A DNA stretch of 64,000 bases from positions 248,001 to 312,000 of the forward strand of contig JANQRY010000003.1 in the NCBI GenBank assembly GCA_028284345.1, read 5' to 3'. The notes under the pieces were generated by a model. The model made no database searches. It was not told the origin of the DNA and worked only from the letters and a program-made list of their open reading frames with translations. Numbering within the stretch: the first letter of the stretch is position 1; every line of letters starts with the position of its first letter. The stretch is from Hyphococcus sp. (GTDB taxonomy: Bacteria > Pseudomonadota > Alphaproteobacteria > Caulobacterales > Parvularculaceae). A program made the translations under genes and the position numbers. Positions 1 to 64,000 of the stretch are shown here, in pieces.

Positions 1-1256
1 TCCTGCGCATTGTGAAAGATCACGTCGTTGATGGTGACGCCGCCCGAGGTGGTTGACGAAACGACGCGTCGCTCTTCGGCGCGGTCCGATCCGAAATAGT
101 AAAGCCCCAGCGGCCGGTCGTTTTCATTCACGTGACGGACGGCGTCGTCGATCGATCGATAGGGCTTCACCGGCAGGATCGGCCCGAAGATTTCATCTTT
201 CATGACGTCCATGTCGTCGCTCGGATTAAGCACGAGGGTCGGCGCCATTTTCCGGTGCGGCTGCTGCGACAAGTCTTCTGACTTCGGGTTGAGTTCGACC
301 AGCTCCGCGCCCTTGGTCCGAGCGTCGTCGAGATAGCCTTGCAACCGGTCGTAATGGCGCTGGTTGATGACGGACGTGTAATCGTCATTGTCTTTCAGGC
401 CGTCCGGAAACATGGTTGAAACCGCGGCGCGGGACGCATCGACAAAGTCGCCGACCTTGTCCTCGGGCGACATCACATAGTCGGGCGCGAGGCAGATCTG
501 GCCCGCATTCAATGTCTTTCCGGCCATGATGCGCGCAGCGGCCTTTTCCATATCCGCGGACGCGCCGAGAATAGCCGGCGACTTGCCGCCAAGCTCCAGC
601 GTCAGCGGCACGAGGTTTTCCGCCGCTGCGCGCATGATATGTTTGGCGACCGAGCCTGCGCCAGTGAAGATGATGTGGTCAAACGGCAGCTTCGTAAAAG
701 CAGCGCCGGTCTCCGGCCCGCCGGTGACGACGGTCGCCTCTTCCACGTCGAATTCCTGCGCAAATATCTGCTGCATCAGCGCGGAGGTCTGTTCGGTAAA
801 CTCCGACGGTTTGATCATCACGCGATTGCCGGCGGCGAGAATGCCGGCAAGCGGGGTAAACACCATGCCGACGGGAAAATTCCACGGCGCAATCAGACCG
901 ACAACGCCCTTGGGTTGAAAGTCGACGCGCGCCGCCCCGCCCAGCAGCCCCATGGGAAACTCCACCTCACGCCGCTCCGGCTTCATCCAGCGGCGGAGAT
1001 TTTTCTTCGCGTGTTTCAGCGCCGAAATGGAGACGGCGATATCGGCGACGTCGGTCGTGTCTCGCGACCGGTGCCCGAAATCCGCCGCGACTGCATCGTT
1101 GAGCGCGCGGCGGTTTTTGACAAGCGCGCTGACAGCGCGATCAAGGCGGTCCGCGCGCGCCGTCAGGCTGGGGGCGCCGTCGCGCAACTGCGCCGCTTTC
1201 TGTTTCGCAAGAACGCCGGCCATCTCGTCCGGGCTTGCCCCGTTCAGGTCGGACAT
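1..1256 (-). CDS. Coniferyl-aldehyde-dehydrogenase-like NAD(P)-dependent aldehyde dehydrogenase, C-terminus cut by window edge
   Basis: The reading frame is open from an ATG at 1256 to the left edge, giving 418 codons of a family usually near 470-480 residues. It is absent from the ORF track because it has no stop in the window. Visible landmarks are the Rossmann-side APWNFP motif, the general-base segment LELGGKSP, the nucleophile segment GQICLAPDYV and a C-terminal SGGVTIND stretch. The last two are typical of the coniferyl aldehyde dehydrogenase (CalB) subgroup, which oxidises aromatic or medium-chain aldehydes to acids in the cytosol. It is divergent from the MaoC/CitE pair across about 110 bp with no clear operator. 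The exact substrate cannot be inferred. Confidence 0.85.
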   Translation of the reverse strand, partial: MSDLNGASPDEMAGVLAKQKAAQLRDGAPSLTARADRLDRAVSALVKNRRALNDAVAADFGHRSRDTTDVADIAVSISALKHAKKNLRRWMKPERREVEFPMGLLGGAARVDFQPKGVVGLIAPWNFPVGMVFTPLAGILAAGNRVMIKPSEFTEQTSALMQQIFAQEFDVEEATVVTGGPETGAAFTKLPFDHIIFTGAGSVAKHIMRAAAENLVPLTLELGGKSPAILGASADMEKAAARIMAGKTLNAGQICLAPDYVMSPEDKVGDFVDASRAAVSTMFPDGLKDNDDYTSVINQRHYDRLQGYLDDARTKGAELVELNPKSEDLSQQPHRKMAPTLVLNPSDDMDVMKDEIFGPILPVKPYRSIDDAVRHVNENDRPLGLYYFGSDRAEERRVVSSTTSGGVTINDVIFHNAQ

Positions 1257-1369
1257 GCGGAGGCTCCTGAAGGTTTGCGTTACCGCCGGCCCGGCTGGGC
1301 TTCGGCGTGCGATTGATGTACACGGGCGGTCACGCCTGACGCAACGCAATCGAGCAGCGGAGAGACCCA

Positions 1370-1828
1370 TTGCCGGGACTTTACTTTGAGGAATTCGAGG
1401 TCGGGCGCGTGTTCAAACACGCCCTTCATCGCACCATCACCGAAGCGGACAATACGTTCTTTTCCGCCATGACCCATAACCCGGCGGCGCTGCATCTCGA
1501 TGAGGAATATTGCCGCGAGCATTCGCAGTTCAAAACCCGCGTCGTGAACAGTTGCCTCACCTTGAGCTTTATGGTCGGCATCAGCGTCGGCGACACGACG
1601 CTCGGCACCACCGTCGCCAATCTCGGCTGGGACGAGGTGAAGTTTCCCCATCCGCTCTTTCACGGCGATACGATCCGCATCGAGACGGAAGTGATCGAGA
1701 TGCGCGACAGCAAATCGCGCCCCGACAATGGCATCGTCGTGTTTGAGCATCGCGCCTATAATCAGGACGACACGCTAGTCGGGATCTGCAAACGCTCCGC
1801 GCTGATGATGCGCAAGCCGAAGGCTTAA
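1370..1828 (+). CDS. MaoC-family hot-dog dehydratase
   Basis: A 152-residue protein with the single hot-dog MaoC fold: an N-terminal FEEFEVGRVF strand, the DNTFFSAMTHNPAALHLD segment holding the usual hydratase Asp/His region, and a C-terminal VFEHRAYNQDD strand. The start is a TTG preceded by a GGAGAG ribosome site; no ATG lies nearby in frame. It ends 3 bp before a CitE-like lyase, so the two are probably co-translated. MaoC-CitE pairs hydrate an unsaturated C4-C5 acyl-CoA and cleave the resulting hydroxyacyl-CoA, as in mesaconyl-/methylmalyl-CoA chemistry. That role is inferred from pairing, not from specific residues. Confidence 0.85.
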   Translation: MPGLYFEEFEVGRVFKHALHRTITEADNTFFSAMTHNPAALHLDEEYCREHSQFKTRVVNSCLTLSFMVGISVGDTTLGTTVANLGWDEVKFPHPLFHGDTIRIETEVIEMRDSKSRPDNGIVVFEHRAYNQDDTLVGICKRSALMMRKPKA

Positions 1829-1831
1829 GCG

Positions 1832-2713
1832 ATGTATCGTTCCCTGCTTTTCGTTCCCGGCGACAGCGAGAAAAAAATCGCCAAATCCGAAACCGTTCCG
1901 GCGGATCTCATTATCTTCGATCTTGAAGACGCCGTGGCGGCCGATGCGCGACCCGAGGCGCGACTGCGCGTCAGAGACTATCTCAAGGCCCGCCACGACC
2001 GGTCCGCCGCGCTCTATGTGCGGATCAATCCCCTCGATACGGAGGATGCGCCGAAAGACCTCGACATCGTAATGGAAGGCGCCCCGGACGGGATCGTCCT
2101 GCCGAAAGCCCACGCGCCCGCCGACGTCCGCACGCTGGAAAAACTGCTGGACGCGGCGGAGAAAAAACACGGGGTTACGAAAGGCGCGACGCGCATCCTG
2201 CCCGTGGCGACGGAAACCCCGGCGGCGCTGTTTACGCTGGGCGAATACCGCCATGCGGCGACCCGCCTCGCCGGACTGACCTGGGGCGCGGAGGATCTCG
2301 CCGCGGCGGTCGGCGCCATGAGCAAGGCGGGCGATAATAACGAATGGAGCGATCCCTTCGCCCTCGCCCGATCGCTGTGTCTGTTCGCCGCCTCCGCCGC
2401 CGGCGTGCAGGCCATTGATACGCTTTATGCTGACTTTCGCGACGCGGCCGGCCTCGCCGCCTCCGCAGCCCGGGCCCGCCGCGACGGCTTCACTGGCAAA
2501 CTCGCCATCCATCCCGGCCAGGTCGAAACCATCAACGCCGCTTTTACCCCAAGCGCCGAGGAAATCGACGAGGCTCGCGCCATCATCGAACTCTTCGCCG
2601 CCAACCCGCAAGCCGGCGCCCTTTCTCACAAAGGCCGCATGGTGGACATGCCCCATCTGGTGCAGGCGCGGAAGATATTGGCGCTGGCGGAAAAGTCAGG
2701 CGGCGGGCGTTAA
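1832..2713 (+). CDS. HpcH/HpaI-type CoA-ester lyase (CitE-like; malyl/methylmalyl-CoA lyase family)
   Basis: 293 residues, normal length for CitE-like lyases. It shows the N-terminal LLFVPGDSEKKI opening of the family, the DLEDAV metal/CoA-binding segment near residues 31-36, a TWGAEDLAAAVG segment (E and D Mg ligands) near the middle, and a C-terminal KLAIHPGQVETINAAF block. These enzymes are TIM-barrel, Mg-dependent aldolases that cleave 3-hydroxy-3-carboxy acyl-CoAs to acetyl- or propionyl-CoA and glyoxylate or pyruvate. It starts 3 bp after the MaoC gene. Whether it handles malyl-, citramalyl- or methylmalyl-CoA is unresolved. Its 3' end overlaps the convergent Lrp gene by 4 bp. Confidence 0.85.
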   Translation: MYRSLLFVPGDSEKKIAKSETVPADLIIFDLEDAVAADARPEARLRVRDYLKARHDRSAALYVRINPLDTEDAPKDLDIVMEGAPDGIVLPKAHAPADVRTLEKLLDAAEKKHGVTKGATRILPVATETPAALFTLGEYRHAATRLAGLTWGAEDLAAAVGAMSKAGDNNEWSDPFALARSLCLFAASAAGVQAIDTLYADFRDAAGLAASAARARRDGFTGKLAIHPGQVETINAAFTPSAEEIDEARAIIELFAANPQAGALSHKGRMVDMPHLVQARKILALAEKSGGGR

Positions 2714-3177
2714 ACCGGCACGGAATTCGTCTGCTTCACTTCGCGAAGCGCAATCGACGAACGCACGTGGCTGACGCCGGGCAGTTCGAACAGAAAAGTC
2801 TGAATAAAGCGCTCATAGTCGTCAATGTCCTTGGCGACAACGCGCAGGGTAAAGTCCGAATCGCCCGTGGTCATATAACAGTCCAGCACTTCCGGCCGGT
2901 TCATGATCTTCTTTTCGATCTTCTCGATTATATCCTTATACTGACGTTCAACCGAGATATGCACGAAAGCGCAGACATGATATCCGAGCTTTTGCCGGTT
3001 GATCGTCGCGCGGTAACCTTCGACATACCCCGTTTCCTCAAGACTCTTGAGGCGACGCCAGCAGGTGGCGGCCGACGCGTGCCCGGTCGCATCGGCAAGC
3101 TCCTGCGCTGAGAGTTTCCCGTGGTCCTGCACGGCGCGCAGAATGCGCCGATCCACATCGTCGAGGCCCTCTGCCAT
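2710..3177 (-). CDS. Lrp/AsnC-family transcriptional regulator
   Basis: 155 residues from ATG 3177, which has GGAGCG about 8 bp upstream. The track's longer start is a GTG at 3201 without such a site. An N-terminal winged helix-turn-helix (DVDRRILRAVQDHGKLSAQELA...) is followed by the RAM/ACT-like ligand domain (VCAFVHISVERQ..., VLDCYMTTGDSDFTLRVVAKD). It is divergent from the indolepyruvate oxidoreductase gene. Regulation of that gene by an amino-acid-responsive AsnC protein is a common arrangement and the likely role here. The intergenic region is AT-rich with several short palindromes that could be its sites. Confidence 0.9.
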   Translation of the reverse strand: MAEGLDDVDRRILRAVQDHGKLSAQELADATGHASAATCWRRLKSLEETGYVEGYRATINRQKLGYHVCAFVHISVERQYKDIIEKIEKKIMNRPEVLDCYMTTGDSDFTLRVVAKDIDDYERFIQTFLFELPGVSHVRSSIALREVKQTNSVPV

Positions 3178-3304
3178 GGTCTTCGCTCCGGAAATCAGCA
3201 CAATATGAAATATTAATATCGATTCTTAATGCATGATGCAATGAATATATCAAATTAACGCTGATAGACGGTCCGATTGAAACAAATCCCCGCGATTCTG
3301 CGCT

Positions 3305-3329
3305 AAATTCTGCAAAAATGCAGGAAATT
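3305..3329. promoter_or_regulatory. Inverted repeat over the iorAB ribosome site, candidate AsnC-family operator
   Basis: The near-palindrome AAATTCTGCA-AAAA-TGCAGGAAATT ends 2 bp before the ATG of the oxidoreductase and includes its GGAAA ribosome-binding stretch. Further AT-rich palindromes (ATATTAATAT, TGCATGATGCA) lie between it and the Lrp gene. The symmetry is seen directly; assignment to the divergent regulator is inference. Confidence 0.4.
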
Positions 3330-3331
3330 TC

Positions 3332-6300
3332 ATGTCATCAACCGCCCTCGCCGCGCCGTCGGCCGTCGCCCTTGACGATTACGCACTGAACGACCGCTAC
3401 CGCCGCAAGGCGGGACGCGTCTTCCTGACCGGCACGCAGGCGCTGGTCGCCATCATGTTGATGCAGCGGCGGATGGACGAACGCGCTGGCCTGAATACGG
3501 CGGGCTTCGTCTCCGGCTATCGCGGCTCGCCCCTCGGCGCCGTCGATCAGGCCATGTGGGGCGCAAAGTCATTTCTCGAAGACGCGGACATCCGGTTCCT
3601 GCCGGCGATCAATGAAGACCTCGCCGCGACGGCCGTCCTCGGCACGCAGCAGGTTGAGGTCGAGAAAACAAAAACCGTCGATGGCGTTTTTTCCATGTGG
3701 TACGGCAAGGGCCCCGGCGTCGACCGCGCCGGCGACGCCCTCAAACATGGCAACGCATACGGATCATCGCCCCATGGCGGCGTCCTCGTCGTCGCCGGCG
3801 ACGATCATGGTTGCGTGTCGTCATCCATGTCGCACCAGTCCGACGTCGCTTTCATGGCGTTCTATATGCCGACCATAAACCCGGCGAGCATCAGCGAATA
3901 TATCGAGTTCGGCTTATGGGGTTACGCCGCCTCGCGCTATTCCGGCATGTGGATCGGCTTCAAGGCGATCTCGGAAGCGGTTGAAAGCGCCGCCTCGGTG
4001 GAGCTGCCGCCATTGCCTTCGTTCCACACGCCGGACGACTTCGCGCCGCCGCCGGAGGGCCTCAATTTCCGCTGGCCGGACCTCCCGGGCATGCAGATCG
4101 AAACCCGCATGCGGGCAAAGAAAAACGCCATTCGCGCCTTCGCCCGCGCCAACCCGATCGACAGAGTGATCTGGCGCAATCCCAAAGCCAAATTCGGCAT
4201 TGTCACCACGGGCAAAGCCCATTTCGACGTGATGGAGGCGCTGGCCCGACTTGGGATTGACGAGGAGCGCGCGCAAAAAATCGGCATTGAAATCTACAAG
4301 GTCGGCCTCGTCTGGCCGTTGGAGACCGACGGCGCGGAACGCTTCATGGCGGGCAAGGAAGAAGTCCTCGTCATCGAGGAGAAACGCGGCATCATCGAAA
4401 GTCAGCTTAAGGAATATATCTACGACCGCGCCGTGCGAAAACCGAAACTCATTCTCGGCAAGCACGATGAAGACGGCGAGGCGTTGATTTCCTGGGTCGA
4501 CGAGCTGACGCCGTCGATGCTCGCGCCGATCCTTGCGCGCCGGCTCAAACGCACCTTTTCGCGGCTCGACTTCAGCGACCGGCTGGCGGCGATTGCCCGT
4601 GCGGAAGCGGACGTCGCCGACGCGCCCGGCGGCGCGGCGCGCATTCCCTATTTCTGTTCGGGCTGCCCGCACAACACGTCGACGAAAGTGCCGGAAGGAA
4701 GCCGGGCGCTGGCCGGCATTGGCTGTCATTTCATGGCCTCGTGGATGGACCGGAAAACGTCCGATCTCATCCAGATGGGCGGCGAAGGGGTCAACTGGGC
4801 GTCGAAGTCCATGTTCCTCTCCGACAAACATATTTTTCAAAACCTCGGCGATGGCACTTATTACCACTCCGGCTACATGGCGATCCGGCAGGCCGTCGCG
4901 GCGGGCGCCCATATCACCTATAAAATTCTTTATAATGACGCCGTCGCCATGACCGGCGGCCAGCCCGTCGACGGCCAGTTGACCGTGCCGCAGATCACCG
5001 CGCAGCTTGTCGCCGAGGGCGTTCAAAAAGTCGCCGTCCTTTCCGACGAGCCGGCCCGCACGGAAGCCTACGGCGCCTATCCGCCAGGCGTTCAGGTGCA
5101 ACACCGCGATGACCTCGACGCCGTGCAGCGCGACTTGCGCGACATCAAAGGCGTGACGGCCCTGATCTACGATCAGACCTGTGCGGCGGAAAAACGCCGG
5201 CGGCGCAAACGGGGAACCTATCCCGACCCGGCCAAGCGCGTCTTCATCAACGAGCTTGTCTGCGAAGGATGCGGCGACTGCTCGAAACAATCGAACTGTC
5301 TTTCCATCGTGCCGAAAGAAACGAAATTCGGCCGTAAGCGGATGATCGACCAGTCCTCCTGTAACAAGGACTATTCCTGCGTCAAAGGCTTCTGCCCGAG
5401 TTTCGTGACGGTCGAGGGCGGAGAATTAAAGAAGCCGGAACCGCGCGCCTTCGACGATGCGCTGGAAAATCTGATCGCCGATCTGCCGCCGCCGGCCTTG
5501 CCCGCCATCGACCGCGCCTATGACATGCTCATTGGCGGCGTCGGCGGCACGGGCGTCGTCACCATCGGCGCCATCGCCACCATGGCCGCGCATCTGGAAG
5601 GCAAGGGCGCGAGCGTTCTTGACTTCATGGGCTTTGCGCAAAAAGGCGGCACGGTTTTGAGTTACGTGCGCCTCGGCAAAACGCCGGACCATCTTAACCA
5701 GGTGCGCATCGACATCGGCGAAGCCGAAGCGGTGATCGCCTGCGATCTCGTCGTCGGCACCGACCCGCGCGCCCTGCGCGTCATGAAAAACGGCCGCACC
5801 CGCGCCATCGCCAATATGGATATCATTCCCACAGCGGATTTCATCCGCGACCGCAATATCGACTTCCAGTCGCGCCTGCGTCTCAAGACCATTGAAAAAG
5901 CCTGTGGGCCCGATCATGTCGACCATCTCGACGCCAATGCGATCGCCGGTCGCCTCATGGGCGATCTTGTCTTTTCCAACATGCTGCTTTTCGGTTTTGC
6001 CTGGCAGAAGGGCCTTGCGCCCCTGTCACTCGCCGCCATTGAGCGGGCGATTGAACTGAACGGCGTCGCGGTCGAGAAGAACAAGCGCGCCTTTGCCCTC
6101 GGCCGCGCCGCTGCGGTCGATGCGGAGATCATTCACCAGGCCGCCGGCCTTGCGGGCGAAACGCCGGCGGAAGAAACCCTCGACGCCTTCATCGAAGAGC
6201 GCGCGGCGTTTTTGACCGACTACCAGAACGGCGCCTACGCAAACGACTATCGCAACTTTGTGACCGACATTCGCCGCAAAACATCGGCCATCGCCGGCGG

Positions 6301-6829
6301 GGAGACGTTCTCCCGGGCGGCGGCGCGCTATTTGTTCAAGCTGATGGCGTACAAGGACGAGTATGAAGTCGCGCGGCTCTACACGGATGGGTCATTCAGG
6401 AAAGAGATCGCCAAGACCTTCGCCGGCGACTATCGGCTGACATTTCACCTGGCGCCCCCGATGCTGAACAGCGAGACGGACGCGGAAGGCCGGCCGAAGA
6501 AAAAGAAATTCGGACCGTGGATGATGACGGCCTTCGCCGTTCTCGCAAAAATGAAATTCCTGCGCGGCACGGCGTTCGACCCTTTCGGGCGCACCGCGGA
6601 GCGCAAGATGGAACGCCGGTTGATCGCCGACTATCGCGCGCACATCAGCGCACTCGCGGATAAGATCACGCCGGACAATCTGGATGCGGCGGTGGCGCTC
6701 GCTTGCCTGCCCGACGAAATTCGCGGTTACGGCCCCGTTAAAGAGCAATCCGTGACGGAAGCCGAGGCGAAGCTGCCGCGACTGATGGCAGATTTTGAGA
6801 ATGCCCGCAGCCCGGCGAAAGTTGCGTAA
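3332..6829 (+). CDS. Indolepyruvate:ferredoxin oxidoreductase, fused alpha-beta type
   Basis: 1165 residues, the length of the fused bacterial IorAB enzyme. It converts aryl-pyruvates (or branched keto acids) and CoA to acyl-CoA while reducing ferredoxin. An N-terminal pyrimidine-binding domain (GTQALVAIMLMQRRMDE, GYRGSPLG) comes first. The TPP domain holds FCSGCPHNTSTKVPEGS and GIGCHFMASWMD. A Cys-rich stretch (CEGCGDCSKQSNC ... CNKDYSCVKGFCPS) follows, then the C-terminal gamma-type domain with GGVGGTGVVTIGAI. Expected products include phenylacetyl-CoA from phenylpyruvate, which would feed the paa genes next door; that link is inference. Its 3' side carries a REP-like palindrome pair shared with the convergent paa operon. 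Confidence 0.93.
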   Translation: MSSTALAAPSAVALDDYALNDRYRRKAGRVFLTGTQALVAIMLMQRRMDERAGLNTAGFVSGYRGSPLGAVDQAMWGAKSFLEDADIRFLPAINEDLAATAVLGTQQVEVEKTKTVDGVFSMWYGKGPGVDRAGDALKHGNAYGSSPHGGVLVVAGDDHGCVSSSMSHQSDVAFMAFYMPTINPASISEYIEFGLWGYAASRYSGMWIGFKAISEAVESAASVELPPLPSFHTPDDFAPPPEGLNFRWPDLPGMQIETRMRAKKNAIRAFARANPIDRVIWRNPKAKFGIVTTGKAHFDVMEALARLGIDEERAQKIGIEIYKVGLVWPLETDGAERFMAGKEEVLVIEEKRGIIESQLKEYIYDRAVRKPKLILGKHDEDGEALISWVDELTPSMLAPILARRLKRTFSRLDFSDRLAAIARAEADVADAPGGAARIPYFCSGCPHNTSTKVPEGSRALAGIGCHFMASWMDRKTSDLIQMGGEGVNWASKSMFLSDKHIFQNLGDGTYYHSGYMAIRQAVAAGAHITYKILYNDAVAMTGGQPVDGQLTVPQITAQLVAEGVQKVAVLSDEPARTEAYGAYPPGVQVQHRDDLDAVQRDLRDIKGVTALIYDQTCAAEKRRRRKRGTYPDPAKRVFINELVCEGCGDCSKQSNCLSIVPKETKFGRKRMIDQSSCNKDYSCVKGFCPSFVTVEGGELKKPEPRAFDDALENLIADLPPPALPAIDRAYDMLIGGVGGTGVVTIGAIATMAAHLEGKGASVLDFMGFAQKGGTVLSYVRLGKTPDHLNQVRIDIGEAEAVIACDLVVGTDPRALRVMKNGRTRAIANMDIIPTADFIRDRNIDFQSRLRLKTIEKACGPDHVDHLDANAIAGRLMGDLVFSNMLLFGFAWQKGLAPLSLAAIERAIELNGVAVEKNKRAFALGRAAAVDAEIIHQAAGLAGETPAEETLDAFIEERAAFLTDYQNGAYANDYRNFVTDIRRKTSAIAGGETFSRAAARYLFKLMAYKDEYEVARLYTDGSFRKEIAKTFAGDYRLTFHLAPPMLNSETDAEGRPKKKKFGPWMMTAFAVLAKMKFLRGTAFDPFGRTAERKMERRLIADYRAHISALADKITPDNLDAAVALACLPDEIRGYGPVKEQSVTEAEAKLPRLMADFENARSPAKVA

Positions 6830-6849
6830 CCTAACTCATCATCCCGTTT

Positions 6850-6907
6850 CCCCGGCGAAAGCCGGGGCCCAGAACACCCGCCGCATGGACCCCGGCTTTC
6901 GCCGGGG
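6850..6907. repeat. Inverted pair of REP-like palindromes (CCCCGGCGAAAGCCGGGG)
   Basis: Two 18-bp hairpins, CCCCGGC-GAAA-GCCGGGG at 6850-6867 and its exact reverse complement at 6890-6907, lie 22 bp apart between convergent genes. This core is a common alphaproteobacterial intergenic repeat. A head-to-head pair like this could also terminate or stabilise transcripts from both sides. Confidence 0.85.
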
Positions 6908-6926
6908 AGAACGAGAAAAAACGAAA

Positions 6927-7679
6927 CTACGCGGATACAGATTTTACGACGGCTTCGACCATCGCTTCCCATTCCGTCAGTAAGTCCGCATTCGGCCGGT
7001 GCCGCAGGCCGAATTTTTTCAGCAACGCAAACCGCGCTGAATCCCTACCGCCGAAACTCGCCGCGACGCGCGGGCGCCAATAGTCGAACGACGACGCCAG
7101 CGCCGCGTTGTCGGCGCCGGCGTCCTGAAGGCGCGCAAACCCTTCCTCGCCCAGCTCCATATGTCGTCGTTCTCGCAGCAGAATTTCGCGAAACGCCTCC
7201 GCCAGCGGCTGATAGGAGCAGCGTGAGAGTTCTTCGAGCTGAATGACCGTGGCCTTGCCCATGAGCACGTTCATGACGACCGCGTCGGTCCAGCTCTCGA
7301 TTGGATACCAGAAGACGTTGAGGCGCATATCGCCGCCCGGTCGTGTTGCGCCGATATCCTCGTCGCGATCAACACGCTCTGTCCAGGGATGAACCTGCAT
7401 ATAGCGATCGGTGTTCGCGCCGAATTCGCCCATGAGATCGAGAACGCGTTCGGCGTGATCGTGTTTTTCAAGAACGATGCGCGAGGCGGCGATGCGTTCC
7501 TTGACGCCCGGCCCCATATTAATGCAGTCGGCGAAGCCGGCGGCGCCGGCGAGTTCGGAATCGACAAAGCTCGCCATGATGCGCATCAGTTCGGCGCGAT
7601 AGCGCGGCGGCGCGTTGTCCGGCGCGGAGAGCTTGCCGCCCTCTGCGAGATAGTCGGTGATGTCGGTCTGCTCGCTCAC
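6927..7679 (-). CDS. PaaA/PaaC-like ferritin-fold protein (phenylacetic acid catabolic family paralogue)
   Basis: 250 residues from a GTG start 9 bp after the paaE stop, so last gene of the paa oxygenase operon. Its helical pattern resembles PaaA/PaaC. One ExxH-type motif (ERRH in LLRERRHMELGEEGF) aligns with EESFH of PaaA. The first diiron motif, EAGH in PaaA, appears to be replaced by DHAE (EKHDHAERVL). It may be an accessory or alternative subunit of the epoxidase, or an independent ferritin-like enzyme. The alignment was done by eye, so family is likely but function is unknown. Confidence 0.65.
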   Translation of the reverse strand: MSEQTDITDYLAEGGKLSAPDNAPPRYRAELMRIMASFVDSELAGAAGFADCINMGPGVKERIAASRIVLEKHDHAERVLDLMGEFGANTDRYMQVHPWTERVDRDEDIGATRPGGDMRLNVFWYPIESWTDAVVMNVLMGKATVIQLEELSRCSYQPLAEAFREILLRERRHMELGEEGFARLQDAGADNAALASSFDYWRPRVAASFGGRDSARFALLKKFGLRHRPNADLLTEWEAMVEAVVKSVSA

Positions 7680-7688
7680 GATTCGCGC

Positions 7689-8759
7689 CTATTGATCGTA
7701 GTCGACGACGATTTTGTCCGTTCGCGGATAGCTCTGGCACGTCAGGATATAGCCACGCTCGACTTCGTAGTCCTCAAGGGCGTAATTGGCTTCCATGTCG
7801 ACCTCGCCCTCGACGATTTTCGCCCGGCAGGTCGAACAGACGCCCGCCTTGCAGGCGAATGGCGCGTCGATATCGGCGGCCAGCGCCGCTTCCAAAACCG
7901 ATTGCGCGCCCTTGTCGATATCGCATTCGCGCGCGGCGCCGTCGAGGATGATCGTCGCCTTTGTTTGCGCGCCTGCGTCGGCGCCGGCGCTGGCGGCGCG
8001 TTTCTTCGCCCGGCCCGGTTGCGCGCTCGCAAACAGCTCGAACTTGATCGCCTTTTCGTCCATGCCGTGGGCTTTCAGCGCTTCCGAAACCCCCAGCATC
8101 ATCGGCTCGGGACCGCAGATAAAGGCAAAATCGGCGTTTTTGACGTCGACCCAGCGCTCGAACAGAGCCTCGCATTTTTCTCGAGTCAGGCGACCGGAAA
8201 AGAGTTCGATATCGGCTTCGCTTTCGAGCACATGAACGATGTTGAAGCGCCCCATATAGACGTTCTTCAAATCCTCAAGCTCCTCGCGGAACATGATCGC
8301 GTTCGACGAACGATTGCCGTAGATCAGCGCAAAGGTCGATTTCGGTTCGGCGTCCAGCACCGTTCTGATCAGGCTGATCATCGGCGTAATGCCCGACCCG
8401 CCGGCAAAACCAAGATAGTTTCGCGCCGCATCCGGCTGTAACGCCGCATGGAAGTTCCCCATAGGCGGCATGGCGTCGATGGTCTCGCCGGCTTCAAGTT
8501 CGTCATTGGCCCAGCTTGAAAACCATCCGCCGTCGACCTTTTTAATCCCGACGCGCAAGATCCCGTCATTGACGCCCGCGCAGATGGAATAGGACCGGCG
8601 CATCTCTTCGCCGTCAAAGCTCCGCCGAAACGTCAGATACTGTCCCTGAATGAATTTGAACGCGTCCTCGTCGCCGACGGGCGGCGCCAGGGTCAAGACA
8701 ACGGAGTCGCGGGTGTCGCGTTTCACGTCGGTGACGCGGAGCGGATAAAATTGCGCCAT
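7689..8759 (-). CDS. paaE: 1,2-phenylacetyl-CoA epoxidase reductase subunit
   Basis: 356 residues, standard PaaE length. An N-terminal FAD-binding ferredoxin-reductase domain (RRSYSICAG near residue 55) is followed by the NAD(P)-binding half (GGSGITPMISLIRT). A C-terminal plant-type 2Fe-2S domain has CKAGVCSTCRAKIVEGEVDM and a fourth Cys in ILTCQSYP. It passes electrons from NADPH to the PaaA diiron centre. It is preceded by paaD with a 3-bp gap and followed by the PaaC-like gene. Confidence 0.95.
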   Translation of the reverse strand: MAQFYPLRVTDVKRDTRDSVVLTLAPPVGDEDAFKFIQGQYLTFRRSFDGEEMRRSYSICAGVNDGILRVGIKKVDGGWFSSWANDELEAGETIDAMPPMGNFHAALQPDAARNYLGFAGGSGITPMISLIRTVLDAEPKSTFALIYGNRSSNAIMFREELEDLKNVYMGRFNIVHVLESEADIELFSGRLTREKCEALFERWVDVKNADFAFICGPEPMMLGVSEALKAHGMDEKAIKFELFASAQPGRAKKRAASAGADAGAQTKATIILDGAARECDIDKGAQSVLEAALAADIDAPFACKAGVCSTCRAKIVEGEVDMEANYALEDYEVERGYILTCQSYPRTDKIVVDYDQ

Positions 8760-8762
8760 GGG

Positions 8763-9260
8763 TTAAAAGCTCTTGAAGTAGTCGAAGGGTTCAAGACAGG
8801 CGTTGCAGCGCCAGCTCGCCTTGCACGGGGTCGAGCCGAAGCGGCTGATTTCCGACGTGTCCGTTGAGCCGCAGCGCGGACATTCGATCTCGGCCGGCGC
8901 GGTCAACATGCCGGCGCAGGAGGCGCCTTTTGGCGGGGCGATGCCATAGGCTTTGAGTTTTTCTTTCGCGGCGTCGGTGATCCAGTCCGTGGTCCAGGCG
9001 GGCGAAATCTGCGTTTCAATGCGAACCGCGTCGACGCCGCGCCGCCGGATCGCCTCTTCGACCTCCATCGCAATCACCGCCGTCGCCGGACAGCCGGAAT
9101 AGGTCGGCGTCACGGTGACGATGAGCGTGTCGTCCCGCCATTCGACATTGCGAATAATGCCGAGATCGACCACCGACACGACGGGAATTTCCGGGTCCGG
9201 CACGTCTTCGAGCCAACGCCAGACGTCGTCCGTCGTCGGTTTGGCGAGCGCCGGCGTCAC
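8763..9260 (-). CDS. paaD: PaaD, MIP18-type Fe-S assembly factor of the phenylacetyl-CoA epoxidase
   Basis: An N-terminal DUF59/MIP18 domain (VPDPEIPVVSVVDLGIIRNVEW, PTYSGCPATAVIAMEVEEAI) is followed by a zinc-ribbon-like tail with CPRCGSTDTSEISRFGSTPCKASWRCNAC. The track start is a GTG at 9293 that overlaps paaC by 37 bp. I prefer the GTG at 9260, which forms a GTGA overlap with the paaC stop and leaves 165 residues. PaaD is needed for maturation of the epoxidase and is not part of the core catalytic complex. The choice between the GTGs is uncertain; the gene identity is not. Confidence 0.92.
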   Translation of the reverse strand: MTPALAKPTTDDVWRWLEDVPDPEIPVVSVVDLGIIRNVEWRDDTLIVTVTPTYSGCPATAVIAMEVEEAIRRRGVDAVRIETQISPAWTTDWITDAAKEKLKAYGIAPPKGASCAGMLTAPAEIECPRCGSTDTSEISRFGSTPCKASWRCNACLEPFDYFKSF

Positions 9261-10015
9261 CACGTCGCTCCCGGATAAGCGCGCTGCAGCCACTGCATGT
9301 CCGCAAGGATGTGGCCCATTTCCTCCGTATGGAGACCGGCCTTGCCGCCTTTGCGCACCGCCCCTTCGGGCGCGGTCAACGTCGCTTCGCTCAACACGCG
9401 ATCGAGGTAAGCGTCGTAGTGCTCGCCCAGGGCGTTGAGATCCGGCGCCAGCCCCGCCGCCGCCAACGCATCATCGGTTTCGTCAGGCGTCGTCAACTCC
9501 CCGGCGAAGGGGTAAAGCGCATCAAGGGCGTCTTGCATGCGGGCGCGGCTTTCGTCCGATCCGTCGCCAAGGCGGACGACAAAATCCGACGACCGCTCAA
9601 GATGATACGCCGCCTCTTTTGCGGACTTCTCCGCAATTTCCGCAACGCGCGCGTCGGCGCTGTCTTTCAGCCCGTTGAGCATCGGATAATGCCATGCGTC
9701 AAACAGGAACTGGCGCATCAGCGTAGCCCCGTAATCGCCATTGGGTTGTTCAACGAGCAGGCTGTTTCGGAACGCGCGCGCGTCGCGCAGGAACGCCACG
9801 TCGTCGGCGTTCGCGCCGGCGCCGAGATCAGCCGCAAGTCCGAGCCACAGCTTTGTCTGCCCAATCAGATCGAGGGCGACATTGGCCAGAGCGATGTCTT
9901 CCTCAAGCACGGGTGCATGACCGCACCAGGCGGAAACGCGCTGGCCGAGAATGAGGGCGTTGTCGCCCATGCGAAGCGCAAGGTCCCGAACAAGCTTGTC
10001 CGTATCGCCGGCCAT
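9257..10015 (-). CDS. paaC: 1,2-phenylacetyl-CoA epoxidase structural subunit PaaC
   Basis: 252 residues with the all-helical ferritin-like fold of PaaC: LRMGDNALILGQRVSAWCGHAP near the start, then EEDIALANVALDLIGQTKLWL and EMGHILADMQWLQRAYPG at the C-terminus. PaaC has lost the diiron site and scaffolds PaaA in the heterotetramer. It starts in a TAATG overlap with the paaB stop, which points to translational coupling, and overlaps the start of paaD. Confidence 0.95.
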   Translation of the reverse strand: MAGDTDKLVRDLALRMGDNALILGQRVSAWCGHAPVLEEDIALANVALDLIGQTKLWLGLAADLGAGANADDVAFLRDARAFRNSLLVEQPNGDYGATLMRQFLFDAWHYPMLNGLKDSADARVAEIAEKSAKEAAYHLERSSDFVVRLGDGSDESRARMQDALDALYPFAGELTTPDETDDALAAAGLAPDLNALGEHYDAYLDRVLSEATLTAPEGAVRKGGKAGLHTEEMGHILADMQWLQRAYPGATW

Positions 10016-10299
10016 TACATTTTTCCTACTTCATCGGGAATGTCGAAGAAGGTCGGGTGGCGATAGACTTTCGAATTCGACGGTTCATAAAGGGGCTCCT
10101 TGTCCCCCGGCGCCGAGGCGGCAATGTCTTTCGACTGCACGACCCAGATCGACACGCCTTCATTGCGGCGCGTGTAAACATCGCGCGCATTCTTGATGGC
10201 GATTTCGGCGTCCGGCGCGTGCAGCGATCCCACATGACGATGGGAGAGCCCGTGCTGCCCGCGGATAAAAACTTCCCAAAGCGGAAATTCGTTTGACAT
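10015..10299 (-). CDS. paaB: 1,2-phenylacetyl-CoA epoxidase small subunit PaaB
   Basis: 94 residues, the normal PaaB size, with the family pattern WEVFIRGQHGLSHRHVGSLHAPDAEIAIKNARDVYTRR and the tail SKVYRHPTFFDIPDEVGKM. It bridges epoxidase heterodimers. It lies between paaA (13-bp gap) and paaC (1-base overlap). Confidence 0.96.
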   Translation of the reverse strand: MSNEFPLWEVFIRGQHGLSHRHVGSLHAPDAEIAIKNARDVYTRRNEGVSIWVVQSKDIAASAPGDKEPLYEPSNSKVYRHPTFFDIPDEVGKM

Positions 10300-10312
10300 T
10301 ATCGCGCTTCCT

Positions 10313-11305
10313 CTATTCCGCGGCCATCTTGCGTGCTTCGCGCTTCTTGGCGTGGGCCATCAATCCATCGCGGAACCATTCGCCGTCGTCCCAAGCCTTG
10401 CGCCGGGCGTCGAGGCGCTCCTTGTTGCAAGGGCCATTGCCTTTCAGGACGTCATAAAATTCATTCCAGTTGAGTTCGCCGAAATCATAGTGGCCGCGGT
10501 CCTCGTTCCATTTAACGTCCGGGTCCGGCACGGTGAGACCGAGATACTCTGCTTGCGGAACGGTCTCGTCGACGAATTTCTGGCGCAACTCGTCATTGGT
10601 GTTCTGTTTGATGCCCCAGGCCATGGACTGGGCAGAATGAACGCTGTCGCCGTCGGGCGGACCAAACATCATCAGGGACGGCTCCCACCAGCGGTTCAGC
10701 GCGTCCTGCGCCATCTCCTTCTGCTCGGGCGTGCCGTCACAGAGCTTCATCATGATGTCGTAGCCCTGACGCTGGTGAAAGCTCTCTTCCTTGCAGACGC
10801 GGATCATCGCCCGCGAATAGGGTCCAAAGGAACAGCGCTGCAGCGGCACCTGGTTCATGATGGCCGCGCCGTCGACGAGCCAGCCAATGGCGCCGATATC
10901 GGCCCAGGTGAGCGTCGGGTAATTGAAGATCGAGGAGTATTTCGCCTTCCCCGAGAGCAACTGCTCCGTCATCTGATCCCGTGAAATCCCCAAAGTCTCC
11001 GCGGCGCAATAAAGATAAAGCCCGTGGCCGGCTTCATCCTGCACCTTGGCGAGAAGGATCGCCTTGCGCTCAAGGGTCGGCGCCCGGGTGATCCAGTTGC
11101 CTTCAGGAAGCTGGCCGACGATTTCGGAATGAGCGTGCTGGGAGATCTGGCGGATCAGCGTCTTGCGATAGCCCTCCGGCATCCAGTCCTTTGGCTCGAT
11201 CTTGATCTCGGCGTTGATCTTCTCCTGAAAGGCGCGCTCATCGGGCTCCATTTCCTCAAGAGATTTAACGCCTTGGCCGGTAGACTTCACTTCCTGTGCG
11301 TACAT
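10313..11305 (-). CDS. paaA: 1,2-phenylacetyl-CoA epoxidase catalytic diiron subunit
   Basis: 330 residues. Diiron ligands are visible in four-helix-bundle order: HSEIVG (first Glu), DEAGH (ExxH), a central helix, and EESFH (second ExxH). It inserts one oxygen atom into the ring of phenylacetyl-CoA to give the 1,2-epoxide. A strong AGGAGG ribosome site lies 9 bp before the ATG. It is first gene of paaABCDE, with a palindromic operator about 90 bp upstream of the start. Confidence 0.96.
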
Positions 11306-11386
11306 GAAACAGGCCTCCTCTCAAGGCCAGATAATGCTGCGCCGAAACGTCCGGAACCCGACGCCGAGCCCGGGCGACCCCCACTT

Positions 11387-11413
11387 TCTATAATAAACCG
11401 ACCGGTCGGTCAA
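11387..11413 (-). promoter_or_regulatory. paaA promoter with perfect ACCGACCGGTCGGT operator
   Basis: The 14-bp perfect palindrome ACCGACCGGTCGGT occupies 11397-11410. On the minus strand it begins inside a TTGACC hexamer (11413-11408). A TATAGA hexamer (11392-11387) follows at a slightly short 15-bp spacing, so operator and promoter overlap. A related site lies at 16226-16245 in the other paa promoter region. The core fits an ACCGNNCGNNCGGT pattern that I recall for TetR-type PaaR regulators. Operator function is inference. Confidence 0.65.
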
Positions 11414-11513
11414 TGAATAAATCGCCGCGTCATAGCCTATATAGGAGCCGCGGCGATCGCTGTGTGGCCGGAATTTGCCGGCGCCGTCGCCCGCCGCCGG
11501 TAGAAAGGCGTCC

Positions 11514-12203
11514 ATGCCGATGCAAAAAACTTTCGCCCGATCCCTGGCCATCATCGCAGCGATCCTGTTGAGCGCCTGCGCATCGCCCAAAGCGCCGCCG
11601 CCGAATGCAGGCGATTGCACGACGATCCGCGTTTGGTCGAATGGCTGGCATGTCAATCTCGCCATGCGGGCGGAACATTTTGACGCCGATCATCCGGTCC
11701 GCGCGCTTTTTCCGGACGCAGGCTATTTTCTCATCGGCTGGGGCGAGCGCGGCTTTTACATGGCGGAAGACGCGAGCTTCTGGCAGGGGCTCGCCGCGGC
11801 GCTGCCGCCCAGCCCGGCGGTCATGCAGGTGATCGCGCATGACGCGCCGGTGGAAGAGACGATCTGGCGGGGCTCCGAGGTTCTGACCGTTGCGATTTCC
11901 GAAGCGGGCGCCGACAACCTTGCGGCGAGCATCGAACGCTATCTCCGCACCGATGAAAACGGCGCGCCAATCATACTGTCGCAAGGCCGCATCGCAAATG
12001 AGAGCGCGTTTGTTGCGGCCCGCGGCAATTTTCATGTGTTCAACATGTGCAATCACTGGGCGGCGAAGCGGTTGCAGGCGGCGGGCGTTCCCGTCAGCGC
12101 CCGCATTTCCTTTACCGCGCCGGGACTGATGAACGCGGTGCGGCGAAAAACTGCCGCCGAGTGTGCGAACCCAGCAAGTTTTTCCGAAGACTCCGCGAAT
12201 TAA
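11514..12203 (+). CDS. DUF2459 / TIGR02117-type lipoprotein
   Basis: 229 residues from ATG 11514 with GAAAGG upstream; the track start is a TTG 39 bp earlier. An N-terminal hydrophobic signal ends in a lipobox (LLSACAS), so export and lipidation are expected. The body matches the DUF2459 pattern as I recall it: IRVWSNGWHVNLAM, FPDAGYFLIGWGERGFYM, and FHVFNMCNHWAAKRLQAAG near the C-terminus. Function of the family is unknown. It diverges from paaA across the operator region, so the operator could also affect it. Confidence 0.75.
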   Translation: MPMQKTFARSLAIIAAILLSACASPKAPPPNAGDCTTIRVWSNGWHVNLAMRAEHFDADHPVRALFPDAGYFLIGWGERGFYMAEDASFWQGLAAALPPSPAVMQVIAHDAPVEETIWRGSEVLTVAISEAGADNLAASIERYLRTDENGAPIILSQGRIANESAFVAARGNFHVFNMCNHWAAKRLQAAGVPVSARISFTAPGLMNAVRRKTAAECANPASFSEDSAN

Positions 12204-12218
12204 CAATCCGTGCCCCGA

Positions 12219-12375
12219 TCATACCCGCTCGATGATGCTGGCGATCCCCTGCCCGACGCCGATGCACATGGCGCAAAGGGCGTAGCGACCGTTCCGACGA
12301 TGGAGTTCCTCGGTCGCCGTTTGCAACAGCCGCGCGCCGGACATGCCAAGGGGATGGCCAAGGGCGACGGCGCCG
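12219..12375 (-). pseudogene. Duplicated 3' end of the paaJ-type thiolase gene
   Basis: These 157 bp align without gaps to 14564-14720, the last 52 codons plus stop of the intact thiolase. I count 11 mismatches, about 93 percent identity. It still reads LGHPLGMSG...CAMCIGVGQG...IIERV and ends in a stop, but is headed by unrelated sequence and lacks the rest of the enzyme. Only two residues differ between the copies over the compared part, so most mismatches are silent. The remnant lies just past the peroxidase gene, with the intact copy on its other side. Confidence 0.85.
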
Positions 12376-12417
12376 TTTTTTGGGGGGAGTTTTCGGCGCC
12401 GCCGCCCCAGTACGCAG

Positions 12418-14235
12418 CTATCGCGCTCTTGGGCGCCCACGTTGCGGACTGTTCTCTCCATCGACGTAAAAAACGTTGTCCTGCAGTTCCTCGCCAATGC
12501 CGGTGTTACTGCGAATGACGCGCGCCAGCGTAACGCCATCAAGACGCTCAAGCTCGTCACGCTTCAGATCGCGCTCGAACCAGAAGCGGTCGCCATCGCG
12601 CAAGGCTGTAAATTGACGTATCAGGATTTCGCGGAATAGCGGCCCGAGTTGCGAGCCTTGCTCAACGAGGGGGTCCTCCGCAAGCCCGCCAATCCACAAG
12701 TCGATGTCGTCAACCGATCCATAGGTTGTCGAAAGCGCCAGCTGCAGATCGGTGTCTGAGGTGATTTCGTCAAAATCCGATGCCCGCGGCAGCCCAAGCG
12801 CTTCTCGCGTATCGTTATAGGAACCCGCCCCATGATCGCGGCCGCGCTGGATGTTGAGAGACGCGAGATCCAGGCCGCCGGCGCCGGGCGCGCCAAACAA
12901 GAAATTTCTCAGGGCATTGACGATTTTTACGTCAATCTGCTGATGCGCCTGACCCGCAAGGCCGCGCAGTATGGGGTCAAGATCGCTTTCTTCAAGCAGC
13001 AATTGCGGGGCTGTAAAAAAGGCGCTCTGCAAAGGGATATCCCCCTCGGGGATTTCATCGCCCGCAACGTCAAGTCGCAATATTTCATTGCTGAGCATAC
13101 TGTGACCGAGCCGATAGGCCGCAACAGAGAACTCGTTAAAGATGCTCGGATTGATCTCTGCATCGTATTTTCGATAAGCCTTGATGGCCTTTGGTCCGAT
13201 AAGAGCCGGCAAAAACTCGTTATAGGTGATGATCTGAATCTCGGCGATAACGAGACGCCGAGCTGCCTGAAAGATGTCTTCCGGACTCGCGTTCGGGCGT
13301 TCGTCCTGCAACTCACTCGCCAGGCGGTTATGTTCGCGCACGAACAAAGTATGCATGACCGCAAGCCCGACCTGTTCATTGGCGCGGACATCGCCCGCCA
13401 GAAAAAGCCCTGTCGGATCGGGGACAGGCCCATTTGCATTTGCAAGACCATCCACATTGAACGGCAATAGATTGCCGTCGCTGGTTTTCAGGAACGGACT
13501 GTCGGGACCGATCCGAAGCGCGGCAGCGCGTTCTTCATCGGAGCCATAGACCATCGACGCATCGATCCACGCGGTTATCTCGTTTTCCTGTTCGCGGGGG
13601 TTAGAGAGATCCGTTCCTGTCTCGACATCATACAATGCGCGAAAAAACGGTATGGTCTCAGCGCCTGTTCCGTCAGGATCAAAAAAAGGATCGCCGGGCG
13701 GTACGGCGATCGGGGCGGCTTCGTCGGTGGATCCGTCGGTCAAATCGATATCGTGATCAAGAAACTGCCCCCACTGCCACATGAAATCGCTGGCGCCGAA
13801 AGCATTCGGAACGGACTCGCCTTCCGCCTGAGCGACGATGTCATTGCTGATCGCGCGCGCGCTCGGCCGAAGCGGGCCAGCCAGCGTCGATATCCCGTCG
13901 GCGTAATCGGCCTGCCCGAAACGCTGCAGGTGAATAAAGGTTGCGCCCCATTCGGGATTGGCGACGTTGTTGCCGCTGCCGTCATAAGTGCGGCGCTCAC
14001 GCGTTCCGCCGCGACGCGATTTTTTTGATTCCCGTGCGCCTTTGGCGCGCTTGCGGCGCTCTTCCCGATCGCCCTCAATTCCCTGTGGCGAATTGGATTG
14101 CCGTTCAACCTGCCGCGCCGGATCCGGCCCGGACGCATTGACCGCGTCCTGCACTGTCGCGGCCGTCGCCAGACGAAAGCTCGCCAGTCCCAGCGCAATC
14201 GCGCCGACAGAGGCGACCGTGTAAAGAGTTTTCAT
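12418..14235 (-). CDS. Secreted animal-type heme peroxidase (An_peroxidase family)
   Basis: 605 residues with an N-terminal signal peptide (about residues 1-26, ending ATA). A basic linker follows (EERRKRAKGARESKKSRRGG), then an animal-haem-peroxidase domain. Distal haem side: FMWQWGQFLDHDIDLT, with the catalytic His and Ca-binding Asp. Substrate-side Arg region: WIDASMVYGSDEERAAALR. Proximal haem His: SVAAYRLGHSMLSNEI. Further motif: LNIQRGRDHGAGSYNDTREALGL. Such bacterial enzymes oxidise halides or phenols with H2O2 outside the cytoplasm. It sits inside the paa cluster between two copies of a thiolase 3' end and looks like an insertion. Confidence 0.9.
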   Translation of the reverse strand: MKTLYTVASVGAIALGLASFRLATAATVQDAVNASGPDPARQVERQSNSPQGIEGDREERRKRAKGARESKKSRRGGTRERRTYDGSGNNVANPEWGATFIHLQRFGQADYADGISTLAGPLRPSARAISNDIVAQAEGESVPNAFGASDFMWQWGQFLDHDIDLTDGSTDEAAPIAVPPGDPFFDPDGTGAETIPFFRALYDVETGTDLSNPREQENEITAWIDASMVYGSDEERAAALRIGPDSPFLKTSDGNLLPFNVDGLANANGPVPDPTGLFLAGDVRANEQVGLAVMHTLFVREHNRLASELQDERPNASPEDIFQAARRLVIAEIQIITYNEFLPALIGPKAIKAYRKYDAEINPSIFNEFSVAAYRLGHSMLSNEILRLDVAGDEIPEGDIPLQSAFFTAPQLLLEESDLDPILRGLAGQAHQQIDVKIVNALRNFLFGAPGAGGLDLASLNIQRGRDHGAGSYNDTREALGLPRASDFDEITSDTDLQLALSTTYGSVDDIDLWIGGLAEDPLVEQGSQLGPLFREILIRQFTALRDGDRFWFERDLKRDELERLDGVTLARVIRSNTGIGEELQDNVFYVDGENSPQRGRPRAR

Positions 14236-14261
14236 CGTGTGCTACCTTCCATTTTACAAAT

Positions 14262-14285
14262 GACGATGTCGCTTGCGACATCGTC
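14262..14285. promoter_or_regulatory. 24-bp perfect palindrome in the peroxidase leader
   Basis: GACGATGTCGC-TT-GCGACATCGTC is a perfect 11-bp inverted repeat around TT, 27-50 bp upstream of the peroxidase ATG. It could be a repressor operator or an mRNA hairpin near the start. No U-run follows, so a terminator is unlikely. The rest of the 328-bp gap (14236-14563) between peroxidase and thiolase shows no supported gene; the short ORFs there have no recognisable features. Confidence 0.5.
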
Positions 14286-14563
14286 GACGCCCCTCAAAAA
14301 TGTAGTGCAGCACGCGCAGCAACAGTTGCCGACATAGTGCAGTCGGACCCGACAAAACCACCGGGGCCTTCGTGAATAATCAGCAACTGAAAACTGGAAC
14401 GGCGACGAACGTATTGTCCGTCGCAAAATGGCGGATGAAATTTTTGAAAGAAAGCGACGCGCGTCGAAGCGTGTGACGTATTACCCGCCGCAAAATCGGA
14501 CATAGAACGCGTATGCGCGCATATTAACCTTGAGCGCTGCTTAAGTAATCAGCACGCGCAACA

Positions 14564-15766
14564 TCAAACCCGTTCAATCACGCTGGCGATCCCCTGCCCG
14601 ACGCCAATGCACATGGCGCAAAGGGCGTAGCGACCGTTCCGACGGTGGAGTTCCTCGGTCGCCGTTTGCAACAGCCGCGCGCCGGACATGCCGAGGGGGT
14701 GGCCAAGCGCGATGGCGCCGCCATTGGGGTTCACATGCTCGGCGTGGTCGGGAAGGCCGAGTTCGCGCAAGCTGGCGAGGGACTGCGACGCGAAGGCTTC
14801 GTTGATTTCGATGACGTCCATGTCGGCGACAGACAGGCCCGCTTTCGCCAGCACCGCTTTTGACGCCGGCGCGGGACCAATGCCCATAATACGAGGGGGC
14901 ACTCCAACGACAGCGCCGGCGACAAACCGCGCTCGCGGCGTCAGCCCGTTTCTTTTCGCCGCGTCTTCCGAAGCGATGATCAGCGCCGCCGCGCCGTCAT
15001 TAACGCCGGACGCGTTGCCCGCGGTGATGACGCCGTCCTTTTTAACGAAGGCTTTCAAGCTCCCGAGTTTTTCCAGCGTCGTTTCGCGGGGATGTTCGTC
15101 GCGGTCGACGACTTTTGGCTCGCCCTTGCGCTGCGGGATCGTGACGGGCGTGATTTCCGCCGCCAGCCGGCCATTCTTTTGCGCGACCGCCGCGCGTTGT
15201 TGCGAGCGAAAGGCGAAGGCGTCCTGATCTTCGCGGCTGACGGCGAAATCCTCAGCGACGTTTTCCGCCGTCTCGGGCATGGAATCGACACCGTATTGCG
15301 CTTTCAGAACCGGATTGACGAAGCGCCAGCCGATGGTGGTGTCAAAAACTTCCGCATTGCGCGAGAACGCCGTTTCCGCCTTGCCCATGACAAAGGGCGC
15401 GCGGGACATGGATTCAACGCCGCCGGCGATCATCAGCTCAGCCTCGCCCGCCTTGACGGCGCGCGCCGCCATGGTGACAGCGTCCATGCCGGAGCCGCAT
15501 AATCGGTTGACGGTCGTTCCCGGCGTTCCCTCGCCGAGCCCGGCGAGGAGCGCCGCCATGCGCGCCACATTGCGATTGTCTTCGCCCGCCTGATTGGCGC
15601 AGCCGAAGATCACGTCCTCGACAGCATCCCAGTCGACGCTTTCGTTGCGCTCTTTCAGCGCCTTGAGCGGTATCGCCGCGAGATCGTCCGCACGCACCGA
15701 CGACAATGCGCCGCCATACCGGCCGATGGGCGTGCGCACCGCATCGCAGATAAACGCTTCCGTCAT
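14564..15766 (-). CDS. paaJ: 3-oxoadipyl-CoA / 3-oxo-5,6-didehydrosuberyl-CoA thiolase
   Basis: 400 residues, the usual PaaJ/PcaF length. Catalytic residues are visible: nucleophile Cys90 in NRLCGSGMDAV, His356 in GGAIALGHPLGMSG, and Cys386 in CAMCIGVGQG. It performs the CoA-dependent thiolytic steps that release acetyl-CoA in phenylacetate breakdown. It is followed upstream by paaI with a 3-bp gap, so the two form an operon reading away from paaG. Its last 157 bp are duplicated at 12219-12375. PcaF, acting in the beta-ketoadipate pathway, is the alternative name; context favours PaaJ. Confidence 0.9.
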   Translation of the reverse strand: MTEAFICDAVRTPIGRYGGALSSVRADDLAAIPLKALKERNESVDWDAVEDVIFGCANQAGEDNRNVARMAALLAGLGEGTPGTTVNRLCGSGMDAVTMAARAVKAGEAELMIAGGVESMSRAPFVMGKAETAFSRNAEVFDTTIGWRFVNPVLKAQYGVDSMPETAENVAEDFAVSREDQDAFAFRSQQRAAVAQKNGRLAAEITPVTIPQRKGEPKVVDRDEHPRETTLEKLGSLKAFVKKDGVITAGNASGVNDGAAALIIASEDAAKRNGLTPRARFVAGAVVGVPPRIMGIGPAPASKAVLAKAGLSVADMDVIEINEAFASQSLASLRELGLPDHAEHVNPNGGAIALGHPLGMSGARLLQTATEELHRRNGRYALCAMCIGVGQGIASVIERV

Positions 15767-15769
15767 TTT

Positions 15770-16198
15770 CTATCCCTCTTCATTGATCACTTCGCCGCCG
15801 CCAGTGCGGGACAAACCCTGAAACACCGCGACGACGCGTCCGTCATTCGCCGTCACCCGGACATCATAAACGCCGCTGCGCCCTGCGACCCCGGCTTCGC
15901 GCGCCTCGGCGACAAGGGTTTCGCCGGGCTCGGCCTTCGACAGGAACGATATCGTCGCCGCCTGCGCGAAAGTCACGACATTGCGCGCATTGCACGCCCA
16001 GGCGAAGGCGGTGTCCGCAAGCGCGAAAATCATCCCGCCATGGGCGACGCCGTGGCCGTTCAGCATGTCGTCGCGAATTTTCATGGAGGCGCGGGCCCAG
16101 CCCTCCCCGGCGCCGACAAGCTCCACCCCCCACGCCGCGGACGTTTTTTCCGCTGCATGCATGTGCCGGGCAATTTTGTTCGCCAGCGCGTCTGCCAT
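15770..16198 (-). CDS. paaI: Hydroxyphenylacetyl-CoA thioesterase PaaI (hot-dog fold)
   Basis: 142 residues from the ATG at 16198, which has GAGGG about 6 bp upstream; the track's ATG 12 bp further up lacks a good site. The hot-dog thioesterase signature LNGHGVAHGGMIFALADTAFAWACN carries the HGG and Asp catalytic region. PaaI removes dead-end CoA esters from the paa pathway. It is divergent from paaG over a short promoter region that holds the second ACCGACCGG site. Confidence 0.92.
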   Translation of the reverse strand: MADALANKIARHMHAAEKTSAAWGVELVGAGEGWARASMKIRDDMLNGHGVAHGGMIFALADTAFAWACNARNVVTFAQAATISFLSKAEPGETLVAEAREAGVAGRSGVYDVRVTANDGRVVAVFQGLSRTGGGEVINEEG

Positions 16199-16225
16199 TG
16201 AAACCCTCATCCGGCCGCCGTAGAA

Positions 16226-16254
16226 TTGACCGACCGGCCATTCAATTATATGAA
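16226..16254. promoter_or_regulatory. paaG promoter with second PaaR-type operator, between divergent paaI and paaG
   Basis: TTGACCGACCGGCCATTCAA (16226-16245) is an imperfect palindrome that shares TTGACCGACCGG with the paaA site. On the plus strand TTGACC serves as a -35, with TATGAA (16249-16254) at a 17-bp spacing as a -10 for paaG. The symmetrical placement between paaI and paaG suggests control of both. The repressor is probably the TetR protein encoded three genes downstream. Confidence 0.6.
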
Positions 16255-16310
16255 CGGCGCGTCGCGTTCAATCCCATTTGACGCCGCAACGAGAAAGGCG
16301 CGCCAACGCC

Positions 16311-17102
16311 ATGACCTACAACACTATTCAGTTCGAGATCGCCGACGGCGCGGCGCGCCTGACGCTGAACCGCCCGGACCGGCTCAACAGCTTCACGGTC
16401 GAGATGCATGAAGAGGTGCGTGACGCGCTCGACAAGCTCGAAGCCGACGAAACGGCGCGCACGCTGCTTATTACGGGCGCCGGGCGCGGGTTCTGCGCCG
16501 GGCAGGATCTCTCCGACAGGGCCGTGGCGCCCGGCGACGACGCTGTCGACCTCGGCGAGTCTGTCGAAAAACGCTACAATCCGCTGATCCGAACCCTGAC
16601 GTCATTGCCGATGCCGGTCGTATGCGCCGTTAACGGCGTCGCCGCCGGCGCCGGCGCCTCCATCGCCTTCGCCTGCGATATCGTGATTGCCGCGAAATCG
16701 GCGAAGTTCATCATGTCGTTCGCCAATATCGGCCTCGTCCCAGACTCCGGCGGGTCCTGGGTCATGCCGCGCCTCGTCGGCCAGGCGCGCGCCCTCGGCA
16801 TGGCGCTCACCGGCGATCCCGTTACGGCGGAACAGGCCGCCGACTGGGGCCTTATCTGGAAATGCGTCGACGACGACCAACTGTCAGATGCGGCAAATGC
16901 GCTGACGGCCAAATTCGCTTCGGCGCCGACGCGCGGCCTTGCCGAGACCAAAAAGCTGATCCGAGGCGCGTTTACGCGTCCCCTCGATGAACAGCTCGAT
17001 CTCGAACGGGATCAGATGCGCGCGCTTGGGTTCAGCGACGATTACAAGGAAGGCGTCGACGCCTTCATGAACAAGCGAAAACCGAATTTCAAAGGTCAAT
17101 AA
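16311..17102 (+). CDS. paaG: PaaG-type enoyl-CoA hydratase/isomerase (1,2-epoxyphenylacetyl-CoA isomerase)
   Basis: 263 residues from ATG 16311; the track begins at an upstream TTG. Crotonase-fold motifs are seen: RLTLNRPDRLNSFTVEMHEEV near the start, the oxyanion segments GAGRGFCAGQDLSDR and NGVAAGAGASIAFACDIVIA, and the GLVPDSGGSW loop with the PaaG-type Asp. It opens the epoxide ring to oxepin-CoA. It is first gene of paaG-paaZ-tetR. Assignment as PaaG rather than another crotonase rests on context plus the AGQDLSDR pattern. Confidence 0.88.
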   Translation: MTYNTIQFEIADGAARLTLNRPDRLNSFTVEMHEEVRDALDKLEADETARTLLITGAGRGFCAGQDLSDRAVAPGDDAVDLGESVEKRYNPLIRTLTSLPMPVVCAVNGVAAGAGASIAFACDIVIAAKSAKFIMSFANIGLVPDSGGSWVMPRLVGQARALGMALTGDPVTAEQAADWGLIWKCVDDDQLSDAANALTAKFASAPTRGLAETKKLIRGAFTRPLDEQLDLERDQMRALGFSDDYKEGVDAFMNKRKPNFKGQ

Positions 17103-17120
17103 ATTTTTCAGGAGGACTCA

Positions 17121-19157
17121 ATGTCGATTCGCCAACTTGAAAACTACGCACTCGATAAATGGGTGAAAGGCGACGGCGCGCTTGCGGAAATTCCCTCCGC
17201 CGTCACCAATGATATCGTGGCGACAACGTCGTCGGGCGGTCTTGATTTCAAAGCCATGGCCAATCACGCCCGCAATGTCGGCGGACCGGCTTTGCGCAAA
17301 ATGACGTTTACCGAGCGGGCAACGATGGTGAAGGCGCTCGGCCTCGCCATTATGGAACGCAAGGAAGAGCTTTACGCCCTCAGCACCCATACGGGCGCAA
17401 CGCGGCGCGACGGCTGGATCGACATCGAAGGAGGCGCCGGCACGTTCCTATCAATCGCGTCGAAATCGAAACGCGAGCTTCCCAACGACACGATCATTCT
17501 CGACGGCGCGCTGGAGCAAATCTCCAAGACCGGCACGTTCATGGCGCAGCATGTCTACACATCCCTGCGCGGCGTCGCCGTTCACATTAACGCCTTCAAC
17601 TTTCCCGTCTGGGGCATGATGGAGAAACTGGCGCCAACGCTGATCGCGGGTCTGCCCGCCATCGTCAAGCCGGCGACCGCGACGGCCTATCTGGCGGAGG
17701 CGGCGTTCCGCATCATGATCGAAACGGGTCTCTTGCCTGACGGCGCGGTGCAGCTTGTTGCCGGCTCGACCGGCGACCTGCTCGATCACCTCAGCGGACA
17801 GGACGTCGTATCGTTCACCGGATCGGCGCAGACGGCGGCGAAACTCAAAAGCCATCCGACGATCATCCGCGAATCCGTGCGCTTTGTCGCCGAACAGGAC
17901 TCCTTAAACGCGTCGATGCTGGGGCCCGATGCGAGCAAGGACTCGCCGGAGTTTGAGCTTTTCATCAAAGAGGTCGCCAATGAGATGACCGTGAAGGCGG
18001 GCCAGAAATGCACCGCCATTCGCCGGGCGCTGGTTCCCGTCGCCATGCTGGATGCCGCTGAGAAAGCGCTTTCCGCACGGCTTGCCAAAACCACGGTGGG
18101 CGATCCGAAGCTTGACGGCGTGCGCATGGGCGCGGTCGTTTCCCAGTCCCAGCGCGCCGATGTGCGCGAGAAAGTGGCGACGCTTTCCAGCGAGGCAAAA
18201 GTTGTCTTCGGCGATCCGGACGCGGCGGATATTCTTGGCGATGATGCGCAGGCCGGCGCCTTTCTGTCGCCGGTGCTGCTCCGCTGCGACGATCCGTGGT
18301 CAGCGACATTCGTTCACGAAGTCGAAGCCTTCGGCCCGGTGTCAACGTTGATGCCCTACAAGAACTTTGACGACGCCATCGATCTCTGCAATCGCGGCGG
18401 CGGCTCGCTGGTCATGTCGCTCTTCACCCATGACGCGCAGATCGCGCGGGAAGTCGTGCGCAATACCGGCGCCTATCACGGCCGCATCGCCATCATCAAT
18501 CGCGACAGCGCCAAGGAATCGACCGGACACGGAAGTCCCCTTCCCGTTCTCATTCACGGCGGCCCGGGCCGCGCCGGCGGCGGCGAGGAAATGGGCGGCG
18601 TGCGCGGGGTCAAACACTATATGCAACGCACGGCCGTGCAGGGCTCGCCGGAGATTCTCGCCGGCGTCACCGGCGTCTGGCAGAACGGCGCGCCGGCTGA
18701 TGCGGAGGCGCCCCATCCGTTCCGATATTCGTTCAACGATCTTGAAATCGGCAAGACCATCGAAACGGCCCCGCGCAAAATCTCGCTCGAGGACATCGAG
18801 CATTTCGCCGAGTTCACCGGCGACACGTTCTACGCCCATATGGACGAGGACGCCGCGGCGGCGAACCCGTTCTTCCCCGGCCGGGTCGCGCATGGCTATC
18901 TCATTCTGTCTTTCGCCGCCGGCCTCTTCGTCGATCCGGCGCCGGGCCCGGTGCTTGCCAATTACGGGCTCGATGAATTGCGTTTTCTGAAGCCTGTCTC
19001 GCCCGGCGACTCAATTAAAGTGCGCCTCACGGCGAAATCGAAGAAAAAACGCAATGACGAATATGGCGAGGTCAGGTGGGACGTGCGCGTTACCAATCAG
19101 GACGACGAAGTCGCGGCGACCTATGAATTGCTGACCATGAACGCGATTACTAGGTAA
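17121..19157 (+). CDS. paaZ: Bifunctional oxepin-CoA hydrolase / 3-oxo-5,6-dehydrosuberyl-CoA semialdehyde dehydrogenase
   Basis: 678 residues. The N-terminal aldehyde dehydrogenase domain (about 1-520) has HINAFNFPVWGMMEKLAP, FTGSAQTAAKL, the VAEQDSLN Glu region and the catalytic Cys in KAGQKCTAIRR. The C-terminal MaoC-type hydratase domain (about 540-678) has ISLEDIEHFAEFTGDTFYAHMDEDAA and FFPGRVAHGYLILSFAAGLF. It hydrolyses the oxepin ring and oxidises the reactive aldehyde by channelling. An AGGAGG-like site lies upstream and paaG ends 18 bp before it. Confidence 0.95.
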   Translation: MSIRQLENYALDKWVKGDGALAEIPSAVTNDIVATTSSGGLDFKAMANHARNVGGPALRKMTFTERATMVKALGLAIMERKEELYALSTHTGATRRDGWIDIEGGAGTFLSIASKSKRELPNDTIILDGALEQISKTGTFMAQHVYTSLRGVAVHINAFNFPVWGMMEKLAPTLIAGLPAIVKPATATAYLAEAAFRIMIETGLLPDGAVQLVAGSTGDLLDHLSGQDVVSFTGSAQTAAKLKSHPTIIRESVRFVAEQDSLNASMLGPDASKDSPEFELFIKEVANEMTVKAGQKCTAIRRALVPVAMLDAAEKALSARLAKTTVGDPKLDGVRMGAVVSQSQRADVREKVATLSSEAKVVFGDPDAADILGDDAQAGAFLSPVLLRCDDPWSATFVHEVEAFGPVSTLMPYKNFDDAIDLCNRGGGSLVMSLFTHDAQIAREVVRNTGAYHGRIAIINRDSAKESTGHGSPLPVLIHGGPGRAGGGEEMGGVRGVKHYMQRTAVQGSPEILAGVTGVWQNGAPADAEAPHPFRYSFNDLEIGKTIETAPRKISLEDIEHFAEFTGDTFYAHMDEDAAAANPFFPGRVAHGYLILSFAAGLFVDPAPGPVLANYGLDELRFLKPVSPGDSIKVRLTAKSKKKRNDEYGEVRWDVRVTNQDDEVAATYELLTMNAITR

Positions 19158-19171
19158 TTTGGGAGCTTTCC

Positions 19172-19762
19172 ATGGCGCGCACGCAGGCGGCCGACTACGA
19201 CGCAAAGCGCGATGCAATCACGCACCACGCGGCGCGCCTCTTCGCCCGCAAGGGATTCGCCGCAGCGTCGCTTTCAGACCTTGCCGAACGCTGCAAGGTC
19301 TCAAAATCGCTCATCTATCATTACTACGCGTCGAAGGAAGCGATCCTCTTTGACGTCATGAACGACCATATTGACGAACTCTTGGATGTTGTGAGGTCCG
19401 CGGCTATCGATGAAAGCCGGCCCGAACGCGCGTTTCGCGACCTGACCCGGGATCTGCTGCAACATTATGTGGGCGCTGCGGACAAGCAAAAGGTCTTGCT
19501 CTACGAACTTGATTCGCTGCCGCGCGAGCGCAAATCGGAGATCATATCGAAACAGCGCAAGATCATTTCACGCGTCGAGGACGTTCTGACCGCAGCGAAA
19601 CCATCGCTGAAAAAAGATCGCGCCAACCTGCGCGCGAAAACCATGCTCTATTTCGGCATGCTGAACTGGACCCACACATGGTTCAGCCCCAAAGGCGCGA
19701 TTACGCGCGACGGCCTTGCCGACATGGCGGCGGATCTCGTCCTCGGCGGCGCTCAGGGCTAG
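19172..19762 (+). CDS. paaR: TetR/AcrR-family regulator, probable PaaR
   Basis: 196 residues. The N-terminal TetR helix-turn-helix is clear: AARLFARKGFAAASLSDLAERCKVSKSLIYHYYASKEAILFDVM. The ligand domain is all-helical. It starts 14 bp after paaZ behind GGGAG, so is made with paaG-paaZ. TetR-type PaaR proteins repress paa genes until phenylacetyl-CoA binds. Two matching palindromes in this cluster are candidate targets. The role is inferred from context and the sites. Confidence 0.8.
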   Translation: MARTQAADYDAKRDAITHHAARLFARKGFAAASLSDLAERCKVSKSLIYHYYASKEAILFDVMNDHIDELLDVVRSAAIDESRPERAFRDLTRDLLQHYVGAADKQKVLLYELDSLPRERKSEIISKQRKIISRVEDVLTAAKPSLKKDRANLRAKTMLYFGMLNWTHTWFSPKGAITRDGLADMAADLVLGGAQG

Positions 19763-19921
19763 AACCGTCCGCGTCGGGACGGAATAGGCGGTTTTTCAGC
19801 GCTGTTGAGGCCCAGTCGCGCCTTAACCATCTGATAACCCCCCGATATTGTCAGCCTTTACATAAGATGTAACCATATCGAGGCAGCATCGCCGTTTGGG
19901 GGCGGGCTGAAAGGCCGAACG

Positions 19922-21364
19922 ATGCGCTATGGGATAGATGATCTCCTGGACGATATCCGGACCGATGAAAAAGGGCCGCGCGTCGCTGCGTTTTTCGACT
20001 ATGACAAGACACTGATCGCCGGCTATTCGGTTCAGGCGTTTTTCACCGAACAAATTCGCAGCGGAAAAATGTCTCCCGCCGATTTTCGCATTCAGGCGGC
20101 GGCCGCCATCAAATATTCGAGAAAAGAAATCGGGTTTTCCGACTTTGTCGCATCGACGGCGAAGTCGCTGCGCGGTCAGGCCGAATATGCGATGGAAGAG
20201 TTCGGCCAGCGCGTCTATGAGAAGAAAGTGGCGGGCGCGATCTATCCGGAAGCGCGCGCGCTGGTCGAAGCCCACAAGGACCAGGGCCACGAGGTCGTCA
20301 TCGTGTCGTCGGCGACGCGCTACCAGATCGAACCGGCGGCGCAGGAACTGGGCGTCGACCATGTTCTCTGTACGGAGCTTGAGGTCGAAGACGGCGTTTT
20401 CACCGGCGACGTCATCCGGCCTGCCTGTTTCGGCGACGGTAAACGCATCGCGGCGGAAGCCTATTGCGCCGGCAATGAAGCGGCGATTTCAGAGAGCTAT
20501 TTCTATTCCGATAGCGACGACGATCTGCCCCTGTTCGAGGCCGTCGGCAAACCCTGCGCCGTCAATCCGAACGACAAGCTGCGATCCATCGCACGGGGGC
20601 GCTACTGGCCCGTCTGCGATTTTGAAAATCGCGGCCGCCCGACACTGCAACAGATCGCGCGCACGGGGTCGGTTTTCGCCCTGCTGCCGGCGACGCTCGC
20701 CGCAACGGCGCCGCTCTGGCCGCTCAGCGGCAGCAAGCGAACCGCGCTCAACGCGGCGTCGGCCATCTGGAGCGAGGTTTCCGCCGCGATCGCCGGTCTC
20801 AAATTCGACGTCAAAGGCGAAGAACATCTGTGGTCGCATCGCCCGGCGGTCTTTATTTTCAATCACCAGAGTTCGATCGACCCTTTGATCCTGGCGCGAC
20901 TGATCCGGCGCGATTTCACCGGCATCGGCAAAAAGGAAATCCTGAATTTCCCAATCATCGGACCGGCGATGCAATACGCCGACGTGGTCTTTATCGACCG
21001 CGGCTCTACGGAAAAGGCGATCCGCGCGATCAAGCCCGTCATCAGCGCCATCAATGACGAGAAATTATCCGTGTGCCTCGCGCCGGAAGGCACGCGCAGC
21101 GCCGGCGCCAAACTTGGCCGCTTCAAAAAAGGCGCGTTTCATATCGCCATGCAGGCGGGCGTCCCCATTGTCCCCATCGTTATTCACAATGCCCGGGACT
21201 CCCTGCCGAAAGGCCGCCATATTGCGCGCCCCGCGACGATCAAGGTCACGGTCCTGCCGCCGGTTAAAACGTCGAAATGGACCGCAAAAAAACTCGACCA
21301 TCATATCGACAAGATCCGCCGCATGTATCTTGAAACGCTCGGGCAGTCCGAAGACGACGCCTGA
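19922..21364 (+). CDS. HAD-IB phosphatase fused to a PlsC-type acyltransferase
   Basis: 480 residues in two domains. Residues about 15-250 form a HAD-IB phosphatase: the nucleophile segment FFDYDKTLIAGYS near residue 25, IVSSATRYQIEP, and SDSDDDLPLFEAVG. Residues about 290-460 are a PlsC domain with NHQSSIDPLIL (HX4D) near 314, GIGKKEILNFPIIG and APEGTRS near 388. Such fusions acylate 1-acylglycerol-3-phosphate to phosphatidic acid; the HAD part may dephosphorylate a lipid or phosphoserine-like substrate. It is followed by gpsA and plsB. The 159-bp gap before it shows nothing recognisable. Confidence 0.88.
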   Translation: MRYGIDDLLDDIRTDEKGPRVAAFFDYDKTLIAGYSVQAFFTEQIRSGKMSPADFRIQAAAAIKYSRKEIGFSDFVASTAKSLRGQAEYAMEEFGQRVYEKKVAGAIYPEARALVEAHKDQGHEVVIVSSATRYQIEPAAQELGVDHVLCTELEVEDGVFTGDVIRPACFGDGKRIAAEAYCAGNEAAISESYFYSDSDDDLPLFEAVGKPCAVNPNDKLRSIARGRYWPVCDFENRGRPTLQQIARTGSVFALLPATLAATAPLWPLSGSKRTALNAASAIWSEVSAAIAGLKFDVKGEEHLWSHRPAVFIFNHQSSIDPLILARLIRRDFTGIGKKEILNFPIIGPAMQYADVVFIDRGSTEKAIRAIKPVISAINDEKLSVCLAPEGTRSAGAKLGRFKKGAFHIAMQAGVPIVPIVIHNARDSLPKGRHIARPATIKVTVLPPVKTSKWTAKKLDHHIDKIRRMYLETLGQSEDDA

Positions 21365-21460
21365 CCGCCAGCGGGATCGCGTGGCTTGCCCCATGCTCAA
21401 CGCCTTTGCCTTGCCTCCGCCGCCGCGCTAGAGTGCGCGCTCGCCTGTTCTGGAGGCTGA

Positions 21461-22462
21461 ATGAATTTACGGGCAGCGGTTCTCGGCGCCGGGTCGTGGG
21501 GCACGACCGTCGCGTCCATCATGAGCGCCAACACGCCGACCGTCATCTGGGCGCGCGACCCGGCGACCGCCAACAATATCAATGAAAGAGGCGCGAACGA
21601 CCGTTACCTACCCGGCCTCAAACTGAATGCGAAACTGCGCGCCACCGGCGATCTTGAAGACGCGGTGAAGTCGGCCGACCTTCTGGTCATGGGCGTTCCG
21701 TCAAAGGCCATGCGTGAAACGCTCGCCGCCGCCCGCGAACATTGCCGCGCATGGATTCCGGTGATCAGCCTCGCCAAGGGCTTTGAGCCGAAAACCCGCT
21801 TTCGCATGACCCAAGTCATTGAAGAAGAAATGCCCGGTCATCCGCCGGGCGTTCTGACCGGGCCCAATCTCGCGCGGGAAATCGTGCAAGGCTTTGCCGC
21901 CGCTAGCGTGCTCGCTATGGAGGACGAGGTTATCCTCCGCAAGCTGAAACCGCTGTTCCAGTCGAGTCTTTTCCGCGTTTACACCAATACGGACATGGTC
22001 GGCGCCGAACTCGGCGGCGCGCTCAAAAACGTTATCGCCATCGCCGCAGGCATGGGCGACGGCGCCGGCGCGGGCGAGAATACGCGCTCGGCCGTCATCA
22101 CCCGGGGCCTTGCGGAAATTTCCCGCCTCGGAGTCGCCATGGGCGGCGACCCCGCAACCTTCGCCGGCCTCGCCGGTCTCGGCGACTTGATGGCGACCTG
22201 CACCTCAAGCCTCAGCCGCAACCATCATGTGGGCGAGGAGCTGGGCAAGGGCCGCACGGTCGATGAAATCATCGCTGACATGAACCAGGTCGCCGAAGGG
22301 ATCAATTCAAGCAAGATCGTCATGGAACTCGCCGACGAATACAGCGTTGAGATGCCCATCGCTCATGAGGTCTACAAAGTCTGTCACGAAGGCTCGACCG
22401 CGACCCGCGCGTTTCGCGGCTTGCTGCGCAGCGAATCCGGCTCGGAAGCCGATCCCGGATAG
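21461..22462 (+). CDS. gpsA: NAD(P)H-dependent glycerol-3-phosphate dehydrogenase
   Basis: 333 residues, normal GpsA length. The Rossmann motif GAGSWGTTVASIMS is near residue 9. The family block LAKGFEPKTRFRMTQVIEEE and GPNLAREI follow. The catalytic lysine region is GGALKNVIAIAAGMGDGAGAGENTRSAVITRGLAEI, then AGLAGLGDLMATCTSSLSRN. It reduces dihydroxyacetone phosphate to sn-glycerol-3-phosphate. GGAGG precedes the ATG, and plsB starts 3 bp after its stop, so supply and use of glycerol-3-phosphate are coupled. Confidence 0.96.
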   Translation: MNLRAAVLGAGSWGTTVASIMSANTPTVIWARDPATANNINERGANDRYLPGLKLNAKLRATGDLEDAVKSADLLVMGVPSKAMRETLAAAREHCRAWIPVISLAKGFEPKTRFRMTQVIEEEMPGHPPGVLTGPNLAREIVQGFAAASVLAMEDEVILRKLKPLFQSSLFRVYTNTDMVGAELGGALKNVIAIAAGMGDGAGAGENTRSAVITRGLAEISRLGVAMGGDPATFAGLAGLGDLMATCTSSLSRNHHVGEELGKGRTVDEIIADMNQVAEGINSSKIVMELADEYSVEMPIAHEVYKVCHEGSTATRAFRGLLRSESGSEADPG

Positions 22463-22465
22463 ACG

Positions 22466-24916
22466 ATGGCCTCTGATGACAAACGCGCCAATCGCAGCCC
22501 CATTTCATTGCAAGGCATAGAAATCGTCGGCGCCGCGCCGGAGGGCGCCGAACAAACGCGAACGCTCTATGTTCTTTATGCGGACACTGAAACGGAGCGC
22601 GACATTTTGCGGGCGTTCGCTGAGGACGCACTGAAAAAGAGCGCCGCGGCTTCCATCGCCTGGGTCCGCGAAACGAAAGAGCGCGACAGCCTGCAGCATG
22701 AAGGTCTTGCCGGCGAACTGGACGGGATGGAGAACGCCCTGGTGACGCCGGTGGGCGTCGCTTGGAAACCGAAATCGCAACAGCAACAGTCCTGGCGCGC
22801 CATTATGGGGTGGACCCACCTCATCGGCAGCGACTTCCGACAGCGGCGCGTCGCGCAGGGCAAGCCCGAACGATGTGCAATTGTTATTGGCGAGGCGGCG
22901 ACGTTGGGCGAACTGCGGTTGCGCCACACAAAACATACCGCCCATGACGATGCCGGCGCCGAGGCGGGCGCCTTTGCCGACTACGTCGCGCTGCAAGCCG
23001 CGCTGACCATTGAGCGCGATGCGCGCAGCGTGACCGGCGAAACGATCAAATATCCGCGCTATGTGACGCGCGCCCTTTGGGGGCGTAACAGTTTTCAGGC
23101 GCAGCTTGAAAAAATCGCCGCCGAAAGCGGCCGCCCCATCGCCGATGTGCGTGAAGAAGCGCAGGTCTGTCTCAAAGAACTCGTCCCCAATGCGCGCGCG
23201 CCGCATATCAGCGCCGCCTGGGCGTTTTCCCGCGCCGTGTGTCGCCTCGGATATGAAGACAAGCTCGTTTACGACAAACAGAAAGTCGCGGAAATTCGCC
23301 GCATGGCGCTAACGCGGCCGCTGGCGCTGGTCTTTACGCATAAGACCCATATTGACGGCGTCGCGATTATTCTGGCGACACGCGATGAATCCTTTCCGCT
23401 TGTCCACATGATCGGCGGCGACAATATGGCGTTCGCCGGGGTCGGTTATATGATGCGACGGGCCGGCGCCGTTTTCATTCGGCGGTCTATCGACAGTCCC
23501 GTCTACAAAGTCGTCATGCGGCAATATCTTTCCTATCTGATGGAAAAACGTTTTCCCGTTTCCTGGGCGCTTGAAGGCACGCGATCGCGCAACGGCAAGC
23601 TGATGCCGCCGCGTTTCGGCATTTTGAAATATGTGGTCGAGGCGGCCGCGAAGGAAAACATGCGCGACCTGACGATCATCCCGGTGTCGATTTATTACGA
23701 CCTGATCGCAGAATTGAGCGACTACGCCGTCGAACAAACCGGAGCCAAGAAGCGAAAAGAGAGCCTGGCGTGGATGGCCGATTATCTGCGCAGCCTGCGC
23801 AAGCCGCTCGGCCGAATTTCATTCGGCTTCGGCGACCCCGTCGTCATCGACACGACGACGCCGGAAATCGCGAGCGCCGTCGCCGCGGGCGACGACAGTT
23901 TTTCTGTCCATCTGCAAAAATTCGCCTTCGAAGCGTCGGCGAACGCCAACGCCGTCACGCCGATGACGCCGACGGCGCTCTTCATGCTGATCCTCACCGG
24001 CGCAGCGCCGCGGGCCCTTACCGAGACGGAAATCAGCAGGCGCATGCTGGCCCTGCGCGACTGGGCGAAATCGCGAGCGCTGCCGGTTACGAACGATATC
24101 AAGAAACTCGACATCGACCGCATTCAGTCCGTAGCAAAAGCGATTATCGAAATGGGCGTTGTCTCCTGTTATGACAGCGGACCGGAACCGGTTTACTCGA
24201 TTGCGCCGGGCAAACATTTCGAGGCGAGTTACTATCGCAACACGGCCATCCATTTCTTTGTAACAAAGGCCATCGCCGAACTCGCGCTCGCAAAAGCCGC
24301 CGCGGCCGCCGCCGATCCCATGGAAACATTCTGGGCGGAAGCGGCGGAAATCCGCGATCTGTTTAAATTTGAATTCTTCTATCCGCCGCTCGATCAATTT
24401 AAGGCGGATATTGAGGAAGAACTGCGCCGATACGATCCTGACTGGACGCACAGGGTGAAGGCCGGCGAGGCGCGCGATTTCCTCGCCGAGATGACGCCGC
24501 TTGTGTCGCATGCGGCGCTGCGTCCTTTCGCCGAGGCCTATCTCATTGTCGCCGACGTCCTACTCGATGCGCGCATTGCGGGCGATGGAAGCGACAAAGC
24601 CGCGGTGGTCGACGCGGCGCTCAATTACGCGCGGCAAGCCCTGTTGCAACGCCGGATCGCCAGCGAGGAATCAATCGGCAAGCTGATGTTTGAAAACGGC
24701 TTCGACCTCGCCGCCAACCGCAACCTGACGTCGGGCGATGGGGCGACCCTCGCCGCCGCGCGGCGCGCCTTTCGCGCGCAACTGGACGACCTCAACAAAC
24801 GGATCGGCGTGATCGCCGACATCGCCGAGGCGCCGGCGGACGACGAGTTCGCAAAAGAAACGCCCCAATACAGCAACGGATCGGCGCGCGACCTCGGCGC
24901 GAACCCGCCGCATTAG
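22466..24916 (+). CDS. plsB: Glycerol-3-phosphate 1-O-acyltransferase (PlsB family)
   Basis: 816 residues, close to the large PlsB size. The acyltransferase core shows HKTHIDGVAII (HX4D catalytic pair) near residue 291, GGDNMAFAGVGYMMRRAGAVFIRRSID, and LEGTRSRNGKLMPPRFG. Helical N- and C-terminal extensions flank it. It transfers a fatty acyl group to position 1 of glycerol-3-phosphate at the membrane. Third gene of a compact acyl-lipid unit; its stop is 2 bp from the convergent amidase stop. Confidence 0.92.
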   Translation: MASDDKRANRSPISLQGIEIVGAAPEGAEQTRTLYVLYADTETERDILRAFAEDALKKSAAASIAWVRETKERDSLQHEGLAGELDGMENALVTPVGVAWKPKSQQQQSWRAIMGWTHLIGSDFRQRRVAQGKPERCAIVIGEAATLGELRLRHTKHTAHDDAGAEAGAFADYVALQAALTIERDARSVTGETIKYPRYVTRALWGRNSFQAQLEKIAAESGRPIADVREEAQVCLKELVPNARAPHISAAWAFSRAVCRLGYEDKLVYDKQKVAEIRRMALTRPLALVFTHKTHIDGVAIILATRDESFPLVHMIGGDNMAFAGVGYMMRRAGAVFIRRSIDSPVYKVVMRQYLSYLMEKRFPVSWALEGTRSRNGKLMPPRFGILKYVVEAAAKENMRDLTIIPVSIYYDLIAELSDYAVEQTGAKKRKESLAWMADYLRSLRKPLGRISFGFGDPVVIDTTTPEIASAVAAGDDSFSVHLQKFAFEASANANAVTPMTPTALFMLILTGAAPRALTETEISRRMLALRDWAKSRALPVTNDIKKLDIDRIQSVAKAIIEMGVVSCYDSGPEPVYSIAPGKHFEASYYRNTAIHFFVTKAIAELALAKAAAAAADPMETFWAEAAEIRDLFKFEFFYPPLDQFKADIEEELRRYDPDWTHRVKAGEARDFLAEMTPLVSHAALRPFAEAYLIVADVLLDARIAGDGSDKAAVVDAALNYARQALLQRRIASEESIGKLMFENGFDLAANRNLTSGDGATLAAARRAFRAQLDDLNKRIGVIADIAEAPADDEFAKETPQYSNGSARDLGANPPH

Positions 24917-24918
24917 GC

Positions 24919-26403
24919 TTACGCAATAAGCCCAGGCTTTCGCGCCGCCCAAGGCATGGCCTCTTCCAGTTCATAGGCAAGTTCGATCAACGCGCCGTCG
25001 CCTCCCTGCACCGCCGACGCCATGACCCCAATGGGCAGGCCGTCTTCAGACTGAGCAAGGGGAAGCGAAATTGACGGCGCACCGGAAAGGTTTGCGTGGA
25101 ACGTATAGGCGGCGTAGGCGGCGATGCGTTCAAAGAGAACGGGAAACGCCGCCGAGGGCGACAGATGCCCGATTGGAGCCGGCGGCGTTGCAAGCACCGG
25201 CGACATCAAAATATCAAAATCGGCAAACGCCGCGCGCCAGTCCTCGGCAAAGCTCTGCAACCGGACAAAGGCGTCGGCGGCGGACCCCTGATACGCATTG
25301 TAGTAATCGACGAGACCGAACGTCCACGCTTCAAAGTCGCGATAGGTCGCCTTTCGGCCCGCGGCGGCCTCCCAGTCGGCGATGATGTTCACCGCGCCCG
25401 ACGCCCAATAAAGAATAAAGTCCTGACTGACGGCGCTCGAAAAAGGCGGCGCAATATCGACAACCTCGTGCCCGGCGTCAGCCAATACATCAGCTGCCTG
25501 CCGCACGGCGGCGGCGACTTGCGGGTCGACATCCGTTCCCGCCGCCGGGTCCATGGCGACAGCGATCTTTCGCCGCTCCGTTGACGACGCTTCGACGAGC
25601 CCGACCTTCGGCAGGTCGCTTTCGACTTCCATCATCGCAAAAAACGCCGCCGTATCGCGCACGGTGCGCGATACGATCCCGTGTTCGGAGATGCGCACCG
25701 GCCGGCCCGCGGCGCGTTCCGGTTCCGGGAAACGAAAGCTTGAGGGTTTCAGACCAACGAGCCCGCAACAGGACGCCGGGATGCGGATTGAGCCGCCGCC
25801 GTCGGATGCGTGGGCCACCGGCGCGACGCGGGACGCGACCAGCGCCGCCGCGCCGCCCGACGATCCGCCCGCAGAATGATCAAGGCTCCACGGATTGCGC
25901 GTGGCGCCGGTAAGCGACGTTTCCGTTGTCGCGTTCAGACCGAACTCAGGCGTTGCGCTCTTGCCGAGGCTGATCATCCCCGTATTCAAATAGGCGGCGA
26001 CAAAGTCCGATTGCGTCGCAGCGACATTGTTGGCGAAGGCCCGCGATCCATAGGCGGTGCGTTGCCCGATAACGTTGTTGAGATCCTTGATGAAGGACGG
26101 CACGCCAAACCACGCGCCCGCCGCGTTCTGCGCCGCCTGCTCCCTCGCGCTTTCGAAATAGGGCGAAACGATCGCGTTGATTTGCGGGTTTACGATCTCG
26201 GCCCGATCAATCGCAGCGCTGACGATTTCAACGGCCGTAACGTCGCCGTTTTTGACCGCCTGCGCCGTCGCGACCGCGTCAAGATCGGCGAGATCCGCCT
26301 TGGAAGACGGCGCGTCGTTGCCGCGACCGCAGCCGGCCGCCGCCAGCGCGCCGACAGCAGCGCCGGCCTTTAACGCGCAGCGGCGATTGATATGAACGCT
26401 CAT
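24919..26403 (-). CDS. Exported amidase-signature hydrolase (Tat-type lipoprotein signal)
   Basis: 494 residues. The N-terminus has a twin-arginine motif (NRRCALKAG) and hydrophobic stretch ending in a lipobox-like AAAGC at Cys25, so Tat export and lipidation are likely. The amidase-signature triad is complete: Lys106 in PSFIKDLNNV, cis-Ser181 in SAGGSSGG and nucleophile Ser205 in DGGGSIRIPAS. Substrate could be an amide, peptide or aryl amide and cannot be told. It is monocistronic and convergent with plsB. Confidence 0.88.
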   Translation of the reverse strand: MSVHINRRCALKAGAAVGALAAAGCGRGNDAPSSKADLADLDAVATAQAVKNGDVTAVEIVSAAIDRAEIVNPQINAIVSPYFESAREQAAQNAAGAWFGVPSFIKDLNNVIGQRTAYGSRAFANNVAATQSDFVAAYLNTGMISLGKSATPEFGLNATTETSLTGATRNPWSLDHSAGGSSGGAAALVASRVAPVAHASDGGGSIRIPASCCGLVGLKPSSFRFPEPERAAGRPVRISEHGIVSRTVRDTAAFFAMMEVESDLPKVGLVEASSTERRKIAVAMDPAAGTDVDPQVAAAVRQAADVLADAGHEVVDIAPPFSSAVSQDFILYWASGAVNIIADWEAAAGRKATYRDFEAWTFGLVDYYNAYQGSAADAFVRLQSFAEDWRAAFADFDILMSPVLATPPAPIGHLSPSAAFPVLFERIAAYAAYTFHANLSGAPSISLPLAQSEDGLPIGVMASAVQGGDGALIELAYELEEAMPWAARKPGLIA

Positions 26404-26482
26404 TCGGCCCTCCCGTGTGCTTTAACGGGGAGGTATAGGCGCGTTTGCGGGGTTTAATCCAGCACGCTATGCAGGACCGGCG

Positions 26483-26794
26483 CTACAAGCGCTCGCACCC
26501 ACACGTCGGACTCTCATCGCCGTTGCGGCAAATGACCTTGTTCGTGTTCAGGTCAAGCACGTCCATACCTTTATTCTTCGAACAACAACCATTTAGCTTG
26601 CAAGAAAAGCGATTGCCTGCGTCATCTTCGAATTGCAATTCACTACGGGTAGTTTCACAAAACCAACTTACATTGTTTTCGCCGCATATATTTTTCACGA
26701 CCCAGTCGGCTTTTTCAGGATATTGGTTCGCGCCGAAATATGCGCCTGCGGCCAACACCGCGGTTATCAGTAAACCGATTAATAGACTTCGCAT
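26483..26794 (-). CDS. Small Cys-rich secreted or membrane-anchored protein, unknown
   Basis: 103 residues with an N-terminal hydrophobic segment (LLIGLLITAVLAAGAYFGA) and a Cys-rich remainder. I count eight Cys (ICG, FCE, SCK, GCCS, ICR, CGC), suggesting disulfide bonding outside the cytoplasm. The region is far lower in G+C than its neighbours: by hand count about 40 percent over 26581-26700. I recognise no family. A single hydrophobic anchor and low G+C suggest recent acquisition, but it could also be a lineage-specific gene. Confidence 0.55.
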   Translation of the reverse strand: MRSLLIGLLITAVLAAGAYFGANQYPEKADWVVKNICGENNVSWFCETTRSELQFEDDAGNRFSCKLNGCCSKNKGMDVLDLNTNKVICRNGDESPTCGCERL

Positions 26795-26868
26795 AATCCC
26801 TGCCCCATCATTAACGACGGGCGCATCATCGCAACGGCGTATCAGGAATGCAAACAGGCGCGTTGCGC

Positions 26869-27912
26869 TCAGGCGAGCGCTTCTGCAATGCGTCCGGCGA
26901 ACGCCTTGCAGCCGTCGGTTCCGCCGATATCGGCGGTTCCGTGGCCGGCCGCGAGCGCCGCTTCAACGGCGTTTTCAATCGCGGCGGCCGCATCCGGCGC
27001 GGCGAGGCTGATACGGAACATCATAGCCGCGGAGAGAATGGCGCCGACGGGATTCGCTTTGTCCTCGCCGGCGATGTCAGGCGCGGAGCCGTGGATCGGC
27101 TCATAAAGCCCCGCCTTGCCGGCGCCGATCGAGGCGGACGGCGCAAGCCCGATGGATGCGGCGATCACCGAAGCTTCGTCGCTCAAGATATCGCCGAACA
27201 TATTTTCCGTCAGGATCACATCGAAACGCGCCGGCGCCTGGATCAGTTTCATGGCCATGGCGTCGACGAGTTCGTGGTCAAGGTCGACATCGGAAAAGTC
27301 CGCGTCGCGCAACGCAATCACCGCCTTGCGCCATAACCGGCTGGTCGCCAGCACATTCGCCTTGTCGACCGACGTGACGCGCCCACCCCGCGCGCGCGCC
27401 GCCTCGAAGGCGACGCAGGCGACGCGCTCAACTTCTTCCCGGGAATAGGCGCATTCATCGCGCGCGATTTCGTCCCCTTCCTCGCGCGCGCCAAAATAAA
27501 TGCCGCCGGTCAGCTCGCGCACGATCAAGAGGTCAACGCCTTCCGCGCGCTCCGGGGTCAGCGGCGATTTTGCTTCATGGCCTTTGAAGATTTTGACCGG
27601 CCGCAGATTGGCGAACAGGCCAAGTTCTTTTCGCAGCGCGAGCAGTCCCTGTTCCGGGCGTTTCAGCCCGCCGTCCCATTTCGGCCCGCCGACGGCGCCC
27701 AAAAGAATGGCGTCGGCTTCAGCGCATGCGTCCCGCGTCGCCGCCGGAAACGGATCGTCGTGATGGTCGATGGCGACGCCGCCGAAATCGCAACCGATAA
27801 AGCCCAGCGCAATATCAAATTTGGCCGCCGCGGCCTCGCTGACCATGCGGGCGGCGCCAGCGACTTCGGGGCCGACGCCGTCGCCGGGCAAATAGGCAAT
27901 TCTGTGCGTCAT
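26869..27912 (-). CDS. leuB: 3-isopropylmalate dehydrogenase
   Basis: 347 residues. Family motifs are YLPGDGVGPEVAGAARMV at the start, LLGAVGGPKWDG, LRKELGLFANLRPVK, ELTGGIYFG, and the metal/NAD region GLYEPIHGSAPDIAGEDKANPVGAILSAAMM. It oxidatively decarboxylates 3-isopropylmalate to 2-oxoisocaproate in leucine synthesis. It starts in an ATGA overlap with the leuD stop and is last gene of the ilv-leu operon. Confidence 0.97.
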   Translation of the reverse strand: MTHRIAYLPGDGVGPEVAGAARMVSEAAAAKFDIALGFIGCDFGGVAIDHHDDPFPAATRDACAEADAILLGAVGGPKWDGGLKRPEQGLLALRKELGLFANLRPVKIFKGHEAKSPLTPERAEGVDLLIVRELTGGIYFGAREEGDEIARDECAYSREEVERVACVAFEAARARGGRVTSVDKANVLATSRLWRKAVIALRDADFSDVDLDHELVDAMAMKLIQAPARFDVILTENMFGDILSDEASVIAASIGLAPSASIGAGKAGLYEPIHGSAPDIAGEDKANPVGAILSAAMMFRISLAAPDAAAAIENAVEAALAAGHGTADIGGTDGCKAFAGRIAEALA

Positions 27913-28490
27913 GGGCGCGCGCTTTCGAAGGCTTTAATGGCGTCGATCTGGTTGAGCAGATGACCGAGCGGGTCGACGCCGTCAAGGAGGCAACGGCGGG
28001 CGAAAGGTTCGACCTCGAACACAGCCTGCCAGTCATCGCCAAAACGAACGGTCTGACTTTCAAGATCCACGCAGACCTCCGCCCCCGGGGCGCTCAGCAA
28101 TTCGCGATGGGTCTTTTGATCGACTTCCACCGGCAACAAACCGTTTTTCAGCGCGTTGCTTTTAAAGATGTCCGCGATGTCGGAACTGATCACGGCGCGA
28201 AAGCCGAAGTCATAAAGCGCCCAGGGCGCGTGTTCCCGCGACGAGCCGCAGCCGAAATTCGCGCCGGCGACGAGTATTTTATGGGACGCCGCGTCAACGC
28301 CGTTCAACGCGGATGAATTTTTCGGCGCGCCGTTTTCGTCATATCGCCAGTCATAGAAGGCGGCCTTGCCGAGCCCTTCCCGCGAGGTGGTGGTTAAAAA
28401 CCGCGCCGGGATAATCTGGTCGGTGTCGATGTTTTCCTGACGCATCACAACCGTGCGCGAGATCAACGTGCGGATCGGTTCAAACCCCAT
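27909..28490 (-). CDS. leuD: 3-isopropylmalate dehydratase small subunit
   Basis: 193 residues from ATG 28490; the track ORF extends upstream into leuC. It shows the small-subunit swivelling-domain pattern: [34 protein letters not shown] and [23 protein letters not shown]. With LeuC it isomerises 2- to 3-isopropylmalate. The start overlaps the leuC stop by 11 bp and the end overlaps leuB by 4 bp. Confidence 0.96.
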
Positions 28491-29895
28491 CGGTTTCCTC
28501 CAAAAAAGGACGCGGATCGGCGATGCGGCCTTCGATGGCGCTAGCCGCCGCCGTCGCCGGGCTCGCCAGCACGGTTCTAACGCCTTTGCCCTGACGGCCG
28601 ATGAAATTGCGGTTCGACGTTGAGACCACAAGATCGCCCGGCGCGCCCGCATCGCCGTTCATGGCGATGCACATGGAACAGCCCGGTTCGCGCCATTCGG
28701 CCCCGGCTTCGAGAAATATCTTGTCGAGACCTTCTTCCTCGGCGGCGCGGCGCACGGCTTCCGAGCCCGGCACGACCAGCGCAATGACGCCGTCGCGCAC
28801 CTTGCGCCCGCGCATGACGCCGGCGGCGAGGCGCAGATCGGAAAGGCGCGAATTCGTGCAGCTTCCGATGAAGACGCGGTCAACCTTGTTTTCCGTAAAC
28901 GGACGGTCTCCCTCGAACCGCATATAATCGGCGGCGCGGCGCGCTTCTTCCGTCGTCGGCGCCGGCGCGACGGCGTCCACCGGCGCGGCCGCATCCGGCG
29001 AGACGCCATAGGTAATCATCGGCGCGAGCGCGCTTGCGTCGATGGCGACTTCCTTGTCAAACGCTGCGCCGTCTTCGGTGGGCAGGGTTCGCCAGTCTTC
29101 CAGCGCGGCTTGCCAGGCCTCGCCCGACGGCGCGCGATCGCGCCCCTCAAGCCAGGCGAAGGTCGTCCCATCCGGCGCCACCATGCCGAACCGGGCGCCC
29201 GCCTCGATCGACATATTGCAGAGCGTCATCCGTCCTTCCATGGACAGCGCCTCAACCGCCGGGCCGGCGAATTCCACCGCATAGCCCTGCCCGCCATCGG
29301 CGCCGATCTCCGCTATGACCGCGAGCGCCATGTCCTTTGCCGTGACGCCCGCGGGCGTCGCGCCCTCAAACACGACGCGCATGGATTTCGGTTTCCGCTG
29401 CAAGACGCATTGCATCGCCAGCACGTGCCCGACTTCCGTTGTGCCGATGCCGAACGCGAGGGCGCCGAACGCCCCATGGGTCGACGTATGGCTGTCGCCG
29501 CAGACGATGGTCTTGCCGGGCTGGGTCAAACCAAGCTCCGGCCCGATCACATGGACAATGCCCCGGCGCGGATCGCCCATGCCGAAAAGTTCAACGCCAT
29601 GGGTCTCGCAGTTTGCAATCAGGGTTTCAACCTGGGCCTTCGCCTCCGCCGTCGCATAGGGAAGCTCGCCGTTTTCATCCGCCGGCAATGTCGGCGTCGA
29701 GTGATCGAGCGTGCCAATCGTAAGGTCGGGACGGCGCACTTTCAGTCCCCGTTCATTGAGAACCGAGAAGGCTTGCGGCGACGTCACTTCATGAATGAGA
29801 TGAAGGTCAATGAACAGGACCGCCGGGCTGTCGCTTGTTTCATCAACGACGACATGGCGTTCCCACAATTTGTCGAATAACGATTTCGCAGTCAT
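28480..29895 (-). CDS. leuC: 3-isopropylmalate dehydratase large subunit
   Basis: 471 residues, standard length. Aconitase-type 4Fe-4S ligands are visible in [14 protein letters not shown] and in [11 protein letters not shown]. Other motifs are [12 protein letters not shown] near the start and [29 protein letters not shown]. It starts 8 bp after leuA. Confidence 0.97.
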
Positions 29896-29903
29896 GACAC
29901 GCC

Positions 29904-31466
29904 TCAGGAAACGTTTTCGATTTCAGACGATGAAGACCGTCCGGTCTGAACCGCGGCCGCCTGATTGACCGCAGCCACGAACGCGGCGACGGCGGCGTCG
30001 GCAATGTCGACTTCTTCGGCCTTGCCGGAGAATTGCTCGTCGCCGACATCGATAACGGCTTCGGCGCGCACGACGCCCTCCGTCGCCACATGGTGAAGGT
30101 CGAGAATGCTAATGCGCGCCGGCACGCCGGTGATGGCGCACACCGCCGCAAACGCCGCATCGATCGGCCCCTCGCCGCGGTGACGCACGGTGCGCCGGTC
30201 GCCATTGTCATGCTCCATCGTGATGCGGGCGTGGGGGCGGGTCTCGCCCTCCATATCCACATGCAGTTCCGTCTTGCGCATGCGCCACGGCCCGATGCGG
30301 CCGTCGCTTTCGGCGTTGCCCGTGAGCAGCTTGACGAGATCGGCGTCGGTCACTTCGCGGCACGTGTCGGCGAGGCGTTTAAAGGCGGGAAAGATGTCCT
30401 CGATTTTTTGCTTCGACACCTTGAAGCCGAGCGTCTTCGCCCGCGCCATGACGGCGTGCTTGCCGGAATGCTTGCCCAGCACGATGGAGTTGGAGGGCAT
30501 GCCCACCGATTCCGCATCCATGATTTCATAGGTGCGCTTGTCGGCGAGAACGCCGTGCTGATGAATGCCCGCCTCGTGGGCGAACGCGTTCTTGCCGACA
30601 ATCGCTTTGTTGCGCGGAATCGGATTGTGGGTGACGCGCGACAGGGCGCGGCTCGCCGGGTAGAGCTTGGTCGTGTCGATTTGCGTCGCGCACTGGAAGA
30701 AATCCCGCCGCGTCGCCAGCGCCATCACCGCTTCTTCCATGGAGCAATTGCCGGCGCGTTCGCCAATGCCGTTAATGGCGCACTCGATCTGGCGGGCGCC
30801 GCCGCGCACCGCCGCCAGCGAATTGGCCACCGCCATGCCGAGATCGTCATGGCAATGAACGGAGAACGTCACGTCCTTTGCGCCGGGAACGGTGTCGATC
30901 AGGAAGCGGAAGAGGTCGGTGATTTCTTCCGGCGTCGTATAGCCCACCGTATCGGGAATATTGATGGTCTTGGCGCCGGCTTCGATCGCCGCCTGCACTG
31001 CCTCGGCGAGATAGTCGCGTTCGGTGCGAATGGCGTCTTCCGGCGAAAACTCAACGTCGTCGCAGGCCGAACAAGCATAGGCGACGGTTTGCGATATCGC
31101 CTTCAGGATCTCATCCTTCGACATTTTCAGCTTGGCGTCGCGATGAAGCGGGCTCGTGCCGATAAAGGTGTGAATGCGTTTCTTGCGCGCAGGCTCCAAC
31201 GCCAGGGCCGAAGCGTCGATATCGGCCGGGTTGAGGCGCGACAGGGAGCAAATGCGCGGCCCTTCGATTTCTTCGGCGACGGTGCGGATCGACGCCGCGT
31301 CGCCGGGGGAAGCCGCAGCAAAGCCCGCTTCCAGAATATCGACATTCGCCGCCGCCAGCGCGCGCGCGACAACCAGCTTGGCGTCGGTGGACATGGAAAA
31401 CCCCGGCGCCTGTTCGCCGTCACGCAGGGTCGTATCGAAAATCTTTACGTGTGGTTCGTCGGTCAT
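29904..31466 (-). CDS. leuA: 2-isopropylmalate synthase
   Basis: 520 residues. The N-terminal TIM barrel (about 1-280) opens with [16 protein letters not shown] and carries the metal-binding HxH in [15 protein letters not shown] plus [11 protein letters not shown]-terminal LeuA allosteric domain (about 390-510) would bind leucine for feedback inhibition. AAGGAC lies upstream of the ATG. The 95-bp gap after ilvH holds a GAGGG/CCCTC hairpin but no convincing terminator, so read-through from ilvH is likely. Confidence 0.96.
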
Positions 31467-31561
31467 GTGATTAGTCCTTACCTGTTGATCGTTTCTCGGC
31501 TCAACATGCGCGAGGGTCGGCCCTCACGCGGGACTAAGTCGATATGTGTAAACGCTTTCCA

Positions 31562-32128
31562 TCAGTCGCTCTCCGCGCCGCGGCGGATTGAAAGAACGCC
31601 GGTTCGCGAGACTTCCTTCAAGCCCAGCGGTTTCATCAGGTCAATAAACGCGGTGATCTTTTCCCGCGAGCCGGTTACTTCGAACACAAAGGACGAACGG
31701 GTCGTATCGATGACGCGGGCGCGGAAGATGTCGGCGACGCGCAACGACTCGACGCGATGGTCGCTTTCATTCAGGACCTTGACGAGCGCCAGTTCGCGCT
31801 CCAGCGCATCCGTCTCGGCAGTCACGTCGATGACGCGGCGAACCGGCACCAGCCGGCCGAGCTGCGCCTTGATCTGATCGATCTTCGCCGTCGTGCCGCG
31901 GGTGACGATGGTAATGCGCGAGGTGTGCTTTTCGACATCGGTCTCGGCGACCGTCAGGCTTTCAATGTTGTAGCCTCGCGCGGAAAAAAGCCCGACGACG
32001 CGCGAGAGCACGCCCGGTTCATTGTCGACAATGACGGCGATAATGGACTCCGCCGCCACGCCCTGATCGGGGCTGACCGGATAAACCGATTGCGACGGCG
32101 CCGCCTGTTGTGACTGGGAAGCGCTCAC
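31562..32128 (-). CDS. ilvH: Acetolactate synthase small (regulatory) subunit
   Basis: 188 residues. An N-terminal ACT domain (IIAVIVDNEPGVLSRVVGLFSARGYNIESLTVAETD) is followed by the IlvN/H C-terminal domain ending VSRTGVLSIRRG. It activates the catalytic subunit and mediates valine feedback. The start is GTG in a GTGA overlap with the ilvB stop. The Gln/Ser-rich first 20 residues are an extension before the ACT domain. Confidence 0.95.
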   Translation of the reverse strand: MSASQSQQAAPSQSVYPVSPDQGVAAESIIAVIVDNEPGVLSRVVGLFSARGYNIESLTVAETDVEKHTSRITIVTRGTTAKIDQIKAQLGRLVPVRRVIDVTAETDALERELALVKVLNESDHRVESLRVADIFRARVIDTTRSSFVFEVTGSREKITAFIDLMKPLGLKEVSRTGVLSIRRGAESD

Positions 32129-33936
32129 ACCAGCACCTTTCCTTCATCGCTGATCTCATCGCCCGTCACCTTGCCGCCGAGGAGCATCTCGTTATGCGCC
32201 GCGCCGGACGGGATCATCGGGAAGACGTTTTCTTCATGGGTCACAACACAGTCGAACAGCACCGGCTTATCGACGGCGATCATTTCTTTGATCTTGTCGT
32301 CCAGCTCGTCCGGCGTTTCGGCGCGCAGGCCCACGCCCCCATAGGCTTCGGCCAGCTTGACGAAATCCGGCAGGCTGTCGGAATAGGAATGGGAATAGCG
32401 CCCGCCATGGAGAAGTTCCTGCCACTGGCGCACCATGCCGAGATAGGCATTGTTCAGGATAAAGATCTTGATCGGCAGGTCGTACTGAACCGCGGCTGAC
32501 ATTTCCTGCATGGTCATCTGCACGGACGCATCGCCGGCGATGTCAATGACCAGCGCGTCGGGGTACGCGACCTGCACGCCAAGCGCGGCGGGCAGTCCAT
32601 ATCCCATGGTGCCGAGGCCGCCGGAGGTCATCCAGCGATTGGGCTCTTCGAAGGAAAAGTGTTGCGCCGCCCACATCTGGTGCTGGCCGACTTCCGTCGT
32701 CACATAGACGTCCTTGCCGCGCGTCAGTTCATAAAGACGCTGCACCGCATGTTGCGGCTTGATGTGCTTGTCGCTGTTTTCAAAACTGTAGGACGCGCGC
32801 GCGCGCCAGCCGTCAATCTGCTTCAGCCAGTCGGCGATCCGGCCTTTGTCGTGCTTTTCTTTCTTCTCGCGCTTTTTCCATTCGTCATGAAGCGCTTCAA
32901 GGATGGCGCCCGCATCGCCGATAATCGGCAGGTCGACCGGCACGTTCTTGTTCACCGAGGACGGATCGATATCGATGTGGATCTTGCGCGAGCCCGGCGA
33001 AAAGGCGTCAAGCCGCCCGGTTACGCGATCGTCGAACCGCGCGCCGACGCAGATCATCAGATCGCAATCATGCATGGCGTTGTTGGCTTCGAGACTCCCA
33101 TGCATGCCGAGCATGCCCAGCCATTGGGGATCGGAGGCGGGAAAGGCGCCGAGGCCCATCAAGGTGGATGTCACCGGAAATCCGGCCGCGCGGGCGAGCG
33201 CGCGCAGCGCCGCGGACGCTTGCGGTCCGGCGTTGATGACGCCGCCGCCGGTATAGAAGACCGGTCGGCGCGCATAGCGCATCAGGTCGATCGCCTGGTC
33301 GATGTCGGCCGAATTGACGTCGGGAACGACAATGCAGTTCCGGTTCTTGGCGTTTTCGCGGCTCGTATAGGCCGCCTCCTCGAACTGCGTGTCCTTGGGA
33401 ATGTCGATCAGAACAGGACCCGGGCGCCCGCGCCGGGCCACATGAAACGCTTCGTGGACGACGCCGGAGAGTTCGGCCGCCGATTGCACCAGATAGTTAT
33501 GCTTGGTGCATGAACGGGTGATCCCCGTCGTATCGCATTCCTGAAAAGCGTCGGTGCCGATGAAGGCGCGCGCCACCTGGCCGGTGATGCAGACAACAGG
33601 AACGGAATCGAGCAGCGCATCGGCGAGACCGGTGACAGCGTTCGTGGCGCCCGGGCCGGAGGTGACCAGCACGACGCCAACCTTGCCGGTCGAACGCGCA
33701 TAGCCTTCGGCCGCATGAACGGCGCCCTGCTCATGGCGCATCAGAATGTGCTTGATCGTATCGCGCCGGATCAACGCGTCGTAAATCGGCAGCACGGCGC
33801 CGCCGGGATAACCGAAAATGACGTCGACGCCCTGTTCCTCGAGCGCATCGAGCAGGAGTTCCGCGCCCGGTTTCGCAACGCGGGCGGGCGCGCCTTTTTT
33901 GGTCCCGGCTTTCGGTTTCGCAGCGGCGTCGGCCAT
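32125..33936 (-). CDS. ilvB: Acetolactate synthase large (catalytic) subunit
   Basis: 603 residues. TPP-enzyme motifs are the catalytic Glu in RHEQGAVHAAEGYARSTGKVG, the FAD-side RFDDRVTGRLDAF, and the TPP/Mg motif GDASVQMTMQEMSAA...NNAYLGMVRQWQ. It condenses pyruvate to acetolactate or 2-oxobutyrate to acetohydroxybutyrate. The N-terminal 20 residues are Lys/Ala-rich. It starts 5 bp after ilvC. Confidence 0.97.
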   Translation of the reverse strand: MADAAAKPKAGTKKGAPARVAKPGAELLLDALEEQGVDVIFGYPGGAVLPIYDALIRRDTIKHILMRHEQGAVHAAEGYARSTGKVGVVLVTSGPGATNAVTGLADALLDSVPVVCITGQVARAFIGTDAFQECDTTGITRSCTKHNYLVQSAAELSGVVHEAFHVARRGRPGPVLIDIPKDTQFEEAAYTSRENAKNRNCIVVPDVNSADIDQAIDLMRYARRPVFYTGGGVINAGPQASAALRALARAAGFPVTSTLMGLGAFPASDPQWLGMLGMHGSLEANNAMHDCDLMICVGARFDDRVTGRLDAFSPGSRKIHIDIDPSSVNKNVPVDLPIIGDAGAILEALHDEWKKREKKEKHDKGRIADWLKQIDGWRARASYSFENSDKHIKPQHAVQRLYELTRGKDVYVTTEVGQHQMWAAQHFSFEEPNRWMTSGGLGTMGYGLPAALGVQVAYPDALVIDIAGDASVQMTMQEMSAAVQYDLPIKIFILNNAYLGMVRQWQELLHGGRYSHSYSDSLPDFVKLAEAYGGVGLRAETPDELDDKIKEMIAVDKPVLFDCVVTHEENVFPMIPSGAAHNEMLLGGKVTGDEISDEGKVLV

Positions 33937-33941
33937 TTTTT

Positions 33942-34955
33942 CTACTCGTCTTTTGTGTTGGCGCCCGGTTTCAGCCAGGACATCATTTCACGCAATTCCT
34001 TGCCGGTTTTCTCGATCGGATGATCAAGATCGGCCTGCAGCATCTGTTGATAGCGCGGTTTGCCCGCCTGGTTTTCAAGGATCCATTCGCGGGCGAAAGA
34101 CCCGTTCTGAATGTCTTTCAGAACTTCACGCATACGCTCTTTCGTCTCCGCGTTGATCACCCGCGGTCCGGACACGAAGTCGCCATACATGGCCGTTTCG
34201 GAAATGAATTCATGCATGCGCGTGATTCCGCCTTCGTAGAACAAGTCTACAATTAGCTTCAGTTCGTGAAGACATTCGTAATAGGCAATTTCCGGCTGGT
34301 AGCCGGCTTCCACCAGGGTTTCGAAGCCTGCGATAACAAGCTCCGACGCCCCGCCGCACAAGACCGCCTGTTCGCCGAAAAGGTCGGTTTCGGTTTCTTC
34401 CCTGAACGTCGTTTCAATAGCGCCGGCCGCCGTACCGCCGATCAGGCTGGCGTAAGCGAGCGCGCGCTCCTTGGCCTTGCCGGTGGCGTCCTGATGAACA
34501 GCGAACAGGCAGGGCACGCCCCGGCCGCGCTCATATTCGCGGCGGACGAGATCGCCGGGCCCCTTCGGCGCGACGAGAACAACGTCGACATTTTTCGGCG
34601 GCGTCACGCGACCATAAAGAACGGTAAAGCCGTGCGCGACGAGGACCGTGTCGCCCTCGCTCAAATTCGGTTCGATCTCCGCCTTGAAGATCTCTTCATG
34701 GGTCATGTCCGGCGTCAGGATGGCAATCAGCTTCGCCTGCTTGACGGCGCTGGCGATGCTCGTCGTTTCGAGCCCGTCTTCGGCGGCTTTCTTCGCGCCG
34801 GCGCCGCCGTCGCGCACGCCGACAATCACCTGACACCCCGACGCGGCGAGGTTCATCGCATGCGCGCGTCCCTGACTGCCATAGCCAATGACGGCGACCG
34901 GCGCGTCTTTCACCGCCGCCGGATTGGCGTCATTTTCCGTATAAAGCTTAATCAT
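33942..34955 (-). CDS. ilvC: Ketol-acid reductoisomerase, class I
   Basis: 337 residues, class I length. The NADPH-binding Rossmann motif is [20 protein letters not shown]; the metal/active region includes [31 protein letters not shown] and the knotted domain has [14 protein letters not shown]. It rearranges and reduces acetolactate to the dihydroxy acid. It lies 23 bp downstream of ilvD. Confidence 0.97.
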
Positions 34956-34978
34956 GATCTTTCCTTCTCTCTAATCCT

Positions 34979-36649
34979 TTAAGGCAATTCGATGGTGACG
35001 GCGCCTTTCGACGCCGAGGAAACAAGCCGGGCGAATTTATCAAAGGCGCCGCCCATTTTCCTTGGCGGTCGTGGTTTGATTTCCTTAGCCCGCGCCGCCC
35101 AGTCCACATCGGCGTCGATGCGGCGCCCTTCTGCGTCAATGGTGATGCGGTCGCCCTCTTTCAACAATCCGATCGGCCCGCCGACCGCCGCTTCCGGCGA
35201 GACGTGGCCGATAACGAAGCCGTGGCTGGCGCCGGAAAACCGGCCGTCCGTGATCAAGGCGACCTTACCGGCGAGCCCCTGCCCGGCGACGGCGGCGGTC
35301 ACGGCCAGCATTTCGCGCATGCCCGGCCCGCCTTTGGGGCCTTCATAGCGGATGACGACGACATCGCCCTTGACGATCTTGCCATGGGTAACGGCGTCGA
35401 AAGCTTCTTCCTCGCTTTCGAAAACCCGCGCCCGGCCCTCAAAGGCGCCGTCGCTGTAGCCGGCGGTTTTGAGAACGGCGCCCTCCGGCGCAACGTCGCC
35501 ATAGAGAATGCGCAGGCCCCCCGTTTCCTTGAACGGGTTCTCGACGCTGTGGACGACTTTCTGACCCGGCGCCTCTTCGGCGTTCGCCAGTTCCTCGAAC
35601 AGCGTCTTGCCGGTCACCGTCGGCGTATCAACGATCTTCCCGGCTTCCATCAGGCGTCTGCCAAAGAGCGGGTTTCCGCCCGCCGCATAGAGGTCTTTCG
35701 CAAGATACCGGCCGCCGGGCTTCAGATCCGTGATCACCGGCGTCGTGCGCGAGAGGGCGTCAAACTCGTCGATGGAAAAGGCGACGCCCGCCTCCGCGGC
35801 GATGGCCGGCAGGTGCAACACCGCATTGGTCGACCCGCCGCTGGCGACGACCGCGGTCGCCGCATTCCGGAGCGAGGCTTCGGTAATGAAAGACCGGGCC
35901 GTTTTTCCTTCCTGCGCCAGCGACGCGACGATGCGGCCACACCGTTCGGCTTCTTTGACCTTGGCGCTGGCGGTCGCCGGCGGATCGGCCGCGCCCATGG
36001 GACTGATCCCGAGAAAGGTCAGCGCCATGGCCATTGTATTCGCCGTGAACTGGCCGCCGCAGGCGCCGGCGCCCGGGCACGCCGCCCGTTCGATGGCGTC
36101 GAGTTCTTCGTCGTCGATATCGCCCTTGGCGTGGGCCCCGACGGCTTCGAACACATCCTGAATGGAAAGATCCCGGTCGCCGAGATGGCCGGGCATGATG
36201 GTGCCGCCATAGAGAACGACGCCCGGAATATCCATGCGCGCCAGCGCCATGGCGGCGGCGGGGATGGTCTTGTCGCAACCGACCAGAATGATCGCTGCGT
36301 CGAGGGAATGTCCGCGCACGGCGAGTTCAATCGAGTCCGCGATCAACTCGCGGCTCATCAGTGAGGCGCGCATGCCCTCCCCGCCCATGGTGATGCCGTC
36401 GGAAACGACGATGGTGTTAAAGTCGATGGGCGTCGCGCCGCCGGCGCGCACGCCGGCGCGCACTGGTTCGGCAAGGGCGCCGAGATGCAAATTGCACGGC
36501 GTCACCGTCGACCAGGTGTTGACGACCGCAATCATGGCCTGGGCGAAATCCTTGTCGCCATAACCCGCCGCGCGCAGCATCGCCCGCGCCGGCGCCTTTG
36601 CAGGGCCTTTTGTGATGGCGTCGGAGCGTTTGATTTTCAGTTCTGTCAT
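34979..36649 (-). CDS. ilvD: Dihydroxy-acid dehydratase
   Basis: 556 residues. Fe-S ligands are visible in [17 protein letters not shown] and [24 protein letters not shown]; the C-terminal [28 protein letters not shown] block is also present. It dehydrates dihydroxy acids to the keto-acid precursors of valine and isoleucine. It is the first structural gene of the operon and lies just past the attenuator. Confidence 0.97.
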
Positions 36650-36695
36650 TCGTGAATTTCGCTATCGTTTCGCTGTCGTTTCGCTGTTGCCGGTC

Positions 36696-36726
36696 AAAAA
36701 AAATCCCGCTTCCTTTCGGGAGCGGG
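36696..36726 (-). terminator. ilv attenuator (rho-independent terminator)
   Basis: Read on the minus strand, CCCGCTCCCGAAAGGAAGCGGG folds into a stem with one mismatch and is followed by ATTTTTTTT. It lies about 47 bp before the ilvD ATG, in the leader and downstream of a Leu/Val/Ile-rich reading frame. An upstream GGGAGCGG can pair perfectly with the CCGCTCCC of its left arm to give an antiterminator. Confidence 0.9.
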
Positions 36727-36752
36727 CTGTCTGGAGATCGTGTGTGCGTTCG

Positions 36753-36896
36753 TTAACGCGCTCGCTCCATGGCCGCTCCCCGGACGGGGCTGATAAGGAC
36801 TACGAGAAGAAGGACGAGGACCAGCGCGAGCGGCAGCGAAGTCGCGGACAACTCCGCGACATCGCCGATCCCTCCCTGATGCAGTATGCTCTGCAC
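36753..36896 (-). CDS. ilvL: ilv operon leader peptide (attenuation), start uncertain
   Basis: The frame reads ...TSLPLALVLVLLLVVLISPVRGAAMERAR and stops at TAA 36753. Thirteen of the fifteen codons 36836-36792 encode Leu, Val or Ile, as expected of a ribosome-stalling leader. The tail resembles the enteric ilv leader. The start shown is a GTG. A strong GGGAGGG ribosome site instead precedes an ATG (36862) in a different frame, so the real start is unsettled. Region 36650-37057 holds no other gene. Confidence 0.65.
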   Translation of the reverse strand: MQSILHQGGIGDVAELSATSLPLALVLVLLLVVLISPVRGAAMERAR

Positions 36897-37057
36897 TGAC
36901 TTGACCTTTTTTGCTGCGTCGCAAACGCTGCAACGCGGAACCGGCTTTACAACAGCTTTACGTCAAAACACAACCATAAACTGGCTGGTTTCATCAATTA
37001 ATTTGCGGGCGCTGTCGAATTTGCGACATATTTAGCATGATCTGCCATCGCCCGCCG

Positions 37058-38320
37058 TCAGGGCCTGATCTGGCCCTCGCCGCGGACGACATTTTTGTAG
37101 GTGGTCAGCTCCTCAACGCCCACCGGCCCGCGCGCATGGAGCCGCCCGGTGGCGATGCCAATCTCGGCCCCGAGGCCGAACTCGCCCCCGTCGGCGAACT
37201 GGGTCGAGGCGTTGACGAGGACGATGGCGCTGTCGACGCCGGCGACGAATTGATCGGCGGCGTCGGCGTTTTCGGTGACGATGGTTTCCGTGTGCCCCGA
37301 CCCATAGCGGGCGATATGGGCGACCGCCCCGGCGACGCCGTCGACAGCGGCGACGCTGATTACGGCGTCGAGATATTCCGTCTGAAAATCTTCCTCCGTC
37401 GCCTTCCCGGCCGCGCTATCGAGAGCGTGGATGGCGTCGTCGACGCGCAATTCGCAGCCCGCCTCCCGCAGCGCCGCGGCGATGGGCGGCCACAGTCGGT
37501 CGAGCGCCCCCTTGTCGATGAGCAGCGTTTCCGCCGCGCCACAAACGCCGGTGCGCCGCATCTTCGAATTGACGGCGATGGCGACGGCTTTCTCCGGGTC
37601 GGCGTCGCCATCGATATAGACATGGCAGATGCCGTCGAGATGGCTCAGCACCGGCGCGCGGGCGTCGGACTGCACCCGCGCGACCAGCGACTTGCCGCCG
37701 CGGGGAATGACGAGATCAACGGCGCCGTCAAGGCCGGACAGCAACGCACCGACCGCCGCCCGGTCAGGGGTCGTGATAAATTGCGCCGCGGTTTCCGGCA
37801 GGCCAGCGTCGGCGCAGGCGTTGCGAAAGCACTTGTAAAGAGCGCCGTTCGTTTCGATACATTCCGATCCACCGCGCAGGATCACCGCGTTGCCAGCCTT
37901 GAGCGCAATCGCCGCCGCATCGACGGTGACGTTGGGTCGGCTTTCATAAATCACCGCAACGACGCCGATGGGCGCCGCAACGCGGGCGATGGAAAGCCCG
38001 TTGGGCCGGTTCCATTCGCGAAGGGTCTTGCCGACCGGATCGTCCAGCGCCGCGATGTCGCGCAGGGCGCTGCAAACGCCGTCAATGCGTCCGTCATCAA
38101 GCGCCATACGGTCGATGAAGGCGTTCGTTTTGCCGGCCTCGCGCGCCGCGGCGACTTCCGCGGCGTTGACGCGAAGGATATCCGCCCGCGCGGCGTCGAT
38201 GTTGTCCGCCGCCTGGATCAAGGCGCGGTTCTTCGCCGCCGCGGACGCCGCCCGCATGGCCCGCGCCGCGTCCTTTGCGGCGACGCCAATGGCGTTCATG
38301 GTTTCATCAAGCGCAGTCAT
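37058..38320 (-). CDS. proA: Glutamate-5-semialdehyde dehydrogenase
   Basis: 420 residues. The aldehyde-dehydrogenase fold of ProA is seen in PIGVVAVIYESRPNVTVDAAAIALKAGNAVILRGGSE, the catalytic Cys in RRTGVCGAAETLLID, and the C-terminal EFGLGAEIGIATGRLHARGPVGVEELTTYK. It reduces glutamyl-5-phosphate to the semialdehyde. It starts in an ATGA overlap with proB and is the last gene of met-hom-proBA. Confidence 0.97.
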   Translation of the reverse strand: MTALDETMNAIGVAAKDAARAMRAASAAAKNRALIQAADNIDAARADILRVNAAEVAAAREAGKTNAFIDRMALDDGRIDGVCSALRDIAALDDPVGKTLREWNRPNGLSIARVAAPIGVVAVIYESRPNVTVDAAAIALKAGNAVILRGGSECIETNGALYKCFRNACADAGLPETAAQFITTPDRAAVGALLSGLDGAVDLVIPRGGKSLVARVQSDARAPVLSHLDGICHVYIDGDADPEKAVAIAVNSKMRRTGVCGAAETLLIDKGALDRLWPPIAAALREAGCELRVDDAIHALDSAAGKATEEDFQTEYLDAVISVAAVDGVAGAVAHIARYGSGHTETIVTENADAADQFVAGVDSAIVLVNASTQFADGGEFGLGAEIGIATGRLHARGPVGVEELTTYKNVVRGEGQIRP

Positions 38321-39468
38321 CGTTCCGGTTTCTCATGCAGGGCCAGGTCGTTTTTCTCAATCACGGCGGGCCGGCGTTTATAGCCCAGCAGTTTTTCAAT
38401 GTCGTCCGATCGGCGCCCGGCGACGCGGATTATTTCATCGCTGTGATAGGCGGAAAGGCCCTTGCCGATGGCGCGGCCGTCAGGACCGACAATGGCGACG
38501 GCGTCGCCGCGGGCAAAGGCGCCGTCCACCTTGGTCACGCCCGCCGGCAACAGGCTGGCGCCGGACCGCAGGGCTTTTTCAGCCCCGGCGTCGATATGAA
38601 TTTCGCCCGCGGGTTTCAGCCGGCCGGCAATCCAGCGCTGGCGGGCGTTGGCCGCCGCATTGTCGGCCTCAATCAGCGTCGCCGCGCCGCCGGAGAAAAT
38701 CCGCGCAAGGGGCGCATCCACATGGCCGGCGGCGATGATGGTGGCGCATCCGTTCTTCGCCGCGATCTTCGCCGCGGCCAGTTTCGACGCCATACCGCCG
38801 GCGCCGACGCCGCGCGCCGTATTCGGTCCGGCGGCGGCGCTTTCGATCTCCGGCGTCATCTTCTCAATGACGTCAAATCGCACGGCGTCGGCGTTTGTTC
38901 GGGGGTCGGCGTCATAGACGCCGTCCACATCAGAAAGGACGAGGAGCGTATCGGCCTCCACCAACTGCGCCGCGTGCGCCGCGAGGCGATCATTGTCGCC
39001 ATAGCGGATCTCGCTCGTGGCGACGGTGTCGTTTTCGTTGACGACCGGTATGGCGCCAAAATCAAGCAGGGTGCGGAATGTCGCGCGCGCATTCAGATAA
39101 CGGCGGCGGTCTTCCGTATCGTCGAGGGTGAGGAGAATTTGCGCAACGGGCGCGTCATGGGCGGCGAAGGCGGATTGCCAGGCATGGGCGAGCGCCGCCT
39201 GTCCCGCGGCCGAGGCCGCCTGTTTTTCATCGAGGCGCAAGCCGCGCCCCAGCTTCAATCGCGTTCGCCCCAGCGCAATGGCGCCCGACGAAACAATCAC
39301 GATCTCAACACCCGCCTTGCGCAACGCCGCCAGTTCCGCCGCCAGGGCGGAAAGCCACGCCTCGCGCACGCCGTCGGCCCCACACAAAATGGCGGATCCG
39401 ACTTTCACGACAAGTCGCTTCGCGCTGCGGAGGCGTTCCGCCGCAGCCGATGTCTTTTCCTTGGACAT
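38317..39468 (-). CDS. proB: Glutamate 5-kinase with PUA domain
   Basis: 383 residues from ATG 39468; the track ORF runs a further 61 codons into hom, in another frame of it. The amino-acid kinase domain has VVKVGSAILCG, VSSGAIALGR, NENDTV and LLVLSDVDGVYDADP. A C-terminal PUA domain (about 290-380) contains GEIHIDAGAEKALRSGASLLPAGV. It phosphorylates glutamate for proline synthesis. Only 10 bp separate it from the hom stop and no strong ribosome site is seen, consistent with coupling. Confidence 0.95.
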   Translation of the reverse strand: MSKEKTSAAAERLRSAKRLVVKVGSAILCGADGVREAWLSALAAELAALRKAGVEIVIVSSGAIALGRTRLKLGRGLRLDEKQAASAAGQAALAHAWQSAFAAHDAPVAQILLTLDDTEDRRRYLNARATFRTLLDFGAIPVVNENDTVATSEIRYGDNDRLAAHAAQLVEADTLLVLSDVDGVYDADPRTNADAVRFDVIEKMTPEIESAAAGPNTARGVGAGGMASKLAAAKIAAKNGCATIIAAGHVDAPLARIFSGGAATLIEADNAAANARQRWIAGRLKPAGEIHIDAGAEKALRSGASLLPAGVTKVDGAFARGDAVAIVGPDGRAIGKGLSAYHSDEIIRVAGRRSDDIEKLLGYKRRPAVIEKNDLALHEKPER

Positions 39469-39478
39469 GGGTCTGCAG

Positions 39479-40477
39479 CTAGTTCGATTCGCGCGGCGGC
39501 AGCGCGGCGCGCACCGTTTCAAGATCGGAGAACAGGCTCGCCACGGTCGGCGCGCGGCCGGCGCCCTTGTCGACGCAAGTGAAGTCGCGGCCGTCGGCGG
39601 TGACAATGCGCAAGGCGTTGCCCTCGTCCTTGACGCCGGCGAAGAAATCACTCTCCGGCACTTTCACAATTGCAACGGAGGCGGAAGATGCGACGCCGTC
39701 CGTCAACGTAACGCTCGTCAACTGTCTGAATACGCCGCCATCCGCCGCGATCTTGCGCGCGAGGTCCGCGTCGAGGGCCTCGGTCGAAATCGCGTTCCCG
39801 TCCACTTCGGCGCCGAACGCCTCGTAGCTCAGGATCGAGATTTTCGCCCGGGCGTCGTCGCCGGAAAGGTCCGCCGTCGGGTCGGGCTCGGCAAAGCCGG
39901 CGTCCTGGGCGCGGCGCACAGCGTCGTCAAAACCGGCGCCGCCAGCCAGCGCCGTCAAAATGTAATTGACGGTGCCGTTGAGGATCGCCGTCATCTCCAC
40001 GATGTCGCCATGGGCCCGCGCGCGCTGCACGGTTTCGATCATCGGCGCGCCGCCGCCGACGGAAGCGTCATAAAAAAATTGCGCGCCGGTCCGGCGCGCA
40101 ATCGACGTCAACACGTCAAGCGACCCGGCCACCGCCTGTTTATTGGCGGATATGACGCTGACGCCGCGGGCCAGCGCCTTTTCAATCAGCGCGCGGCCGA
40201 TCTCGCCGTCAGGCAGCGCATCAATGACGACGTCGGCCCCTGCATCGAGAAAGTCTTGGATGCTGTCAGTAATCAGGACGCCCGCGGGCATGGCCTCGCG
40301 CGGCTTCGATGCATCGCGCACTAGCGCGCCGCAGAACGCATAATCGTCGTCCGCGATCAGACGCAACGCCGCCCCCTCGCCGATCAGGCCAAGGCCGGCG
40401 ACGCCGACGCGCAACTGTCCCGCCTCGTCTTTCACAATCGGTTCAGACGATCCCTTGTCGACAACGTCTAGGCACAT
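39479..40477 (-). CDS. Homoserine dehydrogenase without ACT domain
   Basis: 332 residues, about 100 shorter than typical bacterial ThrA/Hom. The NAD-binding part is GVAGLGLIGEGAALRLIADDD; the catalytic/substrate region includes VSVISANKQAVAGS, YDASVGGGAPMIETVQ, LNGTVNYILT and GFAEPDPTADLSGDDARAKI. The protein ends without the usual C-terminal ACT domain, so threonine feedback is probably absent. The start overlaps the end of metB by 10 bp, placing it in a methionine operon and suggesting a dedicated supply of homoserine. Confidence 0.88.
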   Translation of the reverse strand: MCLDVVDKGSSEPIVKDEAGQLRVGVAGLGLIGEGAALRLIADDDYAFCGALVRDASKPREAMPAGVLITDSIQDFLDAGADVVIDALPDGEIGRALIEKALARGVSVISANKQAVAGSLDVLTSIARRTGAQFFYDASVGGGAPMIETVQRARAHGDIVEMTAILNGTVNYILTALAGGAGFDDAVRRAQDAGFAEPDPTADLSGDDARAKISILSYEAFGAEVDGNAISTEALDADLARKIAADGGVFRQLTSVTLTDGVASSASVAIVKVPESDFFAGVKDEGNALRIVTADGRDFTCVDKGAGRAPTVASLFSDLETVRAALPPRESN

Positions 40478-41673
40478 GCTCCAACCGCCTGTTCATTCAG
40501 GTATGTGACATTGCCGTCTGCGACGGCGCCGTCAAGAGCCGCAAAGACATCGCGAACCAGATCTTCGCTGTGCTCAAGGCCGATGGAGAACCGCACGAGC
40601 CGATCGGAAATCCCCGCGGTCTCGCGCGCCTCCGGCGTCATCGCCGCATGGGTCATGGCCGCGGGCACGCAGACAAGGCTCTCAAAACCGCCGAGGGACT
40701 CGGCGATCGTAAATATCTCAAGGCGCCGCAAAAGCTCCAGCACGTCGATGCCTTCCGTAAACTCGACGGAGAACATCGACCCGAAGCCTGATTGCTGGCG
40801 CGCGGCGATGTCATGGCCCGGATGGCTTTCAAGGCCCGGATAAAAGACTTTGGCGACGCGGCGGTCGTCATTAAGCCGGTTGACAACGTCATGGGCGGTC
40901 GCCTGCTGTCGTTCCAGCCGCGTAAACAGCGTGCGCAGTCCCCGCAGCGTCAGGAAGGAATCAAACGGCGCGCCGGTGACGCCCGTGCAATTAGCCCACC
41001 AGGCAAGCTCCTCGCCAAGCTCGGCGTCTTTGGCGATGACCGCGCCGCCGACCACGTCCGAGTGACCATTGATGAATTTCGTCGTCGAATGGACAACGAT
41101 GTCGCAGCCAAGCTCCAGCGGGCGTTGCAGCGCCGGCGACAGAAACGTGTTGTCGGCGACGACAATGGCGCCGACCTGCCGCGCGTAGCCGACGACTTTT
41201 TCGACGTCCGTGACGCGCAGCAGCGGGTTGCTCGGCGTTTCAATGAGGACAAGTTTCGGCTTCTTGGCGAAGCCGGCGGCGAGCGCGGCGAGATCAGTCT
41301 GGTCGACGTAGACAATCTTGAAGTGGCCGCGCTTGGCGCGCGCGGTCAGAAGCCGGTGCGTGCCGCCATAGCAATCATGGGGCGCCAGAACGACGTCGCC
41401 CGGATCGACAAGATTGAGAACGAGATCGACCGCCGCCATGCCGGACGACGTGACGACGCCGCGCGCGCCGCCTTCAAGGGACGCCAGCGCCTCGGCGAGC
41501 TGCGTGCGGTTGGGATTGCCGGACCGCGAATAGTCGTATTCCGGTTTCTCGCACGGATCGTTCCAGTAAAAATTCGCCGACAGATGAAGCGGCGGCGAAA
41601 CCGAGTTGTGCGCGCGGTCGGTCGAGACCCCCGCGCCGGCAACCAGGGTTTCACGGTGAAATTTATCGGTCAT
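40468..41673 (-). CDS. metB: Cystathionine gamma-synthase / O-acylhomoserine sulfhydrylase family PLP enzyme
   Basis: 401 residues. Cys/Met-metabolism PLP motifs: YDYSRSGNPNRTQLAEALASLEGG, SSGMAAVDLVLNL, VADNTFLSPALQRPLELGCDIVVHSTTKFINGHSDVVGG with the PLP lysine, and GFGSMFSVEF. It replaces the acyl group of O-acylhomoserine by cysteine (MetB) or sulfide (MetZ/MetY); the two cannot be separated by eye. It starts in an ATGA overlap with metX. Confidence 0.9.
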   Translation of the reverse strand: MTDKFHRETLVAGAGVSTDRAHNSVSPPLHLSANFYWNDPCEKPEYDYSRSGNPNRTQLAEALASLEGGARGVVTSSGMAAVDLVLNLVDPGDVVLAPHDCYGGTHRLLTARAKRGHFKIVYVDQTDLAALAAGFAKKPKLVLIETPSNPLLRVTDVEKVVGYARQVGAIVVADNTFLSPALQRPLELGCDIVVHSTTKFINGHSDVVGGAVIAKDAELGEELAWWANCTGVTGAPFDSFLTLRGLRTLFTRLERQQATAHDVVNRLNDDRRVAKVFYPGLESHPGHDIAARQQSGFGSMFSVEFTEGIDVLELLRRLEIFTIAESLGGFESLVCVPAAMTHAAMTPEARETAGISDRLVRFSIGLEHSEDLVRDVFAALDGAVADGNVTYLNEQAVGACA

Positions 41674-42653
41674 TTGCCGGGCTCCTTCAAAAAACGGTCA
41701 ATGAACGGGCCGATGGACGCGGCTTCCTTGAGAAAAGCGTCATGGCCATATTGAGAAACAATTTCGACATAGCGTGCGCGCGCGACAGCGGCGGCGCAGC
41801 GGCGCACTTCCGCCGGCGGCGAAAGCTGGTCGCCCTGCGCCGCGACGAACAGCGCCCGGGCGCGGATTTTCGACAGATCGACCGCATGCCGGTCGATGGA
41901 GTCCGAAAGCGTGATGAACCGCTGCGGATCCATGCCGAAAGCCTCCCCCCGCGCGATCAGATAATCGCAAACGGCGTAAGGATCGCCGGCGGCCGCGCCG
42001 GGCGCATGGTCAAAGCGCGCGGAGAACTCGCCCGGCGTGCGATAGCTCACCATGGCGAGCTGGCGCGCAAGCGCGACGCCCTCGTCGGCGTCGCCGTTCT
42101 TTCGCGCAAAATCGACAATGCGCCGCTGCACGCCGCGCAGCGCCGTGCCAAAGGCGTGCGGCCGTTCGGCAGCGGAAACGACGATGAGATTCTTGATCCG
42201 GTCCGGATAAGCGGCGGCGAAAGCGAGTGCGACCATGCCGCCATAGGAAGACCCGACAAACGCATCGAGGCCCTTAACGCCGAGCGCATCGAGCGCGACC
42301 GACAAGGCGCGCGCCTGATCAAGCGTTGAAATCGTCGTCGCCTGTTCCTCAGCATTCGGAAGGAAATCAAATCCGAGAACACAGTATGTGTTGAGGTCGA
42401 TGACCCGGCCGGGGGCGACGTAATCGGCCCACCATCCTTTTTCCTCGCCCGCATCCGCGACCACGCGGCCGGCGGAGATGCCGCCGGCGACGGCGATAAC
42501 CGGTTTCGCAGGATCGCCGTAAAGCCGCACGGCGATGCGCGGCTCGCTGAGAGACTCGCCGCCATCGAGCGTAAATTCCGCCGGCAGCGCAATGACCGCG
42601 TCGCGCCAGGCGCCGCGACAGTCGCTGTCCTCAACTTTCAATACGGCTGACAT
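41670..42653 (-). CDS. metX: Homoserine O-acyltransferase, MetX-type alpha/beta hydrolase
   Basis: 327 residues from ATG 42653 (the track starts one codon earlier at TTG), with AAGAGG upstream. The nucleophile elbow is VGSSYGGMVAL, and the Asp and His of the triad are likely in AAQGDQLSPP and SQYGHDAFLKEA. It is shorter than classic MetX (about 370) and resembles the form that often uses succinyl-CoA, so acetyl or succinyl specificity is open. It is first gene of metX-metB-hom-proB-proA, behind a SAM-I riboswitch. Confidence 0.9.
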   Translation of the reverse strand: MSAVLKVEDSDCRGAWRDAVIALPAEFTLDGGESLSEPRIAVRLYGDPAKPVIAVAGGISAGRVVADAGEEKGWWADYVAPGRVIDLNTYCVLGFDFLPNAEEQATTISTLDQARALSVALDALGVKGLDAFVGSSYGGMVALAFAAAYPDRIKNLIVVSAAERPHAFGTALRGVQRRIVDFARKNGDADEGVALARQLAMVSYRTPGEFSARFDHAPGAAAGDPYAVCDYLIARGEAFGMDPQRFITLSDSIDRHAVDLSKIRARALFVAAQGDQLSPPAEVRRCAAAVARARYVEIVSQYGHDAFLKEAASIGPFIDRFLKEPGK

Positions 42654-42658
42654 CAAAA

Positions 42659-42698
42659 TGCCTCTTGCTCGCGTCGTTTCCGTCGCTCATCAGAGGCA
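42659..42698 (-). promoter_or_regulatory. Expression platform: RBS-sequestering hairpin before metX
   Basis: TGCCTCT (42698-42692, minus strand) is perfectly complementary to AGAGGCA (42665-42659), which contains the metX ribosome site AAGAGG. GATGAG next to the anti-ribosome arm repeats the 3' strand of the riboswitch P1 and could pair with its 5' strand instead. Another hairpin, TCGAACGAA/TTCGTTCGA, lies in between. The pairings are seen in sequence; the switching model is inference. Confidence 0.55.
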
Positions 42699-42740
42699 AT
42701 TCGCTAGAGACCGATCGAACGAAAGCTTATCTTCGTTCGA

Positions 42741-42857
42741 CTCATCTCTCGGGAATCTCTTCCCGAAGGAATTGGCACCTTTCCAAAGAAGTCGGTCAGA
42801 CTTTTCCGGCGGTTGCCCCAGCGTCAACGGGCCTGTCCCTCAGCTGGTCTTGATGAG
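42741..42857 (-). ncRNA. SAM-I (S-box) riboswitch controlling metX-metB-hom-proBA
   Basis: The minus strand carries the S-box core: P1 CTCATC...GATGAG, AAGA, a P2 closed by CCAGC/GCTGG around GAGGGACAGGCCCGTTGA, GGGGCAACC, P3 with AAGTC/GACTT, AGGTGCCAATTCC, and P4 TTCGGGAA-GAGA-TTCCCGAG. These conserved blocks occur in order and spacing. A TTGACG/TAAGTC promoter-like pair sits just upstream (about 42896-42868). With SAM bound, the downstream platform probably hides the metX ribosome site. Confidence 0.93.
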
Positions 42858-42957
42858 TTGGCGGGTGACTTACTTCGCAGACGCGGAAACGTCAACCGAA
42901 TATCGTGCCGAGGGCGCTGTTTTAGCAGAATTCTCCAACCGGTTGGCCGGATACGCC

Positions 42958-44154
42958 TTAGGCCGCGAAGACCTTTTTCAGGTTACGCGCCGCCTGACGA
43001 ATGCGCTGCTGGTTCTCGACAAGGCCGATGCGCACGTGACCGTCGCCCATCTCGCCGAAGCCGAGGCCCGGCGCGACGGCGACCTCGGCCTTTTCCATCA
43101 GCATCTTGGCGAAGGCGACCGAGCCCATGTTGCGAAACGTCTCCGGGATCGGCGCCCAGGCGAACATGGACGCCTCCGGCGCGGGGATCTCCCACCCGGC
43201 CTTGCCGAAATGCTCGATCAGCACGTCGCGTCGCGCCCGGTAAATATTCCGTATGCCGTCAATGACGTCGGGCGGGCTGTCGAGCGCGGCGACCGCCGCA
43301 ACCTGGATCGGCGTGAAAGCGCCATAGTCGAGATAGGATTTCACCCGCGCCAGCGCCGCAATGAGCCGCGCATTGCCCACCGCCATGCCGACCCGCCAGC
43401 CGGCCATGGCGAAGGATTTGGACAGTGAATTGACCTCGACCGCATTGGCGATGGCGCCGGGGACTTCGAAAATCGACGGCGGCGGATCGCCAAAATAGAT
43501 CTCAGAGTAAGCAAGGTCCGACAGGATGATGATGTCGTGCTTGCGCGCCAGCGCCAGCGCCTCCTTGTAGAAATCGAGGCCGACCATCTGCGCCGTCGGG
43601 TTCGACGGGTAGTTCAACACCATCGCACGGGGCGTTTTCGGCAACCGCGCCACCGCATCATGAAGGCCTTTAAGATACTGCTCCGGCGTCAGCGCCGGCG
43701 CCGCCTCGATGACGCCGCCGGCGATGATGAAGCCATAGGCGTGTATCGGATAGGCGGGATTGGGCGACAGGATGACGTCGCCCGGCGCGGTGATCGCCTG
43801 GGCGAGATTGGCGAAGCCCTCTTTCGAGCCGAGGGTCGCGACAATCTCCGTCTCCGGATCAAGGCGCACGTTGAAACGGCGCTCATAATATCGCGCCATG
43901 GCGCGCCGAAGGCCGAGGATGCCGCGGGAAACCGAATAGCGATGGGCCTTCGGGTCATGGGCGGTCTCGCAGAGTTTTTCGACGATATGCGGCGGGGTCG
44001 CCATGTCCGGATTGCCCATGCCGAGGTCGATAATATCGCGGCGCTGGGCGCGAAGCTGCGCCTTCACGCGGTTTACCTCCTCAAAAACGTAAGGGGGCAA
44101 CTGCTTAATGCGATAAAACTCTTCGTCGATCATCGGATTCAAATTCGGCGTCAT
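42958..44154 (-). CDS. AlaC-type aminotransferase (class I/II; LL-DAP aminotransferase-like)
   Basis: 398 residues from ATG 44154; the track's longer start is a TTG with a poorly conserved N-terminus. Fold type I PLP motifs: IIDLGMGNPDMATP, YPSNPTAQMV, DLAYSEIYFGD, and SLSKSFAMAGWRVGMAVGN with the PLP lysine. It belongs to the AlaC/YfdZ group often annotated as LL-diaminopimelate aminotransferase; glutamate-pyruvate transamination is the likelier role. It follows gltB by 101 bp on the same strand. Confidence 0.82.
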   Translation of the reverse strand: MTPNLNPMIDEEFYRIKQLPPYVFEEVNRVKAQLRAQRRDIIDLGMGNPDMATPPHIVEKLCETAHDPKAHRYSVSRGILGLRRAMARYYERRFNVRLDPETEIVATLGSKEGFANLAQAITAPGDVILSPNPAYPIHAYGFIIAGGVIEAAPALTPEQYLKGLHDAVARLPKTPRAMVLNYPSNPTAQMVGLDFYKEALALARKHDIIILSDLAYSEIYFGDPPPSIFEVPGAIANAVEVNSLSKSFAMAGWRVGMAVGNARLIAALARVKSYLDYGAFTPIQVAAVAALDSPPDVIDGIRNIYRARRDVLIEHFGKAGWEIPAPEASMFAWAPIPETFRNMGSVAFAKMLMEKAEVAVAPGLGFGEMGDGHVRIGLVENQQRIRQAARNLKKVFAA

Positions 44155-44255
44155 TGCCGGACTGGATTGCGCGGGGACACACCCAGGAACGACATGCTCT
44201 AATTTTTGTCCTGGATGCAATCGTAAATTCGCGCGATTGCAAAGTTTCGTTTTCG

Positions 44256-47200
44256 TCAGGCTGATTTGGCGGCCGCGGCGACGCCCTTGCGGGCCAGGAT
44301 TTCGAGCGGCTCGACGACCCAGAATTTCAGCGAGGCCGTGGCCCAGTCGTCAAGGATCTGACGGGCGCGCGGCGACCGGGTCTCGCGCCAGTGCCGTTCA
44401 ATAAGGGCCCGGCACGCAATCATGTCGTCGGCGTCAACGAACCGGCGCCAAGCGACATTGTCCGGATTAACGACATTTTCAAAGCCGACGTCGTCGTCAT
44501 AGACATAGGCGACCCCGCCCGTCATGCCGGCGGCGAAATTGGCGCCGACCGACCCGAGGATCACGGCCGCGCCGCCGGTCATGTATTCGCAGCCATTGGC
44601 CGCGCAGCCTTCGATGACCGTCATGACGCCGGAATTGCGCACGGCAAAGCGCCCGCCGGCACGGCCGGCCGCGAACAGATATCCGGCTGTCGCGCCGTAA
44701 AGACAGGTATTGCCGATAATGGCGTCATTGGCGCTGCTCGCGGCGTCCGCCGGGCGCACCACGATGGTCGCGCCGGAAAGGCCCTTGCCCACATAGTCAT
44801 TGGCGTCGCCGTCGACGACGATGCGCAATCCGTGTGCGGAAAAGGCGCCGAGCGATTGCCCGGCCGAGCCTTTAAGGCGCAGGGTCAGGTGATCTTCGGA
44901 CAAGTCCTTCGCGCTGTATTTGCGCACGATGTGCGATGAAATCCGCGCGCCGATGGCCCGGTCGGTATTCTTGACCGGGTAGGAGAGCTGGAGTTTTTCG
45001 CGGCGCTCCAGAAACGGCGCCAGTTCCTCGAAGATGCGCTGATCGAGCGTATCGGCGACGTCGTTTCTGCCCGTGCGCGTCGATCGTTGCGGCCGACCGC
45101 CGGCGTCGACGCGAATGAGAATGGGGTTGAGATCGAGGTCGTCGAGATGCGCCGCGCCGCGGCTTACCTGATCGAGGAGATCGGCGCGGCCGATCACGTC
45201 TTCGAGCGACGTCGCGCCGAGCGACGCGAGGATCTCACGGGTTTCCTCGGCGATGAAGGTCATCAGGTTGACCACATTGTCCGGCGTGCCGACGAATCTT
45301 TCGCGCAAGGCGTCGTCCTGGGTGCACACGCCCACCGGGCAGGTGTTCGAATGGCATTGCCGCACCATCAGGCATCCCATGGCGACGAGGGAAATCGTGC
45401 CGATGCCGAATTCCTCCGCGCCCAGCATCGCCGCAACAACGACGTCGCGGCCGGTGCGAATGCCGCCGTCGGTGCGCAGCGTCACCTGCGAGCGCAGATT
45501 GTTCAGCGTCAGGACTTGGTGCGCTTCAGCAAGGCCAAGCTCCCAGGGCCCGCCGGCGAATTTGATCGATGTCTGCGCGCTGGCGCCGGTGCCGCCCACA
45601 TTGCCCGAGATGAGGATGGTGTCCGCCTTCGCCTTGGCGACGCCGGCGGCGATGGCGCCGATGCCGGACATGGAAACCAACTTCACGCAGACCCGCGCCT
45701 GCGGATTGATCTGTTTCAGATCGTAAATAAGCTGCGCCAGATCCTCGATCGAGTAGATGTCGTGATGGGGCGGCGGGGAGATCAGCGTGACGCCCGGCGT
45801 CGAATGACGCATGCGCGCGATAAACTCGGTCACCTTGAAACCGGGAAGCTGTCCGCCCTCGCCGGGCTTCGCGCCCTGGGCCACCTTGATTTCGATCTCG
45901 CGACACTGGTTGAGATATTCCGCCGTGACGCCGAAGCGACCGGAGGCGACCTGTTTGACCGCAGAGTTTTCATTGTCGCCATTGGGATGAGGCGTATAGC
46001 GTTCGGGCACTTCGCCGCCCTCGCCCGACACGGACTTGGCGCCGATCCGGTTCATGGCGATGTTGAGGGCGCCGTGGGCCTCCGGCGACAGCGCGCCGAG
46101 GGACATGCCGGGCGTTACAAACCGCCGGCGAATGTCATTGGCGGTTTCCACGCGATCGACCGGGAGCGCATCGCCGAGCGACCGCGCGCGCAACAGATCG
46201 CGGATCTGCGCCGGCTCCTGGCGTTCCAGCAATTCCGAATACTGCGCATAAGCGCCCGCGTCTTCGTGACGAACAGCCTCCTGCAAGGCGCTGACGATGT
46301 CGGCTTCGAGGATGTGATGTTCGCCCCGCCGGCGTTGCCGGTAAAAACCGCCCACAGGCAGGCGCGGCGCGTGCTCATCCCAGGCTGTTGCGTGCAGCGC
46401 CGCCGTGTTTCTTTCGAGCCCGGCGAGACCGATGCCGGATATGCGGCTGGTCATGCCCGGGAAGAAATCTTCAACGAGCATGCGCGACAGGCCGAGCGCC
46501 TCAAAATTGCCGCCGCCGCGATAGGCGGAGATGATGGAAATGCCCATCTTGGAGATGATTTTCATCAACCCCGCTTCGAGCGCAGCCTTGTAGTTAACCG
46601 TACACTGACTAAGCGTCAGGTCGCCATAGCGCCCGCGCGCCTGATTCTCAGCAAGCGTGTCAAACGCCAGATAGGGATTGACGGCGGTCGCGCCCACGCC
46701 GACCAGGACCGCACAGTAATGTGCATCGACGCATTCCGCGGAGCGCACAATGATGGAACAGTAGCTGCGCTTGCCCACATCCGTGAGGTGCGCATGGACG
46801 CCGCCCGTCGCCAGGATCATCGGCACGGCGATCTTGCCGCTGTCCTGATACTCGTCGGTCAGGATGACGTGCCCGGCGCCCGCTTTGACGGCGGCTTCGG
46901 CCTCGGCCTTGATCCGGTCAAGGGCGCGGCCGAGCGCCGCGCCGTCGCGCCGCACGTCGGCGATTGCATAGGTGCAGTCGATCTCGACCGTTTTCTGGTC
47001 GAGCCGTTCTTTCAGACGATAATACATGCCGTTCGGGAGGACCGGGCTCTCCAGGACGAATACGTCGGTCTGCGTCTTTTCCGTAACGAGAATATTGCCG
47101 AGATTCTTGAACCGCGTTTTGAGGCTCATGACGCCGTCTTCGCGCAAGGGGTCAATCGGCGGATTGGTCACCTGGCTGAAATTCTGGCGGAAAAAGTGCG

Positions 47201-48770
47201 ACAGCGGCCGGTAATTGTCCGACAACACCGCGATCGGCGTATCGTCGCCCATGGAACCGACGGCTTCCTTGCCCGTCTCCGCCATCGGCCGCAGGATAAG
47301 GTCCAGCGCTTCGAGATCATACGCCGCCCCGGCCTGACGTCGCGCAAGCTCCTCGCCCTGAAACAGCCGCGGCTCCGGGCCCGGGCCGATTTCGGGCTCA
47401 AGCTCGACAATATTGCTGATCCACTCCGTATAGGGATGTTTATTGGCCAGGAAGTCGAGGATTTCCCTGTCGGTGTAGAACTTCGCCTCGTCGAAATCGA
47501 CGGCGATCATGCGACCGGGCTCGACGGCGCCGCGGACATTCACCTTCCGCTCGCCAAGCGGACACATGCCGGTTTCCGACCCGACCGCGAGGATGCCGTC
47601 TTCGGTGACGGCGTAGCGGAGCGGCCGCAGCCCGTTGCGATCCAGTCCCGCAATCGCCCAGCGCCCGTCAAAGGCGGCAATCGCCGCCGGCCCGTCCCAG
47701 GGCTCCATCACGGCGTTGCAGTATTCGTAAAGGGCGCGCCATTCGTCGGGAATCTGGCTGGCGCGTTTCGACCAGGCCTCGGGGATCAACAGCGTCTTCG
47801 CCGCCGGCGCGGACCGGCCGGCGCGGACGAGCAATTCAAACGTCTGATCGAGCGCCGCGGAATCGGATGAGCCCGGCTGGATGACCGGCTTGACGTCGCG
47901 CGCCTCGTCTTCGCCGAAAACCTCCGCCGCCATCTTGATTTCGTGGCTTTTCATCCAGTTGCGGTTGCCCTTCAGCGTATTGATTTCGCCATTATGGGCG
48001 AGCATCCGGAAAGGCTGGGCGAGACGCCATTCAGGGAACGTGTTGGTCGAATAGCGCTGGTGGAAGATCGCGAAGCGGGAAACGAAGCGCGGATCTTTTA
48101 GATCCGTATAGAAATTATCGATGTCCTCGGCGAGGAACATGCCTTTGTAGACGACGTCCTGCGACGACAGGGAGCAGACGTAAAGCTCGTGCATCCCCTG
48201 CTCGCGGGCGCGCTTTTCGATGCGCCGGCGCACAATGTACAAGATCCGGTCAAGTTCTTCCTGCGGCCGTCCGGCCGGATCACAGAACAGCACCTGCTCG
48301 ATGTCGGGCCGGGTCGCATTGGCCTTTTCGCCGAGGCAGCTTGCATCGACCGGCACCTGGCGCCAGCCATAGATATAAAAGCCGCGCCGCAATATTTCGG
48401 ATTCGACAATGGTGCGCGCCGCATCCTGCATGGCGAAATTCGTCCGGGGCAGGAACACCATGCCGACGCAGATGTCCTGTTCGCCGGCTTTATGACCGGT
48501 GCGCTCAACGAAGGCGTGAAAAAGATCCTGCGGCACGCCGAGGCGAATGCCGGCGCCGTCGCCGGTCTTGCCGTCGGCGTCGACGGCGCCCCGGTGCCAG
48601 ACGGCCTTCAAGGCGGCGATCGCCATCTCAACGATTTCCCGGCGCGGACTGGCGTCGAGCGCGGCTACGAGACCAACGCCGCACGCATCGCGTTCGGACG
48701 CCGGGTCATAAGCCCGGGCGGCGGTCAGCGCATCACGGCGCGCCTTGTAGGTGGTGACGCAGTCTTCCAT
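44256..48770 (-). CDS. gltB: Glutamate synthase large subunit
   Basis: 1504 residues from ATG 48770; the track extension overlaps gltD and is not used. A propeptide of about 28 residues precedes the Ntn glutaminase nucleophile in [12 protein letters not shown]. Next come the central domain, the FMN-binding synthase domain ([34 protein letters not shown]) and the 3Fe-4S cluster [17 protein letters not shown]. A C-terminal beta-helix repeat region ([22 protein letters not shown]) ends it. It makes glutamate from glutamine and 2-oxoglutarate. It starts 13 bp after gltD. Confidence 0.97.
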   Translation of the reverse strand: [1504 protein letters not shown]

Positions 48771-48783
48771 GGCTTGGGTCTTT

Positions 48784-50214
48784 TTATTCGGCCGCAATCG
48801 GGCGGATGTTTTCCGTATCGAGTTTGTCGATAATCGCCTCGGCGGCGACGCGACCATCGCGGATCGCCCATACAACGAGCGACGCCCCGCGCACAATATC
48901 GCCGGCGGCGTATACGCCAGGGACTTTCGTCTCCAGCGTCAACGGATTGGCCTTGACCGTGCCGCGCGCGGTGACGGCGAGGTCCTTTTCCCCAAAGAGC
49001 GTCGGCAGGTCTTCAGGCTCGAACCCCAGCGCCTTGATGACAAGATCCGCTTCGAGATCGAAATCCGCGCCGGGGACTTCAACGGGCGCGCGCCGCCCGC
49101 TTTCGTCAGGCTCGCCCAGTTCCATGCGCGCAGCGCGCACGCCCGTCGCCTTTGCAGCATCGCCGGACACCGCCTTGGGCGCGGCCAGCCACTCAAAGAC
49201 AACGCCTTCTTCCTCAGCGTTGGCGACCTCCCGGGCCGAGCCCGGCATGTTCTTGCGGTCGCGGCGATAAAGACAGGTGACCGACTTCGCCCCCTGCCGC
49301 ACGGCCGTGCGCACGCAATCCATCGCCGTATCGCCGCCGCCGATGACGACAACCCGTTTGCCGTCGGCGTTAAGGGCGCCGGACTCAAATGACGCCACGT
49401 CGTCGCCGAGACCCTTCCGGTTCGACGCCGTGAGGTAATCGAGCGCCGCAACGACGCCGTCATTGCCGACGCCCGGACAGATCAGATCGCGCGCCTTGTA
49501 AACGCCAGTGGCGATCAGCACCGCGTCATGGTCAGCGCGCAAGTCGGCGAGCGACGCGTCGCGACCGACCTCAAAGTTCTCAACGAACTTGACGCCGCTT
49601 TTTTTAAGGTGCTCGGCGCGTCGAGCGACCACGTGTTTTTCAAGTTTGAAATTCGGAATGCCGTAAACCAGCAATCCGCCGACGCGGTCATAACGATCAT
49701 AGACCGTGACCTGCACGCCTTCCCGGCGCAATTCCTCCGCGGCGGCGAGCCCCGCCGGTCCGGCGCCGATGATCCCGACTGATTGCGGACGTTCGCGGGC
49801 CGGCGCAACGGGCTTGATCCACCCCTCTTCCCAAGCCGTTTCGGTGATATATTGCTCGACAGCGCCGATCGTTACCGTTCCGTGTCCGGACTGTTCGATC
49901 ACGCAGGCGCCTTCGCACAACCGGTCCTGCGGACAGATGCGCCCGCATACTTCCGGCATGTTGTTGGTCGCCGATGAAACCGCATAGGCTTCTTCAAGCC
50001 GATCCTCAGCGACGAGTTTCAACCAGTCGGGAATGTCGTTCCCGAGCGGGCAATGATTGGAGCAGAAAGGCACGCCGCACTGGGAGCAACGCGCGGCCTG
50101 CGCGGCCGCATGATCCTCTGCAAACGCCTTATATATTTCGTCAAAATCCCGGCGCCGGGCGCCGGGATCTCTTTTTTTAGGCGTCTCGCGGTCAAGCGAG
50201 ATGAATTTGAGCAT
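48784..50214 (-). CDS. gltD: Glutamate synthase small subunit
   Basis: 476 residues from ATG 50214 (MLKFISLDRETPKKRDP); the track start is further upstream inside amtB. N-terminal 4Fe-4S ligands are in CSQCGVPFCSNHCPLGNDIPDW and CGRICPQDRLCEGACV. The FAD motif is GIIGAGPAGLAAAEELR and the NADPH motif is VVIGGGDTAMDCVRTA. It feeds electrons to GltB. Gene order gltD-gltB is reversed from the common order, and gltD lies 31 bp after amtB. Confidence 0.96.
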   Translation of the reverse strand: MLKFISLDRETPKKRDPGARRRDFDEIYKAFAEDHAAAQAARCSQCGVPFCSNHCPLGNDIPDWLKLVAEDRLEEAYAVSSATNNMPEVCGRICPQDRLCEGACVIEQSGHGTVTIGAVEQYITETAWEEGWIKPVAPARERPQSVGIIGAGPAGLAAAEELRREGVQVTVYDRYDRVGGLLVYGIPNFKLEKHVVARRAEHLKKSGVKFVENFEVGRDASLADLRADHDAVLIATGVYKARDLICPGVGNDGVVAALDYLTASNRKGLGDDVASFESGALNADGKRVVVIGGGDTAMDCVRTAVRQGAKSVTCLYRRDRKNMPGSAREVANAEEEGVVFEWLAAPKAVSGDAAKATGVRAARMELGEPDESGRRAPVEVPGADFDLEADLVIKALGFEPEDLPTLFGEKDLAVTARGTVKANPLTLETKVPGVYAAGDIVRGASLVVWAIRDGRVAAEAIIDKLDTENIRPIAAE

Positions 50215-50245
50215 GCGTTCCGTTATCTGGAACTCTCCCTCACCC

Positions 50246-51556
50246 CTATCCAGGCGAAAATTCCGGATAGGCTTCCAACCCAAGTTCGGACTTGTCCAGT
50301 CCGATGCGTTCTTGATCAGCCGACGCACGCACGCCGAGCGTGAATTTGAGCGCGTACCATACAGCAAGGCTAATGACAAAAACAAATACGCCGATGGAGA
50401 TAACGCCAATGAGTTGGTTAAGATAGCTGATGCCGTCGCTTTTGTTGGTCAGCGGCACAATCAGCGTGCCCCAGATCCCGCAGAACAGGTGGGCCGGAAT
50501 GGCGCCGACAACGTCGTCGATTTTCAGCTTATCAAGGAGCGGAACCGCCAGCGTCACAATGACGCCGCCAACGGAACCGATCAGCACGGCCTGCCAGATG
50601 GCGGGGGCCAGCGGTTCGGCGGTGATGGAAACAAGACCGCCGATGGCGCCGTTGAGAACGATCGTCAGGTCGACTTTCTTATAGAGGACCTGCGTCAGAA
50701 TGAGCGCCGTCACGACGCCGCCGCAGGCGGCCATGTTGGTGTTAACGAAGATATTGGCGACGGAGGCGGCGTCTTCGATGGTGCCAAGCGCCAGTTGCGA
50801 GCCGCCATTAAAGCCGAACCAGCCGAGCCAGAGAATAAAGGTGCCGAGGGTCGCCAGCGGCAGGGACGATCCCGGCAAGGGATGAACCCGGCCGCCCTCA
50901 TATTTGCCGGTCCGCGAACCGAGCACGATGGCGCCGGCGAGCGCCGCCCAGCCGCCGGTGGAGTGAACAAGCGTCGACCCGGCGAAATCGTCAAAGTTCG
51001 CGTCGAGCCAGCCGCCGCCCCAGACCCAGCCGGCCTGGATCGGATAGATGACCCCGGTGAGAACCGCGACAAAGATCAGGAACGGAAAAAGTTTGATGCG
51101 TTCAGCGAGCGTGCCGGAAACAATCGACGCGGCCGTCGCCACAAACACCATCTGGAAATACCAGTCCGAACTCGCCGAGTAACCGGTGCCGACGGGATCA
51201 GAGTCATCTGCGCTCCAGAGAAAATCCAGCGGCGCAATGACCCCGCCTTCGGCGACGCCGTAAATAAGCTGATAGCCGATAAGGTAAACCATCAGGCCGG
51301 CAACAGAATAGAGTGCGATATTTTTCAGGCAGATCGTCGCGGCGTTTTTGGAACGCACGAGACCGACTTCCAACATGCAAAAGCCCGCGGCCATGAACAT
51401 GACGACCATGCCGGAAATCAGGAACAGCAGCGTGTTGAAGACAAAAACAGTAGAATCCGACGCCGGAGCCGGCGTTGCGGCGGCGTCCTGCGCGAAAGCA
51501 GCGGTCGACAGTGCAGCGGCAATCGAGACCGCCGCCAGAGCGGTTTTCTTGATCAT
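50246..51556 (-). CDS. amtB: Ammonium transporter
   Basis: 436 residues from the ATG at 51556 (MIKKTALAAVSI), which has GAGAA at good spacing; an ATG at 51568 is an alternative. A cleavable signal peptide ending AFA is followed by eleven hydrophobic segments. Amt signatures are DFAGSTLVHSTGGWAALAGAIVLG (conserved Asp and pore region), GWFGFNGGS and NTNMAACGGVVTAL. It conducts ammonium and is gated by GlnK. It lies just after glnK and is joined to gltDB by close spacing. Confidence 0.96.
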   Translation of the reverse strand: MIKKTALAAVSIAAALSTAAFAQDAAATPAPASDSTVFVFNTLLFLISGMVVMFMAAGFCMLEVGLVRSKNAATICLKNIALYSVAGLMVYLIGYQLIYGVAEGGVIAPLDFLWSADDSDPVGTGYSASSDWYFQMVFVATAASIVSGTLAERIKLFPFLIFVAVLTGVIYPIQAGWVWGGGWLDANFDDFAGSTLVHSTGGWAALAGAIVLGSRTGKYEGGRVHPLPGSSLPLATLGTFILWLGWFGFNGGSQLALGTIEDAASVANIFVNTNMAACGGVVTALILTQVLYKKVDLTIVLNGAIGGLVSITAEPLAPAIWQAVLIGSVGGVIVTLAVPLLDKLKIDDVVGAIPAHLFCGIWGTLIVPLTNKSDGISYLNQLIGVISIGVFVFVISLAVWYALKFTLGVRASADQERIGLDKSELGLEAYPEFSPG

Positions 51557-51574
51557 TTTATTTCTCATTCTCTG

Positions 51575-51913
51575 TTAAAGCGCAGCCGCGCCGGTTTCGC
51601 CGGTGCGCACCCGCACCGCGTCCTCAAGGTTCAGGACAAAGATTTTACCGTCGCCAATGCGATCGGTCTTCGCCGCGGTGCGGATCGCATCAACGACCGC
51701 CGCCGCGCGGGAAGCCTCAACAGCAATTTCAAGCTTTACCTTGGGCATGAAGTCGACCTGATACTCCGCACCCCGATAAACTTCGGAGTGGCCTTTCTGA
51801 CGGCCAAAACCCTTCACGTCCGTAACAGTCATTCCCTCGACGCCAAGGCTGGTCAGCGCATTGCGCGCATCGTCGAGTTTCTGCGGTTTGATCACGGCAA
51901 TAATGTATTTCAT
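51575..51913 (-). CDS. glnK: P-II nitrogen regulatory protein
   Basis: 112 residues, canonical P-II length. Uridylylation Tyr51 lies in the T-loop GAEYQVDFMPK. Other motifs are MKYIIAVIKPQKLDDAR and GDGKIFVLNLEDAVRVRTGE. It senses ATP/ADP and 2-oxoglutarate and blocks AmtB when ammonium is ample. Linkage to amtB favours GlnK over GlnB. It is first gene of glnK-amtB-gltD-gltB. Confidence 0.96.
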   Translation of the reverse strand: MKYIIAVIKPQKLDDARNALTSLGVEGMTVTDVKGFGRQKGHSEVYRGAEYQVDFMPKVKLEIAVEASRAAAVVDAIRTAAKTDRIGDGKIFVLNLEDAVRVRTGETGAAAL

Positions 51914-52223
51914 CGTTTTTTTTGCCTCTTTCGTTGCCCGTATCGCCCTCGCGATTCGTGGTAAGCGTATTACAGGAATTATTGCGACGCAATATTCTCT
52001 GTTGCGACAGCAAATTTCTCAGTGCAAAAATTAGCATAATCCTCTTTAAAATTGGACTATAATTGCTAATAAGACGCTTTTTAGGTCTTTTTTGCGACTT
52101 TATGCGTCAATTCGTCCACCCGATCTTGTGCATCGCAACAATTTGGGTCAACGTTCGTCCGGTAACAGATGAACATGCTCCGTATGCAGTCATTCGCGAG
52201 GGGTAAATGAAATGGAGAAAAAC
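51914..52223. promoter_or_regulatory. Divergent control region of glnK operon and torF-like gene
   Basis: 310 bp, AT-rich. It contains a perfect palindrome ATTGCGACGCAAT at 51981-51993, a TTGCGACAGCAA element at 52002-52013, and a third TTGCGAC near 52091. A TATAAT occurs at 52058-52063 on the plus strand without a clear -35. No sigma-54 TGGC-N8-TGC type site was recognised. No gene is supported here; the 92-residue minus-strand ORF overlapping its right end lacks any feature. Confidence 0.5.
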
Positions 52224-52982
52224 ATGAAAAAAACAGCTTTGTTGGCGCTGGCGTTCGTTGGCGCGTCCACCGCCGCCAGCGCCGAGGGGATCGGCGTTTC
52301 AACAACCCTGGGATTTGAATCGCGCTACATTTTCCGCGGCGTGCAGTTCGCCGAGACAAGCGTTCAGCCTGCGGTGGAACTGTCTTACGGCGGATTTTAC
52401 GGCGGCGCCTGGTTCAACCTGCCCATCGGCGACGACGATCTTGTCGCGACGCCCGGCGGGGAAGAGCTTGACCTCTACGCCGGCTACAGCGGCGATCTGG
52501 GCGAAGGCTGGAGCTTTGACATCGGCGTCACCTACTACACCTTCCCGGATCTCGCGAGCGGCTTTTTCGACATCTTCGAGGAAGACGGCGACGGCCTCGG
52601 CGCCAATACGGTCGAGATTTTCGCCGGACTTGCGCTGGACGCGCCGTTAGCGCCGTCCGTTTATGTCTATCGCGACTTCATGTTCGATACGTTCACGATT
52701 GAAGGCGGCGTCTCCCATTCCTTTCCGGTGGCGGAAAAAACCAGCTTCGATCTTGGCGGATCGATTGGCTATGTCATCGATGACGACGCCGGCGGCGACT
52801 ATCTTTACGGCGCCGCGAGCGCCGACCTCAGCTATGCGGTGACCGACGATGCCTCCCTCGCCGCGGGCGTGCGTTATGGCGGCTCCGACATCGCCGGCGG
52901 ATCGTTCATTGACGATTCGATCGCCGGAACGACGAAAAGCAGCGGATTCTGGTGGGGCCTCAGCGTCTCCGCGAGCTTCTAA
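52224..52982 (+). CDS. TorF-like putative outer-membrane porin (TIGR02001-type)
   Basis: 252 residues from the ATG at 52224 with GGAG 6 bp upstream; the track ATG four codons earlier has a poorer site. A signal peptide (MKKTALLALAFVGASTAASA) is followed by alternating beta strands. The family landmark SRYIFRGVQFAETSVQPAVELSYGGFYGGAWF follows, and the protein ends in Phe (SVSASF), as outer-membrane barrels do. It is divergent from glnK-amtB, a pairing I recall from other proteobacteria, which hints at nitrogen-compound uptake. A strong terminator follows. Confidence 0.82.
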   Translation: MKKTALLALAFVGASTAASAEGIGVSTTLGFESRYIFRGVQFAETSVQPAVELSYGGFYGGAWFNLPIGDDDLVATPGGEELDLYAGYSGDLGEGWSFDIGVTYYTFPDLASGFFDIFEEDGDGLGANTVEIFAGLALDAPLAPSVYVYRDFMFDTFTIEGGVSHSFPVAEKTSFDLGGSIGYVIDDDAGGDYLYGAASADLSYAVTDDASLAAGVRYGGSDIAGGSFIDDSIAGTTKSSGFWWGLSVSASF

Positions 52983-53006
52983 GCGCGCTACTAGCGCGCT
53001 GACCGG

Positions 53007-53038
53007 ACCCCGTTCGCCGCGCCTAGGGCGAACGGGGT
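53007..53038 (+). terminator. Terminator after torF-like gene
   Basis: ACCCCGTTCGCC (53007-53018) and GGCGAACGGGGT (53027-53038) form a perfect 12-bp stem with an 8-base loop, followed by TCCGTTGTTT. A smaller AGCGCGCT-ACT-AGCGCGCT stem lies just upstream. Confidence 0.8.
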
Positions 53039-53071
53039 TCCGTTGTTTCGCAATATAGGCGTTTACGGGCG

Positions 53072-53218
53072 TTACCCGCCGGAAATGGTCGATGCGGCGT
53101 AGCGCAGGCCGATGACGATCAGCGCAATCAACACCGCATATTCAATAAGCGTCACGCCGCCGCGATAGGCGAGGAAACGACGGACCGCCGTCCAGGATTT
53201 CGACCAACGTTTCGCCAC
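53072..53218 (-). CDS. Flp-type pilin-like small protein, orphan
   Basis: A 48-residue frame missed by the ORF track. It starts at GTG 53218 with GGGGA about 7 bp upstream. It reads MAKRWSKSWTAVRRFLAYRGGVTLIEYAVLIALIVIGLRYAASTISGG. The Gly-Val-Thr-Leu-Ile-Glu-Tyr junction followed by one hydrophobic helix is the Flp/Tad prepilin cleavage pattern. No prepilin peptidase, TadA or other Tad gene lies in the window. Upstream (53219-53371) is a TTCATTAC/GTAATGAA inverted repeat at 53294-53315 and no other gene. Confidence 0.65.
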   Translation of the reverse strand: MAKRWSKSWTAVRRFLAYRGGVTLIEYAVLIALIVIGLRYAASTISGG

Positions 53219-53371
53219 TGGCGTCCCCGCCCAAAGTATGAGACGCCCGCAAAGACAGGGCGCATTCCGCCGCTAAGTTACCACAGCGGCGCGTTCATTA
53301 CAATCTAGTAATGAAAAAATATCGGGATTTCAATGAATAAGCGCCCCGGAACGGCGCAATTCCGACATACC

Positions 53372-54544
53372 TCAATCAATAAGCGAGCGCAATCGCGCAA
53401 TATCCTTATAACGCGAATTGACGTCCGGGCGGTCCGCGGCGAGGCGAAGATCCCGGAGAATCTCAAGAGCACTCAGGAGCACGGGCAGCGGCGGCCCGCT
53501 CGCCGTCACCTGCTCAAGACGGTCCGCGCCGAGCGCCGTCGACGGCGCCGTAATGAACCGCGCCACGAGATTGTCGTGATGTTGCGCGGCGATTTCGCCA
53601 AAAAGGTCGCAAACAGATAAAAATGCGGCGAGGTTTTCGCGAAACCACGATCGACCGGAGTAGTCCGACGCGCAGCCCAGAAATTCATCAAGCAAGCTGA
53701 CGCGCCGCATCGCGTTTCGCAAATTGGCCTGATCGTCCGGCGTCATAAACAACATCTTGTCGACGAGCAGCTGCGAGTAATAGGGATCGTTGGCCTGGCA
53801 AAGGCCCAGCAACAGGTCGAGTTCGTTGATCTCGGAAAAGTCGCCCGCATTGGCGCCGCGATATTCGTGCCGCCCGACCCGATACGGTTTGTAATAAGGC
53901 CTTACGCAATAAAAAAACCGATCGACGTCGAGGCGAGCGAACAGCGTTTCGTTCGATCGCATCACGGAACGCAGCGCGTCGGCGGCGTCCGCGAGCAACG
54001 ATATCGTCACGGGATGCGACACGCCCAGGGGCAAAACGCGGCGGACGGCCTCAGCGGCGCGTTTATAGCCGAAGATGCCGATGGTGTTGTAGGTGATAAA
54101 CAGCGCTTCATCGTCAAGCGACGTGAACGTTTTCGGTTGCCCGTCAATGGCGCGGTTCAGCATGGCGAGATGGCCGGTCGCAAATCTCGGCACGACGCCG
54201 AGCGACGCAGCGATATGCATGCCGAGGGCCGAGGCTTCGCGATGGGGCGATTTTTCCTCGCGCGCCGGGTTGGTCAGTTCGTGGCGGCGCAGGCTCGCCA
54301 TATAAAGACCGAGATTGCCGAGGAGATCAAAGGCGCGGTCGAACCCTTCATCCGTATTCCCCTCCTCCACCAATGGCGCGATCAGCGCGCGGCCCTCCTC
54401 CAGCAATTTCGACTTGATGTCGTCGCCGACGCCTTCAACGGCGGATTTGTCGTCCTGCGCGAAGTATTTCGCTTCCAGTTCCGAGTTCATGGCCACGAAA
54501 TCGGCGCGGATCCAGGCGTCGAATTTTTCGGCGTTTTTACTCAT
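53372..54544 (-). CDS. PrnB/DUF1864-like protein of the indoleamine-2,3-dioxygenase superfamily (tentative)
   Basis: 390 residues from ATG 54544 ([16 protein letters not shown]); the track extension overlaps the divergent kbl region. Mostly helical. The segment [44 protein letters not shown] resembles PrnB and the RPY region of IDO-type haem enzymes. [12 protein letters not shown] segment could supply a haem His. The comparison is from memory. PrnB rearranges chlorotryptophan in pyrrolnitrin synthesis, and no other such genes are here. It is divergent from kbl. If the family call is wrong, it is an unknown cytosolic helical protein. Confidence 0.5.
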
Positions 54545-54648
54545 TGCGCGCTCTCCGCCGGGCGTCCCCCTGCAGCCCGCATTTGACAGCCGGCGCCCCG
54601 CGGCGCCACAGCATGCGTGTCGTAAACGGTGTAGCGAAAGAGACCAAG

Positions 54649-55854
54649 ATGCGCGAGCAGTTCTACCGCCGGATCGAGGGCGCCGTCGCCGAACTGCGCG
54701 AACAGGGCCTTGAAAAAATCGAGCGCGAGATCGCCTCGCCACAAGGGCCCGAAATCGAGGTCGAGCACAAGGGCAAGCGGGTCAGGGTCCTCAATTTCTG
54801 CGCCAACAACTATCTCGGTCTCGCCGATCATCCGGAGATCGTCGCCGCTGCCAAGGCGACCATGGACGACTACGGATTCGGCATGGCCTCGGTGCGCTTT
54901 ATCTGCGGCACGACGGACCTCCACCGCCAAGTCGAACGCGAGATCGCCGATTTCCTCGGCTATGAAGACTCGATCCTATTCGCTGCATGTTTTGACGCCA
55001 ATGGCGGCGTTTTCGAGCCCCTGCTGGGCGCTGAAGATGCGATCATTTCCGACGCCCTCAATCACGCCTCGATCATTGACGGCGTGCGGCTGTGCAAAGC
55101 CAAACGCTATCGCTTCGCCAATTCAGACATGGACGATTTGCGCGCACAGTTGCAACAGGCGGACGCCGACAGCGCGCGCACGAAACTGATCGTCACCGAC
55201 GGCGTCTTTTCCATGGACGGCTATATCGCCCGGCTTGCTGAAATTTGTGCGCTTGCGGATGAATTCGACGCGCTCGTTATGGTCGACGACTGCCATGCGA
55301 CCGGCTTCATGGGCGACGGCGGCAAGGGCGCGCCAGCCCATTGCGGCGTCGCGGAACGGGTCGACATTCTGACGGGCACCCTCGGCAAGGCCCTGGGCGG
55401 CGGCATGGGCGGTTATATCTGCGCGTCAAAAGAGGTCGTGCATCTGTTGCGCAACCGCGCCCGCCCCTATCTCTTTTCCAATGCGCTGACGCCGGCGCTG
55501 CTCGGCGCGACCCTGAAAACGCTGGAGCTTGTCCGCAAGGGCGATGCCTTGCGCGCGCAGCTCTTCCGCAACGCCGAACGGTTCCGGGCGCAGATGACGG
55601 CGGCCGGGTTCGACCTCCTCCCCGGGGAGCACCCGATCATTCCGGTGATGATCCCCGACGCGCGCAAGGCCGGCGAAATGGCGAACGCCATGATGGAGGA
55701 AGGCGTCTATGTGACGGCCTTCTCCTACCCCGTCGTCCCCAAGGGCAAGGCGCGCATTCGCACCCAGATGTGCGCGGCCCATTCAGACGAACAGGTCGAC
55801 CGGGCGGTGACGGCGTTTGTCAAAGCAGGTAGAAGGGTTGGCGTAATCGCCTGA
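54649..55854 (+). CDS. kbl: Glycine C-acetyltransferase (2-amino-3-ketobutyrate CoA ligase)
   Basis: 401 residues from ATG 54649 ([16 protein letters not shown]), matching the family start; an in-frame ATG at 54613 is less likely. Alpha-oxoamine-synthase motifs: [61 protein letters not shown] and [13 protein letters not shown] with the PLP lysine. It cleaves 2-amino-3-oxobutyrate with CoA to glycine and acetyl-CoA. It acts with Tdh, encoded after the yceI-like gene. Confidence 0.96.
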
Positions 55855-55884
55855 AACGACGCCGTGCCCCCGCAAGGAGATCTT

Positions 55885-56472
55885 ATGAACCTTCGCCCAA
55901 CGCTCGCCGCATTCGCCGCGACGCTTCTCTTCGCCTTCCCCGCCGCTGCGCAATGGGAGCTTTCATCGGATGAATCGCGCATCGGCTTTGTCTCGGTCAA
56001 GGCCGGCGAGATTCCCGAAAGCCACCACTTCAAGCAATTGCAGGGCTCGGTCGACGCGTCAGGCGAGGCGGAAATCACCATCGCCCTCGACAGCATCGAG
56101 ACATATATCGACATTCGCAACGAGCGCATGCGCGAATTTCTGTTCGAGACGGACGAATACCCGACGGCGAACGTCGCCGCAACGATCGATATGGACGCGC
56201 TGAACGATCTCAAAACCGGCGCGCGCGGCAGCGTCGATTTCGCCGGCGAGCTGACCCTTCGCGGCGAAAGCGTTCCGTTCGAAACGACGCTGACGGTGAC
56301 GCGTATTGCGGACAATCGCGTTCTTGTTGAAACAACCGATCCTGTAATTTTGTATGCGGATTTTTTCGAAATGACGCCCGGGATTAATAAGCTGGCGGAG
56401 CTCGCAAGTCTGCCGTCGATTACATCGGCGGTCCCGGTCGCGGCCTCGCTCGTCTTCGAGCGACGGGAGTAG
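55885..56472 (+). CDS. YceI-family periplasmic lipocalin-like protein
   Basis: 195 residues from ATG 55885 with AAGGAG 5 bp upstream. A signal peptide (ending AAAQ) precedes a YceI beta-barrel: WELSSDESRIGFVSVKAGEI, AEITIALDSIETYIDIRNERMREFLFETDEYPTANVAATI, and GELTLRGESVPFETTLTVTRI. The family binds polyisoprenoids or amphiphiles; function here is unknown. It lies between kbl and tdh, 30 bp after the first. Confidence 0.85.
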   Translation: MNLRPTLAAFAATLLFAFPAAAQWELSSDESRIGFVSVKAGEIPESHHFKQLQGSVDASGEAEITIALDSIETYIDIRNERMREFLFETDEYPTANVAATIDMDALNDLKTGARGSVDFAGELTLRGESVPFETTLTVTRIADNRVLVETTDPVILYADFFEMTPGINKLAELASLPSITSAVPVAASLVFERRE

Positions 56473-56529
56473 CGCGGCCAAAGACAGTCTGCGCGGCCGG
56501 CGTGAGCAATCAGGGATTGAAGGCCCGCC

Positions 56530-57564
56530 ATGAAAGCCTTGATGAAAGCAAAGCCCGAAGAAGGGATCTGGCTCGCCGATACGGCGCGGCCGACCATCGG
56601 CCCCAACGACGTGCTGATAAAGGTGAAGCGCTCGGCCATCTGCGGCACGGACGTCCACATCTATAACTGGGACGCATGGGCGCAAAAGACGATCCCCGTG
56701 CCGATGACCGTGGGCCATGAATTTTCCGGCGAGGTCGTGGAGATCGGATCGGAAGTCCATCCCGAACACGCGACCTTCAAGATCGGCGACCGGGTGTCGG
56801 CGGAGGGCCATGTGACCTGCGGCTATTGCCGCAACTGCCGCGCCGGCAAGCGCCATCTCTGCCGCAATGCGCTCGGCGTCGGCGTCAACCGCCCCGGCTC
56901 CTTTGCCGAATATGTGGCCGTGCCGGCCTTCAACGTCTATCGCCTGCCCGACGACGTCTCCGACGATATGGGCGCGATCTTCGACCCTTACGGCAACGCG
57001 GCCCACACGGCGCTCGCTTTCGACCTTGTGGGCGAGGACGTGCTGATCACCGGCGCCGGGCCCATCGGCATCATGGCGGCGGCGATCGCCAAATTTGTCG
57101 GCGCCCGCCACGTAGTGATCACGGACGTCAACGACTATCGCCTCGACCTCGCAAGACAGATGGGCGCGACCCGCGCCGTCAATGTCGCGAACGACTCCTT
57201 ACGCGACGTCATGTCGGATCTTAAAATGACCGAAGGCTTCGACGTGGGCCTTGAAATGTCCGGCGTCGTCTCGGCGTTTCAGTCCATGCTGGAGACCATG
57301 AACCATGGCGGCAAGATCGCCATGCTGGGCATCATGCCCAACGGCGCCGGGATCGACTGGGACAGGGTGATTTTCAAAGGGCTCGAGATCAAAGGCATCT
57401 ACGGCCGGCGCATGTTCGAAACCTGGTACAAAATGGGCGCCATGCTGCAAGGCGGCCTCGACCTCTCGCCCATCCTCACCCATCGCTTCCCGGTCGACGA
57501 CTATCAGCAGGGCTTCGACGTCATGCGGTCGGGTCAGTCGGGAAAGGTGATTTTGGAGTGGTAG
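56530..57564 (+). CDS. tdh: L-threonine 3-dehydrogenase
   Basis: 344 residues, E. coli-like length. Zinc-alcohol-dehydrogenase motifs: catalytic zinc Cys in [24 protein letters not shown], the structural-zinc [17 protein letters not shown], and the NAD motif [17 protein letters not shown]. It oxidises threonine to 2-amino-3-oxobutyrate, the Kbl substrate. The ATG is 57 bp after the yceI stop, behind AAGG. Confidence 0.96.
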
Positions 57565-57642
57565 GGTGGGTTAGCCGTGAGGCGTAACCCGCCATCCAAA
57601 CATGTCAGCAATCGGCGGGTTACGCTATGTTAACCCGCCTAC
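57561..57642. repeat. REP-like palindromic element after tdh
   Basis: GTAGGGTGGGTTA...TAACCCGCCTAC forms inverted ends of an approximately 82-bp element. It contains two smaller hairpins, GGTGGGTTAGCC/GGCGTAACCCGCC (57565-57593) and GGCGGGTTA/TAACCCGCC (57614-57639). The unit overlaps the tdh stop codon. A related copy lies at 59545-59574 on the other side of the protease gene. Confidence 0.8.
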
Positions 57643-57710
57643 TCGCTGCCCATGAACTATGTTACCACGCATTTCTGTAAAGACGCCGGAAACGACATTT
57701 GGGAGTTTGA

Positions 57711-59525
57711 ATGTTGATGAAATCCATGCGCGGCATTCGACTTGGCCTTGGCGCCGTCGCTGCGGCTTCAGTCTTCGCAGCCGGCGCGGCGCTGGCCCAG
57801 AACGATGAGAAAGAAACGGGACGATATATTGTTGTCCTGAAGGATGACGCCGGCGCCCCGGCCCGCATTGCCGCCGACATTGTGCGAGCGGCGAAAGGCC
57901 GGGTCGGACACATCTATGGTCGCGGCGCGCGCCGCGCGCTGCGCGGCTTTTCCGCAACCATGCCGAAAGCGGCGCGGGATCGGATCGCAAAGGACCGACG
58001 GGTCGCTTATATCGAAGAAGACCTGCCGGTGAGCATCTTTGCGCAAGAGACCCCGACGGGGCTCCGCCGCAGCTTTGCCGCCTCGAACCCAAATCTCGAT
58101 ATCGACGGCGTCGACGACTGGCGCGTCGACGTTGACATCGCGATCCTCGATACCGGCATTGACCTTGAGCACCCTGACCTGAACGTCGTCGGCGGCGTTG
58201 ACTGCACGCTATTCACCGGCCGGTGGCCGTTCAGAAGGTATTTTTGCGGGACCGGAAACGGCGGCGACGATGATCAATTTCACGGCACGCATGTGGCGGG
58301 AACGGCCGCGGCGCTCGACAACAACATCGGCGTTGTCGGGGTCGCCCCGGGCGCGCGCCTGTGGGCGGTAAAGGTGCTGAATTCACGAGGGTCGGGTTTT
58401 ACCTCCGGGATCATCGCAGGCCTTGATTGGGTGGTGGCCCGGGGCGATATCGAAGTTGCAAATCTGAGCCTCGGCGGCGCCGGCGTCAGCGCCGCCTATC
58501 AGGATGCGATCGATAACGCGGTTGCCAATGGCGTGACCATCGTCGTCGCGGCGGGCAACGAGAACGACGACGCGAACAATTATTCCCCCGCCTATGTGCC
58601 AAACGCCATTACCGTTTCGGCCCTCGCCGATTTCGACGGGTTAGCGAACGGGACCGGTTCGCGCACATGCCGAATCGATCAGGATGATACGCTGGCGAAT
58701 TTTTCCAACTGGGGCGACGCTGTCGATATCGCCGCGCCGGGGGTTTGCATTCTGTCCACCTTCCCGATTGAAGAAGGCGAGTATGGCGTCATCAGCGGCA
58801 CGTCGATGGCCGCGCCCCATGTCGCCGGCGCAGCGGCGCTGCTTGCAAGCGGCCCGAACGCGCCGTCCAACGCAAACGGCGTTCAGGCGATTCGCAACAC
58901 GCTCGTTAATCAGGGCAACTTTAACTGGTTCGACGATTCCGGCGACGGCGTTCAGGAAAGCCTCCTGGACCTCGGCAATACATCCGTCTTCGATCCGGTT
59001 CTCATTCAAACCGGCGGGACGTCCAATGAGCCGCCGGTCGCTGCTTTCACGGTCGACTGCACCGATCTCGTCTGCGATTTCACAGACGGATCGAGCGACG
59101 GCGACGGCTCCATCGCGTCAAGGAGCTGGAGTTTTGGCGACGGCGCAACGTCGATGGCGACAAATCCCTCCCACGCCTATGCCGCAGCAGGCGATTACAC
59201 CGTCACCCTCGCCGTCGCCGACGATCAAGGGGCGATGGCGAGCGAGATGCAAACCGTATCCGTTACGGACGGGTCCTCGGGCGGCGATATCACGCTTTCA
59301 GCAAGCGGTCGCAAAATCAGAGCCTTTGTCAGGGTGAGCCTCGCCTGGGACGGCGCCGCGTCAGGCAATGTCGATGTCTACCGCAATGGCAATGACATCG
59401 TCACAACGTCCAATGACGGCGCCTACATTGACATCGCGCGCGCGGGCGGCGCCAGCGAATTTACCTATCAAGTCTGCGAGGCGGGAACCAACACCTGCTC
59501 AAATCAGTCGACGGTGTCGTTCTGA
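57711..59525 (+). CDS. Secreted S8 (subtilisin-like) serine protease with PKD and Fn3-like domains
   Basis: 604 residues. Signal peptide to about residue 29 (ALAQ), then an I9-type propeptide (GRYIVVLKDDAG...VAYIEEDLPVSIFA, about 35-110). The peptidase domain has Asp147 in ILDTGIDLEHPDL, His191 in HGTHVAGTAAA, an oxyanion Asn near 283 in VVAAGNEND and Ser365 in SGTSMAAPHVAG. A PKD domain (about 436-520; PVAAFTVDC...WSFGDG...HAYAAAGDYTVTL) and a C-terminal Fn3-like module follow. GGGAG precedes the ATG. It is flanked by related palindromic repeats. Confidence 0.95.
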   Translation: MLMKSMRGIRLGLGAVAAASVFAAGAALAQNDEKETGRYIVVLKDDAGAPARIAADIVRAAKGRVGHIYGRGARRALRGFSATMPKAARDRIAKDRRVAYIEEDLPVSIFAQETPTGLRRSFAASNPNLDIDGVDDWRVDVDIAILDTGIDLEHPDLNVVGGVDCTLFTGRWPFRRYFCGTGNGGDDDQFHGTHVAGTAAALDNNIGVVGVAPGARLWAVKVLNSRGSGFTSGIIAGLDWVVARGDIEVANLSLGGAGVSAAYQDAIDNAVANGVTIVVAAGNENDDANNYSPAYVPNAITVSALADFDGLANGTGSRTCRIDQDDTLANFSNWGDAVDIAAPGVCILSTFPIEEGEYGVISGTSMAAPHVAGAAALLASGPNAPSNANGVQAIRNTLVNQGNFNWFDDSGDGVQESLLDLGNTSVFDPVLIQTGGTSNEPPVAAFTVDCTDLVCDFTDGSSDGDGSIASRSWSFGDGATSMATNPSHAYAAAGDYTVTLAVADDQGAMASEMQTVSVTDGSSGGDITLSASGRKIRAFVRVSLAWDGAASGNVDVYRNGNDIVTTSNDGAYIDIARAGGASEFTYQVCEAGTNTCSNQSTVSF

Positions 59526-59544
59526 CGCTGCCGGATTTTTAGTA

Positions 59545-59574
59545 GGGCGGGTTACGCTTGGCGCTAACCCGCCC
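59545..59574. repeat. REP-like palindrome after the protease gene
   Basis: GGGCGGGTTA-CGCTTGGCGC-TAACCCGCCC forms a 10-bp stem 19 bp after the protease stop. It shares its arms with the element after tdh. It may act as a 3' stabiliser or terminator. Confidence 0.8.
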
Positions 59575-59644
59575 TGCCCGACGCCGCACCTTTGACATTC
59601 TTCCCCCTCCCGCTTACGCCGTCGCGGAAGCAGGAGAAGACGCG

Positions 59645-60949
59645 ATGATCCCCCGTTACGCCCGGGCCGAAATGGCCGACATCTGGTCGCCGGAGACGAA
59701 GTACCGGATCTGGTTTGAGATCGAGGCCCATGCGGGGCTCGCCATGGCCGAGCTTGGCGTCATTCCGAAAGACGCCGCGCAAAGCGTCTGGGAAAAGGGC
59801 AAGGACGCAAAATTCGACGCGGACCGCATCGACGAGATCGAGCGCGAGGTCAAACACGACGTCATCGCCTTCCTCACCCATCTTGCTGAACTCATCGGTC
59901 CCGAGGCGCGCTTTGTTCACCAGGGCATGACGTCGTCGGACGTGCTCGACACCTGCCTTTCGGTGCAGTTGGCGCGCGCCAGCGACATTCTTCTCGCCGG
60001 CCTTGATCGTTTGCTCGCGGCGCTCAAAAAACGCGCGCAGGAACACAAAGACACGGTCTGCGTGGGGCGTAGCCACGGCATTCACGCCGAGCCCACGACC
60101 TTCGGCGTCAAGCTGGCGACGTTCTACGCGGAGTTCGAGCGGGCCCGGCGCCGTCTGGAAACCGCGCGCGAGGAAATCGCGGTCTGCGCCATTTCCGGCG
60201 CCGTCGGCACCTTCGCCAATGTGGACCCGTCCGTCGAAGCCTATGTGGCCGAGAAGATGGGCCTCAGCATCGAGCCGGTTTCAACGCAGGTGATCCCCCG
60301 CGACCGCCACGCCGCCTATTTCGCTGCGCTCGGCGTCATCGCGTCCTCCATTGAACGGCTCGCCGTGGAAATCCGACACCTGCAACGCAGCGAAGTTCTG
60401 GAGGCGGAGGAATTTTTCTCCAAGGGCCAGAAGGGCTCGTCTTCGATGCCCCACAAGCGCAACCCGATCCTGACCGAAAACCTCACCGGTCTCGCGCGGC
60501 TCGTGCGCATGAGCGTGACGCCGGCCATGGAGAATGTCGCCCTCTGGCACGAACGGGACATTTCCCATTCCTCCGTCGAACGGGGCATTGCGCCGGACGC
60601 CACGGTGCATCTCGACTTCGCCCTGCAGCGTCTCGCCGGCGTCGTTGAAAACCTCGTCGTCTATCCGGAAAGGATGCAGTCCAATCTCGACCGGCTTGGC
60701 GGGCTCATCTTTTCGCAAAGGGTGCTGCTGGCGCTCACCCAGGCGGGCGTCAGCCGCGAGGATTCCTATGCCTACGTTCAGCGTAACGCCATGCCCGCCT
60801 GGCGCGGCGAAGCGGCGTTTCTCGATCTGTTGAAGGCGGACAAGGACGTCGCCGCGCATCTCACGGCCAAAGACCTCGACGCGCTCTTTGACCTCGCCTG
60901 GCACACCAAGCATGTGGACACGATCTTCGCCCGGGTGTTCGGCGGTTAG
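59645..60949 (+). CDS. purB: Adenylosuccinate lyase
   Basis: 434 residues from ATG 59645, which has AGGAGA 7 bp upstream; the track start lies 29 codons earlier in non-conserved sequence. Motifs: MIPRYARAEMADIWSPETKY, the catalytic His region VGRSHGIHAEPTTFG, and the fumarase-superfamily signature GSSSMPHKRNPILTENL. It acts twice in purine synthesis, cleaving SAICAR and adenylosuccinate. It is a single-gene unit convergent with the DoxX-like gene. Confidence 0.96.
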   Translation: MIPRYARAEMADIWSPETKYRIWFEIEAHAGLAMAELGVIPKDAAQSVWEKGKDAKFDADRIDEIEREVKHDVIAFLTHLAELIGPEARFVHQGMTSSDVLDTCLSVQLARASDILLAGLDRLLAALKKRAQEHKDTVCVGRSHGIHAEPTTFGVKLATFYAEFERARRRLETAREEIAVCAISGAVGTFANVDPSVEAYVAEKMGLSIEPVSTQVIPRDRHAAYFAALGVIASSIERLAVEIRHLQRSEVLEAEEFFSKGQKGSSSMPHKRNPILTENLTGLARLVRMSVTPAMENVALWHERDISHSSVERGIAPDATVHLDFALQRLAGVVENLVVYPERMQSNLDRLGGLIFSQRVLLALTQAGVSREDSYAYVQRNAMPAWRGEAAFLDLLKADKDVAAHLTAKDLDALFDLAWHTKHVDTIFARVFGG

Positions 60950-61413
60950 GTCGCGTTACGCTGCACGAACAAGTTGATGATCGCAGCGGCGAGCCCAGCA
61001 AGGGCGATGATGAACAGCGCCATGGACGCGCCTTCGGAAAAATCTGACCGGGCGAACGGGCCGCCGGCGGCGAGAACCTCGACCGGTTTCGGGTCAGCGT
61101 AGCCGTCCGGCGTCGTCACCCCGAGAAACGGCGACAGGTGAAACCCCACGGCGCCAAGAAACGGCAGGACGGCGAGTTTCGACCCGATCCCCCGCGTCGC
61201 CGGAACAATGAGCAGGAGCCCGGCGATGAGTTCGAGCGCGCCGGTGGCGTAATTGCCGAGCGGGTAAGCAAATTCCGCGAAAGGAACGCCGGCCCCGGCC
61301 GCCTTGTATTCGATATAGGGAAAAATATGCGCGCCGCCGGTGAATTTCATCACGCCGAAGAAAATCAGAAATCCGCCGACCGCCAGCGCCAGCACCCATC
61401 GCAGAACTGTCAT
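60946..61413 (-). CDS. DoxX-like integral membrane protein
   Basis: 155 residues with four hydrophobic segments: VLALAVGGFLIFFGVMKF, LGNYATGALELIAGLLLIVPA, LAVLPFLGAVGFHLSPFLGV, and MALFIIALAGLAAAIINLF. The FGVMKFTGG start and ALELIAGLLLI helix match the DoxX/DoxD-like pattern. Function unknown. It overlaps the end of purB by 4 bp on the other strand. Confidence 0.7.
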   Translation of the reverse strand: MTVLRWVLALAVGGFLIFFGVMKFTGGAHIFPYIEYKAAGAGVPFAEFAYPLGNYATGALELIAGLLLIVPATRGIGSKLAVLPFLGAVGFHLSPFLGVTTPDGYADPKPVEVLAAGGPFARSDFSEGASMALFIIALAGLAAAIINLFVQRNAT

Positions 61414-61691
61414 CGGACCAGCCTCCTCCCGTTTACGGCCCCGCGGGGGATGCGGGGCTTTCCATCGCGCTGGGAAAATGGCCCGCGCCAGCCGTTAACG
61501 CCAATGACGGTTCTACACATCCCTGTGACCCTGCGGCCCTCAAGGGCTTCAGGCGGCGGGCCACCGCTCCGGACCACTTTCTCGCCGGGCCCGGCGGCCC
61601 CTGCGGACAGGGGACGCCCACGCCTTGACATCAAGGCGCGCCTGAGTAATTTCCGCCGCTCGCCGCGACGGGCGACCACGGGAGCTGAGAG
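61414..61691. other. Structured GC-rich gap upstream of rpmG, no gene seen
   Basis: The 278 bp contain a run of perfect hairpins: CGCCGGGCCCGGCG (61583-61596), CCCCTG-CGGA-CAGGGG (61598-61613) and CGCCTTGACATCAAGGCG (61621-61638). I could not match it to 6S, SRP, RNase P or tmRNA, and the overlapping ORFs show no features. It may be an untranslated leader, repeat or unknown RNA. Confidence 0.35.
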
Positions 61692-61859
61692 ATGGCCAAG
61701 CCGACCACCGTTAAAATTCGCCTCAATTCGACGGCGGACACGGGGTATTTCTACGTCACGAAGAAAAACACCCGGACGATGACCGAAAAAATGGTCGTGC
61801 GGAAATATGACCCGATCGCGCGCAAGCACGTCGAGTTCAAGGAAGGCAAGATCAAGTAA
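61692..61859 (+). CDS. rpmG: 50S ribosomal protein L33
   Basis: 55 residues, too short for the ORF track: [55 protein letters not shown]. The [10 protein letters not shown] and [14 protein letters not shown] patterns are diagnostic. It is the Cys-free form, so zinc-independent. A rho-independent terminator lies 30 bp downstream. It is convergent with pleD, as in Caulobacter relatives. Confidence 0.96.
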
Positions 61860-61888
61860 GGGGCGCTCGCCTCAGAAACGATCCGACG

Positions 61889-61915
61889 GGCCGCCATTTT
61901 GGCGGCCTTTTTGTT
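61889..61915 (+). terminator. rpmG terminator
   Basis: GGCCGCC-ATTTT-GGCGGCC is a perfect 7-bp stem followed by TTTTTGTTTG. It lies between rpmG and the convergent pleD stop. Confidence 0.92.
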
Positions 61916-61939
61916 TGTTGAAGAGGCAAGGCGAGAAGC

Positions 61940-63313
61940 TTACGCGGCCCGGTTGATCACCCGGTTGCGGCCGGCGCTTTTCGCCTCGTAAAGCGCCTCG
62001 TCGGCGCGCTTGATCAGCTTTTGCGCCGTGTCGTCTTCCGGTCCGTTCTCCGTCGACGCAATGCCGATCGACGCCGTGACGTCAAGCTCGTCGCGGGCGC
62101 TGTTCACGACGAACTTCACTGTCGCAATTTCCTGACGCAGTCGTTCCGCCACCACGGCGGCGAAGCTGGCGTCCGTGTCGGGCATGGCGATCAGAAATTC
62201 CTCCCCGCCGTAACGGCAGGCGAGATCGATGCCCCGCACCGACCGCGAAATGCGTTCGGCGAATTCCTGAATGACCTTGTCGCCCACATCATGGCCATGG
62301 GCGTCGTTGATTTTCTTGAAATGGTCGATATCGAGAATCATCACCGCCAGCGGCCGTCCGGTCCAGTAGGCGCGGTCGAACATTGCCGTCAGATGGCTTG
62401 CTAGATAGCGACGATTGTAAAGGCCGGTAAGCTGGTCCGTCACCGCCATTTCGAGGCTGGCCTGGAACGAGGAGCGCAACTGGTCGACATAATGCTTGCG
62501 GCGCAGCTGGGTCGAGACCCGCGCAATCAGTTCGTTCTTGTCGACCGGCCGCGTCAGATAGTCATTGACGCCGATATCAAGCGCGCGCACGAGCTTGCGC
62601 GTATCGCCCTGGCGGACGACGGCGAGGATCGGCGTCAGCCGTGTTTCGTCAAACGACCGGATGGACGAGCAAAGGCGCAGCGGGTCCATCGCTTCAAGGG
62701 ACATATTGACCACGATAAGGTCGAAATCACCGGACCGCGCGCGGCCGAGCGCCACTTCCGGATCTGTCTCGTGGGCGACGGCGTATTCTTCGCCGAGCGC
62801 CCGTTGCAGACGTTCAATCTGCTCCTCATTATCGTCGATCAGGAAGATCCGGCTTTCCTTCGCCGCCTTGTCGACATCGATGGTTTCGACAACGCCGAGA
62901 CCCTTTCCGGTGGCATAGCGGGCCCGTAATTCGTCGGTCATCATTTTCAGACGCGTCAGGCTGCGCACGCGCGCAAACAGCGCCAGATCCTCGACCGGTT
63001 TGGTGAGGAAATCGTCCGCGCCCGCTTCAAGGCCGGCCACTCTGTCCGCCTGCTGATCAAGGGCGGTGACCATCACGATGGGGATATGCGTGGTTTCGGG
63101 ATCGGCCTTGATGCGCCGGCAGGCTTCAAACCCGTCCATGCCCGGCATCATGACGTCAAGCAGAATAATGTCGGGTTGTTCGGATGACGCCTTCTGAACC
63201 GCTTCTTCGCCGGAAAGAGCGCCCAGCACGTCAAAATACTCGGCGCGCAATTTCGCTTCGAGCAGTTTGACGTTCGGTTCAAGATCGTCGACGACTAGGA
63301 CGCGCGCCGTCAT
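61940..63313 (-). CDS. pleD: PleD-type response regulator diguanylate cyclase (REC-REC-GGDEF)
   Basis: 457 residues in the PleD layout. The first receiver (about 1-120) has VLVVDDLEPN and phospho-acceptor Asp53 in ILLDVMMPGMDGF. A second, degenerate receiver (about 155-270) has IFLIDDNEEQ. The GGDEF domain has the active-site GGEEF in CRYGGEEFLIAMPD and LDIDHFKKINDAHGH. It makes cyclic di-GMP and controls cell-cycle development. It follows divK by 43 bp on the same strand. Confidence 0.95.
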   Translation of the reverse strand: MTARVLVVDDLEPNVKLLEAKLRAEYFDVLGALSGEEAVQKASSEQPDIILLDVMMPGMDGFEACRRIKADPETTHIPIVMVTALDQQADRVAGLEAGADDFLTKPVEDLALFARVRSLTRLKMMTDELRARYATGKGLGVVETIDVDKAAKESRIFLIDDNEEQIERLQRALGEEYAVAHETDPEVALGRARSGDFDLIVVNMSLEAMDPLRLCSSIRSFDETRLTPILAVVRQGDTRKLVRALDIGVNDYLTRPVDKNELIARVSTQLRRKHYVDQLRSSFQASLEMAVTDQLTGLYNRRYLASHLTAMFDRAYWTGRPLAVMILDIDHFKKINDAHGHDVGDKVIQEFAERISRSVRGIDLACRYGGEEFLIAMPDTDASFAAVVAERLRQEIATVKFVVNSARDELDVTASIGIASTENGPEDDTAQKLIKRADEALYEAKSAGRNRVINRAA

Positions 63314-63356
63314 GCAGCCCCCTGACAGATGGGATTATCCAGTTCTGGTCAGGAGC

Positions 63357-63761
63357 CTAGTCCAAATATCTTTTCACTTTCTCAAGAAACGAACTGACGG
63401 AAATTGGTTTTGCAATATAGTCTTCACAACCGCCCTGACGAATGCGTTCTTCGTCGCCCTTCATCGCGAAGGCCGTGACGGCGATGATGGGGATGTCAAC
63501 CAATTCTTCATCATTCTTAATTTTTTGCGTGACTTCGAGGCCGGAAACCTCCGGGAGCTGAATATCCATCAGGATGAGATCCGGCCGTCGCTCCGTCGCC
63601 AGCTTCAGGGCCTCCGGCCCCGTGCGCGCCTCGATGGTGGTATAGCCATGAGCCTCAAGCAGATCATGAAAAAGCTTCATGTTCAGCTCGTTGTCTTCGA
63701 CAATCAGGACCGTTTTGGTCGCCGCCGGCGTTTCTGTTTTCACCATCGCGGACATTAACAT
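63357..63761 (-). CDS. divK: Single-domain response regulator DivK
   Basis: 134 residues, a single receiver domain: [25 protein letters not shown], the phospho-Asp in [60 protein letters not shown]. This is nearly diagnostic of DivK. It relays polarity and cell-cycle signals to CtrA control through DivL/PleC/DivJ partners encoded elsewhere. An extra N-terminal tail of about 12 residues is present. AAAGG precedes the first ATG. Confidence 0.95.
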
Positions 63762-63827
63762 GCTTTAATACCTTTGCCGCGCGCACCGATTCGGGCGTTG
63801 CGTTGGTTACGTTTTGCATCAAAGGTC

Positions 63828-63842
63828 TTAATTGAATGTTTA
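63828..63842. promoter_or_regulatory. CtrA-like box upstream of divK
   Basis: TTAA-TTGAATG-TTTA matches the TTAA-N7-TTAA CtrA consensus with one mismatch, 67 bp upstream of the divK start. A second box lies at 63902-63916. Function is inferred. Confidence 0.45.
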
Positions 63843-63901
63843 TCCTCTCAGGACGGCGCGCCGCGATTTCCGCATTTGCGCGCGCAATATCGCGCCGTCC
63901 G

Positions 63902-63916
63902 GTAACCTTTTGTTAA
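63902..63916. promoter_or_regulatory. Second CtrA-like box, next to the dinB start
   Basis: GTAA-CCTTTTG-TTAA matches TTAA-N7-TTAA with one mismatch. It ends 3 bp before the ATG of the dinB-like frame, in the place where a ribosome site would normally be. Confidence 0.45.
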
Positions 63917-63919
63917 GCC

Positions 63920-64000
63920 ATGGAGTTTGCGACCGCTTTTTGCACAGCCTGCGAATCACCCGCTGATTCGGGCGCCCGACGCTGCGCGTCCTGCGGCCGC
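63920..64000 (+). CDS. DinB (DNA polymerase IV), N-terminus only, cut by window edge
   Basis: Twenty-seven codons remain open to the right edge: MEFATAFCTACESPADSGARRCASCGR. The CxxC...RRCxxCG pattern is the short zinc-finger head of many alphaproteobacterial DinB proteins, which continues with SPR and the catalytic IDCDAFYA beyond this window. A stop lies in frame two codons upstream, and no Shine-Dalgarno is seen, so the transcript may be leaderless. The call rests on a short stretch. Confidence 0.5.
   Translation, partial: MEFATAFCTACESPADSGARRCASCGR

Follow-up and report, generated by a model that had tools for sequence, protein, structure and literature searches.

In Xanthomonas campestris, the met operon metA-metB-hom is controlled by a SAM-I riboswitch, SAM-IXcc, which has no terminator; it represses a translational fusion by ~98% and a transcriptional fusion by 24%, its SAM-free fold keeps the Shine-Dalgarno (SD) sequence closed, and uncharged initiator tRNA binds at its anti-SD (PMC7270179). 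SAM-I was not among the classes scanned in a 2014 survey of proteobacteria (PMC4239095), and our literature search found no report on SAM-I in Brevundimonas or Parvularcula. Here we describe a locus from a marine alphaproteobacterium of the family Parvularculaceae, in a 64,000-nucleotide stretch of DNA (the window, whose positions are used below), in which a SAM-I aptamer heads metX-metB-hom-proB-proA on the minus strand and in all probability acts mainly on translation.

Aptamer identity, distribution and ancestry

Judged from its sequence, the aptamer is a genuine SAM-I riboswitch. A cmscan search of Rfam matched RF00162 (SAM-I/S-box) at 42859-42739 on the minus strand with 87.5 bits (E 2.2e-19; gathering cut-off 44.4 bits) over positions 1-108 of the 108-position model, that is, over its full length. 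The Rfam alignment contains the core elements AUCAAGA, GGCAACC, GGUGCC and AGAU before the P1 3' strand, together with helices P1-P4; three positions are non-standard, one of which is the outermost P1 pair. Every motif that an earlier note on this DNA quoted is confirmed on the minus strand. The class that it named also holds in the covariance check against RF00162 and SAM-IV (RF00634), in which RF00162 was the sole clan member reported and the aptamer did not qualify as SAM-IV. A permissive scan of 36500-43100 found no other RNA family, SAM-IV included. The aptamer presumably binds SAM. Its elements are as follows.

42739..42859, minus strand: complete SAM-I (S-box) aptamer, RF00162 (cmscan)
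42852..42859, minus strand: P1 5' strand, AACUCAUC (Rfam alignment)
42739..42746, minus strand: P1 3' strand, GAUGAGUC (Rfam alignment)
42744..42749, minus strand: AGAGAU at J4/1-P1, an SD look-alike and predicted partner of GGUCUCU if P1 is open (pairing counts and prefix folds)

The source genome (3.41 Mb, 10 contigs) has a single RF00162 copy. Of 28 genomes in the genus, 23 (source genome included) have RF00162, as do 113 of 398 genomes of the organism's order and 5 of 289 genomes sampled across Alphaproteobacteria, two of these five belonging to the order. An S-box is thus rare in the class, as the earlier note had supposed in calling it notable, but it is common in this order and so is ordinary here. 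Searches for SAM-II (RF00521) and SAM-V (RF01826) gave no match in the source genome, and none in the control genomes either. Loci with metX and an aptamer also occur in Brevundimonas, Asticcacaulis and Robiginitomaculum, and the aptamers of relatives within the order lie upstream of metX or metB. In the MetX tree, sequences group mostly by family inside the order, with a Xanthomonadaceae-like set apart (the f47 genomes, which we infer to be Xanthomonadaceae from their operon and an AUGGC anti-AUG-like sequence). The switch and gene pair therefore look inherited and not recently acquired; the aptamer in this lineage is apparently inherited, and recent transfer from Xanthomonas is rejected on the same grouping. 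Parvularculaceae and other families of the order would join the lineages whose methionine synthesis is under a SAM-I switch.

Some relatives carry a second SAM-I copy. Two Brevundimonas-group genomes (L147, 2975-3083; L148, 1899-2007) have one that precedes a gene for a TonB-dependent receptor by ~240-300 nt, which suggests that SAM controls the uptake of methionine or a related compound. In L133 and L136 the extra copy precedes a metB-like gene that lies apart from metX, and in L149 it is flanked by a cysH-like gene and one for a homocysteine S-methyltransferase.

Operon and candidate promoter

Five genes follow the aptamer, and profile matches bear out the names that they had been given.

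41670..42653, minus strand: metX, homoserine O-succinyltransferase type (NF006449, 325 bits, cut-off 296)
40468..41673, minus strand: metB, cystathionine gamma-synthase (TIGR02080, 537.6 bits, cut-off 504.55)
39479..40477, minus strand: hom, homoserine dehydrogenase, 332 aa (PF00742, 5.5e-38)
38317..39468, minus strand: proB, glutamate 5-kinase (TIGR01027, 387.6 bits; start codon)
37058..38320, minus strand: proA, glutamate-5-semialdehyde dehydrogenase (NF001221, 548.7 bits)

The genes overlap or nearly touch, as previously proposed, with gaps of at most 10 nt: metX (ATG at 42653) overlaps metB by 4 nt, metB overlaps hom by 10, hom and proB are 10 nt apart, and proB overlaps proA by 4. The order metX-metB-hom-proB-proA is kept in relatives. 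Within the genus, the metX/metB overlap is usually 4 nt and that of metB and hom usually 10; hom and proB are 6-63 nt apart with one exception of 387 nt (L063), and proB-proA spacing ranges from -4 to +30. These short conserved spacings place proB-proA consistently for reading from one start with metX-metB-hom, and the conserved gene order makes SAM control of the proline genes plausible, which offers a testable tie between SAM level and proline genes. It is only slightly less likely to be true than false, however, that the riboswitch governs metX-metB-hom alone and that proB-proA are read independently of SAM from a promoter inside hom. Proline would be needed even when methionine is plentiful, internal promoters are conceivable, and the 387-nt gap of L063 fits such an arrangement; the short hom-proB distance here (10 nt) and in most genus members (6-63 nt) argues against it.

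Hom has no match to a C-terminal regulatory domain. In one relative (L055, 10147-11916) the place of hom is taken by a gene for a 589-aa protein that fuses an amino acid kinase domain to Hom and starts with the same MCLDVVD overlap with metB; in L060, L062 and L063 there is a gap here whose size agrees with such a fusion. Within hom of the window, a 12-bp hairpin followed by a T run (40103-40077, minus strand) resembles an intrinsic terminator that translation would mask. Its use as a second control layer was considered and rejected: the hairpin is present here and absent from relatives.

A gap of ~400 nt separates proA from ilvD. Before ilvD, 36896-36704 (minus strand) contains a short Leu/Val/Ile-rich ORF (...LPLALVLVLLLVVLISPVRGAAMERAR*, end 36753, start uncertain) and then an intrinsic terminator at 36721-36704. 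A similar Leu/Val-rich ORF and terminator precede ilvD in 10 other Parvularculaceae loci. From its sequence, this leader is likely a branched-chain amino acid attenuator, of which E. coli ilvL is a comparable example.

Transcription of the operon probably starts from a promoter next to the aptamer.

42867..42895, minus strand: candidate sigma-70-type promoter TTGACG-N17-TAAGTC (conserved TTGAC)

The candidate -10 ends 7 nt before the aptamer, and the first transcribed base probably lies at the edge of P1. TTGAC occurs at the same place, ~35 nt before the aptamer, in 31/31 Parvularculaceae, and within 75 nt of it in all 41 Brevundimonas-group and all 10 Asticcacaulis sequences. The -10 TAAGTC of the window is weak and a consensus scan did not call this promoter. 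An inverted repeat in the promoter spacer (42873-42889, minus strand; like TTCGC-n-TGCGAA), also found in many genus members, is perhaps a transcription factor operator.

Expression platform

The aptamer's 3' end is at 42739, and the remainder of the interval that the earlier note had assigned to the riboswitch (42738-42659) is expression platform. From the aptamer to metX, the minus strand has no terminator-like site, in agreement with the earlier statement that no rho-independent terminator follows. The platform contains the following elements.

42714..42741, minus strand: P5 hairpin, GUCGAACGAAG...CUUUCGUUCGAU (fold and two-sided changes)
42706..42712, minus strand: conserved switching/anti-SD element GGUCUCU (position after P5; pairs with SD)
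42692..42698, minus strand: second anti-SD UGCCUCU, perfect 7-bp complement of AGAGGCA (L001, L006, L008 and L010 only)
42686..42692, minus strand: UGAUGAG, possible partner of the P1 5' strand CUCAUCA (duplex energy and prefix folds)
42661..42666, minus strand: SD AAGAGG of metX (sequence; 8-13 nt before ATG 42653)

The platform order in Parvularculaceae is P1, P5, GGUCUCU, a variable part and the SD (AGAGGC, AGAGAC, AGGGAU etc.), and P5 has G-C to A-U changes on both strands among relatives. GGUCUCU lies 49-79 nt before the start codon in 31 sequences. It can pair with the SD at 5-6 of 6 positions (for each of the six, 27-30 of 30 sequences have the pair), and in all 31 it can pair with 5-6 of the 6 bases of AGAGAU in the aptamer. 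Six matching bases can readily arise by chance when G-U pairs are allowed, and the weight rests on the fixed position and on longer duplex energies. These pairs were counted in a hand-set register, and counts from the MAFFT alignment were not used because it misaligns the SD and anti-SD columns. In L135, an A to G change in the aptamer, U to C in the element and A to G in the SD occur together (GGAGAU/GUCUUC/GGAGAC), and L132 has partly the same triple change; strong covariation is lacking because most platform positions vary too little. In 15 of 31 Parvularculaceae, complementarity to the SD region exceeds that of shuffled sequences (p<0.05), mostly via GGUCUCU. In the window alone, SD pairing is not above shuffles (p=0.129) and its best partner is UGCCUCU. 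The earlier proposal that TGCCTCT hides the SD thus applies to the window and its three nearest relatives, but the family-wide conserved element is GGUCUCU. The platform is the lineage-specific part; the aptamer itself is typical of its known class.

There would be no need for this conserved SD complementarity if transcription were the main target of the aptamer, whether Rho terminated the untranslated mRNA or a non-canonical terminator was used, and SD masking came second. Such control is improbable. There is no intrinsic terminator, yet untranslated GC-rich operons are open to Rho, and the partial repression of the SAM-IXcc transcriptional fusion (~24%; PMC7270179) would fit; the terminator-like hairpin inside hom would also fit, were it not absent from relatives.

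A second GATGAG had also been proposed to compete for the P1 5' strand. CUCAUCA of P1 and UGAUGAG (42692-42686) can form 7 pairs, and together with AGACC:GGUCU the duplex reaches -12.4, whereas shuffled sequences average -7.2 (p=0.02). Counterparts are significant in 6/6 Xanthomonadaceae-like genomes (CAUCGAG with CUCGAUG), in 9/11 Asticcacaulis (CAUCGAGACC with GGUC..CGAUG) and in 15/45 Brevundimonas-group sequences (CAUCAAGACC with GGUCUUG). Within the genus, pairing is significant in no more than 6 of 23 members, and in Robiginitomaculum-like genomes, where such complementarity was also sought, 0 of 18 rose above shuffles. CAUCAAG is replaced by CAUCGAG in Asticcacaulis and the Xanthomonadaceae-like set, and there the platform matches with CGAUG; this matched change is the trace expected of real pairing. 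The proposed competition is thus moderately supported in the window and has counterparts in other lineages but fails in many relatives.

Predicted folding and mechanism

Forcing the aptamer fold gives an SD that is 83% paired and an AUG that is 85% unpaired; when the P1 5' strand is forced onto UGAUGAG, the SD is 69% unpaired. Ligand-free prefix folds retain P1 up to 140 nt, AGAGAU:GUCUCU replaces it at 155 nt, and prefixes of 176-186 nt contain both competing helices, including UGAUGAG with the P1 5' strand. In the unconstrained full-length fold, the SD hairpin is closed even without P1. Folding with and without P1, which the earlier note had put forward as a check, thus agrees with SD masking when the aptamer is forced, but does not open the SD when P1 is lost, so that the ON state would need co-transcriptional folding, ribosome capture or another factor. 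The minimum free energy fold pairs AUCAAGA of the P1 5' side with the AUG region, which we treat as an alternative predicted fold only.

An additional factor is known for SAM-IXcc, and a dual sensor as in Xanthomonas, in which the SD would also be opened by uncharged initiator tRNA (tRNA-fMet) bound to the anti-SD of the platform, would explain why the SD is closed without SAM in the full-length fold. The riboswitch class, the operon and the SAM-free closed SD are all as in SAM-IXcc (PMC7270179). We nevertheless regard tRNA sensing as unlikely here: the platform cannot be aligned with the Xanthomonadaceae-like one, and the tRNA-contacting bases of SAM-IXcc have no identifiable equivalent.

A SAM-I riboswitch acting mainly on translation is favored by the lack of a terminator, the conserved SD complementarity, the forced and prefix folds, and the SAM-IXcc precedent. 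Transcription would start at or just before the aptamer. At low SAM, GGUCUCU would capture the P1 3' side (AGAGAU...) and so extend the P5 hairpin, the P1 5' strand thus released could pair with the emerging UGAUGAG, and the SD would be open, at least co-transcriptionally, with metX-metB-hom translated. With SAM bound, P1 would be locked, and GGUCUCU (with UGCCUCU in this clade) would be free to pair with the SD AAGAGG(CA), leaving metX untranslated; metB, hom and probably proB-proA would fall with metX via overlapping starts or polarity. It is possible, although doubtful, that the scheme holds in its fullest form, with the aptamer's SD look-alike AGAGAU and the real SD sharing GGUCUCU according to SAM and the five-gene operon tying proline synthesis to the SAM pool.

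Comparison with known SAM riboswitches

Characterized Firmicute SAM-I (S-box, RF00162) riboswitches, such as B. subtilis yitJ, share the aptamer class and conserved core with the window but have an intrinsic terminator (PMC7270179), which the window lacks. The SAM-II and SAM-V riboswitches (RF00521, RF01826) of other Alphaproteobacteria share the ligand and type of target gene, whereas their aptamers are unrelated. SAM-IXcc is the closest studied relative of the window switch. Both have an RF00162-type aptamer that heads homoserine O-succinyltransferase-metB-hom, no terminator and a platform anti-SD; sequestration of the SD by this anti-SD is likewise predicted for the window. Another shared feature is a P1 5' strand complementary to the platform, which we saw on the Xanthomonas side in the Xanthomonadaceae-like f47 genomes. 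The two systems also differ: SAM-IXcc masks the AUG as well, while the forced-aptamer fold of the window leaves it 85% unpaired; their platform sequences are unrelated; proB-proA follow hom in the window, unlike in the SAM-IXcc operon; and the MetX tree separates the window group from the Xanthomonadaceae-like group. The window thus provides a second, independent platform for testing whether translational SAM-I switches as a rule open the SD with the help of an extra factor, such as the uncharged initiator tRNA of SAM-IXcc.
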